DNA from: Paraburkholderia phytofirmans OLGA172
GTDB lineage: Bacteria; Pseudomonadota; Gammaproteobacteria; Burkholderiales; Burkholderiaceae
Length of the DNA: 64,000 nt
Assembly: GCF_001634365.1 (NCBI RefSeq)
Contig: NZ_CP014579.1
Coordinates: 930,001 to 994,000 of the forward strand
Reading direction: 5' to 3'
The notes beneath the pieces were generated by a model, which was not told the DNA's origin, searched no databases, and saw only the letters and a list, made by a program, of their open reading frames with translations. Positions within the stretch are counted from its first letter, which is position 1. The number at the start of each line of letters is the position of its first letter. A program made the translations under genes and the position numbers. This document shows positions 1-64,000 of this stretch, piece after piece.

Positions 1-20
1 GATGCCAGTGGAGTAGCCAT
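1..20 (-). CDS. possible 5' end of a leftward gene (partial)
   Basis: An ATG on the minus strand at position 20 opens six codons (Met-Ala-Thr-Pro-Leu-Ala) before the window ends. A GAGGGG ribosome-binding-like string lies about nine bases upstream. A FadR-type dyad sits at 76-88 and an AT-rich stretch at 88-100, as expected for the promoter of a leftward gene. Too little is visible to name a product; a GntR-family regulator of the neighbouring sugar-acid genes would fit the position but that is only a guess from context. Confidence 0.3.
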
Positions 21-75
21 CGAAAACGCCCCTCGAATCAGATAGTTGCGGATATTTCCTGCGATCCATTATACC

Positions 76-88
76 GTCGTCTGACGAC
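76..88. promoter_or_regulatory. FadR/GntR-type dyad at left edge
   Basis: GTCGTC-T-GACGAC is a perfect 13-base palindrome followed by an AT-rich ATTATATAA. It contains TCGTCTGACGA, which fits the TNGTNNNACNA pattern of FadR-subfamily GntR regulators and resembles the four TCGTACAAC sites in the sugar-acid block. It would control the leftward gene that may start at 20. The rest of 89-218 shows no gene. Confidence 0.45.
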
Positions 89-218
89 TGATTATATAAA
101 CGCCGGATCATTTTCGGCGTCGGCATCAGACTCGGCGTCGATGCCCGGTTTCAGGCGCGAAGCGGACAAGCCGCGTTGTTTTGCCGGCGTCCCGGGAAGT
201 ACGATAACAGCCTGACTG

Positions 219-1571
219 CTAGCCCGCACGCAGTTCGACCCGTTTGATGTCTTTCACGATCACGAGGTAGCTGAACACCGTCAGCAGGGCATTCAGGCCG
301 ACGAAAACCAGCGCGCCGTTGAACGACCCGGTCTTCGCGACGAGATAGCCGATCACGATGGGCGTCACGATGCCGGCGACGTTGCCGAACATATTGAAGA
401 TCGCGCCCGACAGGCCGAGGGCCTCCTTCGGCGACGTATCCGCCACGACGGCCCAGCCGAGCGCCCCGATGCCTTTGCCGAAGAACGCGAGCGACATGAG
501 CGCGACGACGATCCAGTCGGTCGAAACGTAGTTGCAGCCGATGATGCACACCGACAGCAGCATGCCGCCGACAATCGGCACCTTGCGCGCGATGGTGAGC
601 GAATGCCCGCGCAGGATCAGCCCGTCGGACAGGATGCCGCCGAGCACGCCACCGGAAAATCCGCAAATCGCGGGCAGCGACGCCACCAGACCCGCTTGCA
701 GAATCGTCATGCCGCGCGCCTGCACGAGGTAGATCGGAAACCAGGTCAGGAAGAAGTAGGTCAGCACGTTGATGCAGTACTGGGCGAGATAGACGCCGAG
801 CAGCATGCGGTTGGTCAGCAGTTGACGCACCAGCGACCAGCCGCCGGCGCCGGCGATGTCCTCGGTCCGGGCTGCTTTCCGGTGCCCGTTCACCACGCCG
901 CCGCCCTGTTCGATGTAGTCGAGTTCGGCGCGCGAGACGCGTAGATGGTCGGCGGGGTTCTTCATCACCTTCAGCCAGGTGAGGGCAAGCAACAGTCCAG
1001 TCGCGCCCATCACGACATAGACCGTGTGCCAGCCGAAGGCGTGGGTCAGCCATGCCATCAGCGGCGTGAAAATGACTGCCGCGAAGTATTGCGCTGAATT
1101 GAAAATGGCGGACGCCGTGCCGCGTTCGTTCGTGGGAAACCAGCTGGCCACGACCTTGGCATTGGCCGGAAACGCCGGCGATTCCGCCGCACCCATTGCG
1201 AAGCGCAGCACGAACAGCGCGGTGACGGCGGCGGCTGCGCTGCCCAGCAGACCGATCGAGCTTTGCAGCAGCGTAAACAGCGACCACAGGAAAATGCTCG
1301 CCGCGTAGACGCGCCGCGCGCCGAAACGGTCGAGCAGCCAGCCCGCCGGCAATTGCGACAGAACATAGGCCCAACTGAACGCGGAGAAGATGTAACCCAT
1401 CTTGATCGCGTCGAGGCCGAACTCGGCGCGCATCGCGGACCCGGTTACCGAGAGCGTGGCGCGGTCCGCGTAATTGAATGTCGTGATCAGAAAGATCAGC
1501 AGCAGAATCGCGTAGCGGACGTTGGTGCGCTGTGCTGCATGGGCGGGGTTCGCGGTGCGGCTCATTTCCAT
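219..1571 (-). CDS. MFS transporter, aldarate/hexuronate (ACS, GudP-like) family
   Basis: Inner-membrane carrier of the anion:cation symporter branch of the MFS, expected to import glucarate, galactarate or a hexuronate with protons. The 450-residue protein has about 12 hydrophobic segments and the MFS loop signature DRFGARR after the second segment. The start at 1571 (Met-Glu-Met-Ser) is chosen because AGGAG lies six bases upstream; the ATG two codons earlier overlaps that Shine-Dalgarno sequence. It follows kdgD on the same strand with a strong hairpin between them, so it is probably the second gene of the kdgD transcript. Substrate is inferred from neighbours, not from the protein. Confidence 0.85.
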   Translation of the reverse strand: MEMSRTANPAHAAQRTNVRYAILLLIFLITTFNYADRATLSVTGSAMRAEFGLDAIKMGYIFSAFSWAYVLSQLPAGWLLDRFGARRVYAASIFLWSLFTLLQSSIGLLGSAAAAVTALFVLRFAMGAAESPAFPANAKVVASWFPTNERGTASAIFNSAQYFAAVIFTPLMAWLTHAFGWHTVYVVMGATGLLLALTWLKVMKNPADHLRVSRAELDYIEQGGGVVNGHRKAARTEDIAGAGGWSLVRQLLTNRMLLGVYLAQYCINVLTYFFLTWFPIYLVQARGMTILQAGLVASLPAICGFSGGVLGGILSDGLILRGHSLTIARKVPIVGGMLLSVCIIGCNYVSTDWIVVALMSLAFFGKGIGALGWAVVADTSPKEALGLSGAIFNMFGNVAGIVTPIVIGYLVAKTGSFNGALVFVGLNALLTVFSYLVIVKDIKRVELRAG

Positions 1572-1596
1572 CGTCATCTCCTGAATCTTTATCAGC

Positions 1597-1637
1597 GAAA
1601 GAGCGCCCTGCGACGTTGCCGTCCCGGGCGCTCTTTC
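1597..1637 (-). terminator. 12-bp hairpin between kdgD and the MFS gene
   Basis: GAAAGAGCGCCC at 1597-1608 is perfectly complementary to 1626-1637, with a 17-base loop. On the minus strand the 3' arm ends in CTCTTTC, a weak U-rich tail, so this may be a partial terminator lowering expression of the carrier relative to kdgD, or an mRNA processing structure. It lies entirely in the gap between the two genes. Confidence 0.5.
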
Positions 1638-1686
1638 TGGTGCCGTGCGCGCGACCCCGGTTCGCACGGCCTGGCGCCTTACTGCG

Positions 1687-2604
1687 TCACTGCGCGCCGA
1701 GCTTCTTGATCAGCACGTCGAGTTGCGCCATTTCTTCTTCGGTCAGATCGGTCAGCGGTGCGCGCACCGGACCGGCGCTGTGGCCGACCAGCTTCGCGCC
1801 GGCCTTCACGATACTCACCGCGTAACCCTGGCGGCGGTTACGGATCGCCAGATAGGGCAGGAAGAATTCGTCGATCAGCTTGCCGACGGTAGCGTGATCG
1901 TCCGCGGCAATCGCGCGGTAGAAGTCCATCGCGGTCTTCGGGATGAAGTTGAACACTGCCGACGAGTACACCGGCACGCCCAGCGCCTTGTAGGCCGCGG
2001 CATAGACTTCGGCGGTCGGCAGGCCGCCAAGGTACGAGAAGCGCTCGCCGAGGCGGCGGCGGATCGACACCATGTTCTCGATCTCGCCCACACCGTCCTT
2101 GAAGCCGATCAGGTTGGGGCAGCGCTCGGCCAGCCCTTCGAGCATGTCGGCGTTAAGCTTGGAGTTCGCGCGGTTGTAGATGATCACGCCCATGTTCGGC
2201 ACGGACTTGCAGACTTCTTCTGCGTGTGCCGCGATGCCTTCCTGGCAGGCTTCGGTCAGGTAGTGCGGCATTAACAGAATGCCGTTCGCGCCGTGACGTT
2301 CGGCTTCCTGGGCATACGCGATCGCTACACGGGTCGGGCCGCCCGCGCCGGCGAGAATCGGCACCTTGCCCTTGCAGACTTCGGTTGCCGTGCGCACGAC
2401 GTTCGAGTAGTCGTTATGCGTGAGCGAGAAGAATTCGCCCGTGCCGCCAGCGACGAACAGTGCCGAAGCACCGTAAGGAGCGAGCCATTCGAGGCGCTCG
2501 GCATACGTATCGGCGCGGAAATCGCCTTGTTCGTCGAAGTCGGTAACGGGGAAGGACAGAAGGCCTTCGGAAACGATCTGCTTCAGTTCCTGCGGTGTCG
2601 TCAT
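1687..2604 (-). CDS. kdgD: 5-dehydro-4-deoxyglucarate dehydratase
   Basis: Class I aldolase-type enzyme of the dihydrodipicolinate synthase family. It dehydrates and decarboxylates 5-keto-4-deoxyglucarate to 2-oxoglutarate semialdehyde in the oxidative hexuronate pathway. In the 305-residue protein I see the GGTGE pyruvate-binding motif at 63-67, the catalytic tyrosine at about 153 and the Schiff-base lysine in GFKDG at about 169. It is divergent from garD, which makes its substrate, and the shared promoter region carries two inverted copies of a FadR-type operator. The next enzyme, 2-oxoglutarate semialdehyde dehydrogenase, is not in this window. Confidence 0.93.
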
Positions 2605-2657
2605 GATGAGTATCCAGGGCGTTGAATAGGGTCGGTATTGAGAAATGAAGATTTCTT

Positions 2658-2674
2658 ATACGTCATCGTACAAC
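2658..2674 (+). promoter_or_regulatory. FadR/GntR-type operator, kdgD side
   Basis: ATACGTCATCGTACAAC, 54 bases upstream of the kdgD start. An inverted copy with one mismatch lies at 2757-2773 beside garD. The core TCGTACAAC recurs at 6290-6304 and 6499-6515 upstream of the TRAP operon, so a single GntR-family repressor probably controls both units. Confidence 0.65.
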
Positions 2675-2756
2675 AACGAATCGGCTAACTCAACGGTGTT
2701 TTCACGGCATAATGCACGCCCTAGGGTAAATACGGAACATCTGCGCAATCGCTTAT

Positions 2757-2773
2757 GTTGTAGGATGACGTAT
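2757..2773 (-). promoter_or_regulatory. FadR/GntR-type operator, garD side
   Basis: GTTGTAGGATGACGTAT on the plus strand is the reverse complement of the 2658-2674 site except for one base. It lies 46 bases upstream of the garD start, placing the two copies symmetrically at the two ends of the divergent promoter region. Confidence 0.65.
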
Positions 2774-2819
2774 GAATGGTTGCCGCAGCAGGCGTGAAAC
2801 CGCCATAAGGATCGATGTG

Positions 2820-4409
2820 ATGGAACAAACTCCGCTCTACATTCGCGTTCACCCCAATGACAACGTCGCGATCGTCGTCAACGACGGCGGTCTGGGTGAG
2901 GGCGCCGTGTTTCCCGATGGTCTTGCGCTGCGCGAGCGTGTTCCGCAAGGGCACAAAGTCGCGCTGGCCGATCTTGCGGAAGGCGACGAGGTCATCCGCT
3001 ATAACGTGGTGATCGGCTACGCGCTCAAGGCCTTGCCGAAGGGCAGCTGGATCAACGAACACGTGATCCGCATGCCGAGTCCTCCCGGACTGGAAGATCT
3101 GCCGATCGCCACCATCAAGGCGCCGGACATGCCGCCGCTGGAAGGCTTCACGTTCGAGGGCTATCGCAATGCCGACGGCTCCGTCGGCTCGCGCAACATT
3201 CTGGCGATCACGACCACCGTGCAATGCGTGGCCGACGTGGTTCAGCACGCGGTCACGCGCATCAAGGCCGAACTGCTGCCGCGCTACCCGAACGTCGACG
3301 ATGTCGTGAGTCTCGGCCACACCTATGGCTGCGGCGTCGCGATCGACGCGCCGGACGCGATGGTGCCGATCCGCACCGTGCGCAACATCAGCCTGAATCC
3401 GAACTTCGGCGGCGAAGTGATGATGGTCAGCCTCGGTTGCGAGAAGCTGCAGCCCGAGCGCCTGATGCCGCCGGGCACGATTCCGATTGCCGCTGCTGCG
3501 AATGTCGCCGAAGTGGCCGACATCGGCGACGTCGAGGCCGACCTGAACGGCGACGTGGTGGTGCTTCAGGACGAAGCGCACGTTGGCTTCCAGTCGATGA
3601 TCGAGTCGATCATGAGAATGGCCGACGGTCATCTGAGGCGGCTGAACAATCGCCGCCGCGAAACCTGCCCGGCCTCTGATCTGGTGATCGGCGTGCAATG
3701 CGGCGGCAGCGACGCATTTTCCGGGCTGACCGCGAATCCCGCCGTGGGCTTCGCCACCGATTTGCTGGTGCGCGCCGGGGCGACCGTGATGTTCTCCGAA
3801 GTCACCGAAGTGCGCGACGGTGTCGATCAACTGACGGCGCGCGCGGCCAATGCTGACGTGGCCGCGGCGATCATCCGCGAGATGCGGTGGTACGACGATT
3901 ATCTGAAGCGCGGCGGCGCGGACCGCAGTGCCAACACCACGCCAGGCAACAAGAAGGGTGGCTTGTCGAACATCGTTGAAAAGGCGATGGGTTCGATCAT
4001 CAAGTCGGGCAACTCGGCCATCTCCGGCGTGTTGTCGCCCGGTGAAAAGGTCAAGCAGAAAGGCCTGATTTACGCGGCCACGCCGGCCAGCGATTTCATC
4101 TGCGGCACGTTGCAGGTCGCCGCGGGCATCAACCTGCATGTGTTCACCACGGGCCGAGGCACGCCGTACAGCCTCGCGGAAGTGCCCGTCATCAAGGTCG
4201 CGACGCGCTCCGATCTCGCGCGCCGCTGGCATGATCTGATGGATATCAACGCCGGCACCATTGCAACCGGCGCCGCGACAATCGAAGACGTGGGTTGGGA
4301 ATTGTTTCGCCTGATGCTCGACGTCGCAAGCGGACGTAAGCAAACCTGCGCGGAGAAACTCAAGCTCCACAATGCGTTGACGCTGTTCAATCCGGCGCCG
4401 GTGACCTGA
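2820..4409 (+). CDS. garD: galactarate dehydratase
   Basis: Dehydrates galactarate to 5-keto-4-deoxyglucarate, which KdgD then consumes. The 529-residue protein has the usual GarD/UxaA layout: an N-terminal SAF-like domain (about 1-100), then a catalytic region beginning near a [13 protein letters not shown] motif, with conserved cysteines in HTYGCG and GVQCGGSD. Its length matches E. coli GarD (about 523). The start at 2820 is preferred over an upstream ATG at 2772 because AAGGA precedes it by about nine bases and the product then begins like known GarD proteins. udh and the lactonase follow on the same strand, giving an operon. Confidence 0.93.
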
Positions 4410-4443
4410 TGGCACTGGTCGTAATCACGATAAAGACTGAGAC

Positions 4444-5286
4444 ATGACTGACTCGAACCTTGACCGCCCGGCGGCGCGGAAACCTTTCCGCCGTCTTCTG
4501 CTCACCGGCGCGGCCGGCAACCTCGGCCAGCAATTGCGCGGTGCGCTCGCCGCATGGGCCGATATCGTGCGCGTCACCGATATCGCGCCGCTGGGCGTCG
4601 TAGCGGCGCATGAAGAAGCCTCGATCGTCGACCTTGCGGATGAAGCCGCCGTTCACGCGCTGCTCGAAGGCGTGGATGCGGTCGTTCATCTTGGCGGCAT
4701 TTCCGTCGAGGCGCCGTTCGAAGATCTGCTCGAAGCGAATATCCGCGGCCTGTACAACCTCTATTCGGCCGCGCAGAAGCAGGGCGTGAAGCGCATCGTG
4801 TACGCGAGCTCGAATCATGCCGTGGGTTTTCATCCGACTACCTCGGTGCTCGATATCGACGCGCCGCTGCGTCCCGACAGCCTGTATGGCGTGACAAAGT
4901 GCTTCGGCGAATCGCTGTCGCGCTATTACTTCGACCGTTTCGGTCTCGAGACAGTGTGCCTGCGGATCGGCTCGTCGTTCGAGCAGCCGAAGAATCCGCG
5001 CATGCTCGTCACCTACCTGAGCTTCCGCGACTTTATCGAACTGGTGCGCTGCTCGCTGTTCACCAACCGGGTCGGACACGCGATCGTTTATGGCGTCTCG
5101 GATAACCGGACCAAGTGGGTCGATAACACCAAGGCGGCGTTCCTCGGCTTTCGTCCGCGGGACAGTTCGGTCGAGTTCGAACACCTCTTTCCGGTCACGG
5201 CGCCCACCGCCGAGCTCGACGATCCGGCACAGCAGTTCCAGGGCGGCGCGTTCGTGCTGGCCGGTCCAATGGAGCCGAAGCGATGA
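4444..5286 (+). CDS. udh: uronate dehydrogenase
   Basis: NAD-dependent short-chain (extended SDR) enzyme that oxidises D-galacturonate or D-glucuronate to the aldarolactone, the entry step of the pathway encoded here. The 280-residue protein has the Rossmann motif TGAAGNLG at 21-28, a conserved serine in ASSNH and the YxxxK pair at Y148/K152. It begins 34 bases after garD and its stop overlaps the lactonase start in an ATGA, so translation is likely coupled. Its length and motifs match Udh of Pseudomonas and Agrobacterium. Confidence 0.9.
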   Translation: MTDSNLDRPAARKPFRRLLLTGAAGNLGQQLRGALAAWADIVRVTDIAPLGVVAAHEEASIVDLADEAAVHALLEGVDAVVHLGGISVEAPFEDLLEANIRGLYNLYSAAQKQGVKRIVYASSNHAVGFHPTTSVLDIDAPLRPDSLYGVTKCFGESLSRYYFDRFGLETVCLRIGSSFEQPKNPRMLVTYLSFRDFIELVRCSLFTNRVGHAIVYGVSDNRTKWVDNTKAAFLGFRPRDSSVEFEHLFPVTAPTAELDDPAQQFQGGAFVLAGPMEPKR

Positions 5287-6212
5287 GCGCCGTGGCGAAC
5301 CCGCGGGTGGAACGTGTCGAGGCGGCGGGGCAGGCGCCCGCGTCGGTCGGCGAGAGCCCGGTGTGGCGTGCGGCGGAACAGGCGCTCTACTGGGTGGATA
5401 TTCCGGCGCAAAAGATCGTGCGGCTACGGCTCGAAACGGCCGAGCGCGCCGAGTGGCAATTGCCGGAGAAGGTGGCCTGTCTGGCGTTCGATCGCCGCGG
5501 CACGGTGTTGGCGGGCTGCGAGACGGGGCTCTTCGCGGTGACGCTGACTGAAGGTGCGCCGCAGGGCGAACCGCTGGCAGTGACCGCAAGGAAACTTGCC
5601 GCGCCGGTTTTCCCGTTTGCCGATATGCGTTTCAACGACGGCCGTTGCGATCGGCAAGGGCGCTTCTGGTCCGGCACGATGGTGCAGGACATGGCCGCGG
5701 CAAACCCTGCGGGCGCGCTCTATCGCTTCGACGAGCGCGGCGTGTTGTCGGAGCCGGTCGTCGACGCCTTGATCACGCAGAACGGTCTGGCGTGGTCGCC
5801 CGATGGGGCCACAATGTATCTGTCGGACTCGCATCCTCTGCGCCGGCAAATCTGGGCGTTCGACTACGACATCGAAGCGGGCGAGCCGCGTAATCGGCGC
5901 GTCTTCGCCGATCTGCATCACTATGCTGGCCGGCCGGACGGCGCCGCGGTGGATGCGGATGGCTGCTACTGGATCTGCGCGAACGACGCCGGCCTGTTGC
6001 TTCGCTTTACACCGCAAGGCAAGCTCGACCGGCAGATTGCCGTGCCCGCCGTGAAGCCGGCGATGTGCGCGTTCGGCGGCAGCAATCTGGATACGCTGTT
6101 CGTTACGTCGATTCGCCCCGCGGCTGACGCGAATGAACACGACGGCCATCTGTTTGCGGTTCGTCCGGGCGTGAGCGGTCTGCCTGAGCCGGAATACGCG
6201 GGCGAACTCTGA
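5283..6212 (+). CDS. SMP-30/gluconolactonase-family lactonase
   Basis: Six-bladed beta-propeller lactonase, 309 residues. The divalent-metal ligands of the family are visible: Glu24 in GESPVW, Asn167 in QNGLAW and Asp219 in GRPDGAAVD. It overlaps udh by four bases, so the natural substrate is very probably the galactaro- or glucaro-lactone that Udh releases; hydrolysis gives the open aldarate used by GarD. No signal peptide is seen, so it acts in the cytoplasm. Exact lactone preference cannot be read from sequence. Confidence 0.87.
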   Translation: MSAVANPRVERVEAAGQAPASVGESPVWRAAEQALYWVDIPAQKIVRLRLETAERAEWQLPEKVACLAFDRRGTVLAGCETGLFAVTLTEGAPQGEPLAVTARKLAAPVFPFADMRFNDGRCDRQGRFWSGTMVQDMAAANPAGALYRFDERGVLSEPVVDALITQNGLAWSPDGATMYLSDSHPLRRQIWAFDYDIEAGEPRNRRVFADLHHYAGRPDGAAVDADGCYWICANDAGLLLRFTPQGKLDRQIAVPAVKPAMCAFGGSNLDTLFVTSIRPAADANEHDGHLFAVRPGVSGLPEPEYAGEL

Positions 6213-6289
6213 AAAAGCGACGTGCATGAGACGGGGCGTCGGAGGTATTGGCACGTCGGCGCCCAACAGTCGCAACTTTTATTCATCAC

Positions 6290-6304
6290 TCGTCGTACAA
6301 CATA
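6290..6304 (+). promoter_or_regulatory. FadR/GntR-type operator 1 of the TRAP operon
   Basis: TCGTCGTACAACATA, fitting TNGTNNNACNA. It lies in a 617-base gap before the TRAP genes. The gap contains no convincing gene; it holds this site, a second copy at 6499-6515, a small hairpin at 6304-6321 and AT-rich promoter-like sequence. Confidence 0.6.
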
Positions 6305-6324
6305 GTGGCGTAAATGCCACTTTC
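6304..6324 (+). terminator. possible terminator of the garD-udh-lactonase operon
   Basis: AGTGGC-GTAAAT-GCCACT followed by TTC, about 90 bases after the lactonase stop. The stem is only six base pairs and the T-run short, so this is tentative; it also abuts the operator copy at 6290-6304. Confidence 0.3.
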
Positions 6325-6498
6325 GGGCCATCTTCCATTCTAATAAAAGAATAAATCCACGAGCTGTGGATTCCGCTTACTCTCCCTTCTGTCTTGGCTT
6401 TTCGCTGGAATTCAATCCGGAAACTCTTACGTCCAATCCGGTGTCGTGCGGGTAAATACCGGCTGTACAATTCAAACCGCGTTTTATAGACTTTATAT

Positions 6499-6515
6499 GT
6501 CGTCGTACAACGTAT
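6499..6515 (+). promoter_or_regulatory. FadR/GntR-type operator 2 of the TRAP operon
   Basis: GTCGTCGTACAACGTAT, the best match to the shared motif in the window, 210 bases downstream of the first copy and about 315 bases upstream of the TRAP binding-protein start. Two copies in this spacing would allow repression by looping. Confidence 0.62.
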
Positions 6516-6781
6516 GAGCCAAAACAAATTCCTTTCGAGATAGCTTTGGGCAGCCGGACAAAGAGGGCAGCGTTCTCTGCGCGCATGTTCAATGCGCGAG
6601 GGGTTCATGCCGAAGCAGTCGGCGCAAAGAAGTCGAGTTGTCTGACAGGAGTGCTGAGCATCTGCGCCGGGGAAGCAAGGCAGGCCAGCACGGCAAACCG
6701 CTCGCTACCCGGGAAGGGCGGCGTGCGTGGAGTCGGGAGACGCATCGAAACCGTGTCGCATCCGAAGGCGGCCTTCCGTAA

Positions 6782-7822
<1,041 letters not shown>

Positions 7823-7850
7823 GTTAGGCAGCAACGCGGTGGCGAGAGGC

Positions 7851-7875
7851 CTTGCAGCACGCGCTGCGGGTTTTT
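7851..7875 (+). terminator. attenuator between binding protein and membrane subunits
   Basis: A GCAGC-ACGC-GCTGC hairpin, extended by wobble pairs, is followed by GGGTTTTT. It sits 30 bases after the binding-protein stop and 87 before the DctQ start. Partial termination here would give the excess of binding protein over permease commonly seen in such operons. Confidence 0.5.
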
Positions 7876-7961
7876 GGCGCCGCGCGGTTTTCTGAGCTTG
7901 TGGTCGTTGGCAGGATTCCTGAGGATTAAATATAAGTCCACCGAATGCAAGGATGGGGTCA

Positions 7962-8441
7962 ATGAGATTCATGAAACGCCCAAATGATTTTCTCTTCCGT
8001 GCGCTGGTTGTCGTCGCATCGGCGAGTCTTGCCACGCTGTGCCTGTTGGTGATTTATAGCGTTGTGATGCGCTATGCCTTCAGCGACGCACCGGATTTCG
8101 TCGAGCCTATTGCCCTCTTGCTGGTGATTGTGATCGCCATGTTCGGCGCCGCGCTCAAAGTTCGCGAAGGCGGCCACATCGGGCTTGACTCGCTGGTCAA
8201 GAAATTGCCGCCGAAAGGTCAGGTGATCGCCCATGCGTTCCAGCATCTTTGCCTGATCGTGTTGGCCGTGGCGATTTTCTTCGGCTGCTGGCAGATGGCG
8301 GAGACGACGCTGGACGACAGGATTCCGATCCTGGGCCTCCCGGAGGCGCTTCGTTATTTGATTCCGGTCATTGCCAGCGCCTGCATCGCTCTGTTCTCGT
8401 TCGAGAACCTGCTGGCGCTTTTCGCACAGAAACAAAAATAG
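7962..8441 (+). CDS. TRAP transporter small permease (DctQ family)
   Basis: Small integral membrane subunit of the TRAP transporter, 159 residues with four hydrophobic segments. The chosen ATG (MRFMKRPND) has AAGGA eight bases upstream; an ATG at 7953 is in frame but overlaps that site. The stop is eight bases from the DctM start, so the two permease genes are tightly linked. Confidence 0.85.
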   Translation: MRFMKRPNDFLFRALVVVASASLATLCLLVIYSVVMRYAFSDAPDFVEPIALLLVIVIAMFGAALKVREGGHIGLDSLVKKLPPKGQVIAHAFQHLCLIVLAVAIFFGCWQMAETTLDDRIPILGLPEALRYLIPVIASACIALFSFENLLALFAQKQK

Positions 8442-8448
8442 AAGAATC

Positions 8449-9801
8449 ATGGAACTTGCCATCCTCTCAGTCAGTTTCCTCGTTTTCCTCGTCTTCGGGG
8501 TTCCGGTTTCGTTTGCGCTGGGACTCTCGTGCGTCCTGACCTATCTGTATGAAGGCTTGCCGGCGGCCACCGCCATGCAGTCGATGATTTCGGGAATGAA
8601 CGCGTTTTCGTTCCTCGCGGTCCCGTTCTTCATTTTCTCCGGCGAACTGATGCTGCACGGCGGCATCGCCGACCGTATCCTGCGTTTCGCGCAGGCCACG
8701 GTGGGTCATTTTCGCGGCGGGCTTGGCATGGCTAACGTGGTCGCGTGCACGTTGTTCGGCGGCGTGTCCGGTTCGCCGACGGCGGACACGTCCGCCATGG
8801 GCGGCGTCGTCATTCCGCTGATGAAGCGCGAAGGCTACAGCGCGGCCTATGCGGTCAATGTGACAACCCATTCGTCGCTGGCGGGTGCGCTGATGCCCAC
8901 GTCGACGAACATGATCATCTATGCGTTCGCGGCCCAAGGCATCACCGGAACGTTGAACGGTCACCCGATGAGCGGCGTGTCGATAGGCGATCTGTTGTTT
9001 TCGGGTCTATTGCCGGTGCTGTGGGTGATGGGTTTCGTGCTCATCGCCGCGTACTGGCAGGCGGTCAAGTTCGGCTATCCGCGCCGCGCTGACGGCTCGA
9101 CCGAATTGCAGCGCTTTCCTGGCTGGTTCGCGGTGGCCCGCACATTCCTCGGCGCGTTGCCCGGCTTGATGGTGATCGCGATCATTCTGTTCTGCGTGGC
9201 GAGAGGCATTGCCACCGCGACGGAAGCGGCGGCCATTGCCGTGGCTTATTCACTGGTGTTGACCATCGTCATCTATCGCACGATGACGATGAAGAAGCTC
9301 TTTCAAGCACTGTCGAAAGCGGCTAAAACCACCGGCGTGGTGCTGCTGCTGATTGGCGTGTCGAACATGCTGCGCTACCAGATGGCCTATCTGGAGATTC
9401 CCGACGCAATCGAACACATGCTCGACGGAGCCACGAGCCTGCCCTGGCTGATGCTGCTTTACATCAACGTCATCCAGATCTTCCTCGGCACGTTCGTCGA
9501 CATGGCGGCGCACATTCTGATCACTACGCCGTTGTTCCTGCCGATGGCGATGCACGCCGGCGTTGGCCCCGTGCAGTTCGGGATCATGATTTTGCTGAAC
9601 TGTGCATTGGGTCTCGTGCATCCGCCGATCGGTTCGGTGCAGTTCATAGGTTGCGCGATTGGCAATGTGTCGATAGGTGAAACTACCAAGGTGGCGTGGC
9701 CTTATTACCTGGCTATCTTCAGCGCGATCAACATTGTGACTTACGTACCGATGTTTTCGACTTGGTTGCCTAGCCTGATCAATGGCCACCCGGTGTTTTG
9801 A
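8449..9801 (+). CDS. TRAP transporter large permease (DctM family)
   Basis: Large translocation subunit, 450 residues, with many hydrophobic segments in the duplicated layout of the IT superfamily and conserved glycine-rich hairpins such as GGVSGSPTADTSA near residue 103. The start at 8449 gives the usual N-terminus beginning directly with a membrane helix. With the two upstream genes it forms a complete DctPQM system for uptake of a sugar acid; a porin follows 73 bases downstream. Confidence 0.9.
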   Translation: MELAILSVSFLVFLVFGVPVSFALGLSCVLTYLYEGLPAATAMQSMISGMNAFSFLAVPFFIFSGELMLHGGIADRILRFAQATVGHFRGGLGMANVVACTLFGGVSGSPTADTSAMGGVVIPLMKREGYSAAYAVNVTTHSSLAGALMPTSTNMIIYAFAAQGITGTLNGHPMSGVSIGDLLFSGLLPVLWVMGFVLIAAYWQAVKFGYPRRADGSTELQRFPGWFAVARTFLGALPGLMVIAIILFCVARGIATATEAAAIAVAYSLVLTIVIYRTMTMKKLFQALSKAAKTTGVVLLLIGVSNMLRYQMAYLEIPDAIEHMLDGATSLPWLMLLYINVIQIFLGTFVDMAAHILITTPLFLPMAMHAGVGPVQFGIMILLNCALGLVHPPIGSVQFIGCAIGNVSIGETTKVAWPYYLAIFSAINIVTYVPMFSTWLPSLINGHPVF

Positions 9802-9874
9802 ACGCTTGTTTAAGCGCCGGCGCTGGTGAGGCACTTCCTGCGATAAAGAACAAATTTTTTACAGAGGAGCAGAA

Positions 9875-11074
9875 ATGAAAAAGGTAATAGCAACCTCGGC
9901 CCTTGGGTTGGTCGCCCTCGGCGCGCACGCTCAAACCAGCGTGACGCTGTACGGGATCGTCGACACGGGGATCGGTTATCAGAGCAGCTCGACGTCGCTC
10001 GGTTCGACGACGGGCGGCCGCTCGGTGACCAAGATGATCAACGGCATCTGGGCAGGCAGCCGCTTCGGCCTGAAGGGCGCCGAGGACCTGGGTGGCGGCA
10101 CGAAGGCGATCTTCCAGTTGGAAGAAGGCTTTAACAGTGCAACCGGCGCGCAGTCCGTCTCGGGTCTGGGGTTCAACCGTCAAGCCTATGTCGGCTTGGC
10201 CAATGCTACCTACGGTTCGTTCACAGCTGGCCGCCAGTACACGTCGTACTACACGCTGCTGTCGCCCTATAGCCCGACCACGTGGCTGACGGGCGCGTAC
10301 GGCGCACACCCGGGCGATATCGATTCGCTGGATACGGTGTATCGCGTGAATAACTCGCTGGTGTACACGTCGCCGAGCATGTATGGCCTGACGGTGAGCG
10401 GTTCGTATGCGCTGGGCGGCGTGGCGGGTAAAACCAATGCCGGTTCGACGTATAGCGCGGCGATCCAGTACCTGAACGGTCCGTTCGGGATCGCAGCAGG
10501 CTATCAGCGCATCAATAACTCGACGCTTGGGGGCGGTGCGTGGGGCGCTGACTCCACGACATCGAATAACGGCGCGCAGGCGGGTGTGTCGGGCATCAAT
10601 AACGGCTATCAGACGGCGCAGGCGCAGCAGCGGGTTGCGGTGACGGCTGGCTATACGTTCAGTTCGCAATGGGACGTCTCGTTCTCGTACTCGAACGTGC
10701 AATACATCCCGGGTGTCAACTCGTTCTTCCACGGCGAGGCGATCTTCAACACGGCTGGTGCAGTGCTGCACTTCAAGCCACTGTCGGCGGTGGACCTGGC
10801 TGCCGGCTATAGCTATACCCGCGCAACAGAGTCGAATGGTATTACGAGCGCGGCCAGCTATCAGCAATTCAACCTCTCGCAGTACTACAGTCTCTCCAAG
10901 CGCACCGGTCTGTACGCGCTGGAAGCCTATCAGCGTGCAAATGGCCAGACGCTTGGGACGAACGGCAAGAGCATCATCAACGCAACGGCCGATATCGGCG
11001 ACGGCCAGAACACCGCGCCGTCCTCGTCACGCAGCCAGTTTGCGGCTGGTGTAGGCATCATTCACCGGTTCTGA
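9875..11074 (+). CDS. outer-membrane porin, Burkholderia general-porin family
   Basis: Trimeric 16-strand beta-barrel porin, 399 residues. It has a classic signal peptide (MKKVIATSALGLVALGAHA, cut before Gln-Thr), the mature start SVTLYGIVDTGIGY and a C-terminal phenylalanine (IIHRF) as used by the BAM machinery. GAGGAG sits six bases before the ATG. Placement after the TRAP genes suggests it helps the same substrates cross the outer membrane, perhaps by read-through. A GC-rich hairpin follows the stop. Confidence 0.92.
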   Translation: MKKVIATSALGLVALGAHAQTSVTLYGIVDTGIGYQSSSTSLGSTTGGRSVTKMINGIWAGSRFGLKGAEDLGGGTKAIFQLEEGFNSATGAQSVSGLGFNRQAYVGLANATYGSFTAGRQYTSYYTLLSPYSPTTWLTGAYGAHPGDIDSLDTVYRVNNSLVYTSPSMYGLTVSGSYALGGVAGKTNAGSTYSAAIQYLNGPFGIAAGYQRINNSTLGGGAWGADSTTSNNGAQAGVSGINNGYQTAQAQQRVAVTAGYTFSSQWDVSFSYSNVQYIPGVNSFFHGEAIFNTAGAVLHFKPLSAVDLAAGYSYTRATESNGITSAASYQQFNLSQYYSLSKRTGLYALEAYQRANGQTLGTNGKSIINATADIGDGQNTAPSSSRSQFAAGVGIIHRF

Positions 11075-11097
11075 CCGGCGAGGGTAGCGAGTATCGC

Positions 11098-11119
11098 GGC
11101 GGCATGTCGTTATGCCGCC
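11098..11119 (+). terminator. hairpin after porin gene
   Basis: GGCGGCAT-GTCGTT-ATGCCGCC, a perfect eight-base-pair stem 23 bases after the porin stop, without a clear T-run. It may be a terminator used from either strand or an RNA 3'-end stabiliser; the porin and the tautomerase gene converge here. Confidence 0.45.
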
Positions 11120-11219
11120 ATAGCGACGCGTTTCAGATGCGCGTCGCCCAGAAGTATCCGCTGCGCGCGCAACGCGCGCAGCATTTCCAGCGCCGCTCGA
11201 CCTTCGAGCCAATGCGCAC

Positions 11220-11411
11220 TCAGGCGTCCGCTTCGGACCACAAACGCCCACCCGTTGCCCAGTTTTCGCGTTTGACGTCGGTGAGAATAATGTCGACGGA
11301 GTTCGGCTCGACGCCGAGCGAGTCGCAGGTCGCTTTGGTAATGGCTTCGACGAACTGGCGTTTCTGTTCCAGCGTGCGGCCTTCGAAGAGTTCGATATGA
11401 AACGTGGGCAT
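11220..11411 (-). CDS. 4-oxalocrotonate tautomerase-family protein
   Basis: A 63-residue protein of the tautomerase superfamily. After Met removal it begins with the catalytic Pro1 (Pro-Thr-Phe-His-Ile-Glu-Leu-Phe-Glu-Gly-Arg). The family's arginine in the FEGRTLEQKR helix and the compact beta-alpha-beta length are kept. Such enzymes form hexamers and move double bonds in unsaturated keto acids. The start at 11411 is fixed by the need for Pro1. It is 37 bases downstream of the class II aldolase, so the two are probably one transcript, but no pathway is evident. Confidence 0.85.
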   Translation of the reverse strand: MPTFHIELFEGRTLEQKRQFVEAITKATCDSLGVEPNSVDIILTDVKRENWATGGRLWSEADA

Positions 11412-11448
11412 TGCATGACTCCGTGATGCGTGACGGTGAGGTGTGAGT

Positions 11449-12225
11449 TTAATCGCGGTACGTCCGATCGAGCCGGTCGAGCTTGCGTAACAATGCGGGC
11501 CATTCCAGCGCGCCTTCGATCGCACCGCCGTCGACCAGCTGGTCGGCTGTGCGTGCGGCTACGGCATCGCTCGGCACGACGAGCTTGCTGCCGCATGCTT
11601 GCGCCTGCAACTGGATTTCGCAGGCCTTGATCAGCGTCGCCATCAGTACATAGGCTTCGGCGACGGTGCGGCCGGCGGTCAGCGTGCCGTGATTGCGCAG
11701 CAGCATGGCCGGTTTGTCGGCGAGATGCGCGACGAGGCGCTCGCCTTCGGTCGGCGTAAAGGCGAGACCTTCGTAGTCGTGATACGCGAGGTGGCCGTAA
11801 AAACGCAGCGCGTGTTGCGAGGCCGGCAGCAAACCGGCCGGTTGAGCGGAAACCGCTACGCCTGCCGTATTGTGCAAGTGCATTACGCAGAAGGCATCGG
11901 CGCGGGCCGCGTGCACGGCGGCATGCAGCGCGAAGCCGGTGGCGTTGACCGGATGCTCGCTCGCGCCGACGACATTGCCTTCGATATCGATCTTCACCAG
12001 GTTCGATGCGCATACTTCGTCGAACGCGAGACCGAACGGATTGATCAGGAAGTGGCCGGGTTCGCCGGGAACGCTGGCTGAGATATGCGTGTAGATCAGA
12101 TCGTCCCAGCCGTTGAGCGCCGCGAGCCGATAGGCGGCAGCCAGGTCGACGCGGGTCTGTTGTTCGGCTTCGGACATCGGCCCCGCTTCGGCGACACGGC
12201 CGGCGGGCGTGTGGGTGAACGACAT
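11449..12225 (-). CDS. class II aldolase/adducin-family protein
   Basis: Zinc-dependent aldolase or decarboxylase fold, 258 residues. Metal-ligand histidines are visible in MHLHNTAG and NHGTLTAGRTVAEAY. An AGGAGA Shine-Dalgarno sequence precedes the ATG at 12225. Members split or decarboxylate sugar phosphates or aromatic precursors; this one lacks obvious markers for L-fuculose- or L-ribulose-phosphate enzymes, so the substrate is unknown. A 13-base tandem array lies between this gene and the urea transporter upstream. Confidence 0.85.
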   Translation of the reverse strand: MSFTHTPAGRVAEAGPMSEAEQQTRVDLAAAYRLAALNGWDDLIYTHISASVPGEPGHFLINPFGLAFDEVCASNLVKIDIEGNVVGASEHPVNATGFALHAAVHAARADAFCVMHLHNTAGVAVSAQPAGLLPASQHALRFYGHLAYHDYEGLAFTPTEGERLVAHLADKPAMLLRNHGTLTAGRTVAEAYVLMATLIKACEIQLQAQACGSKLVVPSDAVAARTADQLVDGGAIEGALEWPALLRKLDRLDRTYRD

Positions 12226-12285
12226 GTCTGTCTCCTGAGATGGCCTGGTGGGCTGTGACTGCGGCCGGAGTTTGCGCACTCAACC

Positions 12286-12402
12286 TACGGGCTGAGTTTA
12301 TGGCCTGGAGCTACGGCCTGAAGCTACGGCCTGAAGCTACGGCCTGAAGCTATGGCCTGAAGCTATGGCCTGAAGCTACCCCCTGAAGCTACCCCCAAAT
12401 CC
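12286..12402. repeat. 13-bp tandem repeat array
   Basis: Nine head-to-tail units of TACGGCCTGAAGC and variants: 12286, 12299, 12312, 12325, 12338, 12351, 12364, 12377 and a degraded unit at 12390. Central units are identical or differ at one base (TATGGCC), outer units are diverged, as in a slippage-grown array. It ends exactly at the stop of the urea-transporter gene and fills the gap before the aldolase gene; it has no spacers and is not a CRISPR. Confidence 0.9.
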
Positions 12403-13397
12403 TACGGCTTAAGTCCGCGGCCCAACCCTGCCGCCTGACCCGCGTGCCTGACCGATGCCGACGACCTGGCCGAGCTTGGCGACGTGAGACGCCGTCCGGC
12501 TTCGGCACGCTGCGCCGGTTCGGGCACCGCCGCACCACGGGTAAGTCGGGCGGTGAGCCGCTGCATGCTCCACGTCGCGAGTACGAACGGCGCCGTCATG
12601 GCCGGTAACGCAAAATAAGTCGCCGCCGCTTGCAGCGCGGCCGAAAGCACAACACCGCCGAGCGTCACCGCGATGCCGCAATCGGCCAGCGCGATCGCGG
12701 TCAGCGCGCCGTTGAATCCTAACAGGCCCGCGTCGAACGAGCTTGCACTCGCACCCAGCAGCAGGTGCGCGACGCTCGCGAGGCCCGCGCCGACCAAAGC
12801 CCATAGCGCATGCCGCCGTGACGCCACAGCGATTCCGATTAACACGAGCAAACCCGACAGCGAGCCGGACGCAAAACCGGTTTGCGCGAATCCGGCGAGT
12901 ACGCCGCTAGTCAATTGCGCCGCGCCGAGCGTGTGTTCAGTGATGAGGCTCGCTTGCTGAGTGACTCGCGTCACCAGCGGCAGCCAAAGCCACGTGACGA
13001 TCAGACAGGGGCTTGAGAAATAGCCGAGGCCACGCGCGCGCAGCCAGCGCGACCATGGTTCAAGCAGCCACGCAGTTCCCGTGGCGGCCAGAATCGCCAC
13101 GGCGGCGGCCGTCGCGTTGTCGGCGATGAAGCTGAACGCGGCGAGACCGGCTAGTGCGCCGTTAAAGCCGTGCAGGCCGGCCCGCGTGTGGTCCTCCCGG
13201 CAGCCGGCCAATACCGCGCTCACGTTGGCCGCGACCACACCCATCAGCGCCGCGCAGGCGAGGCGCGGATCGCATAGCAGCCACGCGGCGAGCAGGCACG
13301 CGCCGGTGAAAGCGTTCGGCTGCAGCACGATCTGGCCGAGACTGCGCAACAAGGTGCGCAAGGCGGCGGATTGGGCTTCGGTTGCGGCGGCGTGCAT
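12402..13397 (-). CDS. urea transporter (UT family)
   Basis: Inner-membrane urea channel, 331 residues. The internal duplication typical of the family is obvious: GLHGFNGALAGLA in the first half and GLLGFNGALTAIA in the second, each followed by the pore-lining segments. It would give facilitated diffusion of urea. No urease gene is present in the window. The stop codon abuts a 13-base tandem array that may have grown from the gene end. Confidence 0.85.
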   Translation of the reverse strand: MHAAATEAQSAALRTLLRSLGQIVLQPNAFTGACLLAAWLLCDPRLACAALMGVVAANVSAVLAGCREDHTRAGLHGFNGALAGLAAFSFIADNATAAAVAILAATGTAWLLEPWSRWLRARGLGYFSSPCLIVTWLWLPLVTRVTQQASLITEHTLGAAQLTSGVLAGFAQTGFASGSLSGLLVLIGIAVASRRHALWALVGAGLASVAHLLLGASASSFDAGLLGFNGALTAIALADCGIAVTLGGVVLSAALQAAATYFALPAMTAPFVLATWSMQRLTARLTRGAAVPEPAQRAEAGRRLTSPSSARSSASVRHAGQAAGLGRGLKP

Positions 13398-13553
13398 GGT
13401 CTGAGGGCGGCGAATTCGATGCGGCGCGACTTTGCCGCGTGCAAGTCAGGCGCGCGCAGCGGGTCAGGTTGAGTGTGAACCGCGAGCATAGGCCACTTGC
13501 CCCGCGCCGGGCATCGTCAGGTGTTGATAGTGGCTATTTGCGACACATGCGCG

Positions 13554-13661
13554 CCATGGAGCCATCGAGCCATCGAGCCATGAGCCATGAGCCATGAGCC
13601 ATGAGCCACGAGCCACGAGCCACGAGCCGAAACGCCGAAACGCCGAAACGCCGAAACGCAG
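13554..13661. repeat. compound 7-8 bp tandem array
   Basis: Consecutive runs of related units: GCCATCGA x2, GCCATGA x4, GCCACGA x3 and GCCGAAAC x4. Each run changes by one or two bases, showing stepwise mutation and expansion. It lies in the 344-base gap between the divergent urea-transporter and DUF1089 genes; apart from this array and the AGGAG site before 13742 I see nothing in that gap. Confidence 0.88.
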
Positions 13662-13741
13662 TGTGTCGGCGACCCGAAAGCTTTCGCGCTACGATAACAA
13701 TCCGGCGCATTTGCCGCGCCGTTCCACGAGGAGACAGCCTG

Positions 13742-14296
13742 ATGCGTGAATTACGGTGGGCATCGGAAGAGGGTGACGGTTTCGAACATCTGGCGTTCGA
13801 CGCGAGCGCGGACGGCTTTGCGGTGGAAAGCGTCGTGGTCGGGCAGCGTTACGGCAAAGCGTACGGCCTGCACTATAAGGTGCGCTGCGATCCGCAATGG
13901 CGCACCACCTATGCGTGGCTGAAGATTGTCGGCGGCGGTGAGCTGGAATTGCATGGCGATGGCGCCGGCCATTGGCACGATGGCCATGGTCTCGTGCTGA
14001 AAGCAATTGAAGGGTGCATCGATATCGATATCGCCGCCACGCCCTATACGAACACGTTGCCGATCCGTCGTCTGCAACTGGCGGAAGGCGAGCGTCAGCC
14101 GATTTCAGTGGCCTATATTTCGGCGCCCGATTTGCAGGTGACGCGTGCCGAGCAGGCGTATTCGTGCATCGAGTTGAATCGCGTTTATCGCTACGAAGGC
14201 ATCTTCCGCGATTTCACCGCGGACCTGACGGTAGATGAAGACGGCCTCGTGATCGACTATCCGACGTTGTTCACGCGCCTGCCGCGTGGGCGTTGA
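13742..14296 (+). CDS. putative glycolipid-binding protein (DUF1089 family)
   Basis: A 184-residue soluble protein matching the DUF1089/putative glycolipid-binding family in length and in features such as GLHYKVRCD, the GHWHDGHG turn and the closing VIDYPTLFTR. AGGAGA lies before the ATG. Function in the cell is not established. It has no signal peptide. It is convergent with the metal-dependent hydrolase gene. Confidence 0.75.
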   Translation: MRELRWASEEGDGFEHLAFDASADGFAVESVVVGQRYGKAYGLHYKVRCDPQWRTTYAWLKIVGGGELELHGDGAGHWHDGHGLVLKAIEGCIDIDIAATPYTNTLPIRRLQLAEGERQPISVAYISAPDLQVTRAEQAYSCIELNRVYRYEGIFRDFTADLTVDEDGLVIDYPTLFTRLPRGR

Positions 14297-14332
14297 TCGG
14301 CGAGGCGCCGGGGCCGCGTACCGCATGGCTGA

Positions 14333-15214
14333 TCACGCGGCAGCGCGCACGCCGCGTCGCGCGGCGTTGCGCGCGTTCGGCGTGGCCGCGTTGGTGGCGT
14401 CGACCGCGGCGACGAGGCTGTCGATGCGCGATAGTCGCGCGCGATTGTCGTGATCCCACGGATGGAAGCCCGGCCGGAAAAAGCTCAGCCATTCACCGGC
14501 AATACGCGGAAATACGCCGTGACGCGGACCGTACAGATACTTCACGACGCGCCACATGCCGCGGATATGGCCGCCGCGTTTGCGGTCGGCGATCAGCAAA
14601 CGCACGTGGTAGTCGAACACGATCAGCCAGAACGTCAGCGTGGTGGCGAGCATCGTGCCGGTGCGCAGCAGGTAGCGGCCGAGACCGGGCTTGAGCACGG
14701 CATTCCATACGTCGTACGAAACCGACTTGTGTTCGGTTTCTTCCAGCGCATGCCACGTCCACATCTGCGTATAGCCTTCGACCGAACCGCCGATACGCGA
14801 TGCGTCCTCCAGCAGCAAGCCGGCCAGCATCGCCGTGTAATGCTCGAGACAGACCGTTACCGCGAGTTGATACGAATGCGGCAGGATCTTGCGGCCGAAG
14901 TTGAGAATCGCCCACAGTCGCTTGTCGAGCTTATGCGCGGGTAAACCGGCTTCCTGCAGCAGGTCGTTGTATTCGATGTGCTCGCGCGTATGCATCGCTT
15001 CCTGACCGATGAAGCCGAGCACCTGCTTCTTCAGCACGGGGTCGTCGATCTGGTCCCGGTAGTTGCGCACGCTGTCCATGAAGAAACGCTCGCCGGCTGG
15101 GAACAGCAGCGAAAGCGCGTTGAAGAAGTGTGTCACATGCGAGCCCTGCACATGCCAATCGCAGGCGCGTTCCTGCGGTAAGTTGAAACGGAGGTCTCGG
15201 CGAACCGGCATCAT
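14333..15214 (-). CDS. predicted metal-dependent hydrolase (PF10118-like)
   Basis: A 293-residue protein resembling the family of predicted metal-dependent hydrolases found beside flavin monooxygenases. Possible metal ligands lie in GQEAMHTREHIEYN, HALEETEHKS and related Glu/His motifs, an arrangement like a di-iron four-helix bundle. AAGGAG precedes the double ATG at 15214. It is the third gene after the Baeyer-Villiger monooxygenase and SDR genes on the same strand, 108 bases after the SDR stop, and may share their transcript. Confidence 0.7.
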   Translation of the reverse strand: MMPVRRDLRFNLPQERACDWHVQGSHVTHFFNALSLLFPAGERFFMDSVRNYRDQIDDPVLKKQVLGFIGQEAMHTREHIEYNDLLQEAGLPAHKLDKRLWAILNFGRKILPHSYQLAVTVCLEHYTAMLAGLLLEDASRIGGSVEGYTQMWTWHALEETEHKSVSYDVWNAVLKPGLGRYLLRTGTMLATTLTFWLIVFDYHVRLLIADRKRGGHIRGMWRVVKYLYGPRHGVFPRIAGEWLSFFRPGFHPWDHDNRARLSRIDSLVAAVDATNAATPNARNAARRGVRAAA

Positions 15215-15322
15215 GGCCTTTCTCCTTGTGATCCTGTATGTGCTGCTGATTGTGCTGACCGGGTGCTTTGCATTGCACGCCGTATGGCATCAGGTGACTG
15301 GCATCAGGTGACCCGCGCCGCA

Positions 15323-16231
15323 TTACGCACGCTGGCCGTCCACCTGCGCGGCGCGGCGCGCGCGCTTTTCCGCAATGCGTTTCATGCGGCGGGTCTGCAT
15401 CACGACCAGCGCCTGATAGGCTGCCGGTAACGTACGCGCCAGCCAGTCGGCGGCGCGCGCATCGCGGCCGATCAGCACGCGCCGCCTGTTCTTGCGCACG
15501 CCGTCGAGAATCACGCGTGCGGCTTCGTCGGCGGTGGTGATGAAAAACTTCTCGAAGTCGTCCTTGCCTTGCTGTTCGTTTTCCAGCATGAAGCCGACCA
15601 TGTTCGACGAGATCCGGCTCGACTGCGCGATGCTTGTGCGAATGCCGCCCGGATGCACGCAGGTCGCCGACACGCCGCACTTCATCAGATCGAGCTCCTG
15701 GCGCAACGCTTCGGTAAAGCCGCGCACGGCGAATTTGGTCGCGTTGTAGCCGCTCATGCCGGGCTGCGAGAAAAGGCCGAACACGCTCGACGTATTGACG
15801 ATGTGTCCCGCACCGGAGGCCTTGATATACGGCAGAAACGCCTTCGTGCCGTGCACCACGCCCCAGAAATTGATGCCGACGATCCACTCCAGATCGGCGT
15901 ACTCCATCCCTTCGATGGTGCTCGACAGCGCCACGCCCGCGTTGTTGAACACGAGGTTCACGCGCTGGTGCTGCGCGGCCGTTTCGTCGGCCCATTCGAA
16001 CATCGCGGCGCGGTCCGACACGTCGAGCACACGCGTGGTGATATGCAGCGGCGAGCCGACGATATGCGGCGCGGCGGCCTGCGCAAGTTGCGCGGTTTCG
16101 GCGAGGCTCGTGGCATTGCGATCGGCGAGCGCGAGGTGGCAGCCTTCGCGCGCCAGCCGGATCGCTAGCGAACGGCCCATGCCCGAGCCTGCGCCGGTAA
16201 TCGCGGCCACTCTATTGGTGAAGTTCTTCAT
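15323..16231 (-). CDS. short-chain dehydrogenase/reductase
   Basis: Classical SDR, 302 residues: cofactor motif TGAGSGMG at 12-19, NNAG, the serine of NTSS and the YNATK active-site pair. An acidic residue after the second strand (ALADRN) points to NAD rather than NADP. AGGAGA precedes the start at 16231. It follows the monooxygenase gene by 62 bases on the same strand, so it may oxidise the alcohol or ketone substrate in the same pathway. Confidence 0.88.
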   Translation of the reverse strand: MKNFTNRVAAITGAGSGMGRSLAIRLAREGCHLALADRNATSLAETAQLAQAAAPHIVGSPLHITTRVLDVSDRAAMFEWADETAAQHQRVNLVFNNAGVALSSTIEGMEYADLEWIVGINFWGVVHGTKAFLPYIKASGAGHIVNTSSVFGLFSQPGMSGYNATKFAVRGFTEALRQELDLMKCGVSATCVHPGGIRTSIAQSSRISSNMVGFMLENEQQGKDDFEKFFITTADEAARVILDGVRKNRRRVLIGRDARAADWLARTLPAAYQALVVMQTRRMKRIAEKRARRAAQVDGQRA

Positions 16232-16293
16232 TGGCTTATCTCCTGTCCTCTCTGAACGGTGCCGTGTCGTTATGTTTTTCAGGTTGTGCCTTT

Positions 16294-17907
16294 TCAGGTT
16301 GCTTCCGCGGATCTCGCGGCCGCCGTCGTGGCGGCATTGCAATGCGCATGCACCGGCTGCTGCAGGCCCGCATGCCCGCTCAGCGACTGCGCCGTGGGCG
16401 AATACGCGAAGTAGTCGTCCATGCTGAAGGTGCGGGTCGCCTGGCGGAATTTGTAGGCGAATCCTGGCCACAGCGTGGTGTTCCTGCCGGTCTTCGGATC
16501 GAGATACCAGCTCTTGCAACCACCCGTCGACCAGATTGCGCGGCCGAGTTTCTGCTGGATCTGTTGGTTGTAGGCAAGCTCGACATGCGGACGCACTTCG
16601 ATCGCATCGGCACGTTCTGCATTCATCGTCTTCAGTGCGCGCAGGACATATTCGACCTGCGACTCGATCATGAACACCATCGAGTTGTGACCGAGGCCGG
16701 TGTTCGGTCCGACGATCATGAAGAAGTTCGGATAACCAGGCAGTGTCGTACCGAGATACGCATGCGCGCCATCGCGCCACGTATCGACGATGTCGACGCC
16801 GCCGCGGCCACGCACCACGCCCGCCGGAAACGGATCGGCCACCTGAAAGCCAGTGCCGAAGATCAGGCAATCGGCCGGATGGCGCGCGCCGTCGGTCGTG
16901 ATCACCGCGTCTTCTTCCACGCGGGCGATACCGGTGGTCGTGACCGACACATTCTGGCGGGACAGCGCGGGGAAGTAGTCGTTCGAGATCAGGATGCGCT
17001 TGCAGCCCATCGTGTAGTTCGGCGTGAGCGTGGCGCGCAATTGCGGATCGGGCACCTGGCGGTGCAGATGCCGCACCGCGACTTTCTGCGCGGTCTTCAT
17101 GAGCGAAGGATGAATCGCGAAACCGAAGGCGCGCGATTCGAGCATGCAGTAGAGCGCCGAACGCATGATCTTCTGCGTGAACGGCAGATGCTTGAACAGC
17201 CATTGTTCGAACGGCTTCACCGCGCGGTCGGCCTTCGGCATGATCCACGGCGGCGTGCGCTGGAACAGGTTCAGATGCGAGACGCGCGGCGCGATCTGCG
17301 GCACGAACTGAATCGCGCTCGCACCGGTGCCGATCACCGCGACGCGTTTGCCTTCGAGCGGATACGTATGGTCCCAATGCTGCGAGTGGAACGCCTTGCC
17401 CTTGAATTGCTCGATGCCCGGAATGTTCGGTATGGCCGCACGCGAGAGTCCGCCCATTCCCGAGATCAGCACGCGCGCCGACCATTGCTGGCCGTTTGCG
17501 AACGTCAGTTGCCAGCGGTGGCTGGTCTCGTCGTAGATCGCGGAGGCAAGTTCATGGCCGAAGCGCAGGTGACGCTGAATGCCGAACCGTTGCGTGCACG
17601 CTTCCAGATACGCGCGAATTTCCGGCTGACGCGCGAACATACGGGTCCAGCGCGGATTCGGAGCGAAGGAGAACGAATAGACGTGGGATTGCACGTCGCA
17701 GGCACAACCGGGGTAGTGGTTGTCGCGCCAGGTGCCGCCGACCGACTCGGCTTTTTCGGCGATGATGAAATCGGTCATGCCGCCTTGCCGCAGCCGGATC
17801 GCCATGCCGAGGCCCGCAAAGCCGGAGCCGATGATAGCGATATCCGTATCGATGGGCGCGGATGCGTTGGGCGCCGCGTTGTCAGGGGGCATCATGCGTG
17901 CGTTCAT
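16294..17907 (-). CDS. Baeyer-Villiger-type flavin monooxygenase
   Basis: NADPH- and FAD-dependent monooxygenase that inserts oxygen next to a ketone, 537 residues. The FAD motif GSGFAG is at 27-32, the Baeyer-Villiger fingerprint FKGKAFHSQHWD at 168-179 and the NADPH motif GTGASA at 193-198. The fingerprint separates it from plain FMOs and N-hydroxylating enzymes. It is first in a run with an SDR and a predicted hydrolase; a MerR-type regulator lies upstream on the same strand. Substrate is unknown; cyclic or long-chain ketones are usual. Confidence 0.88.
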   Translation of the reverse strand: MNARMMPPDNAAPNASAPIDTDIAIIGSGFAGLGMAIRLRQGGMTDFIIAEKAESVGGTWRDNHYPGCACDVQSHVYSFSFAPNPRWTRMFARQPEIRAYLEACTQRFGIQRHLRFGHELASAIYDETSHRWQLTFANGQQWSARVLISGMGGLSRAAIPNIPGIEQFKGKAFHSQHWDHTYPLEGKRVAVIGTGASAIQFVPQIAPRVSHLNLFQRTPPWIMPKADRAVKPFEQWLFKHLPFTQKIMRSALYCMLESRAFGFAIHPSLMKTAQKVAVRHLHRQVPDPQLRATLTPNYTMGCKRILISNDYFPALSRQNVSVTTTGIARVEEDAVITTDGARHPADCLIFGTGFQVADPFPAGVVRGRGGVDIVDTWRDGAHAYLGTTLPGYPNFFMIVGPNTGLGHNSMVFMIESQVEYVLRALKTMNAERADAIEVRPHVELAYNQQIQQKLGRAIWSTGGCKSWYLDPKTGRNTTLWPGFAYKFRQATRTFSMDDYFAYSPTAQSLSGHAGLQQPVHAHCNAATTAAARSAEAT

Positions 17908-18124
17908 CCGATCCGTCTCCCTTTTGTTCGCTCTTAACTGTTACATTGGTTGATGTAACAATAGAGGCTGTCAACCGATGGTGCAAGCAGCGGGTTAGAC
18001 GGGAAACTCTACGGAGCGAAGAAGGTTGTGGCGCAAGGCCCAAGCGGCGGCGTCGGCCCGGCAGGGCTTCGAGACTGATGCGGAAGTGTGTGTCGTTCAG
18101 CGATATGAAAAATGCCGGGCGGAT

Positions 18125-18176
18125 TGAACTGCACCCCAAAAGTTGGACACCGATCCAACCTTTGGGGTGCAGTTCA
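18125..18176. mobile_element. 52-bp element of two abutting IS150-like ends
   Basis: Two 23-base arms (18125-18147 and 18154-18176) are inverted copies with one mismatch, separated by six bases. Each arm reads TGAACTGCACCCC at its outer end and runs into GTTGGA, which follows the terminal-repeat pattern I recall for the IS150 group of the IS3 family. The outer ends face outward, as in an element with its whole interior deleted. No clear target duplication is seen. As RNA it would fold into a very strong hairpin and may end the MerR transcript. The rest of the 402-base gap (17908-18309) shows no gene. Confidence 0.65.
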
Positions 18177-18309
18177 GACTCGGATATCCGGGAAATGACG
18201 CGCACGAACGCCCAAGGGGCATGAAAGCGCCGGCATATGCGGCGACAGGAACGGCGCGCTTATCGTGACGCGGGGCAACGCGGGTCGCCGCGAGTGGCCG
18301 CTTGCATGG

Positions 18310-19176
18310 CTATTTTTTTGGTTTATCTTTCTTTGCCACAGCGCGTTCTGCCGTTGCGCCTTCGGCCGGATGGCCCAGCTTCTTTGCCATGATTGCCGCG
18401 ACGCGGTCGCCGAGATAGTCGCCGGAGGCTTCTTCCAGCGCGCGGTTCATTTCGCTTTCGACCAGCACCATTGCCAGCGGCCGCACGCGCCAGATTGCGT
18501 CGACCAGGGCGGGCACGTCGGCAGGCGGCGGCAGCGCGTCGGCATCGTAGCGGTCCAGCTGGCGGACCACCAGATCGACCAGCGCCTTGGCGACCGCATT
18601 GAAATGCGGCCTTGCGATGCCTACGGTGTCGAGCAGGTCGGCGAGCGGAATGCCTTCCTTGGCCATGGTCGCGCCGGCGGCGAGCGCCGTGGGGCTGCCG
18701 GACACGAAGGAGAGGCCGTTGCGCTCCAGCAAACCCAGATCGACCGCTTTGCCGAGCGCGCTCGGCGAGGCTTTGTCGCCGAACATTTGCAGCAGTTCGA
18801 GCAGCGAGTATTTTTTCGGCCGTTCGCGCGACCAGCGGCCGCCGATCGCGGTCTCAAGGCCGAGGATCGAACGCAGATCATGGCCTTCGTCCACGGCCAT
18901 GATCAGGTCCTGAATGTTCGCGAGCGTGTAGCCGCGCGTAAGCAGGTGATTGATCAGCTTCAGACGCGACACGTGTGTATCGTCATACACGCCGACGCGG
19001 CCGCGCTTTTCCGGCGGCGCGAGCAGGCCGCGGTCCTGATAGGCGCGCACGTTGCGCACGGTGGTGTCGGTGACGCGCGCGAGTTCGTCGACTGTGTATT
19101 CGTTGCGCTGCGTGTTGCTTGCCGGGACGCTCGGGTCGGTGGGCAAGGGCGGAATGGGGGACGGCGTTTTGGGCAT
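18310..19176 (-). CDS. MerR-family transcriptional regulator
   Basis: A 288-residue regulator with an N-terminal MerR winged helix (YTVDELARVTDTTVRNVRAYQDRGLL, residues about 27-52) and a long, unusual C-terminal region that lacks the metal-binding cysteines of MerR/CueR, so it is not a metal sensor of that type. The C-terminus is Lys-rich. It sits upstream of the monooxygenase cluster on the same strand and could control it; the IS-like hairpin lies between them. Effector unknown. Confidence 0.82.
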   Translation of the reverse strand: MPKTPSPIPPLPTDPSVPASNTQRNEYTVDELARVTDTTVRNVRAYQDRGLLAPPEKRGRVGVYDDTHVSRLKLINHLLTRGYTLANIQDLIMAVDEGHDLRSILGLETAIGGRWSRERPKKYSLLELLQMFGDKASPSALGKAVDLGLLERNGLSFVSGSPTALAAGATMAKEGIPLADLLDTVGIARPHFNAVAKALVDLVVRQLDRYDADALPPPADVPALVDAIWRVRPLAMVLVESEMNRALEEASGDYLGDRVAAIMAKKLGHPAEGATAERAVAKKDKPKK

Positions 19177-19198
19177 GGGGGGATTTTAACGCGGCGCC

Positions 19199-19798
19199 TT
19201 ATCCGCGTCCTTGCGCCACGTCGACCGGCGCGCTCGAGTCGCCCACGCCCAAGGTCCGCTGCATCAGCGTGGTGTCCAGCCAGCGGCCGTGCTTGAACCC
19301 GACCGCCTTCAACGTGCCGGTCAATTCGAAACCCAGTTGTGTATGGAGAGACAGCGAACCGCCGCTGCCGCCGTCGGCGATCACGGCGACCATCTGGCGC
19401 CACGGTCCGGTTTCGCAGCGTTCGATCAGCGCCTGCAATAGCACGCGCCCCAAGCCTCGCCCGCGATACGCGTCGCTTACATAGATCGAATCTTCGATCG
19501 TGTTGCGATACGCGGCGCGCGGCCGGTAGGGTGTGGCGTAGCAATAGCCGGCGACTTCACCGTCGATCTCGGCGACCATGTAAGGCAGCCCGTGACTTCG
19601 CACCGACGCGAGCCGCGTGCGCAGGTCGTCGACGGAAGGCGGGATTTCTTCGAACGAAGCGACCCCGGTCAGCACATGATGCGCATAGATCGCCTGGATC
19701 GCGGGCAGATCGGCCTCGGTGGCGTCGCGGATCAAGGGTGCGGTAGCAACTGAGTCCGCTGAATGGGGCGTGGAGGGCGCGGGGCGGGTGGTGCTCAT
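19199..19798 (-). CDS. GNAT N-acetyltransferase, phosphinothricin-type
   Basis: A 199-residue acetyltransferase of the Pat/bar-like group: IRDATEADLPAIQAIYAHHV near the N-terminus, the acetyl-CoA loop YRGRGLGRVLLQALI and the C-terminal LGFELTGTLKAVGFKHGRWLDT. Such enzymes acetylate phosphinothricin, methionine sulfoximine or related amino compounds. It ends 22 bases before the MerR gene on the same strand. The first 20 residues are poorly conserved-looking, so a later start is possible. Confidence 0.85.
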   Translation of the reverse strand: MSTTRPAPSTPHSADSVATAPLIRDATEADLPAIQAIYAHHVLTGVASFEEIPPSVDDLRTRLASVRSHGLPYMVAEIDGEVAGYCYATPYRPRAAYRNTIEDSIYVSDAYRGRGLGRVLLQALIERCETGPWRQMVAVIADGGSGGSLSLHTQLGFELTGTLKAVGFKHGRWLDTTLMQRTLGVGDSSAPVDVAQGRG

Positions 19799-20026
19799 TC
19801 GTGTTCCTGTCGAGGCCAGCGAGTCTGCGGATACGTTTTACTATGCCCGCCGCTCGCGCGGATTTGAAGCACGATCAAAAATCGCCGCGATTGATAGGCG
19901 GTATTGGCGCATGCATAGGTGACTGGCTCGATCCAGGTTTGGCGTGGAGCGCCCGGCCATGCGACTGCACCGAGCGCTGCAGTTTTTCCGGACGAAAACA
20001 CATGCATGCGGCAAGCGTTTCGCCGA

Positions 20027-20320
20027 TCAACTATGCGAGTACGTTTCCGGCTGCTTCACATGCCCGCGATGATGCCGACGATGCTTTGCCTTGTGCTTCG
20101 GCTTGGCCGTGGCCGGGGCAGGTTCGGCGGGTTGGGGTTGCTGCTGGGCTTGCATCGGTTGCGGCTGTTGAGCCTGCGCGCCCGGCGCGGGCGCCGGATG
20201 GGCATTGCCGGACGGCAGCGTGGTCTGGCCTTCGCCGAAGCGAAAGGTTTGCGAGGTTTGCGCATACGCGGTGGCGGACAGTGTCAGGGCGGCAAGCGCC
20301 ACGCAAATCGAAAACTTCAT
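20027..20320 (-). CDS. small exported Gln/Pro-rich, Lys/His-tailed protein
   Basis: A 97-residue protein with a clear signal peptide (MKFSICVALAALTLSATAYA) and AAGGAG nine bases before the ATG. The mature chain has a short ordered start, then a Pro/Gln/Ala-rich linker (about residues 40-70) and a basic His/Lys tail with HKAKHRRHHRGH. No family is recognised. Composition suggests a disordered periplasmic or surface protein able to bind anions or metals; this is inference only. Confidence 0.65.
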   Translation of the reverse strand: MKFSICVALAALTLSATAYAQTSQTFRFGEGQTTLPSGNAHPAPAPGAQAQQPQPMQAQQQPQPAEPAPATAKPKHKAKHRRHHRGHVKQPETYSHS

Positions 20321-20472
20321 GTATCCATGCTCCTTCTGAACGAGCCCGTGAGGATACCGCAATGCGGCTGGCGGCTCATTCCGCACGCTCAGGCGGGCAC
20401 GATCAGCGAATTGAACAGGCATGTGAGCGGCGCCAGCGAATCCCAGCTGCGCACGCGCGGGCGAGACACCGT

Positions 20473-21360
20473 TCAGACTGCCGGCCGCGCCGGCGCGGTC
20501 CGCGAGAAGCGCCGCGCGCCCGCTACACACGCCACCACCACAACGGTCACCAGGATCATCGCGGGCGGCACCTGTTCGTGCAGCAGCAAGCCGGCGAGCA
20601 GCAGGCCGAAAAACGGCTGCAGCAACTGCAGTTGCCCGACTCCCGCGATGCCGCCGAGCGCCAGTCCGCGATACCAGAACACGAAGCCGATCAGCATGCT
20701 GAAGAGCGACACGTACGCGAGTCCCCAGAGCGCCGCGTGGCTCACGCCTTCAAACGATGCCGGCCGCACCCACCAGGCGAGCGGCAGCATCACCGGCAGC
20801 GACAGCACCAGCGCCCACGAAATCACCTGCCAGCCGCCGAGATGGCGCGACAGCCGCGCGCCTTCGGCATAACCCAGGCCGCAGACGACGATCGCCGCCA
20901 GCATCAGCGCATCGCCGAGCGGCGACGCGTCGAGGCCGTGGCGCAAGGCGAACGCGACCACTGCGCCGCTGCCGAGCGCCGAGAACAGCCAGAACGCCGG
21001 CTGTGGGCGCTCGCCGCCGCGCAGCACGCCGAAGATCGCAGTGGACAGCGGCAGGAGCCCGACGAACACCACCGCGTGTGCGGAGCTGACGTGGCGCAAC
21101 GCGAAAGCGGTCAGCAGCGGAAAGCCGACCACCACGCCGAGCGCGACCACCACCAGCGGAATGAGATCGCGCCTTGCGGGCCGGGCCTGGCGAAATGCCA
21201 GCAGTAGCAACAGACCCAGCGTGCCCGCGATGGTCGCGCGGGCGACCGTCAGAAACACCGGATCGAGGCCCTGCACGGCGATGCGGGTGGCGGGTAGCGA
21301 GCCGCTGAAAATCAACACCCCCACCATGCCGCTCGCCCAGCCGTTCGTTGTCTTGTCCAT
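20473..21360 (-). CDS. EamA/DMT-family transporter
   Basis: A 295-residue inner-membrane protein with about ten hydrophobic segments in two EamA repeats, of the drug/metabolite transporter superfamily. The start at 21360 gives the normal short cytoplasmic N-terminus. It is divergent from a MocR regulator, with only 116 bases between starts; such pairs commonly form a regulated exporter of an amino-acid-like metabolite. Confidence 0.85.
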   Translation of the reverse strand: MDKTTNGWASGMVGVLIFSGSLPATRIAVQGLDPVFLTVARATIAGTLGLLLLLAFRQARPARRDLIPLVVVALGVVVGFPLLTAFALRHVSSAHAVVFVGLLPLSTAIFGVLRGGERPQPAFWLFSALGSGAVVAFALRHGLDASPLGDALMLAAIVVCGLGYAEGARLSRHLGGWQVISWALVLSLPVMLPLAWWVRPASFEGVSHAALWGLAYVSLFSMLIGFVFWYRGLALGGIAGVGQLQLLQPFFGLLLAGLLLHEQVPPAMILVTVVVVACVAGARRFSRTAPARPAV

Positions 21361-21435
21361 CGAAAGAGTCCGTGCGCATTGAAAATAGAACGCATAGCAT
21401 CCGCTTTCAGGCTGCAAAGGGTAAGCTACGGATCA

Positions 21436-21475
21436 GTACAATTCGTACAAACTGTACCGAACATGGAGCAGTACA
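21436..21475. promoter_or_regulatory. GTACA operator cluster of the MocR gene
   Basis: Four GTAC cores lie at 21436, 21445, 21454 and 21471, the middle two forming a perfect dyad GTACA-AAC-TGTAC at 21445-21457. They fill the short promoter region between the divergent EamA and MocR genes and end at the MocR ribosome-binding site, as expected for autoregulation. Confidence 0.6.
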
Positions 21476-21476
21476 G

Positions 21477-22916
21477 ATGGCGGAAAGTGAGAGCAACCGG
21501 GTAGCCTCGGGGGCGCCAACCGGCACGCGGGTCGGCACCGTGATGGACAGCTTGCGCGAGCGCATCGCGAGCCGTTCGCTGATGCCGGGCGCGCGCGTGC
21601 CGTCGATCCGCGTGATGACCGAGACACTCGGCGTGTCGAAGTCGACGGTAGTGGAAGCGTACGACCGGCTGGTCGCGGAAGGGGTGATCGTGGCGCGGCG
21701 CGGGTCCGGCTTTTTCGTGTCCGGCCATGCGCCTCCGCTCGCGCTCGCCGATCTCGGGCCGCGGCTGGATCGCGAGGTCGATCCGCTGTGGCTCACGCGG
21801 CAGTCGCTGGAGGCCGCTGCGAAGGTGTTCAAGCCGGGCTGCGGCTGGATGCCGCCATCATGGCTGCCGGAAGACGGCGTGCGCCGCGCGTTGCGTGCGG
21901 TGGCTCGCGATCCGCAGTCGCCGCTCGCCGACTACGCGAGCCCGCTCGGTCTGCCCGCGCTGCGTCAGCAACTCGCCTGGCGGCTCGCACAGCATGGCGT
22001 GGAAGCGCCGCCCGAGCAGATCGTGCTGACCGACGGCGGCACGCATGCACTCGATCTCGTCTGCCGCTTTCTGCTCGAACCCGGCGACACAGTCCTGATC
22101 GACGATCCGTGCTACTTCAACTTTCAGGCGCTGCTGCGCGCGCATCGCGCCCGCATCGTCGGTGTGCCCTATACGCCGTCCGGGCCCGATTTGCCGGCAT
22201 TCGAGCGAGCGCTGAACGAGCATCGCCCGCGGCTCTACGTGACCAATTCCGCGATCCACAATCCGACCGGCGCCACGCTCGCGCCCGCCGTCGCGCATCG
22301 GCTGCTGAAACTGGCGGGCGAACACAATCTGCTGATCGTCGAGGACGATATCTTCGCCGACTTCGAGGACGAACCCGCGCCGCGTCTCGCGGCGTTCGAC
22401 GGTCTCGCGCGGGTGGTCTCGATCGGCAGCTTTTCGAAGACCTTGTCCGCGGCCGTGCGCTGCGGCTACATCGCGGCGCGCAGCGAATGGGTCGAGCCGC
22501 TGGTCGATCTGAAGCTGGCCACCTCGTTCGGCAACAGCCAGCTCGCGGCGAGCGTCGTGCATCGTCTGCTGGTGGACGGCACCTATCGGCGGCATCTGGA
22601 ATCGATGCGGGCGAAGCTCGCGGACGCCATGGGAGAGACGGTCAGGCGGCTGGGCTATGCCGGCCTTGAAGTGTGGACGCGGCCACGCGCCGGTATTTTC
22701 GTGTGGGCGCGCCTGCCGGATGCGCTCGACGCCGCCGACATCGCGCGTCATGCGTTAGCCGAGAGCGTGGTGTTCGCGCCGGGCAATGTGTTCAGCGCAT
22801 CGCAATCGGCGGCGGGCTTCCTGCGCTTTAACGTGTCGCAATGCAACCGGCCGAAGGTGTACGAGGCGCTGCAACGGGCGATGGACGTGTCGGCCGCATC
22901 GAAACAGCACGCCTGA
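21477..22916 (+). CDS. MocR-type GntR regulator with aminotransferase domain
   Basis: A 479-residue fusion: GntR winged helix at about 20-85 (SIRVMTETLGVSKSTVVEAY) and a fold-type I aminotransferase domain from about 120. The PLP lysine is in SIGSFSKTLS, with the usual YFNFQ and AIHNPTG motifs before it. Such proteins sense PLP or an amine and act on DNA; catalysis is usually vestigial. The start at 21477 follows GGAG. It is divergent from the EamA exporter, its likely target. Confidence 0.9.
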   Translation: MAESESNRVASGAPTGTRVGTVMDSLRERIASRSLMPGARVPSIRVMTETLGVSKSTVVEAYDRLVAEGVIVARRGSGFFVSGHAPPLALADLGPRLDREVDPLWLTRQSLEAAAKVFKPGCGWMPPSWLPEDGVRRALRAVARDPQSPLADYASPLGLPALRQQLAWRLAQHGVEAPPEQIVLTDGGTHALDLVCRFLLEPGDTVLIDDPCYFNFQALLRAHRARIVGVPYTPSGPDLPAFERALNEHRPRLYVTNSAIHNPTGATLAPAVAHRLLKLAGEHNLLIVEDDIFADFEDEPAPRLAAFDGLARVVSIGSFSKTLSAAVRCGYIAARSEWVEPLVDLKLATSFGNSQLAASVVHRLLVDGTYRRHLESMRAKLADAMGETVRRLGYAGLEVWTRPRAGIFVWARLPDALDAADIARHALAESVVFAPGNVFSASQSAAGFLRFNVSQCNRPKVYEALQRAMDVSAASKQHA

Positions 22917-22940
22917 ACGCGCGCGCCGCGCCAGGCGGCG

Positions 22941-24014
22941 TTACTTGCACAGCAACAGCAGACGCTCCTGATCCGTGCAGGTGGGGCGGGGTTTCTGCGC
23001 GGCTTGCGCCGCCGTCGCGCTGATCGCCGCGCTCCTGTTCGCAAGACACGCGCGCAAATGTTTCTCCACTGGGCCGTAGTATTTCCATCCGCGCACGAGC
23101 GTTGGCAATTCGAGTTTCACCTGCTTCCACTTCGGATGCCCGTGCTCCTGCAGATTGTCGAAGTTGGCGCACAGCGAGTCGGCGAAGTGATTCAGATTGC
23201 CGACGGTATCGCGCAGACCGTAGTCATAGGTGACGAGAAAGGCCTTCACCGTCAGCGTGGGGACGTCTTCCTTCAGCCAGTTCGGATAGCTGGTCGCGCG
23301 GAGCGTGGCGGGAAAATACGTCTGCTTCGCACGTGCGGTTTCGGGCGCGTTGGGATCAACCCTCAGAGGGCGGATCTGTTGCAGCAACTCGGGGTTCATG
23401 TCGGTGAACAGTTTCGCCGGCTGCCCGACCACGATGATCGCAACGTCCACCTTCTTGACGATCAACGCGGCCAGCGCGTCTTCGTTATTCAGGTGCTGGA
23501 CGTTCTGCTCGGGAATCGCCTGTCCAAACATCAGGTGATAGAGGGTCGTGGCCGATTGAGCGGTACCGCTGCCGATCAGGCCCACGCTGATGCTCTTGTC
23601 CTTGATGTCGGCGAAGGTTTTCATCGGCGAGTCCGCGCGCACCACGACGTTAATTTCCTCGTCGTAGAGCGGCATGATGAGCCGTAGCGGCCGGATTGTC
23701 GTGCCCGCGTCGGCATTGCCCGCGTTGGCCATGTCAATGTAGGCCTGATACACGTCGGACTGCACCAGCGCGAGCTTCACGCCCGGCTCGAAGCGCATGC
23801 GCTGCACGTTTTCGGCCGAGCCCTTCGACGCCATCACTTCCAGATCGATGCCCGCCGGCTGCGCCACCCATTTCGACAGATCCTGGCCGATCTGAATATA
23901 CGTGCCCCGTTCCGGACCGGTGACGATCTTGTAGTGCGCGGGCTCGGCGCAAGCAAACGAAAACATGACCATTAGCACCAGCCCTAGCCATCCCGCCAGA
24001 AGTCTCTTCAGCAT
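22941..24014 (-). CDS. TAXI-family TRAP solute-binding protein (orphan)
   Basis: A 357-residue periplasmic binding protein of the TAXI type: signal peptide through about residue 23 (FSFACA), then YKIVTGPERGTYIQIGQDLSKW, the ligand motif GSAENVQRM and IGSGTAQSATTLY. TAXI proteins normally pair with a fused DctQM permease; none is adjacent here. The C-terminus has an extension ending in Leu-Leu-Leu-Leu-Cys-Lys with several cysteines. It converges with the MocR gene, stops 24 bases apart. The ligand is not predictable. Confidence 0.82.
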   Translation of the reverse strand: MLKRLLAGWLGLVLMVMFSFACAEPAHYKIVTGPERGTYIQIGQDLSKWVAQPAGIDLEVMASKGSAENVQRMRFEPGVKLALVQSDVYQAYIDMANAGNADAGTTIRPLRLIMPLYDEEINVVVRADSPMKTFADIKDKSISVGLIGSGTAQSATTLYHLMFGQAIPEQNVQHLNNEDALAALIVKKVDVAIIVVGQPAKLFTDMNPELLQQIRPLRVDPNAPETARAKQTYFPATLRATSYPNWLKEDVPTLTVKAFLVTYDYGLRDTVGNLNHFADSLCANFDNLQEHGHPKWKQVKLELPTLVRGWKYYGPVEKHLRACLANRSAAISATAAQAAQKPRPTCTDQERLLLLCK

Positions 24015-24217
24015 GGTCTACTTACCTATCGGTCAGGGTTGAACAGCCCCTCGCGTCGGCACGCGCGAAGCACCGGTGAGACGGCTTGCCATCGCATGTT
24101 CAATGCGTTGCGGGTGTCATGTCCGTCTGTTGCCGCGCAGAGTACACGCGAAACGCCAGTGCAATCGGGCTTGCCATGATTCATGCAGTCAGCCATGAGA
24201 ATCGGTCTCGCGGACGG

Positions 24218-25282
24218 CTATGAAATTCGGTCTCCAAACGACTTATCGCTGCCCGGACTGTCTAGCGCGGCATGCGGCTCGAGCGGCGCCCACCCTGTCT
24301 CGCGAATCACGCGTTCGAGGATCGTCTTCGCGGTGTCGTTGCCGGTGTCGATCGCGAGCGCCTCGTTGGCGTGCTGACGTGCGCAGCTCCACGACTGCTG
24401 CGCGGCACACGCTTGCGCCGCCTGCAACGCGGCATCGCGGCGCGCGGCGAGCGGCCTCAATTCCGTCAGCAGACTTTGCGCGTCGCTATTGCCGGGCTGC
24501 AGCGTTTGCGCTGCGCCAAGCGCCGCTTGTGCCGCGGACAGATCGTTGGCGCGCAAGGCGAGACGCGCTGCCTGCAGCGCTTGCGCGGTATCGCGGAACT
24601 GCGGCGCCGCCGGCTTTGCAGGCGTTGCGGCCAACGGCGGCACGATGGGCGTAAATGAGATCACCGGACCGGCTTCGGCGGACGTGGTGGGGGTAGCGGG
24701 CTTGCTTGCGGTAGCGCGGTTCGTCGCCTGAGCCGGTGCGTACGGCGCAATCGTGCCGGTCGCGGTTCTTGCGTCCTGCGGGGTGTCTGCCGTTTGCTCG
24801 GTGTTGTCGTTCTGCGATTCGTGGTTGCCGCTGAATAGTGCATAGGCGACATACGCTAGTCCGATTGCGCCAATGGCCGCGATCGCGAGCAGCACCCGGT
24901 GCAGCGGGAGCACGCTGCGGCCGTCAGAATGAGGCGGTTCGGCGAGCGGAGGATCAGCGAGCGGCGGATCAGCGCGTGGGGGAACTGTCGCGAATACCGG
25001 CACTTGCATCGGGGGCTCGATCGGGGCGGCTTCGTCGGGGAACGCAGTCTGCTCTGCGAGCTTGGTTTCGTTCGGCTGTGCCGGGGCCGAGCCGCTGTTC
25101 TGCGCGGTCTTGCTCATGGCGCTGGCGCGGCTGCCGGGAATCACGGTGCGTTTGTGTGGGCCGGCGTCGAGTGGATGCACCGCGCCGCAATACGGACAAT
25201 AGTCGACTTGCCGGTACAGCGCACCGCCACAGCGTTTGCAGGGCATCGGGAAACTATGGCCGAGTATTGTCTGGGTGGACAT
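24218..25282 (-). CDS. membrane protein with N-terminal zinc ribbon and TPR-like C-terminus
   Basis: A 354-residue protein of no named family. Residues about 14-35 form a zinc ribbon (CKRCGG and CPYCGA pairs), then a low-complexity Pro/Ala/Glu-rich linker, one transmembrane helix (VLLAIAAIGAIGLAYVAYAL) at about 130-150, a second linker, and a C-terminal helical repeat region (about 235-335) with the Ala/Leu spacing of TPRs and two cysteines. The layout suggests a cytoplasmic metal-binding head and a periplasmic protein-binding tail. Confidence 0.65.
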   Translation of the reverse strand: MSTQTILGHSFPMPCKRCGGALYRQVDYCPYCGAVHPLDAGPHKRTVIPGSRASAMSKTAQNSGSAPAQPNETKLAEQTAFPDEAAPIEPPMQVPVFATVPPRADPPLADPPLAEPPHSDGRSVLPLHRVLLAIAAIGAIGLAYVAYALFSGNHESQNDNTEQTADTPQDARTATGTIAPYAPAQATNRATASKPATPTTSAEAGPVISFTPIVPPLAATPAKPAAPQFRDTAQALQAARLALRANDLSAAQAALGAAQTLQPGNSDAQSLLTELRPLAARRDAALQAAQACAAQQSWSCARQHANEALAIDTGNDTAKTILERVIRETGWAPLEPHAALDSPGSDKSFGDRIS

Positions 25283-25447
25283 GCTGTGGACCCACCTATG
25301 TGAAACAACGCTGTTACGGCATGTTCCAGATCGTGTCGAGGCAGGAGTGATGTCCGCGGAAAGCACGATCCACATGCGCTGGAGACCCTTGAGGCGCAAG
25401 TCTTCGCTTGCGGTGCCGCAGCTTGAAATATGTGGTGTTTCATTTAA

Positions 25448-25463
25448 AACGTCAATCGACGTT
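25448..25463. promoter_or_regulatory. short perfect dyad upstream of the zinc-ribbon gene
   Basis: AACGTC-AATC-GACGTT, a six-base-pair inverted repeat in AT-rich sequence 165 bases upstream of the zinc-ribbon gene. It could be an operator. The 430-base gap 25283-25712 otherwise holds only this dyad and the terminator at 25635-25668. Confidence 0.3.
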
Positions 25464-25634
25464 CTCACCTACTTCAGGTTCGGGAGAGCACATTCTTAGG
25501 TACGACGAAACACTGCATATGCCGGCAGAACGAGCAGGCGAAGTGTTTTTTTCACACGCGCTCGCGTAGTCGCGGCGCGCCTGCAATGACGCGATGGCGG
25601 AATCGGCAGAACGGAAGGGGGGCGATGAAAACAG

Positions 25635-25668
25635 AACGAGGTCGAAGCCTACAGCGTTCGACCTCGTT
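25635..25668 (-). terminator. rho-independent terminator of the DHA2 efflux gene
   Basis: AACGAGGTCGAA and TTCGACCTCGTT form a perfect 12-base-pair stem with a 10-base loop, 45 bases beyond the efflux gene stop. Read on the minus strand the stem is followed by CTGTTTTC, giving the U-rich tail expected for termination of that gene. Confidence 0.75.
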
Positions 25669-25712
25669 ATCAAGCGCTTGCAGAAAACGCTCGCAGGAAA
25701 CGTAATACGGGA

Positions 25713-27323
<1,611 letters not shown>

Positions 27324-27359
27324 ATATGCGACATCGCGTCACCCGTCAAATTGAATGCA

Positions 27360-28034
27360 ATGGCAAGGATTCCCGCACCCGCACCCGCACCCGCTCGGCG
27401 CCCCGGCAGGCCTTCAGGGCCGGCGCGCGGCATGGAGCAACGCAGCCGCCTGCTGGACGCCGCGCTCGCTTTGTTTGCGCGGCAGGGCATCGTCGACACG
27501 ACGCTCGGGGAGATTGCCCGCGAAGCGGGTTTCACGCCGGCGATGATGCATTACTACTTCAAGACGCGTGATCAACTGCTCGACGTGCTGATCGACGAGC
27601 GTTTCGCTCCGCTGCGCGCGGGGCTCGGCGCTCCGTTTCAGGAAAATCCCGATGACCCGGTGGCGGCAATCACGCAACTCGCGCAGCGTTTGGTGCAGAC
27701 GGCGAGCGACCATCCGTGGTTTCCGTCGCTATGGGTGCGCGAAGTAATCAGCGACGGCGGCCTGCTGCGCCAGCGCATGCATGAACGGTTCGGCGACGCG
27801 AATCAGAAGGCGTCGCTGTTAGCCATCGCGCGCTGGCAAAAGGAAGGGCGCCTGAATGCGGGGCTGGAGCCGTCGCTGGTGTTCGTCACGCTGCTGGGTA
27901 TGACGATTCTGCCGCTGGCCGCCTCAAAGCTGTGGCGTAACGATCCCGTGCGGCGCGATATCGGCGGCGAGGAGATCGCCCGGCATGCGGTGGCTTTGCT
28001 GGTGCAGGGCATCGGCCCCCGCAAAGCGGACTGA
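27360..28034 (+). CDS. TetR-family transcriptional regulator
   Basis: A 224-residue repressor: an Ala/Pro-rich disordered start, then the TetR helix-turn-helix (TLGEIAREAGFTPAMMHYYFKTRDQLLD, about 49-76), then a helical ligand domain. The start at 27360 is within a Pro-Ala repeat-coding stretch; a start at the later Met in GMEQRSR (residue 25) is possible. Its likely target is the divergent DHA2 pump. Confidence 0.88.
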   Translation: MARIPAPAPAPARRPGRPSGPARGMEQRSRLLDAALALFARQGIVDTTLGEIAREAGFTPAMMHYYFKTRDQLLDVLIDERFAPLRAGLGAPFQENPDDPVAAITQLAQRLVQTASDHPWFPSLWVREVISDGGLLRQRMHERFGDANQKASLLAIARWQKEGRLNAGLEPSLVFVTLLGMTILPLAASKLWRNDPVRRDIGGEEIARHAVALLVQGIGPRKAD

Positions 28035-28487
28035 CACGCCAACTGACTCACTCGCCATTTCGTTTCTGCCGCCACGCCTCGCCGCTGCGGTCCCGCGCAC
28101 ACGATGATAGCGCCGCCGTGGATCGTACGGCCGGCTGGCGCAACCATGCGGACGCAACGGCGACGTTGGAGAAAGCGCCGAGGCACGCTGTGTGCTACCT
28201 GAGGGGTGGATGAGATCGCCGCGCGGGAAGCACAACAGCGGCGGCGTCGCAAAAGAACATGAATGCTCAGGGAAGATGCCGTGCGGAAAAGGCGCTGCGT
28301 ACGGGTTTGCACCAGCCGCCACGGCGAATCGGGTGTCGGCATCGGTGTGCCGGGGCAGCGGCGCCGAGGGCCGTATTTTCATCGGCGTGCAATTTTGGCG
28401 CGTTACTGTGCGCACGCGTTGCGCTCAGGCCATGTTTTACAATCGCGGGCCTGCATGCAACTCGACGCATGAAATCGAGTCGGAACC
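28035..28487. other. intergenic region, no gene seen
   Basis: A 453-base gap between the TetR gene and a CheY-like gene. Open frames here are short, lack ribosome-binding sites and resemble no family. It must hold the promoter for 28488; I see no convincing operator or hairpin. Confidence 0.5.
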
Positions 28488-29009
28488 ATGAACAGCCTGA
28501 ACAGCCATACCGCAGCCGCGCAAATCGGCGGCACACAGCAGGACGAAACGTTGGCCGCGTCTGACGGCCTAACCGGTTTTTTAGAGCAGCAACAGCACAT
28601 GAACGGAGCATTGAGACTCGATCAGGCCACGATCGTGCTCGTCGAAGACGACCCGGATAGCCGGGAATCACTGACCTTGTTACTCGAGGCGGAAGGGGCG
28701 CATGTCGTCGCAGTGGCGGATGCGGAAGAGGGCGTCGAAGCGGCGGTGCGGCTGTTGCCTGACGCCGTGGTGTGCGACCTCGAATTGCCGGCCATGGACG
28801 GTTTTTATCTGATCCAGCGGCTGCGCGATCACGAGATTCGCAGCGACCACGCACCTTCGGTAGCCGTGGCGCTCACGGGCCATACCGACGACGCTTACCG
28901 CTTGCGCAGCATCGGCGAAGGCTTCCAGCATTTCATGACCAAGCCGGCGCTGCCGGAAGACCTCGTGACGCTATTGCACGACGCGCTCGATGCCCGCTCG
29001 GCAGGTTGA
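28488..29009 (+). CDS. single-domain response regulator
   Basis: A 173-residue protein with a receiver domain at about 48-168: acidic pocket in LVEDD, phospho-acceptor Asp in VVCDLELPAMDG and the conserved lysine in FMTKPALP. There is no output domain, so it probably acts by protein contact or phosphorelay, like CheY or DivK. The 45-residue Ala/Gln-rich N-terminal tail is unusual; a start at the Met of MNGALRL (residue 38) would remove most of it. No kinase gene is adjacent. Confidence 0.83.
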   Translation: MNSLNSHTAAAQIGGTQQDETLAASDGLTGFLEQQQHMNGALRLDQATIVLVEDDPDSRESLTLLLEAEGAHVVAVADAEEGVEAAVRLLPDAVVCDLELPAMDGFYLIQRLRDHEIRSDHAPSVAVALTGHTDDAYRLRSIGEGFQHFMTKPALPEDLVTLLHDALDARSAG

Positions 29010-29119
29010 TGGATCTCGTGGGCGGGCGGCGGTTGCTTGCCGCCGCATCTCAGGCGGCAAGCAACCGCGCAGCGAAACTGTCTGCCATCAGGTTGCAAAT
29101 CTGCTGGCTGGCGCCGCTG

Positions 29120-29698
29120 TCATTTGGCAGCAGCGACCGGTGTTGCGGCACTGGCGCCGGCTGCTTCCACAGCCTGACAGGCGGAACACAATCCCTTCAA
29201 TTCGATTTCGTCGCTGGCAAGCCGGTAGCCCGCATCTTCGATTTGCGCGACGAGCGCCTGGCGCAGCTTGGGCTGATGCAGTTCGGTGACATTGCCGCAT
29301 TGCTGGCAGACCACCAGAATGCCGTGCTGGCATTGCGTCAGATCGTGGCAGACGGTGAACGCATTGATCGATTCGATGCGGTGGACGAGCCCGGCCGAGA
29401 GCAGAAAGTCGAGCGCCCGGTAAACCGTGGGCGGCGCTGAGCCGGGATGGATCTGGCGCATGTCGTCAAGCAACGAATATGCCTTGGTGGCGCGCCCGGA
29501 ATTCAGCAGCAATTCGAGCACTTTGCGGCGGATTGGCGTGAGTTTTTCGCCGCGTTCGCGGCAATATTCTTCCGCGAGAATCAGTGCGGCTTCCTGCGAT
29601 TCACTGCGCTCAGCGTGCATGTGCCCCGGCTCGTGATGATGAGCGGAGGCAGCAAGGGTGGCTTTGTCGGCGGTCGCGGCGGGCTTGGCGGTCTTCAT
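29120..29698 (-). CDS. Fur-family repressor, probably Zur
   Basis: A 192-residue Fur-family regulator: winged helix around RRKVLELLLNSGRATKAYSLLDDM, structural zinc site CQQC plus CSAC, and a His-rich N-terminal stretch (HHHEPGHMH). The two CxxC pairs and the general pattern match Zur rather than Fur or PerR, though this is not decisive. The start at 29698 is the first Met giving the His-rich leader; the Met in GHMHAER is an alternative. It would sense cytoplasmic zinc. No zinc transporter gene is nearby. Confidence 0.78.
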   Translation of the reverse strand: MKTAKPAATADKATLAASAHHHEPGHMHAERSESQEAALILAEEYCRERGEKLTPIRRKVLELLLNSGRATKAYSLLDDMRQIHPGSAPPTVYRALDFLLSAGLVHRIESINAFTVCHDLTQCQHGILVVCQQCGNVTELHQPKLRQALVAQIEDAGYRLASDEIELKGLCSACQAVEAAGASAATPVAAAK

Positions 29699-29810
29699 GC
29701 GTCGATTATAAAGGCCATCGTGCTTCGCTGTGCCGGTGTCCAATGCGCCTGCCGGCCGCGGCCGGTCGCCGTTGTCAGGCACGAGGCCGCCGGATGGCTG
29801 CCGGGATGGT

Positions 29811-30437
29811 TCAAGTCAGCGGTAAATCGACGTATTTCTTGAAACCCGGGCGCGTCGCAAGCCGCGAATACCAACGCTCCAGATTCGGCAGCGGGGGACG
29901 TTCGACGCCGTCCAGCCCGAACCAGCGTTTCGCGTACGCGCCGATCACGATATCGGCGAGCGTGAAATTCTCGCCTTCGAGGAAGAAGCGGCCTTGCAGA
30001 TGGTTATCCAAAAGGCGCCACAGCAGCGTGAGCGCGCCGAAATCGCTGGCGAGCTTGTTGGCGTCGCGCTCGGCGGCCGGCGTACGCACGAGGGCCCAGA
30101 ACACCGGCTTTTCCGCAGGTTGCAGCGTGGTGAGCGACCAGTCGAGCCAGCGCTCGATGCTCGCGCGCAGTTTCGGTCCGGGTGGGTACAGGAGGCTCGA
30201 TTCGCCGTATTGCAGCACCAGATAGCGCAGTATGGAGTTCGATTCCCAGAGCACGAAACCGTCGTCGACCAGCGTCGGAATCTTGCCAGTCGGGTTCATT
30301 GTCAGATAGTCGGGCTCGTTGTTGCGGCCGAATTGCAGGCCCGCGTCGATGCGTTCGTACGGCAGCACCAGTTCGTCGCAGCACCACAAGACTTTCTGTA
30401 CGTTGACCGAGTTGGTGCGTCCCCAGATCGTAATCAT
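29811..30437 (-). CDS. glutathione S-transferase
   Basis: A 208-residue GST: N-terminal thioredoxin fold with NSVNVQKVLWCCDEL, the cis-proline motif in GKIPTLVDDG and the glutathione gamma-glutamyl contact ESNSILRYL, then the helical C-domain with FLEGENFTLADIVIGAY. The start at 30437 is preceded by AAGGGA. It is divergent from the nuclease-helicase gene. Substrate unknown. Confidence 0.9.
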   Translation of the reverse strand: MITIWGRTNSVNVQKVLWCCDELVLPYERIDAGLQFGRNNEPDYLTMNPTGKIPTLVDDGFVLWESNSILRYLVLQYGESSLLYPPGPKLRASIERWLDWSLTTLQPAEKPVFWALVRTPAAERDANKLASDFGALTLLWRLLDNHLQGRFFLEGENFTLADIVIGAYAKRWFGLDGVERPPLPNLERWYSRLATRPGFKKYVDLPLT

Positions 30438-30588
30438 CCGGTAAATCCCTTTTTTACATTGACAGGTGGCAAGCCGCGCGCGGCGCGCGGCGTTCAGCCA
30501 GCAACGATACACGATGCGGGATTTTCGCGTGCCGGCAACGGGCGGGCCTTGCGTACAATGGGCGCATCCGAATAGCACGAGGAGCCGC

Positions 30589-32337
30589 ATGGCCCGCATT
30601 GTCCCCGACGACTGGAAGAGCCTCGCCGCCACCGGCGCGGCGGCACGCGAACGCGAAACCCTCGCGCTGCTGGAAGAAGCGCTTCCTGATGGCTACACCG
30701 TCTATCACGGTGTGCACTGGACTCGCCTGAACCAGAATTTTTCGGTGTTCGGCGAGGCCGACTTCGTGATCGTCAGCCCCGCCGGGCGCGTGATGATCGT
30801 CGAACAGAAAACCGGTTTCCTGCGCGAAACGCCGAAGGGGCTCGTCAAGGTCTATCTTCAGACGGAACGCAATGTGGCGATCGCGCTCGCGCACACCGTC
30901 GAGACGCTGCATCGGCGCTTCACCGCGGCGTTCGGCGCGGGTACTTATTTCATCGAAGAGCTGCTGTATTGCCCGGACCACGTCGTCAAGGACGCGGCGA
31001 TTGCCGGCGTGAATCCCGCGCGGATCGTCGACGCGAAGCGCAAGGAGCGGCTTGCCGCGATTATTCGTGAAGCGTTGCCGGCCGACGAACCGCGCCTCGC
31101 CTGCGCACCGAAAATCCACCACTTTCTCGCCGACGAACTCGCGCTCACGCCCGACGCCAGCGCGCTGGTCGGCCAGGCCGGCACGCTCGTGACGCGTCTG
31201 GCGGGTGGCCTCGCGACCTGGGCGCGGCGGCTCGCGTTTTCGCCGTTCCGGCTGCGCGTGATCGGCACGGCCGGTTCCGGTAAAACACAACTGGCCTTGC
31301 AGGTGATGAAAGACGCGGTGGCGCGCGGGCAGCGGCCTTTGTACGTGTGTTTCAACCGGCCGCTCGCGGATCACATCGCGCGGGTTGCGCCACCCGAGGC
31401 GAAGGTGGCGAACTATCACCAGCTCTGCGACTGGATCGCGCGCGACGCGGGCCGTGAGCCGGATTTCCAGTCTGGCGACGTGTCTCCCAATCCCCCTGGG
31501 GGACTTCCTTCGGGGCGGGGGACTTCCTCTGCGGCGTTCGATCAGCTTGAAACGATTTTCGCCGAAACGCCGATCGACGCGCGCTGGCAATTCGACGTGC
31601 TGATCGTCGACGAAGGGCAGGATTTCGAACAGCCGTGGGTAGCCGCCCTCGAGCGCCTGTTGCGGCCGGGCGCCGCGTGGTGGTGGCTCGAAGACCCGCT
31701 GCAGAATCTGTATATGCGTGAGCCGGTCGAGCTGCCCGGCTGGACCATGCTGAAAGAAACCACTAACTATCGCAGTCCGCGCGACATTCTCGATTATGTG
31801 CGCGACGTGGTCGGCGCTTCGGTGCCGGTCGCGGCGGGTCTGGCGTCGGGCAGTCCGTTCGACGGCTCCGATATTTCTCTCTCCGTCTACGACGAAGCGA
31901 ATGCCGCCGAAGGCAGCATCGAGGCGACCAAGCGGGCGATCACGCAGGCGTTGTCGCTCGGCTTTCGCAAACAGGACATTGCGGTGCTCTCGTTCCGCGG
32001 CCGCGAAGGCTCGGCGATGACCGCGCTGGATCATCTTGGCCCGCATCGGTTGCGCAGTTTTACGGGTAAGTACGATCTGTTCGGCAACCCGGCGTACCGC
32101 GAAGGGGATGTGCTGTTCGAGTCGATCTATCGCTTCAAGGGGCAGGCGGCGCCGTGCGTGATTCTCACCGAGGTCGACTTCGAATCGTTCGACGAGCGTA
32201 TTGCGCGCAAACTGTTTGTCGGCGCCACGCGAGCGACGATGAAGCTGATCATCGTCGCCTCGCAGCGGGCCGCGCGGCATCTGCATCTGCGCGGCGGTAA
32301 AGAGGTGAAAGAGGTGAGGGAGGCGAAAGAAGCCTAG
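30589..32337 (+). CDS. NERD nuclease-SF1 helicase fusion protein
   Basis: A 582-residue two-part protein. Residues about 10-110 look like a NERD-type PD-(D/E)xK nuclease: Asp in GEADFVIVSPAG and the E-x-K in VEQKTG. From about 215 it is a UvrD-like superfamily 1 helicase: Walker A GTAGSGKT at 226-233, Walker B IVDEGQDF near 342, TTNYRS and the C-terminal FVGATRA arginine motif. GAGGAG precedes the ATG. Between Walker A and B, residues about 298-314 are encoded by a 47-base repeat that recurs at 56706-56752. It may act in DNA repair or defence; its partner on the other strand is a PRTase-HAD fusion. Confidence 0.78.
   Translation: MARIVPDDWKSLAATGAAARERETLALLEEALPDGYTVYHGVHWTRLNQNFSVFGEADFVIVSPAGRVMIVEQKTGFLRETPKGLVKVYLQTERNVAIALAHTVETLHRRFTAAFGAGTYFIEELLYCPDHVVKDAAIAGVNPARIVDAKRKERLAAIIREALPADEPRLACAPKIHHFLADELALTPDASALVGQAGTLVTRLAGGLATWARRLAFSPFRLRVIGTAGSGKTQLALQVMKDAVARGQRPLYVCFNRPLADHIARVAPPEAKVANYHQLCDWIARDAGREPDFQSGDVSPNPPGGLPSGRGTSSAAFDQLETIFAETPIDARWQFDVLIVDEGQDFEQPWVAALERLLRPGAAWWWLEDPLQNLYMREPVELPGWTMLKETTNYRSPRDILDYVRDVVGASVPVAAGLASGSPFDGSDISLSVYDEANAAEGSIEATKRAITQALSLGFRKQDIAVLSFRGREGSAMTALDHLGPHRLRSFTGKYDLFGNPAYREGDVLFESIYRFKGQAAPCVILTEVDFESFDERIARKLFVGATRATMKLIIVASQRAARHLHLRGGKEVKEVREAKEA
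31482..31528. repeat. 47-bp dispersed repeat, copy A (inside helicase gene)
   Basis: This 47-base stretch matches 56706-56752 at 43 of 47 positions in the same plus-strand orientation. It contains GGGGGACTTCCT twice, 19 bases apart. Here it lies within an intact reading frame and encodes a Pro/Gly/Ser-rich loop (SPNPPGGLPSGRGTSS) in the helicase. Confidence 0.8.
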
Positions 32338-32341
32338 CGCT

Positions 32342-33292
32342 TCATGAAGTCCACGCGCGCGCCCCGACCAGCATCCCCGTTTGCGTGAGCGCGTCCCACC
32401 AGATCACGCGCAGCAACGGCGCCTGCTGGGCAATCAGCAGCGCCTGCACCGGATCGCTCTCGACAAAATGCGTGACGCCGCCGCGCAATGCCGCCGCAGC
32501 CTTGTGAGCGGCTGCGCCGGCGGCACTTTCATCATGCGTGCCCGGCGTGCGCATCACCAGTTGCAGATGACCGAAGCCGTGCCGCGCGAGCCACGCTTCG
32601 GTGCGCGCGCGATCCAGTTCCGGCCGGCCGGTGATGATCGTGCGCACGCGTTGCAGATCGATGTCCGGCAGCACCTCGAACGGCAACAGCGCGTCGCGTT
32701 CGGCGAGTGCAGCGGCCAGATCCTCGTCGTAGCGCGCGAGCGGCACGTCGGGTAGCAGAATGCCGTCGAGATCGATCGCATAGGTGGCGTATTCGTGATC
32801 GTCGGCCATGGCGGGCGCAGCGCCCGCTTCAACGCGCTCCCAGTCCTCGCGATAACGCTCGGTGTAGGCCTGGCGCTCCCACGGAAACAGCGCGAAGTAA
32901 CCACGGGCGTCGATTGCGTAATCGGGTTGCGTGCGGCTCAGGTCGTCGACCGCGGCGGTCAGTGTCCTGACGTCGAGGCCATGCTGCTGAAGAAATGCAA
33001 TGCAATCGGTCAGCGTAAAGCCGCGCCCCGCGATGTCTTCGCATAGCAGCACTTTCGAACCCGCGGGCGGGATCGGCAGCGTCGAATCCCAGGCGACCGT
33101 GCGCGACTGGCGGTCGTAGCGCAGAAATGCGACCGGCGTGCCGGCCGCATGCGAAACCATCAGCGCAAGCGGCGCGCCGCCGCGCAGAATACCGATCGCC
33201 ATCGTGAAGCGCTCCGCCAGCAACGCGGGCTGCAGCGATTCGATCCAGTGATCGAGTTGTTCGTACGTCAGGGGCAAAACCGGCTTGTTCAT
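32342..33292 (-). CDS. phosphoribosyltransferase-HAD phosphatase fusion
   Basis: A 316-residue protein. The N-terminal half resembles type I phosphoribosyltransferases: GILRGGAPLA at about 34-43 and a PRPP-loop-like EDIAGRGFT at 85-93, with the usual TTG replaced by AGRG. The C-terminal half has HAD motif I DLDGILLPD (Asp174, Asp176) and a TGRPE motif-II region. The start at 33292 gives a standard N-terminus; longer frames run into the antisense of the CAGGCA repeat and are not real. It converges with the nuclease-helicase gene, stops four bases apart. A nucleotide salvage or modification role is plausible. Confidence 0.72.
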   Translation of the reverse strand: MNKPVLPLTYEQLDHWIESLQPALLAERFTMAIGILRGGAPLALMVSHAAGTPVAFLRYDRQSRTVAWDSTLPIPPAGSKVLLCEDIAGRGFTLTDCIAFLQQHGLDVRTLTAAVDDLSRTQPDYAIDARGYFALFPWERQAYTERYREDWERVEAGAAPAMADDHEYATYAIDLDGILLPDVPLARYDEDLAAALAERDALLPFEVLPDIDLQRVRTIITGRPELDRARTEAWLARHGFGHLQLVMRTPGTHDESAAGAAAHKAAAALRGGVTHFVESDPVQALLIAQQAPLLRVIWWDALTQTGMLVGARAWTS

Positions 33293-33563
33293 GACTCGTA
33301 TGGCGTCGCGTCGAGCGTAGGGCGGGTGTCCCGTAGACGGAGAGCGGCGGGCGGCGCAACGCAGCGGCAGGTCCTCGTTTTTGAGACGGAGAAATTTGGC
33401 GATATTATGCCTGCGGTTCAATGTCGCGCGTCGGGGGTGACGCGCGTCGCTGGACGGGGTGGGCCGCAAAGGCCGGCGCCGCGGCCGGTAGAGGGCGCGG
33501 CAGGCTGAGCCGGCGCAGCGTAGAACCGCCCGCAAAATAACGAGCGATGGAAAAAACAAGCAG

Positions 33564-34202
<639 letters not shown>

Positions 34203-36123
34203 CGCGCCGCCCATGGCGTCGTGTCCTCTATGTGCTGATCTGGCTAACCGCGCTCGCGGCGCCGGCCGGCGCGATCGGCTATCTGTTGTACGCGAACCTG
34301 CTTAATCCGCGCGCCACCGAACCGCTGACCGGTCAGTACGACGGTTTCTACTGGGACGCCGCGCAACTGCAGATCGCCTACGCGCGGTTCGAGAACCAGC
34401 TGCTGCTGTATCAATCCGGCGTCGACGACGATTATCAGCGGCTCACGCTGCGCTACCAGTTGCTGGAATCGAAGCTGCATGTGATGGCCGGTTCGACACG
34501 CCGGCTGACCACGAAGCTTGCGCTGCTGCAACGGCAAATGGACGAGATCCAGTCGATCGATCATTTGCTGGGCGAGATTCAGCCTGAGGTGGATGCGTTG
34601 CCGAAGGACCGCAGCCGCGCCAATCAGATCGTCGTGGAGCTGCGTCAGCATTGGAATGAGGTCAACGATCTCGCGTTGAGCCGCCGGTTCGCCGATGTGG
34701 CCGACCGTGAGGCGATGAACCGCGATTTCATCGACAAGCGCCGCATGCTGTTCGCGGGCGGCCTGTTGCTGCTGTTACTGTCGGCGGCCGCGACCACGCT
34801 GCTGGTGTTCAACGGCCGGCGCCGCACGCGCCTGATGCACCAGCAGCACGCGGCGCTCGAAGCGGAGCATCAGGCGAGCCGCGCGGCGCGCGAGGCCAGT
34901 CTCGCGAAGGACGCGTTTCTCGGCATGATCAGCCACGAACTGCGCACGCCCTTGCATGCGATCGTGTCGTCGATTGAATTGCTGGGCTTCAACTATCACT
35001 CCGAGGCCGACCGCAAGGTCATCCAGCGGCTCGAGACCGCAGGGCGGCATCTGGAAGCACAGATGAAAGACCTGACCGACTACGCGCGTCTCGGCGCCGG
35101 CAAGCTCGAGCTGCGTCACGAGCATTTCGGGCCGCGCGAACTGCTGGCTTCGATCGTCGACGAACACGCGATGTCGGCCGCCGCGCGCGGCCTCAAGCTG
35201 GAAAGCGAGGCGAGCGGCATGAGCGGCCTCGTCGATTCCGATCCGCACCGCATCCGCCAGATCGTCAACAACCTGGTTACCAACGCGATCCGTTACACCG
35301 AAACCGGCACGGTGCGCGTGCAACTGAGACAGCGGCCGGCAGTGCTGATCTTCGTCGTCAGCGATACGGGGCCGGGCGTGCCGCATGCGCAGATTCCGCT
35401 GATCTTCCAGGAGTTCACGCAGCTGGACGCATCGCGCACGCGCCGCTTCGAGGGCGCGGGGATGGGGCTCACGATCGTGCAGGGGCTGGTCAGGCTGTTT
35501 GGCGGCTCCGTCGAGGTGGCGAGCACGGTGGGCAAGGGCACCGCGTTTACGGTGACGATCCCTGTCACGCCCGTTGCGGCAACCGCGCCTCCCGGCGTGG
35601 CGGCGCACGCCAAACCGGGCGGCGCGCGCCCGTGCGTGTTGATCGTCGACGACAACCGGCTGATTCGCGAGTCGCTCAGCGAAATGATTACGCACATGGA
35701 TTTCGACGCGCACGCCGTCTCCAATGCCGACGATGCGCTCGCGTGGCTCGACGCGCATCGCTGTGATGTGGTGCTGCTCGATCTGCACATGCCGGATCGC
35801 GACGGTTATGCGTTCCTTGCGGATTTCGCGGCACGCGGGGGGCCGTCGTCGGGTGTTCCAGTGATCGTGGTGAGCGCGTATGCGCCGCAGCCGGATAGCG
35901 TGGTGGGCAATGCAGACGGCAAAGCGGCAGAGGAAGCGGGCGAAGCCGGCTTGCAGCCGTTTTTCGAAGCGTTATTAAAGCCAGTACATTACGAGGAGCT
36001 GCGCAGCGCGTTGCAGCGTGCTTTGGCTTCGCGGCATACGGTGTGACGTGACGCCTGGGAAGACGCAGATGGAGGAGGGCTCAACCTGAGCGCACCTTCA
36101 GCCGCTTGCCGGCGCGTGCAACA

Positions 36124-36978
36124 TCAAGGCCGGTTGAGGCGCTTGGACAGATCGGCGACCAGGATCGCCATACGCGCGGGCTTTTCATAGCACGCGACGT
36201 CGTAATTGCGGATGACCTGGCTGATCTCCGATTCGCTGGCCTTGCCGGTCAGCAATTCGCCGGTCAGCACGAAAACCGGCGCGTCCGGATTTTCCGAGGC
36301 CCGCACCGCGCGGATCGCCTCTGCCGAGGTCTGCGAGCCGAACAGCCAGTCGATCACAATGCCGTCGAAGATCTGCGTTTGCAGTTGTTCGGCGAACGCG
36401 GCGAGGCCGTAAATCGCCACCGCCGCGAAGCCGCTGCGCTCGAGATAGTCGCGCAGGTTGTCGGCGGAGGCCTGATCGTCGTCGACCACGGCGATGGTCG
36501 GCTTGTCGGTTTCAGCGCGGCGCGGATAGATCTCGATCTTGTGGACTTCGTACGCGCTTTGATAAAGCGTGCCGTCGTGACGCGCAACGCGCCATTGGCC
36601 GAGCTTCGGGTACGCGACAAATTCGGGGCGGCTGCCCGGTTCGAGCGCGGCGCCGACCCATGCGGTGCAGGCCAGCTCGATCGCGCCGATGCAGAACACC
36701 GCCTCCTGGGCGATGGCGCCGACCATGCCTGGATCGAGCGACTGTGCGCCGAATAGCTGAGCGGCAGGTTCGCCGAACACCTCGGCAACCTTCTTGATCT
36801 GCGAGAGGGTCCATGGGCTGTTGCCGCGCAGCTTGCGGTGTCCCTGCGAAAAACTCAGATCGAGGATGCGGCACAGCTCAGTGGTTTGCTGGCGCTTGCC
36901 GATTCCATGCCGGCTCATCAACTCGCGCACGCGCTCGGCGACTGCGATGGAGTCAGGTGAGTGTGTTTCGTTGGTCAT
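36124..36978 (-). CDS. BetR-type HTH response regulator (HTH first, receiver second)
   Basis: A 284-residue regulator with an N-terminal helix-turn-helix of the BetR kind (about 12-75: GKRQQTTELCRILDLSFSQGHRKLRG) and a C-terminal receiver (about 165-284) with acidic VVDDD, phospho-acceptor Asp in GIVIDWLFGS and a lysine in CYEKPARM. The order is the reverse of most response regulators. It converges with the hybrid kinase gene. The start at 36978 is the first Met with a plausible N-terminus. The 295-base gap 36979-37273 up to hipA shows nothing. Confidence 0.82.
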   Translation of the reverse strand: MTNETHSPDSIAVAERVRELMSRHGIGKRQQTTELCRILDLSFSQGHRKLRGNSPWTLSQIKKVAEVFGEPAAQLFGAQSLDPGMVGAIAQEAVFCIGAIELACTAWVGAALEPGSRPEFVAYPKLGQWRVARHDGTLYQSAYEVHKIEIYPRRAETDKPTIAVVDDDQASADNLRDYLERSGFAAVAIYGLAAFAEQLQTQIFDGIVIDWLFGSQTSAEAIRAVRASENPDAPVFVLTGELLTGKASESEISQVIRNYDVACYEKPARMAILVADLSKRLNRP

Positions 36979-37273
36979 GCTGCGTGAGGATCCGCCTTCT
37001 TGTAGGTTGGCTGTGGAGCGTGCGTACGACACGCGCAGCGCCGCCATGCACATTGAATGCGCATCGACGCGGCTACGCAGGGGACAGCAAATGTACCGTA
37101 AAAAGTATCGCGGTCTGTGTTTTTGTATGACCGCCGCCGAGCCTGTCGGTGCGAGGTGCGAACGGACAGATCCGGCGATCTGTTTATGCTGTTGGCATTG
37201 ACCGCATTTTACCGATGAAAGCGCGCGGCATCTGTAAAGAAATAATGCCGGCTGGTGTATTCCTTACGCGCCA

Positions 37274-38614
37274 CTATGCTGGCGGCATGGCGTGAAGTTT
37301 CGCCGCCGAGCTTTTCAGGCCTTTGAAAATCCGCTCGGCGACCTTGCCCGGAAACCGCTCGGGCAATTCGGCCGAGACCCGCGCGATGACCTCCGGCGTC
37401 TGTTCGATCAGCCGCTGGATCAATGGCTCGGCGTTCGCGCCGTACGAGCATCGCTGCGCCATTGCATTGAAGTGGCGCCGCTGCACATCGCGAAAGGCGT
37501 CGTGTTTGCTGCGCGACCACATCGCCATGGCGAGCCTGGCCTTGAACCATGACCATTGATTCGGGCCGTTGCCTTCCACCGGCCAGATCGACATCACGTC
37601 GTAAAGCGGCGTCAGGCGGTACTGGCCGCCCGCCAGCAGGCGAATGCTAAAGTTCTTGGCGTGGCCGTCCGGCGCCGCCAGCATCCAGAACAGGATCTGG
37701 CTGGCCAGCAGCGTCTCGATGTCCTGTTGCGCCGACACCGATTGCTGGAGAATCCGCGCGAGGTCCAGCACGCCCGGACCGCCTTCGTTTTCATACTTGC
37801 GATGCGACGGCACGCCGTAGACCTGGCAGAAGTCTTCCTGCGGCAGGCGCAGCAGCCATTGCCCGCTCGAATGCGGTTGCCGGTCGAAGCGTTCGACACT
37901 CAGCACCCGCTGCTTGCCGAACGTCATGATCTCGGTGTTGGCCACCGGCAGGCCATAGGCGTGCAGGATCCGCAGACATAGCCATTCGTTTTCGACCGAG
38001 GTGCTGAGGTCGGCGAGCTTGTTGCCGACCAGTCCAAGCGGCAGCTTGAAAATATGCGTGGTAGGCGTGGCGCCATGCGGACGCTGCCACTTGCCGTCGT
38101 GCCACAACAGGGCGGTTTTCTCCTGCGCGCCGGCGAGCGAGATGCGGAAATCGTCCGCTTCGTCGGGTGTGCCGGGGGCGGAGTTGCTGACGGTGCGTGC
38201 CAGCATGGTTTCGATCTCGCTGTCGGAGAGCGGTGTGCCTTCAATGCGTTCGACGCCGGCCGGCGCATCGTCAACGGCCAGCAACTGAACGGCGCCTACG
38301 CAATCGCGGCCGATGGCTTGCAGCAGGTCGAACGCATCGAGCGTATCGGTCTGGTAGCGCTGGGCGATGCGCTTTCTGATTGCCTCGCTGTCAGGCAGCA
38401 GATTGTCGAAATAGTTGAGCACCCGTGGCCCTTTGTGCGCCACGTTGCCCGGCGCAAACGGCAGCGAGAGGGAAAGCGGCCGGCCCACGGGCGAGGCGAC
38501 CCACGCGGGGTCGTAAGCGAACTCCATGGGGCCACGGGTGGGCAGGCGCCAGACTCCGACGCGCTCGCCGTTGGCCCACACCGAAAGCGCCCGCGAGTGC
38601 GTCTGGCGGCCCAT
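37274..38614 (-). CDS. hipA: HipA-family serine/threonine kinase toxin
   Basis: Toxin of a type II HipBA module, 446 residues. It has the N-terminal HipA domain with NYFDNLLPDSEAIR, the ATP-binding region TTHIFKLP and ENEWLCLRI, the catalytic VERFDR and the metal motif DGHAKNFSI, so it looks active. E. coli HipA phosphorylates glutamyl-tRNA synthetase and induces dormancy; the target here is unknown. It begins two bases after the hipB stop; a GTG nine bases earlier is an alternative. Both are driven from the operator array at 38879-38999. Confidence 0.9.
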   Translation of the reverse strand: MGRQTHSRALSVWANGERVGVWRLPTRGPMEFAYDPAWVASPVGRPLSLSLPFAPGNVAHKGPRVLNYFDNLLPDSEAIRKRIAQRYQTDTLDAFDLLQAIGRDCVGAVQLLAVDDAPAGVERIEGTPLSDSEIETMLARTVSNSAPGTPDEADDFRISLAGAQEKTALLWHDGKWQRPHGATPTTHIFKLPLGLVGNKLADLSTSVENEWLCLRILHAYGLPVANTEIMTFGKQRVLSVERFDRQPHSSGQWLLRLPQEDFCQVYGVPSHRKYENEGGPGVLDLARILQQSVSAQQDIETLLASQILFWMLAAPDGHAKNFSIRLLAGGQYRLTPLYDVMSIWPVEGNGPNQWSWFKARLAMAMWSRSKHDAFRDVQRRHFNAMAQRCSYGANAEPLIQRLIEQTPEVIARVSAELPERFPGKVAERIFKGLKSSAAKLHAMPPA

Positions 38615-38616
38615 GC

Positions 38617-38871
38617 TTACCACTCGATCAAAGGCGCCGACTCAGGCGCCGGCTGGTTCTTGTCGCGTACCTGCAATTGCAGGCCATAGGCGCCGCACAG
38701 CGCCAGCAATTGTGTGAGGGTGAGGGCGGTGGCGTCGGTTTCCAGCGCCGAGATGCGGCTTTGACTGACGCCGATGCGCACGGCGGCATCGGCCTGGGTG
38801 AGGCCGGCCTGGCGCCGGCCGGCAGCCAGCAGTTGAGCCATCTGGCCCGGCGTGGCGACGAGGTGGATCAT
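38617..38871 (-). CDS. hipB: HipB-family antitoxin
   Basis: An 84-residue XRE-type repressor: helix-turn-helix GLTQADAAVRIGVSQSRISALE at about 23-44, followed by the short dimerisation strand (LQLQVRD) and a flexible acidic tail. It should bind HipA and repress its own promoter. The first of five operator dyads begins only eight bases upstream of the ATG, so binding would also cover the ribosome-binding region. Confidence 0.9.
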   Translation of the reverse strand: MIHLVATPGQMAQLLAAGRRQAGLTQADAAVRIGVSQSRISALETDATALTLTQLLALCGAYGLQLQVRDKNQPAPESAPLIEW

Positions 38872-38878
38872 GGCAAAT

Positions 38879-38999
38879 TATCCGTGAAACGAATAAATGC
38901 ACTTTATGCGTCACACAGATATTTGTCAAATATTCGTGTGACGCATAAAGTGAAAATATCTGTCTGGCGAATAAAGGGCAAATATCTGCATCGCGAATA
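38879..38999. promoter_or_regulatory. five-operator array of hipBA, 26-bp period
   Basis: Five 17-base dyads of the form TATYYG-N5-CGMATA start at 38879, 38905, 38931, 38957 and 38983, each exactly 26 bases apart; the second is inverted. The second and third together form an almost perfect 53-base palindrome (38900-38952). E. coli HipB uses repeated TATCC-N8-GGATA operators in the same kind of position. The array lies between hipB and the broken hydroxyproline gene; the rest of the 282-base gap shows nothing further. Confidence 0.85.
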
Positions 39000-39153
39000 A
39001 ATTCCATCCGCCTGCGTCGCTGCCGGGATGGCCGTCCAGCAGACGGTGAGAACTCGATCCGGCCCCACGGCGCACGGGCGTCGTAGAATCGCTTGTTCTC
39101 GACTCCCGGAGCAGCCGCGTGTCTGATCAGCCACACACAGGAAGGCCGCAAGC

Positions 39154-40072
39154 ATGAAACTGAACCGCATGATCAGCACGGTCGAAGTGCACACCGCCGG
39201 CGAACCGTTTCGCATCGTCACGAGCGGCTTGCCGAAGTTTCCCGGCAAGACCATCGTCGAGCGGCGCGCGTGGCTCAAGGCGCATGCCGATCACTTGCGC
39301 CGCGCGCTGATGCTCGAGCCGCGCGGCCACGCCGATATGTACGGCGGTTATCTGACGGAGCCGGTCAGCGAAGGCGCGGACTTCGGGGTGATCTTCGTGC
39401 ACAACGAGGGGTATAGCGACCATTGCGGCCACGGCGTGATCGCCCTCGCGACCGCGGCTGTCGCGCTCGGCTGGATCGAGCGCAGCGAACCGGAAACGCG
39501 TGTCGGCATCGACGCGCCGTGCGGCTTCATTGAAGCGTTCGTGCAATGGGACGGCGAGCAGGCGGGGCACGTACGCTTCGTGAACGTGCCGTCGTTCATC
39601 TGGCAGCGCGACGTGACGGTGCACACGCCCAGTTTCGGCGAAGTGCGCGGCGATATCGCCTTCGGCGGTGCGTTCTATTTCTACACGTCGGGCAAGCCCT
39701 TCGATCTGAACGTGCGCGAAGCCGAGCTCGACCGGCTGATCCAGTTCGGCGACGAAGTCAAACGCGCGGCGAACGCGGCCTTCAAGGTCGAGCATCCGCT
39801 GATTCCGGAAATCAACCATATCTACGGCACGATCGTCGACAACGCGCCGCGTCGCGCAACTCTATCTGCGCGGCTTGTTGGGACGCGACGAGACGCTCGT
39901 CAACGAATCGGTGATCGGGACGATTTTTCGCGGCCGCGTTGTGTCGGAGACGAAGCTCGACCGATTCGACGCAGTGATTCCGGAGATTGAAGGCGACGCG
40001 CATGTGGTTGGTTTTGCAAACTGGATCGTCGACGAACGCGATCCGCTGACTTACGGTTTTCTGGTGCGCTGA
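39154..40072 (+). pseudogene. broken proline-racemase-family gene (trans-3-hydroxyproline dehydratase-like)
   Basis: The frame opening at 39154 reads as a proline-racemase-family protein up to Asn-Ala-Pro-Arg233, with the first catalytic cysteine in HCGHG and the HNEGYS context seen in trans-3-hydroxy-L-proline dehydratases. From 39851 the family sequence resumes in another frame (VAQLYLRGLLGRDE) and runs to the stop at 40072. About 80-90 bases are missing at the joint, including the segment expected to hold the second catalytic position (Cys in racemases, Thr in dehydratases), and the frame shifts. The uninterrupted product would be a dead 278-residue chain with an unrelated tail. Confidence 0.85.
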
Positions 40073-40112
40073 ATCGAACCCATCAATTCGCCTGGACAGA
40101 AAAAGCCCGCTT

Positions 40113-41057
40113 ATGAGCCGCCCGACCACGCAGATTTTCGACGCCGCCGCCACCGCTCGGCTGATCCCGTACGCGACGCTCGTCGACGCCTTGAAGTGCG
40201 CGAGCATCGACTATGCGCAGCACCGCATCGCGAGTCCTGAACGGCTCGTCGTGCCGCTCAACGAAGGCGGCATCATGCTGTCGATGCCGGCTACCGCGCC
40301 CGATCTCGCGATCCACAAGCTGGTCAATGTATGCGCGAGCAATGGAGCGCGCGGCATCCCCACGATCCACGGCCAGGTGATGGCCTTCGACGCCGACACC
40401 GGCGAGACGCTCTTCATTCTCGACGGCCCGACGGTGACCGGACGGCGCACGGCGGCGATGTCGATGCTCGGCGTACACACTTTCGCGCCGGCCCGGCCGC
40501 ACGAATTCCTGCTGATTGGCACGGGCACACAGGCAGTGAACCATCTGGAGGCGATGGGCGAACTGTTTCCCGACGCGCGTGTATGGGTGAAGGGCAGTGC
40601 GCCCGCGCGGGCCGAAGCGTTTTGCGCCGCACATCGCGCGCATCGCGGCAAGGCGCGCGAACTGCAACCGCTGGCCGACCCTGGCGCGGCCATCCCCGAT
40701 TCGATCGACGTGGTGATCGCGCTGACCACCAGCAAGCAGGCCGTCTACGACGAAGCGGCGCGCGCGGACCGGCTCGTGATCGGCGTGGGCGCGTTCACGC
40801 CGGCCATGGTCGAGATCGGCGCGCGCACGATCGCGGGCAGCGCGCTGTTCGTCGACGACGAAGCCGGCGCGAGGCATGAAGCCGGTGATTTTATCCAGGC
40901 CGGCGTCGATTGGTCGCGGGTCGGCGGAATTGCGGCGGTGCTGGACACTGCCGCGTCGTTGCCGCCTGAAAAACCGGTTGTGTTCAAGAGCGTCGGCTGC
41001 GCGGCATGGGATCTGGCGGCCTGCCGGGTAGCGCGCGAGGCATTGTCCGGCGGCTGA
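40113..41057 (+). CDS. ornithine cyclodeaminase-family protein, likely pyrroline-2-carboxylate reductase
   Basis: A 314-residue member of the ornithine cyclodeaminase/mu-crystallin family, with the NAD(P) motif LIGTGTQAVNHLEA at about 133-146 and the FVDDEAGA motif. Beside a trans-3-hydroxyproline dehydratase relative, the expected role is reduction of delta-1-pyrroline-2-carboxylate to L-proline (LhpI type). It starts 40 bases after the pseudogene. With that partner broken, its substrate must now come from elsewhere, such as D-proline or pipecolate metabolism. Confidence 0.8.
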   Translation: MSRPTTQIFDAAATARLIPYATLVDALKCASIDYAQHRIASPERLVVPLNEGGIMLSMPATAPDLAIHKLVNVCASNGARGIPTIHGQVMAFDADTGETLFILDGPTVTGRRTAAMSMLGVHTFAPARPHEFLLIGTGTQAVNHLEAMGELFPDARVWVKGSAPARAEAFCAAHRAHRGKARELQPLADPGAAIPDSIDVVIALTTSKQAVYDEAARADRLVIGVGAFTPAMVEIGARTIAGSALFVDDEAGARHEAGDFIQAGVDWSRVGGIAAVLDTAASLPPEKPVVFKSVGCAAWDLAACRVAREALSGG

Positions 41058-41146
41058 GCAGGGGCAGTCCGGATGGTTCGAAAAAGACTCGGCAAAAGGC
41101 CCGCCAAAGGTCCAGAAAAGGTTCGGCAAACGCTGGCTTTGCTAGT

Positions 41147-41171
41147 CGGGTTGGCATCTTGCGCCAACCCG
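41147..41171. other. 9-bp perfect hairpin upstream of zwf
   Basis: CGGGTTGGC-ATCTTGC-GCCAACCCG, 90 bases after the reductase stop and without a T-run. It could be an operator or an RNA end structure. A second, terminator-like hairpin follows at 41226-41254. Confidence 0.45.
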
Positions 41172-41225
41172 CGGCACATCTTGCCGTGCAAACAATCCCA
41201 AAACGTTGCAACATAGACGTTTGCC

Positions 41226-41254
41226 AAAAAAGTGCCGGTCAGCCGGCGCTTTTT
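41226..41254. terminator. bidirectional intrinsic terminator
   Basis: An eight-base-pair stem (AGTGCCGG/CCGGCGCT with one wobble) and a four-base loop are flanked by AAAAA on the left and TTTT on the right, the pattern of a terminator working in both directions. It would end the reductase transcript before zwf. Confidence 0.7.
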
Positions 41255-41303
41255 GCCCCCTTGTCATTTGACTTGACGCCTATCACGACGCTGCGACCGC
41301 GCT

Positions 41304-42785
41304 ATGACGACCCAACACGCTTTAGCCACTCCTGCCCTGCCGCTGGATATGATCATCTTCGGCGGCACCGGCGACCTGTCGTTTCGCAAGCTGCTGCCCG
41401 CGCTCTACATGGCGCATCTGCACTGCAATCTGCCGCCGGATACCCGCATTCTCACGATTGGCCGCAAGCCGTGGTCGCGTGAGCAGTACATCAACGAATT
41501 CATGGAAGCGAAGGCGAAGCCCTTCATCGAAAAGAAGGCGTTCGATTCCGCCGCCTGGGACAAATTCCTGGCGCTGTTCGAGTACGTGCGCATGGACGTC
41601 GATTCGGTCGAGGACTACCACAGTCTGAAGGAGGCGTCGCGCGAAGGTGTGCGGCGCGTGTTCTATCTCGCGACCTCGCCTGATCTGTTCACGAATATTT
41701 GCGAGCATCTTTCGGCGGCGGGACTAGTCGACGAGAATTCACGGGTCGTGCTCGAGAAACCGCTGGGCCACGATCTGGCGTCGGCGCAGGAGATCAACAC
41801 CGCGGTCGGCAAGCATTTCGGCGAAGCGCAGATCTACCGGATCGACCACTACCTCGGCAAGGAAACGGTGCAGAACCTGATGGTGCTGCGCTTTGGCAAC
41901 GCGATTTTCGGCCCGCTGTGGCAGGCGCCGTATATCAAGCGCGTGCAGATCACGGTGGCCGAAGAGGTCGGCGTGGGGAGCCGCGCGGGCTTCTACGATA
42001 AAACCGGCGCGCTGCGCGACATGGTGCAGAACCACTTGCTGCAACTGCTGTGCATCGTCGCGATGGAGCCACCGGTGTCGCTCAATCCGGATGCAGTGCG
42101 CGACGAAAAGCTCAAGGTACTGCGCTCGCTGCGGCCCATGACGCCCGAAGATATCGCTCGCGATACCGTGCGCGGCCAGTACACGGCCGGCGCGGTGAAT
42201 GGCGAGCCGGTGAAGGGCTATCTCGAGGAAGACAATGTGCCGGCAAATAGCCGCGCCGAGACGTTCGTCGCCTTGCGTGCGCATATCAACAATTGGCGCT
42301 GGGCCAACGTGCCGTTCTTCCTGCGCACCGGCAAGCGCATGCAGAAGAAGGTGTCGGAGATCGTTATCGAGTTTTCCGAATTGCCGTTCTCGATCATTCC
42401 GAGCGGTGGGCGCAACTACGGCAATCGTCTCGTGATCCAGCTGCAGCCGGAAGAGTCGATCCAGTTGCAGATGCTCGCGAAGGAGCCGGGCAGCGGCATG
42501 CACATGCTGCCGGTGAATTTGAACCTCGACTTGCAGCAGGCCTTCACCGAGCGTCGCGCGGAAGCGTACGAGCGTTTGCTGATCGACGTGATTCGCGGAC
42601 GCCTCACGCACTTCATGCGCCGCGACGAACTCGAAGCCGCATGGGCGTGGGCCGAACCGATTCTGGAAGGCTGGGCCAAGTCGGGTGACAAGCCGCGTGG
42701 CTATACGGCAGGCACGTTCGGACCGGCTGCGTCGACGGCGCTGATGGCGCGCGAAAACGCTGTGTGGGCGGAAGAATCGCAGTAA
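41304..42785 (+). CDS. zwf: glucose-6-phosphate 1-dehydrogenase
   Basis: Oxidises glucose-6-phosphate to 6-phosphogluconolactone with NAD(P), feeding the Entner-Doudoroff and pentose phosphate routes. The 493-residue protein has the coenzyme motif GGTGDLSFRK at about 20-29 and the substrate-binding and catalytic RIDHYLGKE near 182. It is not accompanied by pgl or glk, so this is a lone copy outside the usual hex cluster and may be a paralogue. No strong Shine-Dalgarno sequence precedes the ATG. Confidence 0.93.
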   Translation: MTTQHALATPALPLDMIIFGGTGDLSFRKLLPALYMAHLHCNLPPDTRILTIGRKPWSREQYINEFMEAKAKPFIEKKAFDSAAWDKFLALFEYVRMDVDSVEDYHSLKEASREGVRRVFYLATSPDLFTNICEHLSAAGLVDENSRVVLEKPLGHDLASAQEINTAVGKHFGEAQIYRIDHYLGKETVQNLMVLRFGNAIFGPLWQAPYIKRVQITVAEEVGVGSRAGFYDKTGALRDMVQNHLLQLLCIVAMEPPVSLNPDAVRDEKLKVLRSLRPMTPEDIARDTVRGQYTAGAVNGEPVKGYLEEDNVPANSRAETFVALRAHINNWRWANVPFFLRTGKRMQKKVSEIVIEFSELPFSIIPSGGRNYGNRLVIQLQPEESIQLQMLAKEPGSGMHMLPVNLNLDLQQAFTERRAEAYERLLIDVIRGRLTHFMRRDELEAAWAWAEPILEGWAKSGDKPRGYTAGTFGPAASTALMARENAVWAEESQ

Positions 42786-42985
42786 GCAGGCAATCAGGCA
42801 TCGGCGGTGCGTCGACGCAGCCTTGCGAGGTCGCGCGTGCATATCTGGGGCGGCTTTGCGTCGCTCGTATATTTGCTGCGGCCGTGGCAGGTGGTGCGAG
42901 ACCGGCGGTTAAACGTGCCCGCGGGGCAGAATACGTCGCAGCGGCGTTCGTGAATACGGTGTTGCGAGCCTGCATGAAACCCGCC

Positions 42986-43942
42986 TTAGGCGGGATGCAG
43001 GCCACGCAACAATTGCCGGACTCGCGACAGGTCCTGATCGACGTGTTCGGCTTGTTCGAACAATTCAGCGAGCCAGTCGACGAAGGCCCGCACGCGTGGC
43101 GAGATCCGGCGGTTCTTTACATACGCGACGGAGACCGGCATCGGCACGGGTTTCCATTGCGGCAGCACTTCGCGCAACCGTCCCGAATCGAGGTAGGGCT
43201 GTGCGGCGATTCGCGCCGGTTGGATCAGGCCCAGACCTTGCAATCCGCAGCTGAGGTAAGCCTGCTCGTCGCTGACTTTGACAAAGCCTTTGACCTTGAC
43301 GTTTTGCGCTTCGCCGTCCACTTCAAAGTCGAAGTCGACTTCGCGGCCGTTATGCGGCGACATGCAATTGACGGCGGTGTGTCCGCGCAGATCGTCGAGG
43401 TCGGCGGGTGTGCCGTTGCGGCTCAGGTAGGCCGGGCTTGCGCATGTCACGTGCTCGAGGGTGCCCAATTGCCGCGCGATCAGATTTGAATCCGGCAATT
43501 CGCCTAGTTGGATACTGCAGTCGATGGCTTCCGAGATCAGATCGACTGTTCGGTTGCTGACGCCGATGGCCAGATCGAGGTTCGGATAGCGGGCGTGGAA
43601 GTCCTCCAGGGCTGGCAGGACGATGGCGCTCGCTACCGCGCCGGGCATTTCGATGCGCAGGCGGCCGGTCAGGTTATCCGTTGAGTGACGGAGGCTGGCT
43701 TCCATTTCGTCGATGTCAGCGAGGATTTGCGCGCAGCGCTCATAATAGGCCGCGCCTTCTGGCGTGATGCTCAGACGCCGCGTCGTGCGGGTTAGGAGGG
43801 CAGTGCCTAGCAGGGCCTCCAGGTTCTGGACGATGGTTGTCGCTGTCGCGCGGGGGATGTTGAGCGACTCCGCTGCGCGGGTGAAGCTGTTTGTGTCCAC
43901 GATTCGGATGAATGTCCGCATTGCAGTTATTCTGTCAATCAC
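42986..43942 (-). CDS. LysR-family transcriptional regulator
   Basis: A 318-residue LysR regulator: winged helix at 1-60 (SFTRAAESLNIPRATATTIVQNLEALLG) and a periplasmic-binding-like effector domain from about 90. It resembles the group regulating dehydrogenases and efflux. It begins 14 bases after the stop of the zinc alcohol dehydrogenase gene on the same strand, so the two may be co-transcribed. Effector unknown. Confidence 0.88.
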   Translation of the reverse strand: MIDRITAMRTFIRIVDTNSFTRAAESLNIPRATATTIVQNLEALLGTALLTRTTRRLSITPEGAAYYERCAQILADIDEMEASLRHSTDNLTGRLRIEMPGAVASAIVLPALEDFHARYPNLDLAIGVSNRTVDLISEAIDCSIQLGELPDSNLIARQLGTLEHVTCASPAYLSRNGTPADLDDLRGHTAVNCMSPHNGREVDFDFEVDGEAQNVKVKGFVKVSDEQAYLSCGLQGLGLIQPARIAAQPYLDSGRLREVLPQWKPVPMPVSVAYVKNRRISPRVRAFVDWLAELFEQAEHVDQDLSRVRQLLRGLHPA

Positions 43943-43956
43943 GATTCTGACTCCAG

Positions 43957-45012
43957 TTAGTACTTCCGTAAGGAATCCAGATCAACAACAAACCGATACT
44001 TAACATCACTCTTAAGCATCCGTTCATAAGCCTCATTAATCCCCTGCATAGGAATCACTTCAATATCCGAAGTAATTCCGTGCTCGCCACAGAAATCGAG
44101 CATCTCCTGCGTCTCGGCAATCCCGCCAATCAGCGAACCAGCCAGCCGGCGACGCTTGAAGATCAGATTGAACACCTGCGGCGACGGATGATCGTGCTCC
44201 GGCGCACCGACCAGCGTCATCGTCCCATCGCGCTTCAGCAGATTCAAAAACGGATTCAAATCATGCTGCGCAGCCACGGTATTCAGAATGAAATCGAAGC
44301 TGTTGGCATGCACGCCCATCTCTTCAGCATTCTTCGAGATGACAACCTCATGCGCACCAAGCCGCCTGGCATCTTCAATCTTCGACGGCGACGTCGTAAA
44401 CAACACCACATGCGCACCCATCGCACGGGCCAATTTCACGCCCATGTGACCCAGGCCACCAAGACCGACAATCCCGACCTTCTTGCCAGGACCGGCACCC
44501 CACGTGCGCAGCGGCGAATACGTCGTGATACCCGCGCACAGCAACGGCGCCACACCCGCCGGATCGAGATTCTCCGGCACCCGCAGCGTGAATGCCTCAT
44601 CCACCACCAGTTGCGTCGAATAACCGCCGTAGGTGATCTGACCGTCAACCCGGTCCACACCGTTGTACGTGCCGACAAAACCGTTTTCGCAATACTGCTC
44701 GAGACCTTCCTCGCAACTCGCACACGTACGGCATGAGTCGACGAGGCATCCCACGCCCACCAGGTCGCCTGCCTTGTACTTCGTCACGTCCGGACCCACC
44801 GCCGTCACGCGGCCGACAATTTCATGGCCCGGCACCACAGGAAAAGCCGTGTTCTTCCATTCGTTACGTGCCTGGTGCAAGTCGGAATGGCACACGCCGC
44901 AAAAAAGGACTTCCATCTGCACGTCATGAGCGCGCAGTTCGCGGCGCTGGATTTCGAACGGGGCGAGCGGCGCGGTAGCGTCGGTCGCTGCATAGGCATA
45001 AGTCGTGCTCAT
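43957..45012 (-). CDS. zinc-dependent alcohol dehydrogenase (YahK/AdhC type)
   Basis: Medium-chain alcohol/aldehyde reductase, 351 residues. Catalytic zinc ligands are in CGVCHSD and PGHEIVG, structural zinc cysteines in CRTCASCEEGLEQYC, and the coenzyme motif GLGGLGHMG at about 188-196. It belongs to the NADP-preferring cinnamyl-alcohol-dehydrogenase-like group that detoxifies aldehydes. GGAG precedes the ATG at 45012. It is divergent from an AraC regulator across a perfect palindrome, like the yqhC-yqhD pair of E. coli in layout. Confidence 0.9.
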   Translation of the reverse strand: MSTTYAYAATDATAPLAPFEIQRRELRAHDVQMEVLFCGVCHSDLHQARNEWKNTAFPVVPGHEIVGRVTAVGPDVTKYKAGDLVGVGCLVDSCRTCASCEEGLEQYCENGFVGTYNGVDRVDGQITYGGYSTQLVVDEAFTLRVPENLDPAGVAPLLCAGITTYSPLRTWGAGPGKKVGIVGLGGLGHMGVKLARAMGAHVVLFTTSPSKIEDARRLGAHEVVISKNAEEMGVHANSFDFILNTVAAQHDLNPFLNLLKRDGTMTLVGAPEHDHPSPQVFNLIFKRRRLAGSLIGGIAETQEMLDFCGEHGITSDIEVIPMQGINEAYERMLKSDVKYRFVVDLDSLRKY

Positions 45013-45127
45013 AGGTAGCTCCAGCAAAGAGGGTAATGTCGCAAGGCGCCAACGATGGGCGATGCGCGTCGCCGATGCGGCCAAACCTTGTTGTAGACCA
45101 GGATCGCGGCGCAGATGGAGGCCGACG

Positions 45128-45148
45128 TATTCACCGAAACGGTGAATA
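45128..45148. promoter_or_regulatory. perfect 21-bp palindrome between adh and araC genes
   Basis: TATTCACCG-AAA-CGGTGAATA, nine-base arms with no mismatch, followed at 45149 by a further GGTGAA half-site. It is central in the 328-base divergent promoter region (45013-45340), which otherwise shows no gene. AraC proteins usually prefer direct repeats, so the extra half-site may matter. Confidence 0.6.
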
Positions 45149-45340
45149 GGTGAACAGGCGACCGAGCCCGGCGCAGCGCGGAAAAAGATGATCCGGCAGG
45201 GTTCCCATAGTAGGAGCCGGGCGCGAACCGGGGAATACCTGAACGTCTTGAAGATTTGCCTAAAACTCCTGGCGGCGAGCGCAGTTGGTCGTTCGGTGCT
45301 AAATTTCAAGCATTATTCTCTTGCGCGTCACTATACCGTC

Positions 45341-46384
45341 ATGCCAACCCGTTCCGTTGAACCCGCGTCGGTCGAGCGCGACCCTGTCGATAGCGACCCC
45401 GTCGAGCGCGCCCCGCTCACTCGCGCCCCGGCCGCTGGCGGCCCTGCCGACCCTGCCCAGCAGCGTCTGGTCGAATTGTTCGACATGCTTGCGCCCGATC
45501 CGGGCATTACGCGTTCGAGCGTGGAAGGGGTCAGTCTGATGCGCGCGAATACCCCGATGCCGCGCAGGCCCGTGATGTACGAGCCGAGCATCGTGATTGT
45601 CTGCCAGGGGCGCAAGCGCGGTTTTCTCGGCGATCAGGTATTCCAGTACGATGCGCAGCAATACCTGGTGCTCTCGGTGCCGCTGCCGTTCGAGTGTGAA
45701 ACCGAGGCGAGCCCGGAACAGCCGTTCCTCGCCATCTCGGTGCGTGTCGATCTGACCATGGTAGCCGAGCTGCTCATGGCGCTGAATGAAGCGCAGGGCG
45801 CCACGCAGAACGAGCCGCTCGGCATCTATTCGACGCCGCTCGATCCGGCCTTGAACAATGCAGTGCAGCGTTTGATGGAAGCCTTAGCCTCGCCGCTAGA
45901 CGCGCGCATTCTCGCACCTGGCGTGGTTCGCGAAATCTGTTATCGCGTGTTGACGGGCGAGCAGGGCGACGCGATTCGCGCGGCGCTTACGCATCAGAAT
46001 CATTTCGGCCGCATCGCCAAGGCGCTACGGCGAATCCATGCCGACTACCACGGGCAACTCGATGTCGATACGCTTGCTTCTGAAGCGGGCATGAGCCTCG
46101 CCGTTTTTCATGCGCAATTCAAGGCCGTGACGGCGACCTCGCCGATGCAATACGTGAAGACCACGCGTTTGCATCACGCGCGTTTGCTGATGGTGCAGGA
46201 TGGCTTGAATGCCGGCGCCGCCGCGGCGCGCGTCGGTTACGAGAGCGCGTCGCAGTTCAGCCGCGAGTTCAAGCGTCTGTTCGGCCTGAGCCCGGTCGAT
46301 GAAGTCAAGCGCATGCGCACCGTGCACGATGCGCCACCGCCGCGCGTAGTCAAGCCGGTCGCGCGTTATGTGACCGCGGTTTAG
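45341..46384 (+). CDS. AraC-family regulator with AraC_N sensor domain
   Basis: A 347-residue activator. Residues 1-40 are a disordered tail with repeats of VERDP/VDSDP type; about 60-220 is the AraC_N (YqhC-like) domain with MRANTPMPRRPVMYEPSIVIVCQG; the C-terminus holds two helix-turn-helix motifs (LASEAGMSLAVFHAQFKAV and AARVGYESASQFSREFKRLFG). YqhC-type proteins activate aldehyde reductase genes in response to aldehydes, so the divergent alcohol dehydrogenase is the likely target. Confidence 0.88.
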   Translation: MPTRSVEPASVERDPVDSDPVERAPLTRAPAAGGPADPAQQRLVELFDMLAPDPGITRSSVEGVSLMRANTPMPRRPVMYEPSIVIVCQGRKRGFLGDQVFQYDAQQYLVLSVPLPFECETEASPEQPFLAISVRVDLTMVAELLMALNEAQGATQNEPLGIYSTPLDPALNNAVQRLMEALASPLDARILAPGVVREICYRVLTGEQGDAIRAALTHQNHFGRIAKALRRIHADYHGQLDVDTLASEAGMSLAVFHAQFKAVTATSPMQYVKTTRLHHARLLMVQDGLNAGAAAARVGYESASQFSREFKRLFGLSPVDEVKRMRTVHDAPPPRVVKPVARYVTAV

Positions 46385-46404
46385 ACGCGCGGTTGCCGGA
46401 TTCG

Positions 46405-47178
46405 TTATAGCCCGCTGAACCAGTTGTACCCCTGGTCCTCCCAATAGCCGCCGGGGTTCGTGTTGGTCACGAAGATCGCAGCGATGTGCTTCGGATTCTT
46501 GAAGCCCAGTTTGGTCGGTACGCGCAGCTTCAGCGGGTAGCCGTATTTGGCCGGCAGCGGCGCGTCGCGGAAATCGAGTGTCAGTTGGGTTTGCGGATGC
46601 AAGGCCGTCGCCATGTCGAGGCTCGAGTAATACCGATCGGCGCATTTGAAGCCGACATAGCGAGCGCTCAGATCGGCGCCGATGCGCTCGAGGAACGTGC
46701 GAAACGGCACGCCTCGCCATTGCCCGATCGCGCTCCATCCTTCAATGCAGATGTGTCGTGTAATCTGCGAAGCCTGCGGCAACGCGCGCAGCTGCTCGAG
46801 CGTCCACGTGCGCTTGTCCGACACCAAACCCGACACTTCCAGCTGATACGTCGAACCATCGATATCCGGCGCATCGAACTCCGGATAGAACGCGTTGAAC
46901 GGGAATGGGTCGGTGATCTCGCTCGCCGAATAGGTCGGCGCGAGCTTGTTGCGATCGAACAGCCATCCTTGCACGCGATCGTTCCAGCGCGACATGGCCC
47001 ACAACACTTTGTCGACCGAATCGCCGTCCTGCATGTTGCAGCCCGAGAGCATCGCCAGCGCGCCGATCGAAAGCGACGAGCGCAGGAACAACCGTCGTTG
47101 CAATCGTTCGATTTGCGGTTTGTGGTCGGCGAGGACAATACGCGTGCCGCGCGAGTCCTTGCGTTCTGATTCACTCAT
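46405..47178 (-). CDS. SUOX-family molybdopterin-dependent oxidoreductase
   Basis: Exported molybdoenzyme of the sulfite oxidase/YedY fold, 257 residues. The N-terminus has a twin-arginine motif (RRLFLR) followed by a hydrophobic stretch and a lipobox-like LSGC at about 43-46, so it may be a Tat-exported lipoprotein. The molybdenum ligand should be the cysteine of HICIEGW. It is shorter than MsrP (about 330) and lacks MsrP's C-terminal part. Its stop-side partner is the cytochrome b561 gene, whose stop overlaps this start in ATGA. Substrate unknown. Confidence 0.82.
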   Translation of the reverse strand: MSESERKDSRGTRIVLADHKPQIERLQRRLFLRSSLSIGALAMLSGCNMQDGDSVDKVLWAMSRWNDRVQGWLFDRNKLAPTYSASEITDPFPFNAFYPEFDAPDIDGSTYQLEVSGLVSDKRTWTLEQLRALPQASQITRHICIEGWSAIGQWRGVPFRTFLERIGADLSARYVGFKCADRYYSSLDMATALHPQTQLTLDFRDAPLPAKYGYPLKLRVPTKLGFKNPKHIAAIFVTNTNPGGYWEDQGYNWFSGL

Positions 47179-47807
47179 GCTTCGCTCCTATCGTGCGTGG
47201 CGAGCCGCGCGCGGCCCGTCAACATCGGCAGCAACGTGCGCGGCACCAGCAGCACCAGTGCCAGATGCACGACGACAAAACCGACCACACCCGCCATCGC
47301 GACAAAATGAACGCGACGCGCGAAATCGAAGCCGCCGAATAGCGCGGTAAGCCACGAGAATTGCACCGGCTTCCAGATCGAAAGCCCCGACGCGACCAGC
47401 AGCACGCCAAGGAACAATACGAAGAGGTAGAGCGCGCGCTGCACCGCGTTGTATTTGCCGGTATCGTGCGGCAGCTTGAACTGCATCGCCAAGGCGGCAT
47501 CGTGTACGACATCGCGCGGGTGGACGGGCAGCAGCTTGCGCCGGAAATGCCCCCGCCCGATGCCATACGCCAGATACAGCACGCCGTTCGCGCACAGCAG
47601 CCACATCGCCGTGAAATGCCATGCGATCGAGCCGCCCAGCCAGCCGCCGACGGTCGACCACACCGGAAATCTGAACGGAAAAAAGGGTGACGCGTTATAG
47701 ATCGCCCAGCCGCTCATTACCATGCAGACCATCGCAAATGCATTGATCCAGTGCGTGATTCGTACGACGAGTGGGTGGACGATAAAGCGCGCTTGCGGTT
47801 CGGGCAT
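47175..47807 (-). CDS. cytochrome b561 electron-transfer subunit
   Basis: Four-helix di-haem b protein, 210 residues, of the bacterial cytochrome b561/hydrogenase b-subunit family. Haem-ligand histidines are visible in RITHWINAF, WHFTAMW, RRVHFVAM and VVHLALV. It is translated just before, and overlaps by four bases, the molybdoenzyme gene, and should pass electrons between quinol and that periplasmic enzyme. Confidence 0.88.
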   Translation of the reverse strand: MPEPQARFIVHPLVVRITHWINAFAMVCMVMSGWAIYNASPFFPFRFPVWSTVGGWLGGSIAWHFTAMWLLCANGVLYLAYGIGRGHFRRKLLPVHPRDVVHDAALAMQFKLPHDTGKYNAVQRALYLFVLFLGVLLVASGLSIWKPVQFSWLTALFGGFDFARRVHFVAMAGVVGFVVVHLALVLLVPRTLLPMLTGRARLATHDRSEA

Positions 47808-47906
47808 GGTGAGCGGTGATGAAACATGGAAGAACCTGAAAGCCGCGTCATTGCGGCACGCGGCAGTCTGAACGGCTGAAAGAGCGGACGGTTGAAAAGC
47901 GCCGTA

Positions 47907-48539
47907 TTACATAGGCGGCGTTACACCATGCTCGCCTGCCGAGATGAAATTCGCCGCCATCGTGCCATCGGCTTCCTTGTGGGCGAACAGCACGACCTTC
48001 GCGCCCGGCACCAGCAGCGAGCGGTCACCCGGTTCGAGGGCGACGATAGGCACGTCTTGCGGAATCACGATTTTCTTTTCACCGTCCTTGTACTTGACGG
48101 TGATCGTGCGGCCGTTGCTGACCACGAGGGAGCCGACCGTGCCGTTGGTCATCGTGCTGTTGGAGCCGAGGTCCCACGGGCGATGGCCTTCGGCGGCGCC
48201 GCGCATGCTGGCCGGGAAGACGTGCACTTCGAGCGCTTTCAGGGTGCCGTCGGGCTGCGGAATCGCGGCGGTGCCGACATAGCTGTCCGGCTTGATGTCG
48301 TTCACGTTGGCGAGCGCGACGCCACGAATCGGCGTGTCCTTGGCGAGCTTCACGTCGACGTCTTTGCCGTCGCGCGTGTGGACCTTGAGCAGGTCGCCCG
48401 AGAGCGCGGTTACCGTGCCGCGTACGCCCGTGGGCGCGGCGGTTTGGGCCTGCGCGACGGATCCTGCGGCAAACAGCGAGGCGGCGACGAGCGCGGGGGC
48501 GACAATGGCGCGCATCGCATTAGCGGAAACAATCTTCAT
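47907..48539 (-). CDS. exported DUF5666-like protein
   Basis: A 210-residue periplasmic protein with a signal peptide ending in Ala-Gln-Ala (about residue 32). Two repeats of small beta-strands (GVRGTVTALSGDLLKVHTRDG and GTVGSLVVSNGRTITVKYKDG) suggest OB-like domains as in DUF5666. It lies upstream of, and may share a transcript with, the b561 and molybdoenzyme genes, and is divergent from the response regulator. Function unknown. Confidence 0.75.
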   Translation of the reverse strand: MKIVSANAMRAIVAPALVAASLFAAGSVAQAQTAAPTGVRGTVTALSGDLLKVHTRDGKDVDVKLAKDTPIRGVALANVNDIKPDSYVGTAAIPQPDGTLKALEVHVFPASMRGAAEGHRPWDLGSNSTMTNGTVGSLVVSNGRTITVKYKDGEKKIVIPQDVPIVALEPGDRSLLVPGAKVVLFAHKEADGTMAANFISAGEHGVTPPM

Positions 48540-48610
48540 GAGTTTGCTCTGAGTGGGTGAGGGATAGGGGCAGGTTAGGCGCGCGGGTGGCTCGGGCGAG
48601 TGACAGACGG

Positions 48611-48626
48611 ATGACAAAAACGTCAT
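48611..48626. promoter_or_regulatory. ATGAC-N6-GTCAT dyad in the divergent promoter
   Basis: ATGAC-AAAAAC-GTCAT, a perfect five-base inverted repeat with six-base spacing, 113 bases upstream of the response regulator and 72 upstream of the DUF5666 gene. The arm spacing matches the CusR/HprR box of E. coli (CATTACA-N6-TGTAATG), though the arm sequence differs. It is a candidate site for the adjacent regulator. Confidence 0.45.
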
Positions 48627-48723
48627 GAACGGCGCGGCGCGGCCACGTAGAATGGCCGGCATATCCACGTCCACATCCATGACCCACGCCCACGGCGGCG
48701 CTCGGGGTTGGAAGCCAGCCACC

Positions 48724-49395
48724 ATGAGCATCCTCGTCATTGAAGACGACCCGAAAACCGGCGACTACCTGAAGAAGGGGCTGCGCGAAAGCGGCTACGC
48801 GGTCGACCTGGCGCGCACCGGCACGGACGGGCTGCACATGGCGCTCGAACACGCGTACGACCTCGTGGTGCTGGACGTGATGCTGCCGGGCATCGACGGT
48901 TGGGAAATCATGCGTGCGCTGCGCGCGCGGCGCGATCTGCCTGTCATTTTCCTGACCGCGCGTGATCACGTCAGCGACCGCATCCGCGGCCTCGAACTCG
49001 GCGCCGACGATTACCTCGTCAAGCCGTTCTCGTTCACCGAGCTGGTGTTGCGCATCCGCACGCTGCTGCGCCGCGGCGTGATCCGCGAGAGCGATGTGTT
49101 CGAGATTGCCGACCTCAAGCTGGACGTTCTGCGCCGCAAGGTCACGCGCGAAGGCGTCGAAATTCCACTGACCAATAAGGAATTCATGCTGCTGCATCTG
49201 CTGGTGCGACGGCAGGGCGAAGCGCTGTCGCGCACGCAGATCGCCTCGGAAGTGTGGGATATGAACTTCGACAGCGACACCAATGTGGTCGACGTCGCCG
49301 TCAAACGGCTGCGTGCCAAGATTGACCATCCGTTTGAAAAGAAGCTGATTCATACGGTGCGCAGCATCGGGTATACCTTCGGCGACAGCTCATGA
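48724..49395 (+). CDS. OmpR-type response regulator (CusR/HprR-like)
   Basis: A 223-residue regulator: receiver with IEDD, phospho-acceptor Asp in [13 protein letters not shown] and lysine in LVKPFSF, then an OmpR winged helix with [12 protein letters not shown] and the recognition stretch [15 protein letters not shown]. It matches the heavy-metal/HOCl regulator group (CusR, CopR, HprR, IrlR). Its stop overlaps the kinase start by four bases. The divergent DUF5666-b561-molybdoenzyme genes are likely targets. Confidence 0.9.
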
Positions 49396-50795
49396 AACTG
49401 TGGAACGAACGTTCGTTGACGGCTCGCACCACAGTGTTGTTCGCCGCGATCGCATGCGTGGTGATCGGCACGCTGGGCGCGTATTTCTATCGCTCTGCCC
49501 AATTGTCGTTGCAGCGCCGCGCGGACGTGGTGCTCACCGGCCGTGTCGAGCATTTCAGCCGCATCGTGCGCGATCTCTATTCGGTCAGCGAATTGAAGAA
49601 CCGGCCTTTGCTGTTCGAGACCATGCTCGGCGCGGAGCAAGACGTGCTGCTGTTTCGCCGTCCGGGCGAAGCGCCGTTTATCGACGTGAACCCCGGCAAC
49701 ATTGCGGTGCCTGCCCTGCAGGCCGGTGCGGAGAACCGCTTGCCGACGCTCCCGGACATCCGCCAGACGATGTTGCCGAATGGCGTGCCGGTTCACTGGG
49801 CGATCGCCGCCGTCAAAGCACGCGAGGACGGCAGCGAGGTCGAAGTGATCGCCGCGCATCCGATGACTCAGGAAGCGCAGATGCTGGCCGCGTATCGCAA
49901 TCGCATCGTGCTGGCTACGCTCACCGGCATGCTGGCCGCGACGCTGCTCGCCTACTACGTGCTGCGCCGCGGCTTGCGGCCGGTGCGCGAGATCGCTGCG
50001 CGGGCGGCGCAGATCAGTCCGGCGAGTTTGTCGGTGCGGCTCGACAGCGAGGCCGCGCCGGTCGAATTACGTCAGCTCACGCACGCCTTCAATGCCATGC
50101 TCGACCGTCTCGCCGATGGCTATCAACGCCTCTCGCAGTTTTCCGCCGATCTGGCGCATGAAATCCGCACGCCTGTGGGCGCCTTGATCGGCCAGACCCA
50201 GGTGACGCTCGCCAAACCGCGCGACGTCGATGAATATCAGCAATTGCTCGAATCTAATCTTGAAGAGCTGAGCCGTTTGAGCCACATCGCGGAAAACATT
50301 CTGTTTCTCGCGCACTCGGACCATGCTGCGCTGTCCATCGACCGCGAGCCGGTCGATCTGCGTGAGGAACTCGTCAGGATCGCAGACTATTTCGAAGGCC
50401 CCGCCGACGAACGCGGCATGCGCTTCACCGTCGAGGCACAGGGCGTGGCGTCGGTCAATCCGATGCTGTGCCGGCGGGCGATCAACAATCTCGTCGTCAA
50501 TGCGGTGCGATACGGCGCGAACGATACGGTGGTGCGGTTGAGCGGCACGCAGGACGAACAGGGCGCGACAGTGGTGGTGGTGGAAAACGACGGTGCGCCG
50601 ATTCCCGACGAGCAACTGGACCGCCTGTTCGATCGCTTCTACCGCGCGGATGCGGCGCGCAGCGCGTTCACCGAATCGAGCGGGTTAGGGCTCGCGATCG
50701 TCAAGGCGATCATGCATCTGCACGGCGGCACGGCGCGCGTGGTATGTCCGGTGCCGGGTGTGGTGCGCTTCGAATTGCGCTTTCCGGGCGCCTGA
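49392..50795 (+). CDS. heavy-metal-type sensor histidine kinase
   Basis: A 467-residue membrane kinase with transmembrane helices at about 14-36 and 168-190, a periplasmic domain of 130 residues, HAMP ([15 protein letters not shown]), HisKA with [14 protein letters not shown] and HATPase motifs [11 protein letters not shown] and [12 protein letters not shown]. It belongs to the CusS/HprS group. The periplasmic domain has no Met/His-rich copper site that I can see, so a redox or other signal is possible. Confidence 0.9.
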
Positions 50796-50854
50796 AACCG
50801 ATCTTCGCGTCAGCACTGATGGCGTGGCTGCCTGGCCGGGCAGGATCGACGATT

Positions 50855-51463
50855 CTAAAAATCCTGCGTGCCTGGCGCATTCAATGGGCAATGATGTGCA
50901 TCGCTTAATGCCCTCAACCCAGTTGTGTTGATATCCAGTGAAAACGCGGCCAGACCGCATTTACCGGTCTGTGCCGGACCGATAGGCCGTAACACGAGCC
51001 CCAGGCGACGATAGAGTCGATCCATGCTGGATGGCGCGACACCTACTAATTGGCGGATTCCCTGGCTTTGGGAACGAATAAAGATCAAACGAAGGAGTTC
51101 GCGCATTCTTTGCATGTTGCAGGCGACGCCGCTGTCGAAAGTCGTGAACCGGGATAGCTCCCACGTGCACGAATCGCTGATCAGCGGAATGGAGCACAAG
51201 TCCGGAAAAATTTCGGCGAGCAGATAAGGCTGAGTCGTGGGCAACAATCGTGCATAGCCACAGATACTGCGATCCTGCTTATAGGCGATGACGCAGGTGG
51301 TGGTGTTCCGGTCAAATTCGTCCCATTCCTCGATAGTGCCGGAGCTGGCTGACGGCAAGTCCCATTGCATCTCCTTGACGAATACCGTGTGCCGATACCT
51401 GCCAAGTTGCTGCTTTTCGGGAGGAGTCAGCTGTTCCATTGTGGTAAATACGATCTCTTCCAT
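50855..51463 (-). CDS. acyl-homoserine-lactone synthase (LuxI family)
   Basis: Makes N-acyl-homoserine lactone from S-adenosylmethionine and acyl-ACP. The 202-residue protein keeps the family's invariant residues: Arg24, Phe28, Trp34, the acidic pair in EWDEFD (48 and 51), Arg in GYARLLPT, the phenylalanine in EIFPDLC and Glu/Arg in WELSRF. With the ATG at 51463 the first residues fall at canonical LuxI numbering, supporting that start. It lies 15 bases downstream of luxR on the same strand; no rsaL is between them. Signal chain length cannot be predicted. Confidence 0.93.
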   Translation of the reverse strand: MEEIVFTTMEQLTPPEKQQLGRYRHTVFVKEMQWDLPSASSGTIEEWDEFDRNTTTCVIAYKQDRSICGYARLLPTTQPYLLAEIFPDLCSIPLISDSCTWELSRFTTFDSGVACNMQRMRELLRLIFIRSQSQGIRQLVGVAPSSMDRLYRRLGLVLRPIGPAQTGKCGLAAFSLDINTTGLRALSDAHHCPLNAPGTQDF

Positions 51464-51478
51464 GAGTCTGCTCGATAG

Positions 51479-52204
51479 CTAAAGTAGTCCGTAGGCAATG
51501 GCATAGGCCGCTGCACTGGCCTTGGATGGGGCGTTAAGTTTTCTCCTGCAATTCTTTAGATGAAAATTCACCGTATCGACGGAAATGGCGAGGGCGTTCG
51601 AGATACCCTTGGCTGACTTTCCATCGGCGGTCCAACGAAGGATTTCAATTTCACGCTGGGTAAGTTTGGCTTCGGTGGCGGTGCTGCTCTGCCGGCCGGA
51701 AATCCGGCTGATGCAGAACATCGACAACTGGCCGAGCGCCAGGAGAAAAGGTCGGAGGACTTTGATCTCACTGGCGCCTAGCGACGTGCGTTCTCTCGCC
51801 AATGAGTAAACGCCGAACTGGCCGCGAGCGTCCCAGCAGGGTTGTGAAATGCCGATTGCGAGTCCTGCCGATTTGGCTTCGTCCCATAAGTGTTTTGTGT
51901 TCGCAAAGAGGCCATCATTCCATATCGCGGGAGTCAGGTCGCCCAACTCGAGTTTGGCTATCGGATCTATTCTCAGGTACTCCCTTTCCCTGTATCTCGA
52001 CACCCATCGCTCGGGATAGGAGCTCTTGATAACGATGTTTCTGGAACAAAAAGGAACGCGATTGACGTAGCCAAACGCACAATACGAGAATCCGAGATCC
52101 AGAGAGACGCGCGACAGTATGGAAAATACACGGTCAATCTCTTCGCAGGTCTGTAGTTCGAGGAACAGATCGCTCCACCATTCAGATAGGTCCCGGGGCA
52201 TCAA
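51479..52204 (-). CDS. LuxR-family autoinducer-dependent regulator
   Basis: A 241-residue quorum-sensing receptor. The N-terminal autoinducer domain keeps the signature residues Trp67, Tyr71, Asp80-Pro81 and Trp95, so it should bind an acyl-homoserine lactone. The C-terminal GerE helix-turn-helix (LTQREIEILRWTADGKSAKGISNALAIS) is intact. It is the first gene of a luxR-luxI transcript and is divergent from the ATP-grasp gene, with a 358-base gap that holds a dyad at 52432-52474. Base composition is notably more AT-rich than neighbouring genes. Confidence 0.93.
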   Translation of the reverse strand: MMPRDLSEWWSDLFLELQTCEEIDRVFSILSRVSLDLGFSYCAFGYVNRVPFCSRNIVIKSSYPERWVSRYREREYLRIDPIAKLELGDLTPAIWNDGLFANTKHLWDEAKSAGLAIGISQPCWDARGQFGVYSLARERTSLGASEIKVLRPFLLALGQLSMFCISRISGRQSSTATEAKLTQREIEILRWTADGKSAKGISNALAISVDTVNFHLKNCRRKLNAPSKASAAAYAIAYGLL

Positions 52205-52431
52205 AAGGCTCCGCTATGCAAGTTTGATTACAGACTTCGTTTTATAGGAGTGGTTTTTGTTCCATAGCGTGTCTAGTGGTTGCAGAAATGATGATTGACA
52301 TCTCGTTGGTCATTTTCGGTTTATATCGTAAATCATAAATTCGTCATATTTAGCCGAAAGCTGCAATTTCCTACCAGTTTTGGGCTGTGACGTATCGGCG
52401 CATGGGCGTTCGAGTGCCGTGCCCAGTGTCA

Positions 52432-52474
52432 CTAATCAGGCAACTACCAATCGCGGGAGCTGTTCCGTGATTAG
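52432..52474. promoter_or_regulatory. dyad with lux-box-like core upstream of the ATP-grasp gene
   Basis: CTAATCA (52432-52438) and TGATTAG (52468-52474) are perfect inverted arms. At their centre is CTACC-N6-GGGAG (52444-52459), a CT-N12-AG dyad of the kind bound by LasR/CepR-type proteins. It lies about 90-130 bases before the GTG start. Upstream sequence is very AT-rich (52321-52380 has 19 G/C in 60) and suits a promoter. The match to lux-box consensus is loose. Confidence 0.4.
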
Positions 52475-52562
52475 CTTCATGTAATTGTTTGAACTATCGG
52501 ATTGGTGTGAATGGATCGATAACCAATCGACAGTTTTGCCTTTACTTATGAAGGAGCTTGCC

Positions 52563-53906
52563 GTGGCGCAATCGTATTCGAATATTTGTGATTTTCCGGT
52601 CTTCGATCCCGATAAGGACTGGATCACACTGGAACAGAATCATGCGAGTGATGAATTTAATCGAGCCTGTTCGTATGTGAAGAGTCGCGCTGCGGAAGAC
52701 AACCTGGTCATGAGCTTTGAGGGGAACAACTCACGTCCCTATCCGGTTATGTCGGGGGTGTGTGCGCTTCACGCGGGAACGGAGGAAATTCTGGCGCCGC
52801 GAATCGGGTCTATATTTAATGCTTTGCAGAAGATCGTTTCGGCATATCGCGCGGATGCCAATCTCCAGGAGTTTCTGGGGATTCCGAATCAGTTGAACCA
52901 ATGGGTCAAGGAGGACACGGAGCCGGCCAACAACAGGGTCGATTTGTGCCGCTTCGATCTGATGGGACGCACGCTGTCGGAGCTCAAGATCATTGAATTC
53001 AACTGCAATGCGCCCGGGGGGATTGTGTACGCGGGCATGATCAACCGATATTGGCGCGAGGCGCCTTTTTCCTCCTCGCTGATCGAATCGTGGGGCGGCG
53101 GCGCGTCTACTTTCGAACAGAGTGACTGGGTTGCCACGTGGTTGTCATCGCTCGCGGATCGGCGCGGCTTGCGCGATATCGAAGGTATTGGCCTATTGCA
53201 TCCGGCAGGCGGAAACATTCTCGAATTGCCGCATCTGAAGAAGCGGATCGAAGCGTGCGGCCTTCGCTCGGCCATGCTGACGCCAGAGCAGCTCAGCCAG
53301 ACCGGCGATCACACATTCCAGCTTGCTTATTTGAAGTACGGCGTGCAGCGCGCGATTCAGGACATCGGACAATGGGAGCAGTTCTGCCGGAGTGTGGTCG
53401 AAGGCCGGCTCGTAATCCAGTCATCGCTGGCGGGGCGTTGGATCGGCGACAACAAGTTGTGTGTCGCAGTCATGTCCGATCCGCGCTTTTCCTATCTGTT
53501 CAACGACGCAGAGCGCGCGGCGATCGGCACCATCATCCCGACGAGCCGCAAACTCGGCGACGGTATCAGTCAACGGGAAGTGATCCAGTACAAAGACGAT
53601 TTTGTCGTCAAGCATCCGTACGGAACGCGCGGTGTGTCGGTTTTCGTCGGCCGGGACTACGATCAGATCGCGTGGACGGAACTGGTCGGCAAAACTTCGT
53701 CGCTCGGTCATGTGGTTCAGCAATATGTCGACTCGGACTTTGAGGTCGACGGAGACACCTGCTTCAGGGATCTGGTGGTGATGTTGGCGAGTGGCGCGAT
53801 TGTTGGATACGGATCGCGAGTGAGCCGGGCGCGAAAAGTCAATATCGCCCAGGACGGTCGAAAGATGGCGGTGTTGAGTTCGCTGCCAGTACCGGTAATT
53901 CACTGA
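52563..53906 (+). CDS. ATP-grasp-type ligase, glutathionylspermidine-synthase-like
   Basis: A 447-residue protein that reads as a member of the glutathionylspermidine-synthase-like ATP-grasp enzymes, which join a carboxylate to an amine using ATP. Supporting stretches are RFDLMG with LKIIEFNCNAPGG (nucleotide/metal acidic residues), then NKLCVAVMSDPRF, RAAIGTIIPTSR, DDFVVKHPYGTRGVSVFVG (lysine and glycine-rich loop) and the closing VQQYVDSDF. The GTG at 52563 is preferred: AAGGAG lies six bases upstream. It is followed at once by an MFS exporter and faces luxR. The product is unknown. Confidence 0.62.
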   Translation: MAQSYSNICDFPVFDPDKDWITLEQNHASDEFNRACSYVKSRAAEDNLVMSFEGNNSRPYPVMSGVCALHAGTEEILAPRIGSIFNALQKIVSAYRADANLQEFLGIPNQLNQWVKEDTEPANNRVDLCRFDLMGRTLSELKIIEFNCNAPGGIVYAGMINRYWREAPFSSSLIESWGGGASTFEQSDWVATWLSSLADRRGLRDIEGIGLLHPAGGNILELPHLKKRIEACGLRSAMLTPEQLSQTGDHTFQLAYLKYGVQRAIQDIGQWEQFCRSVVEGRLVIQSSLAGRWIGDNKLCVAVMSDPRFSYLFNDAERAAIGTIIPTSRKLGDGISQREVIQYKDDFVVKHPYGTRGVSVFVGRDYDQIAWTELVGKTSSLGHVVQQYVDSDFEVDGDTCFRDLVVMLASGAIVGYGSRVSRARKVNIAQDGRKMAVLSSLPVPVIH

Positions 53907-53915
53907 TTCAAGGGG

Positions 53916-55139
53916 ATGCGATTCGGTGCGCTCGCCTGTGGGGATTTCAGGCTGTTTACTTTCGGTAACTGCCTGTCGTTGGTCGGAACCTGGGTGCAGC
54001 GGATCGGCACAGGCTGGCTTGCGTGGGAGTCGAGTCATTCGAGTGTGTGGCTCGGCTTGCTCGCGTTTGCCGATCTTTTCCCAACCGTGCTCCTTGCGCC
54101 GATTGCCGGCGTGATGGCCGACCGTTGCGACAAACGCCGCGTCATTCTCTATTGTCAGTTCGTCGCGATGGCAACGGCCGTTTTGCAGGCCGGTCTGATT
54201 TTGAGCCATGCCAATTCCATGGAGGCGCTCTTTGCGGTGACGTTGATGTCGGGCATTGCCAGCGCGCTGTGCCAGCCCGCTCGCCTTTCCTGGATATCGA
54301 CTCTAGTGCCGCCGGGAAAGCTCGCGTCCGCGGTCGCGATCAATTCTCTATGCTTCAATCTGGCGCGCTTCGTAGGACCGGCTTTGGCGGGCGCGATGCT
54401 TCTGAAGCTCGATCCCTCCGCGTTGTTTCTGCTCAATGCGCTGAGCTATGCCACATTCATCGTCGTCATTCTTCGAATTCCGCCTGCTGCCCCGCGCTCG
54501 ACCGAAAAGATTCCGCCCTCGCCATGGTTGCGTGAGGCGACGGAAGGATTGCGCTACCTCGTGTCGGACGCGCCGTTACGGGCAACCTTCCTGATCCTGA
54601 CCGCGTCCGCGGTTTGCATTCGCGGGATCCCGGACCTCGCGCCTGCCATTGCCGGCGAAATGTTGCGGCGCGGCTCACAAGGGTTTGCGTCTCTCGTTGC
54701 CGCAGCGGGGGCAGGCGCGATCGCGGGCGGCGTATGGTGCAGCGGGCGTGACGCAACCAAACCGTTAGCAAGATTGATCGAGCGGCACGTAATGGCCGCT
54801 TCGCTCGGCACGCTTGCCCTGGCGTTGACGCACGACTTCCGCCTGGCGGCCGCGCTGTTCTTCACGATGGGTTTCTCGATCGTCGTGACCGGAATAGGCG
54901 CACAAACGCTGATTCACCTGTCGGTTCCGCAGGCGTTGCGCGGACGCGTGCTCGCGCTATACGGCATGGTCTATCGTGGCGGGCCGGCGCTCAGTGCATT
55001 GTGGCTCGGCGCGTGCGCGCCGCTTTGGGGCTTGCGCCTGGCGCTGGGCGTTGGCGCACTGCTGTGCATGGTGGCGTACGGTGTCACGACGATTCGAGTT
55101 TGCGCGGGCGCTCGCCGCCAGGATCCGCCGGCGCAATGA
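53916..55139 (+). CDS. MFS exporter (MFS_3/EntS-like)
   Basis: A 407-residue, 12-helix transporter of the MFS_3 group that includes the enterobactin exporter EntS. Motifs: GDFRLFTFGNCLSLVGTWVQ at the N-terminus, GVMADRCDKRR in loop 2-3 and ARFVGPALAG in helix 5. It starts nine bases after the ATP-grasp gene stop and AAGGGG lies immediately before the ATG, so translation is probably coupled. Export of the ligase product is the simplest role. Confidence 0.82.
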   Translation: MRFGALACGDFRLFTFGNCLSLVGTWVQRIGTGWLAWESSHSSVWLGLLAFADLFPTVLLAPIAGVMADRCDKRRVILYCQFVAMATAVLQAGLILSHANSMEALFAVTLMSGIASALCQPARLSWISTLVPPGKLASAVAINSLCFNLARFVGPALAGAMLLKLDPSALFLLNALSYATFIVVILRIPPAAPRSTEKIPPSPWLREATEGLRYLVSDAPLRATFLILTASAVCIRGIPDLAPAIAGEMLRRGSQGFASLVAAAGAGAIAGGVWCSGRDATKPLARLIERHVMAASLGTLALALTHDFRLAAALFFTMGFSIVVTGIGAQTLIHLSVPQALRGRVLALYGMVYRGGPALSALWLGACAPLWGLRLALGVGALLCMVAYGVTTIRVCAGARRQDPPAQ

Positions 55140-55268
55140 CCGGCATCCACCGGTTGAATCGGTTCGTGGGCGACAGGGCTTCGAGCAAACCGGCAATGGC
55201 GATACCGGGATGATTGCGCAACGGGTTGCGGCGGCGCAGTGCCTGCCAACGTGCAGCACGCCCAGGCG

Positions 55269-56801
55269 TCAGCCGCCCGGCGCGTCCGCATCCGGACGGT
55301 TCGCGTAGTGCGCACGTTTTTCCTCATACATCAGCAGATCGGCGCGTTGCACGCCGGCTTCGAGCCGGTCGCCGCGCCGGCACGTCGCAGCACCCATCGA
55401 AAGGCTCAGCAGCGAACCCGGATAAAACTGGTTGTTCAGATCGACCAGCTGGCGGATCGCATCGACCATCGCCGCGCCGCCTCGCTCGTCGGTGTCGGGC
55501 AACAGGATCGCGAACTCGTCTCCGCCGATGCGCGCCGCGTAAAACGGCGCGTCTGCCGCCTTGGCCAGGACTTCGCCGGCGCGCCGTAACAATGCGTCGC
55601 CGGCCGCGTGGCCGAGCTGGTCATTCACGCGTTTGAGGCCGTTCAGATCGGCCATGATAATGGTCACCGGCCACGGACCCTTGCGCTCCAGCCGGTTCAG
55701 TTCATCGACATAGAACGAGCGGTTGCGCAGCTTGGTCAGCACGTCATGCTTGCCGAGGAATTCCAGGTACGCTTCGGCCTTCTTGCGCGCCGTGATGTCG
55801 GTGAGGGCCACCAGCACCAGGTCCCAATCGCGTTCATGACCCGGCAGGACGGAGAACTGCAGGTGTACGTGCACCTCGTTGCCGTCGAGCGAATAGTTGA
55901 GCACTTCGCGCTGCTGGAACAGCTTGCCGTCCCATAGATCGATCAACTGCTCGCGGAAATGCGGCCGCATGTCGTCGCGGAAAACGTCCGGCAGGCGCGC
56001 CAGCAGCGTTTTCTTGTCTGGCGCCACGAACATGCCGAGCGTGTGCTGGTTCACGTCGAGCACGTGAATTTCCTGCATGCAACGGTCGACAAACTCGGGA
56101 TGCACGTCGGTGAACACCCGAAAATCGCTGATGCCTGCCGAGCGCGCCCCGTCGAGCAGACGCTTGACCGCGCTGAAATCTTCCACCCACAACGATACCG
56201 GTGAATGTTCGAACAGGCCGCGCACATACTGTTCGGCAAGCGTCACGCGATGCCGCGCGCCTTCGAGTTCGGTAATGTCTTCGACCGATACGAGCACGCG
56301 GTCCCAGCGGTCTTCATGGCCGGGCAGCACGGCGCCCTTGAGCAGCACGTCGAGGCGCCGCCCGCCGAGCGTGTAGTTGACGGTCTGGCTCGTGAACTGG
56401 ACCTGGCCCGCCCATAGCTGGCATAGCTCTTCGAGGTGGGTCTTGAGCATGTCGTCGCGGAACACCGAGCCGAGATTGCTGGTGAGCGTGTCGAAATCGG
56501 CGGCCTCGAATTGCGTCAGCGTTTTCTGGTTGACCTTGATGACGCGGATGCTGTGCGCGCATTCGGCGACAAGGGCCGGATAGTCGGCGAACTGGGCGCG
56601 CAGATCGGTCACACCTTGTGCCCTCCATTTGTCGAATAGCGCGCGCACGCCGCTGAAGTCTTCGAGCCAGAGCGAGACAGGCGCGAGTTCGAACATTTCG
56701 GAATCGTCCCCCGATCCCCCAAGGGGACTTCCTTCGGGGCGGGGGACTTCCTGCTGGCCGTTGTTGGCGGGCGCTGAGTCGCGTGGGAGGGTGTCCAGCA
56801 T
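55269..56801 (-). CDS. PAS-PAS-GGDEF diguanylate cyclase
   Basis: A 510-residue cytoplasmic protein. Two tandem PAS-like domains (about 36-180 and 190-340) are clear duplicates: each has SPVSLWVEDFSAVK or PVSLWLEDFSGVR, a VNQxTL motif, VFRDDM and VLPGHE. A GGDEF domain (about 345-500) has the intact active site IGGDEF and so should make cyclic di-GMP; no EAL domain is present. A 47-base repeat encodes residues 17-32 if translation starts at 56801; a start at Met36 (MFELAP, after GGGGGA) would leave the repeat in the leader. Confidence 0.87.
   Translation of the reverse strand: MLDTLPRDSAPANNGQQEVPRPEGSPLGGSGDDSEMFELAPVSLWLEDFSGVRALFDKWRAQGVTDLRAQFADYPALVAECAHSIRVIKVNQKTLTQFEAADFDTLTSNLGSVFRDDMLKTHLEELCQLWAGQVQFTSQTVNYTLGGRRLDVLLKGAVLPGHEDRWDRVLVSVEDITELEGARHRVTLAEQYVRGLFEHSPVSLWVEDFSAVKRLLDGARSAGISDFRVFTDVHPEFVDRCMQEIHVLDVNQHTLGMFVAPDKKTLLARLPDVFRDDMRPHFREQLIDLWDGKLFQQREVLNYSLDGNEVHVHLQFSVLPGHERDWDLVLVALTDITARKKAEAYLEFLGKHDVLTKLRNRSFYVDELNRLERKGPWPVTIIMADLNGLKRVNDQLGHAAGDALLRRAGEVLAKAADAPFYAARIGGDEFAILLPDTDERGGAAMVDAIRQLVDLNNQFYPGSLLSLSMGAATCRRGDRLEAGVQRADLLMYEEKRAHYANRPDADAPGG
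56706..56752. repeat. 47-bp dispersed repeat, copy B (start of GGDEF gene)
   Basis: Second copy of the element at 31482-31528, 43 of 47 bases identical. It lies in the opposite orientation relative to its host gene, in the first codons or the untranslated leader of the GGDEF gene. Read in frame it encodes a Pro/Gly/Ser-rich stretch without a stop. Confidence 0.8.
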
Positions 56802-56988
56802 GAGAGTCCCGTGGTCGGAGTTCCGGCTATTCTAAAGCGGCTTGGCTTCGGCTCAAAATGAAACTATCAGCACAGCGGATAGTTTCTCTCGAAAATCGCG
56901 ATTTCCCTTGTGGGCCTGTGGCGAATAGGATGGTCGGTATCGAACCCACACCGCTTCGACACAGCCGGAGCCGCGACGGAGATCCCGC

Positions 56989-59910
56989 ATGGAACACCAC
57001 GCCCGCACTCAGAACGAACGGCTCGAGATCAAGACGACCACCTGCTACATGTGCGCCTGCCGCTGCGGCATTCGCGTGCATCTGCGTGAAGGCGAGGTGC
57101 GCTATATCGACGGCAACCCCGAGCATCCGCTGAACCAGGGGGTGATTTGCGCCAAGGGCGCCTCGGGCATCATGAAGCAGTACTCGCCCGCGCGCCTGAC
57201 CCAGCCATTGATGCGCAAGGCGGGCGCGGAGCGGGGCAGCGCGCAGTTCGAGCCGGTGTCGTGGGAGGTCGCGTTCGACGTGCTCGAAAAACGCCTTGCC
57301 ACGATTCGCGCCACGGATCCAAAGAAATTCGCACTGTTCACCGGTCGCGACCAGATGCAGGCGCTCACCGGCCTCTTCGCCAAACAGTTTGGCACGCCTA
57401 ATTACGCGGCCCATGGCGGCTTCTGTTCGGCGAACATGGCGGCCGGCATGATCTATACGATCGGTGGCTCGTTCTGGGAGTTCGGCGGCCCCGATCTCGA
57501 CAGCGCCAAACTCTTCTTTATGATCGGCACGGCGGAAGATCATCATTCGAATCCGCTCAAGATCGCTATTTCGAAGTTCAAGCGCGCGGGTGGACGCTTC
57601 ATCGCGATCAATCCGATCCGCACCGGATACGCGGCGATTGCCGACGAATGGGTGCCGATCAAGCCCGGCACCGATGGCGCGCTGTTCATGGCGTTTCTGC
57701 ACGAACTGATCGCCGCCGACGCCTGGGATCACGAGTTCGTGCAGCGCTATACGAACGCGGCGGAGCTCGTGGATCTCGACGAAGCCAGCGAAAACTTCGG
57801 CCTGTTCGTGCGCGACCCGAACCGGCCGGTCGGCAATCCGCTGTTTCCGCAGAATCATCTCTGGTGGGACGCCGCCGCCGCGCGCGCAGTGCCGCACCAT
57901 GCCCCCGGCGTGACACCCGCGCTCGACGGACGCTATACGCTCGACGACGGCACGCCGGTCACGCCGTCGTTCGCCTTGCTGCGCGAACGCGTGGCCGACT
58001 GCACGCCCGAGTGGGCCGCTGAGATCACGGGGATTGCAGCGGACACGATTCGCCGTCTCGCGGGCGAAATGATCCAGACGAGCCGTGATCGCCGGATCAC
58101 GCTGCCGATCCGCTGGACCGACGCGTGGGGCGAGACGCACGAGACCGTCACGGGCAACCCGGTCGCCTTTCATGCGATGCGCGGACTGGCCGCGCATTCC
58201 AACGGCTTCCAGTCGATCCGCGCGCTGGCGGTGCTGATGTCGCTGATGGGCACGATCGACTGTCCAGGCGGATTTCGCCATAAGTCGCCGTTTCCCCGTG
58301 CGGTGCCGCCCTCGGCCAAACCGCCGAACAGCCCCGACGCCGTCAAGCCGAACACGCCGCTCGCCACCGGGCCGCTCGGCTGGCCTGCCGCGCCCGAAGA
58401 TCTGTTCATCGACGACAACGGCGGCCCGGTGCGCATCGACAAGGCCTTCTCCTGGGAATATCCGCTTGCCGTGCATGGCGTGATGCATAGCGTCATCACC
58501 AATGCGTGGCGCGGCGATCCGTATCCTATCGACACGCTGCTGATTTTCATGGCCAACATGGCGTGGAATTCGTCGATGAACACGATGAAGGTGCGCGAGA
58601 TGCTCGCCGACAAGCATGCGAACGGCGAGTACAAGATTCCATTTCTCGTGGTGTGCGATGCGTTCCAGTCGGAGATGACGGCGTTCGCCGATCTGATCCT
58701 GCCGGACACCACCTATCTCGAGCGGCACGACGCGATGTCGATGCTCGATCGGCCGATCTCCGAATTCGACGGTCCGGTGGATTCCGTGCGTGTGCCGGTC
58801 GTGCCGCCGACCGGCGAATGCAAGCCCTTCCAGGAAGTGCTGATCGAACTGGCGTCGCGGCTGAAGTTTCCCGCGTTCACGACCGCCGAAGGCACGCGCC
58901 GTTTTCGCGACTATCCCGACTTCATCGTCAATCACACGACCTCGCCCGGTTCCGGCGTGGGCTTTCTGATCGGCTGGCGCGGCAAGGACGGCGACAAGGC
59001 GCTGGTGGGCGAGCCGAATCCGCAGCAGTGGGAACAGTATGCAAAGAACAATTGCGTGTTCCATTACCGCTTGCCCGAGACGCTCCAATACATGCGCAAC
59101 TGCAACGGGCCGTATCTCGACTGGGCAGTGAAAAACGGTTTCCGTAAATTCAACGAGCCGATCCTGATCCAGCTTTACTCCGACGTCATGCAGAAGTTCA
59201 GGCTCGCCGCGCAGGGCCGCACGAGCGGCAGGCAACCGCCGGAGCACTTGCGCGCGCGTGTCGAAAAGTATTTCGATCCGTTGCCGTTCTGGTATGCGCC
59301 GCTCGAAAGCGATTCCACCGATCTCGCGCGTTTCCCGCTTGCCGCCGTGACGCAACGGCCGATGGCCATGTATCACTCGTGGGACTCGCAGAACGCGTGG
59401 CTGCGGCAGATTCACGGCGAGAACTATCTCTACATGAATCCGCTGATGGCGGCCGGGAACGGCATCGCCGACGGCAGCTGGATCTATGCCGAATCGCAAT
59501 GGGGCCGCGTGCGCTGCATGGCGCGCTTTAGCGAGACCGTTGAGCCGGGGACGGTATGGACCTGGAACGCGATCGGCAAGGCCGCGGGCGCGTGGAATCT
59601 CGGCGCGGACGCGAACGAATCCCAGCGCGGCTTCCTGCTCAATCACCTCATCACCGACGAGCTGCCCGGCCGCGACGAAGCCGCCGCGCGCCTCTCGAAC
59701 TCGGACCCGGTGACAGGCCAGGCCGCGTGGTACGACGTACGGGTGCGCGTCTATCCGGCGGAAGCGGACGCGCGTCATACGCTGCCGCAGTTCGATGCGA
59801 TGCCCGCATTGCCGGGGTCGAACGGGGTGATCTCGCGGATCGTGCAGACCTACTTCGCGGGGCGCGGCGAGTTCGCGGCGCGGCTGCGCGGCGCGACAGG
59901 GCGCAAGTGA
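56989..59910 (+). CDS. molybdopterin oxidoreductase catalytic subunit, SoeA-like
   Basis: Catalytic subunit of the DMSO-reductase superfamily, 973 residues. A [4Fe-4S] cluster is bound by Cys19, Cys22, Cys26 and Cys54; bis-MGD-binding stretches follow. There is no twin-arginine signal, so it works in the cytoplasm. With an FeS subunit and a DmsC/NrfD-like anchor next door, and with the TTCYMCACRCG start, it best resembles SoeA of the cytoplasmic sulfite dehydrogenase SoeABC. A different oxyanion substrate is possible. ACGGAG precedes the ATG. Confidence 0.78.
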   Translation: MEHHARTQNERLEIKTTTCYMCACRCGIRVHLREGEVRYIDGNPEHPLNQGVICAKGASGIMKQYSPARLTQPLMRKAGAERGSAQFEPVSWEVAFDVLEKRLATIRATDPKKFALFTGRDQMQALTGLFAKQFGTPNYAAHGGFCSANMAAGMIYTIGGSFWEFGGPDLDSAKLFFMIGTAEDHHSNPLKIAISKFKRAGGRFIAINPIRTGYAAIADEWVPIKPGTDGALFMAFLHELIAADAWDHEFVQRYTNAAELVDLDEASENFGLFVRDPNRPVGNPLFPQNHLWWDAAAARAVPHHAPGVTPALDGRYTLDDGTPVTPSFALLRERVADCTPEWAAEITGIAADTIRRLAGEMIQTSRDRRITLPIRWTDAWGETHETVTGNPVAFHAMRGLAAHSNGFQSIRALAVLMSLMGTIDCPGGFRHKSPFPRAVPPSAKPPNSPDAVKPNTPLATGPLGWPAAPEDLFIDDNGGPVRIDKAFSWEYPLAVHGVMHSVITNAWRGDPYPIDTLLIFMANMAWNSSMNTMKVREMLADKHANGEYKIPFLVVCDAFQSEMTAFADLILPDTTYLERHDAMSMLDRPISEFDGPVDSVRVPVVPPTGECKPFQEVLIELASRLKFPAFTTAEGTRRFRDYPDFIVNHTTSPGSGVGFLIGWRGKDGDKALVGEPNPQQWEQYAKNNCVFHYRLPETLQYMRNCNGPYLDWAVKNGFRKFNEPILIQLYSDVMQKFRLAAQGRTSGRQPPEHLRARVEKYFDPLPFWYAPLESDSTDLARFPLAAVTQRPMAMYHSWDSQNAWLRQIHGENYLYMNPLMAAGNGIADGSWIYAESQWGRVRCMARFSETVEPGTVWTWNAIGKAAGAWNLGADANESQRGFLLNHLITDELPGRDEAAARLSNSDPVTGQAAWYDVRVRVYPAEADARHTLPQFDAMPALPGSNGVISRIVQTYFAGRGEFAARLRGATGRK

Positions 59911-59942
59911 TGCGCGGTTCACACTCGAGCAAAAGCGCGGCT

Positions 59943-59997
59943 AAGGCACAACGAAGGCACAACGAAGGCGCACCCAAGGCGCACCCAAGGCGCAACG
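59943..59997. repeat. 11-bp tandem array between subunit genes
   Basis: Five units of AAGGCRCAMCS at 59943, 59954, 59965, 59976 and 59987, with identical neighbours in pairs. It fills most of the 127-base gap between the catalytic and FeS subunit genes. Coding of the first gene ends at 59910, so the array is untranslated. Confidence 0.88.
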
Positions 59998-60037
59998 AAA
60001 CGTGCGAACAATGCAATGAAGCAGTAAGGAGCCTTTG

Positions 60038-60784
60038 ATGACTCAGATGGCATTGGTAATCGACCTGAACGTGTGCGTGGGGTGCCAGGCTTGCGTGACG
60101 AGTTGCAAGGAGTGGAACACGTCGGGTGAATCGGGCAGTCTCGCCGACCTGAATCCCTACGACGCGGACCCGTCCGGCACATTCTTCAACCGCGTGCAGA
60201 GCTTCGAGGCCGGCAGCTATCCGAACGCCGAGACGATCCACTTCCCGAAGTCATGCCTGCACTGCGAAGACCCTCCGTGCGTGCCGGTGTGTCCGACCGG
60301 CGCGAGCTACAAGCGCAAGGAAGACGGCCTCGTGCTGGTCGATTTCGACAAATGCATTGGCTGCAAGTATTGCGCGTGGGCTTGCCCCTACGGTGCGCGC
60401 GAACTCGACGAAGCGCGCAAGGAGATGACGAAATGCACGTTGTGCGTCGATCGCATTCATGATGAAAACCTCTCCGAGCGCGATCGCCAACCGGCCTGCG
60501 TGCTCGCGTGCCCGACCTCCGCGCGGCTGTTCGGCGATATCCACGATCCGGAGTCGGTGGTGTCGAAGGCGATCGAGGAGCGTGGCGGCTATCAGCTGAT
60601 GCCCGAGTGGAACACACGGCCGGCGAACCACTATTTGCCGCGCGTCACGACGTCGGCCTCGGGTTGCGGGAGCCAAGGCTGTTCGTGCAAAGACACGGGT
60701 ACGGCCACGGAGGTGCCCGAATCGCTCGATGCGCGGCTCGAGCGCGGCGAACTGCATCTTGCGTCGATGGCGACGCGCATCTAA
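60038..60784 (+). CDS. four-cluster ferredoxin subunit, SoeB/DmsB-like
   Basis: A 248-residue electron-transfer subunit with four [4Fe-4S] cysteine groups: CVGCQACVTSC, CLHCEDPPCVPVC, CIGCKYCAWAC and CTLC...CVLAC. It passes electrons between the molybdoenzyme and the membrane anchor. AAGGAG is six bases before the ATG at 60038. An extra Cys-rich tail (GCGSQGCSC) near residue 210 is not part of the four standard groups. The anchor gene follows 11 bases downstream. Confidence 0.88.
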   Translation: MTQMALVIDLNVCVGCQACVTSCKEWNTSGESGSLADLNPYDADPSGTFFNRVQSFEAGSYPNAETIHFPKSCLHCEDPPCVPVCPTGASYKRKEDGLVLVDFDKCIGCKYCAWACPYGARELDEARKEMTKCTLCVDRIHDENLSERDRQPACVLACPTSARLFGDIHDPESVVSKAIEERGGYQLMPEWNTRPANHYLPRVTTSASGCGSQGCSCKDTGTATEVPESLDARLERGELHLASMATRI

Positions 60785-60795
60785 AGGACTTCGCG

Positions 60796-61746
60796 ATGAA
60801 TCCGGCTTTCTCGGTGGTTTTTCTCACAACGTTGAGTGGCGCGGCGCAGGGCCTGCTGATCGCGCTGGTTGGCGTGGAAGCGGCCGTGCATCTGGGGCTG
60901 ATCGCGGCGCCCACCGATGCGTTCTATGTCGCCGGCGCGGTGCTGTCGGTCGTGTTGGGCGGCCTCGGACTGATCGCGTCGTTCTTCCATCTCGGGCATC
61001 CGGAGCGCGCATGGCGTGCGGTTGCGATGTGGCGAACCTCGTGGTTGTCGCGCGAATGTCTCTGCCTGCCGGCGTTTCTCGCCTGTGCTTTTTTCTATGG
61101 CGTCGCGCACGGGTTCGGCTCGCCGTGGTCGCTCGCGATAGGCGTGCTCGGCGTACTGGCGAGCGCCGCGCTATTCGTCTGCTCGGCGATGATCTATGCA
61201 TGCCTGCGTTTTCTACAGGAGTGGGCCACACCGCTCACGCTGATCAACTTCGTGCTGCTGGGCTGCGCGTCCGGGTTCACGCTGGCGACGGCGCTGACCG
61301 CGTGGTTCGCGCCGGGGCTGACGGCGGCTCTGGCGGTCTGTGCCTGCGTGCTGACACTCGCGGGCTGCGCCAGCCGCTCGGCGTCCCTCATGCGCAATGC
61401 GCGGTTGCGGCCGAAGTCCACCGTGCAGAGCGCGACCGGCATCGAGAACCCGAAGCTCGTACAGGTTTCGCGCGGCTTTACCGCCGGCGCGTTCAATCTG
61501 CGCGAATTTTTTCACGGCAAATCGGCGGGGACGCTGCGGGGAGTCAAATGGGGTTTTCTCGTGGCCGCGTTTGCCGTGCCAGTCTTGCTGATGGCGCTGG
61601 GCGCGGGTTTGCATTCGATCGACGTCTCGCTCGGCTTGCTGGCCGCAGCGTGTCTCGTCCAATACGCGGGCCTCGTGGCGGAACGCTGGTTCTTTTTCGC
61701 CGAAGCGAAGCATCCGCAAAATCTTTATTACGCGAGAGTCGGCTGA
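60796..61746 (+). CDS. membrane anchor subunit, SoeC/DmsC-like
   Basis: A 316-residue integral membrane protein with about eight hydrophobic segments, of the DmsC/NrfD type that exchanges electrons with the quinone pool. Features include HLGHPERAWRA after the second helix and WLSRECLCLPAFL. The start at 60796 gives the usual short N-terminus. It completes the three-gene complex. Confidence 0.85.
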   Translation: MNPAFSVVFLTTLSGAAQGLLIALVGVEAAVHLGLIAAPTDAFYVAGAVLSVVLGGLGLIASFFHLGHPERAWRAVAMWRTSWLSRECLCLPAFLACAFFYGVAHGFGSPWSLAIGVLGVLASAALFVCSAMIYACLRFLQEWATPLTLINFVLLGCASGFTLATALTAWFAPGLTAALAVCACVLTLAGCASRSASLMRNARLRPKSTVQSATGIENPKLVQVSRGFTAGAFNLREFFHGKSAGTLRGVKWGFLVAAFAVPVLLMALGAGLHSIDVSLGLLAAACLVQYAGLVAERWFFFAEAKHPQNLYYARVG

Positions 61747-61759
61747 TGCCTGCGCGTAG

Positions 61760-61873
61760 GTGTTCGCACCAGTTTGCGGCGCGACCTACGCGCTGGTGCC
61801 GTTCATCGACCGCAAGGCGCTCGGCGGCGTCGCGGGCGTGATTGGCGCCGGTACCAACGGCATTGCAAATTGA
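61760..61873 (+). pseudogene. narK (nitrate/nitrite MFS transporter) fragment
   Basis: Between a TAG at 61757 and a TGA at 61871 the frame reads VFAPVCGATYALVPFIDRKALG, then GVAGVIGAGTN. This matches the motif around the glycine-rich loop of NarK/NasA-type nitrate transporters (GAT-A-VPF-KALG-V-G-GAGGN). Only about 37 codons remain, without a start. It lies just upstream of the nitrate operon control region, where a transporter gene would be expected. Confidence 0.7.
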
Positions 61874-61917
61874 CGGAATCGCTTCTGCATAAGGGCTGTC
61901 GTCATCTATCGAGCGCT

Positions 61918-61953
61918 GCACGCAGAATGTGCTGCAGCGCACCACCATTGTGC
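61918..61953. promoter_or_regulatory. tandem NtrC enhancer sites
   Basis: Two GCAC-N7-GTGC dyads at 61918-61932 and 61939-61953, centres 21 bases apart (two helical turns), matching the NtrC consensus TGCACY-N5-GGTGCA. They lie about 130 and 150 bases upstream of the predicted transcription start at about 62077, as in classic NtrC-activated promoters. Confidence 0.8.
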
Positions 61954-62051
61954 TGTACAGCATCAAAATGCATCAGCCCGGTCCGAGCGGATCCGCCTTG
62001 CGAGAGCGCCTTTCACCGCGCAGAGGCGGACGGGCGGTCAATAGTCTCGTG

Positions 62052-62067
62052 TGGCATAGCCCTTGCG
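62052..62067 (+). promoter_or_regulatory. sigma-54 promoter of the nitrate/nitrite operon
   Basis: TGGCATA-GCCC-TTGCG, fitting TGGCAYR-N4-TTGCW with the invariant GG and GC 12 bases apart. It is downstream of two NtrC sites and upstream of the antitermination leader. Transcription should start near 62077. Confidence 0.82.
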
Positions 62068-62076
62068 TAAGTCAGA

Positions 62077-62203
62077 GCGGCGGATCAACGACGATCCGGC
62101 CAGCATGCAGCAAAAGTCACCCTTTAGATTTCTGGCTTTTGGACAACGGCGTCCCCCGAATTCAGTCACCTGACGACTGTATCCGCGGGACGCCTTTTTA
62201 TTT
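62077..62203 (+). promoter_or_regulatory. ANTAR-type (NasT/NasR) antitermination leader RNA
   Basis: Two hairpins with six-base loops carrying A at position 1 and G at position 4: CGGATC-AACGAC-GATCCG at 62081-62098, and GGAC-AACGGC-GTCC at 62141-62154. A linker stem GCCAG/CTGGC (62099-62103 with 62132-62136) would bring them together. The second hairpin overlaps the 5' arm of the terminator at 62148-62194, so the two are mutually exclusive. This is the design of ANTAR-protein-controlled nas leaders; nitrate/nitrite sensing through NasST or NasR is expected. Confidence 0.78.
62148..62203 (+). terminator. leader terminator before nirD
   Basis: GGCGTCCC (62148-62155) pairs perfectly with GGGACGCC (62187-62194), followed by TTTTTATTT. 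It stands only 17 bases before the nirD start, so the operon can be expressed only if transcription passes it. Its 5' arm overlaps the second ANTAR hairpin. Confidence 0.85.
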
Positions 62204-62219
62204 GCTTGAGGAACTCACC

Positions 62220-62567
62220 ATGAACAACGATCGACTTCCGCAATCCTGGATGCCCGTCTGCGCGCTCGACGACATTGTTCCGAATACCGGCGTCTGTGCG
62301 CTGGTCAATGGCGAGCAGGTCGCGGTATTTCACGTCGCGAACGGTGACGGCAGCGTGTTCGCGATCGACAACTTCGATCCGGGTTCGCAGGCGGCGGTGC
62401 TCTCGCGCGGGCTGATCGGCAACCTCGGTGAGCGGATCGTGGTGGCCTCGCCGATCTACAAGCATCATTTCGATCTGCGTACCGGCGAGTGCCTCGAGGC
62501 GCCGGAGAATTCCGTCAACGCCTACCCGGTGCGCGTCGAGAGCGGTCAGGTGTGGGTCGCCGCATGA
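62220..62567 (+). CDS. nirD: nitrite reductase small subunit
   Basis: A 115-residue NirD-type protein with the Rieske-like beta fold (WMPVCALDDIVPNTGVCALVNG, FAIDNFDPGSQAAVLSRG) and without the Rieske Cys/His cluster ligands, as usual for NirD. GAGGAA precedes the ATG. It normally works with NirB to reduce nitrite to ammonium, but no nirB sulfite/nitrite-reductase catalytic domain is visible in the window. Its stop overlaps the next start in ATGA. Confidence 0.88.
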   Translation: MNNDRLPQSWMPVCALDDIVPNTGVCALVNGEQVAVFHVANGDGSVFAIDNFDPGSQAAVLSRGLIGNLGERIVVASPIYKHHFDLRTGECLEAPENSVNAYPVRVESGQVWVAA

Positions 62568-63835
62568 GACACGAATACGCCGGGCAGACTTCAGGAGGCG
62601 CTTCGTTCACCGCGCCTTGCCGTCCGCGACTGGTGGTCGTCGGCAACGGCATGGCCGGCATGCGCACTGTCGAGGAACTGCTCAAGCTCGCACCGGACCT
62701 CTACGACATCACCGTATTCGGTGCCGAGCCGTACGGCAACTACAACCGCATTCTGCTGTCGCCGGTACTCGCGGGCGAAAAGCGTGTCGACGACATCATC
62801 CTCAACACGCGTGACTGGTATGCGGACAACGGGATCCGGCTGCATGCGGGCGACCCGGTGGTCGCGATTGACCGCCGGCGCCGTATCGTGCGTTCGCAAA
62901 GCGGCGTCGAGGCGAGCTACGACCGGCTGCTGATCGCGACCGGCTCCAGGCCATTCCTGATTCCGGTGCCGGGTCACCAGCTGCCGGGCGTGATCGCGTT
63001 TCGCGACATTCAGGATGTCGAAGCGATGCTCGCCGCCGCGCGCAGTCACCGTCACGCCGTGATCATCGGCGGCGGCCTGCTCGGGCTCGAAGCGGCGAAC
63101 GGGCTCATGCGCCAGGGCATGTCGGTCACGGTCGTGCACGACACCGACAGCCTGATGGACCGCCAGCTCGACAGGAGCGCATCGGCCCTGCTGCTGCGGA
63201 CGCTGGAGAAGAAGGGCTTGCGCTTCCTGCTGAAAGCCCGCACCACCGAAATCGTCGGGCCGGAGCGTGTCACCGCCGTGCGTTTTGACGACGGCACGGA
63301 AATCCCCGCCGACCTGCTTGTCATGGCGGCCGGTGTGCGCCCGAATATCGACCTTGCGAAGCAGGCGGGCTTGCATTGCGAGCGGGCGATTGTCGTCGAC
63401 GACACGTTGCAGACCTACGATCCGCGTGTCTACGCGGTCGGCGAATGCGTGCAGCACCGCACGGCGACCTTCGGTCTCGTCGCGCCGATCTGGGACCAGG
63501 CGCGTGTCTGCGGCGCGCACCTGGCCGGTGCGGGCCACCGTCGTTACGTGCAGCGCGCCACGGCGACCAAGCTGAAAGTCACTGGCGTCGACCTTTATTC
63601 TGCCGGCGATTTCACCGGCGGCCCGGAGAGTGAAGACCTCGTGCTGCGCGATCCGCGACGCGGCGTCTACAAGCGCCTCGTGATCCAGGATAGCCGGGTG
63701 ATCGGCGCAGTCCTCTACGGCGACGTCAAGGATGGAGCGTGGTACTTCGAGTTGATCCAGAACCGGACCGACATTTCTCCGCTGCGCAGCCAACTGCTGT
63801 TCGGTAAAGCCCTGTGCGAGGCGCAGCCCGCCTGA
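62564..63835 (+). CDS. NAD(P)/FAD-dependent oxidoreductase of the nitrate assimilation operon
   Basis: A 423-residue flavoprotein corresponding to the N-terminal FAD/NAD region of NirB or to NasB-type reductases: FAD motif GNGMAGMRT, YGNYNRILLSPVLAG, NAD motif GGGLLGLEAANGL and the C-terminal GDVKDGAWYF. It lacks the BFD-like and sirohaem domains of full NirB. Overlap with nirD and the nasA start 13 bases downstream indicate it supplies electrons from NAD(P)H to the assimilatory nitrate reductase. Confidence 0.87.
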   Translation: MRHEYAGQTSGGASFTAPCRPRLVVVGNGMAGMRTVEELLKLAPDLYDITVFGAEPYGNYNRILLSPVLAGEKRVDDIILNTRDWYADNGIRLHAGDPVVAIDRRRRIVRSQSGVEASYDRLLIATGSRPFLIPVPGHQLPGVIAFRDIQDVEAMLAAARSHRHAVIIGGGLLGLEAANGLMRQGMSVTVVHDTDSLMDRQLDRSASALLLRTLEKKGLRFLLKARTTEIVGPERVTAVRFDDGTEIPADLLVMAAGVRPNIDLAKQAGLHCERAIVVDDTLQTYDPRVYAVGECVQHRTATFGLVAPIWDQARVCGAHLAGAGHRRYVQRATATKLKVTGVDLYSAGDFTGGPESEDLVLRDPRRGVYKRLVIQDSRVIGAVLYGDVKDGAWYFELIQNRTDISPLRSQLLFGKALCEAQPA

Positions 63836-63848
63836 ACCGGAATCGAAC

Positions 63849-64000
63849 GTGAGTTTTCCCATCGCCATTTCCAACCCGTTTGACGGTAACCGTGACGCGG
63901 TCCGAACCACCTGCCCGTATTGCGGCGTCGGTTGCGGCGTACGCGCGACCCCACGCCCGGACGGCCCGCCCGACATTGCCGGCGACGAGCGCCATCCGGC
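63849..64000 (+). CDS. nasA: assimilatory nitrate reductase catalytic subunit (partial)
   Basis: Only the first 50 residues are in the window. They include the [4Fe-4S] motif Cys22, Cys25, Cys29 in TTCPYCGVGCGV, typical of NasA/NapA-type molybdoenzymes. The start is a GTG at 63849 without a strong ribosome-binding site; coupling to the upstream flavoprotein is likely. No twin-arginine signal is present, supporting a cytoplasmic assimilatory enzyme. Confidence 0.85.
   Translation, partial: MSFPIAISNPFDGNRDAVRTTCPYCGVGCGVRATPRPDGPPDIAGDERHP

Follow-up and report, generated by a model that had tools for sequence, protein, structure and literature searches.

A luxR-luxI pair facing an ATP-grasp ligase and an MFS exporter in Paraburkholderia: likely a reduced form of a quorum-controlled NRPS locus

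What does a quorum-sensing circuit control when the genes that face it are a ligase and an exporter, and what would such a pair make, expel or protect against? The question is raised by a four-gene locus of Paraburkholderia phytofirmans OLGA172, found in a 64,000-nucleotide stretch of DNA, the whole of which is called the window here. A sequence-only reading had described this locus as luxR-luxI divergent from a ligase-MFS pair, and all four open reading frames were recovered in agreement with it in coordinates, strands and domains, each frame being intact. The features of the locus are the following:

50796..50854, no strand: short gap from the cusS-like kinase gene to luxI; in three relatives, a GNAT-like gene, an NRPS gene and a HAD hydrolase gene lie there
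50855..51463, minus strand: luxI, putative AHL synthase, 202 aa, Autoind_synth match
51479..52204, minus strand: luxR, putative AHL-type receptor/regulator, 241 aa from TTG 52204, Autoind_bind and GerE
52444..52461, plus strand: candidate lux box, CTACCAATCGCGGGAGCT, of the form CTACCA-R-N5-GGAGCT in the seven loci with a ligase (7/7)
52480..52485, plus strand: TGTAAT, presumed -10 element of the ligase-MFS operon, at fixed spacing in 7/7 loci
52551..52556, plus strand: AAGGAG, presumed Shine-Dalgarno sequence of the ligase, identified from sequence and in the same place in relatives
52563..53906, plus strand: putative ATP-grasp ligase of the glutathionylspermidine-synthase superfamily, 447 aa, GSP_synth match and model fold
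53916..55139, plus strand: MFS_3 exporter, 407 aa, MFS_3 match, orthologs in the genus

The genes luxR and luxI share a strand, 15 bp apart, and are divergent from the ligase and MFS genes, which are separated by 9 bp and both lie on the plus strand. The module is flanked by the cusS-like kinase gene on the luxI side and by a cyclase gene beyond the MFS side, and cop/cus-type regulators, with scores above the NCBIfam cut-offs, adjoin it. By its domain, LuxI is assigned to the AHL synthase family (Autoind_synth, 52.9 bits against a Pfam cut-off of 24) and, among solved structures, AHL synthases were matched by sequence (best 3p2f, E 1e-27). LuxR, for which ATG 52201 is a second possible start, is classed as an AHL receptor by the domain pair Autoind_bind (102.2 bits) and GerE (65.8 bits) (Pfam), and matches RhlR, SdiA, QscR-type and LasR structures by sequence. 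The exporter reaches 165.7 bits with the Pfam family MFS_3, in line with its earlier description as an MFS exporter, but the label "EntS-like" proved loose, as the NCBIfam EntS model gives 95.2 bits against a cut-off of 324. A second, stronger LuxI (127 bits), with an adjoining LuxR-like open reading frame, is encoded elsewhere in the same genome (locus L001, G000:C2:693119-693640), and matches of about 28% to the module LuxI, similar to L001, occur throughout the genus. No Rfam families or tRNAs were found within the 64-kb window. Positions 33663-33770 of the window hold a perfect tandem array of 18 copies of the 6-base unit CAGGCA, inside a minus-strand frame (32342-33820) in which it reads as an Ala-Cys repeat, the 6-base units keeping the frame; this part of the frame may possibly reflect merely an over-long start.

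The ligase probably starts at GTG 52563, since AAGGAG precedes this codon and the relatives start there; the same two observations led us to reject TTG 52485 as the start. Its family match is marginal (GSP_synth, 30.5 bits against a Pfam cut-off of 29.3), NCBIfam gives it no family, and a single-sequence search found no solved relative. The predicted structure resembles YgiC, glutathionylspermidine synthetase and glutathione synthetase, so that the proposed comparison with glutathionylspermidine synthase returned a GspS-like model fold, and the GSP_synth match and this fold together place the protein, as modelled, within the glutathionylspermidine synthase superfamily (ATP-grasp). Actinobacterial relatives of the ligase adjoin natural-product or other biosynthetic genes; 24 such loci were considered, with neighbours annotated by Pfam in seven and clustered only in the others, and alignment A1 comprises 31 of the 42 proteins of its source set. 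The family-wide search covered a sample of 398 genomes of the family, taken from a larger set, and six of its 32 matches reach E 1e-40. More distant ligase relatives occur in other Burkholderiaceae (loci L072, L073 and L075, in genomes G366, G431 and G262), where alpha-oxoamine synthase, CitE-like and MFS genes were recognized by eye among the neighbours, and these are possibly other natural-product loci. In Streptomyces sp. CBMA156 (L037, 6678-9296), a tandem pair of ligase-family genes adjoins a free-standing A domain, a PLP decarboxylase gene and a Mur-ligase-type gene, which looks like an uncharacterised peptide-type pathway. Rhizobial plasmids also carry ligase relatives, among them L095, at 5167-9341 of Mesorhizobium amorphae plasmid pM0123d, and L090, at 6567-11635 of an S. 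fredii GR64 plasmid. A LuxR-family regulator gene lies close to one of these two, and the other adjoins an MFS transporter gene and a further gene of ATP-grasp type; the three rhizobial records, at 22-23% identity, were set aside as too distant for the module.

We surveyed 144 genomes of the genus, counting MFS orthologs at E 1e-80 or better, and found the exporter in eight and the ligase in seven. All eight MFS loci are bounded by the cus-type kinase gene on one side and a diguanylate cyclase gene on the other, and their occupancy is uneven (LuxR 8, MFS 8, ligase 7, luxI 7, NRPS 3), LuxR and the exporter being the only parts found in every one. As the MFS gene is present in just 8/144 genomes and LuxR in 8/8 of those loci, their co-occurrence is beyond chance. 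In genome G117, which lacks luxI, the luxR stop is followed directly by a small flanking gene; this gene, which flanks several of the loci, is glyoxalase-like by eye and was given no family by Pfam. In G074, which lacks the ligase, a short N-terminal ligase piece precedes an intact MFS frame. Full forms with the NRPS, reduced forms without it and a luxI-less form therefore occupy one chromosomal site in different sequenced Paraburkholderia species. Outside the genus, a ligase-MFS pair adjoining an NRPS gene was also found, so that the neighbourhood is conserved in seven further Paraburkholderia species genomes and, for this pair, in another genus. The arrangement in G195 is convergent, and a LuxI query gave no match there, which does not establish absence, since the control genomes gave none either; in the window genome, the same query did give a match.

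The best-supported step of our interpretation is that the ligase-exporter operon is under quorum control, which the promoter sequences make very probable. Direct control by LuxR is backed by all seven ligase loci: each carries the candidate lux box and, beginning exactly 36 bp after its first base, TGTAAT, a spacing kept also in the luxI-less G117. The 16-bp core of the box (52444-52459) is CT-N12-AG, which we take to be the las/rhl form, and in the window it also has a CC/GG inner dyad. Across three divergent lineages, 14 of the 18 positions of the box are identical (maximum 11 in 60 dinucleotide shuffles), as are 26 positions over 44 bp (maximum 16 in 30 shuffles), and no shuffle (0/60) reached the conserved lux box block. 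The density control of ligase and exporter that the sequence-only reading had suggested thus appears likely. The exact pattern occurs once in the window genome; two further sites with one mismatch are uninformative, given that a reversed control pattern has 23 sites at one mismatch or fewer. If transcription starts 7 bp after TGTAAT, as we assume, the box is centred about 41 bp upstream, near -41, the usual place for activation by LuxR. This predicted site is degenerate in G074, the locus that lost the ligase: 27/44 positions of the aligned block agree with the window, the AG of the box is gone and TGTAAT is altered. Decay of the gate seems to accompany ligase loss there, which is an argument against control of the MFS gene by LuxR in G074, and this exporter may no longer be LuxR-gated.

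The lux box in the promoter also bears on a quite different explanation, in which the ligase is a housekeeping thiol or polyamine enzyme that, with its pump, is linked to the adjoining heavy-metal two-component system, with no secreted product. The GSP_synth match, the GspS-like predicted fold and the neighbouring cop/cus-type regulators would fit such a role, but besides the lux box, the presence of the module in just 7-8 of the 144 genomes speaks against it, as does the separate history of the module: between the window, P. domus and G074, dS is 0.7-1.5 for the module against 0.19-0.29 for the flanking kinase and cyclase genes. We regard this explanation as very improbable. The dS contrast suggests that module alleles were exchanged between lineages via the conserved flanks. 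Within window positions 48625-56801, compared with the matching region of P. domus and of G074, the module is 3-7 times as divergent at synonymous sites as its flanks.

The fuller form of the locus is seen in P. domus, Paraburkholderia sp. BL21I4N1 and P. bryophila (3/8 loci), in which the luxR-luxI strand runs on, beyond luxI, into a GNAT-like gene, an NRPS gene and a HAD hydrolase gene. The GNAT-like gene is confined to these three of the 144 genomes; the P. domus protein gives 19.8 bits with Acetyltransf_9, below the cut-off of 25, and those of BL21I4N1 and P. bryophila have no Pfam family. The NRPS is 2195-2213 aa long; besides condensation domains, Pfam and NCBIfam detect a single adenylation domain, a single carrier domain and a match above its cut-off to TIGR01720, a model that we take to be epimerisation-associated. 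Read by eye, the domains run C - partial C - A - T - E - C and include no thioesterase. The remaining five loci have no NRPS gene, the window among them, and no ortholog was found elsewhere in the window genome, where the best among the matches listed reaches 34-39% identity over a part. Other NRPSs are present in G090, G105 and G117 (best matches of 32-33% over long stretches), so a substrate could be supplied in trans.

G090 and G105 share one deletion, with its junction between luxI and a HAD fragment: the NRPS gene is absent and a fragment from the 3' portion of the HAD gene is kept. In both genomes this fragment begins at an identical base relative to the BL21I4N1 and P. bryophila sequence and lies equally far past the luxI stop, the one in G105 being short (22-23 bp, E 5e-4 to 3e-6). 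Apparent GNAT remnants in these two genomes (63-66% over 67 aa) were rejected, as they coincide with the luxI position and involve an over-long query frame. No deletion scar was found in the window, G074 or G117, nor a junction common to the window and G074. For these three loci, we infer NRPS loss from the distribution of the gene; since they carry no scar, a gain of the NRPS elsewhere is a possible alternative, and the movement of module alleles between lineages weakens a loss inferred from the host tree. Overall, the locus in the window has likely arisen by reduction of an NRPS locus under quorum control.

If so, what remains might be functionless and on its way to disappearance, which would agree with the absence of NRPS, luxI and ligase each from some loci and with the degenerate promoter block of G074. 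Against such decay, the four reading frames of the window are intact, the NRPS-less loci keep the promoter block, and all four genes remained under purifying selection after the deletion in G090 and G105, whose divergence from each other postdates that shared event. Between these two genomes, omega (NG86) is 0.139 for the ligase, 0.207 for the MFS exporter, 0.078 for LuxR and 0.233 for LuxI; none of these exceeds its counterpart in BL21I4N1/P. bryophila, the pair that has the NRPS (0.161, 0.209, 0.135 and 0.297, respectively), and no relaxation after NRPS loss is seen in omega; the flanking genes of G090 and G105 are under tighter constraint (cusS 0.062, cyclase 0.065). Trees and dN/dS were computed on gap-free columns only, with G117 entered without luxI and P. 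domus without Nas. Decay is accordingly an improbable account of the locus.

A closer rival is that the locus is biosynthetic by itself: the quorum-controlled ligase would couple a pair of small building blocks, giving a pseudodipeptide or another amide for the MFS protein to secrete, and the NRPS of the relatives would be an optional elaboration of the same product. The constraint on the ligase in strains without the NRPS and the biosynthetic neighbours of its actinobacterial relatives fit synthesis as well as they fit protection; on the other hand, in G074 the ligase is gone and the MFS frame intact, and no dedicated building-block gene is seen between the cusS-like and cyclase genes of the window. 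This possibility, though a serious one, seems to us doubtful. The sequence-only reading had proposed a small amide or peptide-like compound made and secreted by ligase and exporter, of which the link to a small-molecule pathway is borne out (the NRPS gene adjoins luxI in 3/8 loci, and ligase relatives lie by natural-product genes), but the production and secretion of one amide is not established, because the NRPS of the fuller form is absent from the window genome and G074 lost the ligase, two points that this reading had not foreseen.

We tentatively put forward, as the leading explanation, that the four genes make up the quorum-gated half that was retained from an NRPS natural-product locus, and that the window strain is a quorum-gated, protected non-producer. 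LuxR and the MFS exporter are kept without the production genes, and the gene pattern and the selection on it fit immunity of a non-producer, the protection afforded by the MFS protein being putative. Because LuxR and MFS are present in 8/8 loci, NRPS, luxI and ligase are each missing somewhere, and purifying selection continued after the deletion, we lean towards export and self-protection over the close rival of stand-alone amide synthesis; this accounts for the pattern of loss as well as, or better than, a ligase and an exporter making one amide. For G074, protection is weakened by the degenerate box and altered TGTAAT of this ligase-less locus. Inferring the AHL response, the direction of transport, the chemistry and the protective role, we envisage that LuxI would make an AHL and that LuxR with this AHL would bind the box at 52444-52461 and switch on the ligase-exporter operon. 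In the fuller relatives, signal, assembly line, ligase and exporter would form a single density-controlled unit, of which the window strain would have retained the circuit, the ligase and the exporter without the NRPS. The exporter would most likely expel a peptide-type compound of the locus type, coming from neighbours or from another pathway. The ATP-grasp enzyme would activate a carboxylate as an acyl phosphate and then join it to an amine, a reaction that may be a tailoring or inactivating step on the exporter's compound class.

A stronger version of this protected non-producer appears rather unlikely to us: AHL-gated resistant non-producers would have been reached repeatedly, by deletion of the NRPS and maintenance under purifying selection of a LuxR-gated ligase-MFS pair that protects against the neighbours' compound class, with the ligase as a quorum-induced inactivating enzyme and G117 as a pure eavesdropper.

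We found no description of this gene set in open-licence PMC full text, a scope that most subscription journals fall outside, and PMC7186400 seemingly holds none either; the individual parts are known, and the combination and its loss pattern are, within that scope, new. The locus of this soil bacterium may reveal which parts of a system are kept once the making of the product stops, and, if our explanation is true, the question of what selection keeps of a quorum-controlled antibiotic system after production ends becomes directly testable. The ligase family, whose members adjoin natural-product genes of several kinds, also offers a starting point for genome mining.

Several known systems share features with the locus. 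LuxI/LuxR systems control antibiotic production in Burkholderia thailandensis (bactobolin) and Chromobacterium violaceum (PMC5964356), where, as in the window, an AHL circuit is tied to a locus for a secreted compound; unlike those systems, in the window the lux-box ligase and exporter persist without an assembly line. AHL eavesdropping, in which strains that do not make the signal were shown to listen, is described there too (PMC5964356). Pneumococcal blp "cheaters" (PMC4739721) lack bacteriocin export and keep the immunity response, and thus resemble the window in having retained a quorum receptor and a putative protective part with the production side broken; blp nevertheless belongs to a Gram-positive organism and works with ribosomal bacteriocins and a peptide pheromone, whereas the window has an AHL-type circuit, a ligase, an MFS protein, a relation to an NRPS and a putative immunity. 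The blp cheaters and AHL eavesdropping show that states of the export and self-protection kind exist elsewhere. For the ligase, YgiC/YjfC and glutathionylspermidine synthetase show 11-15% identity in structural alignments, and the window ligase differs from these in the absence of an amidase domain and in having a quorum-type promoter and a natural-product neighbourhood. Cp1B, an ATP-grasp ligase that forms a pseudodipeptide in the E-64 pathway (PMC12568646), shares 11% identity with the window ligase and differs from it in being fungal and without lux genes.
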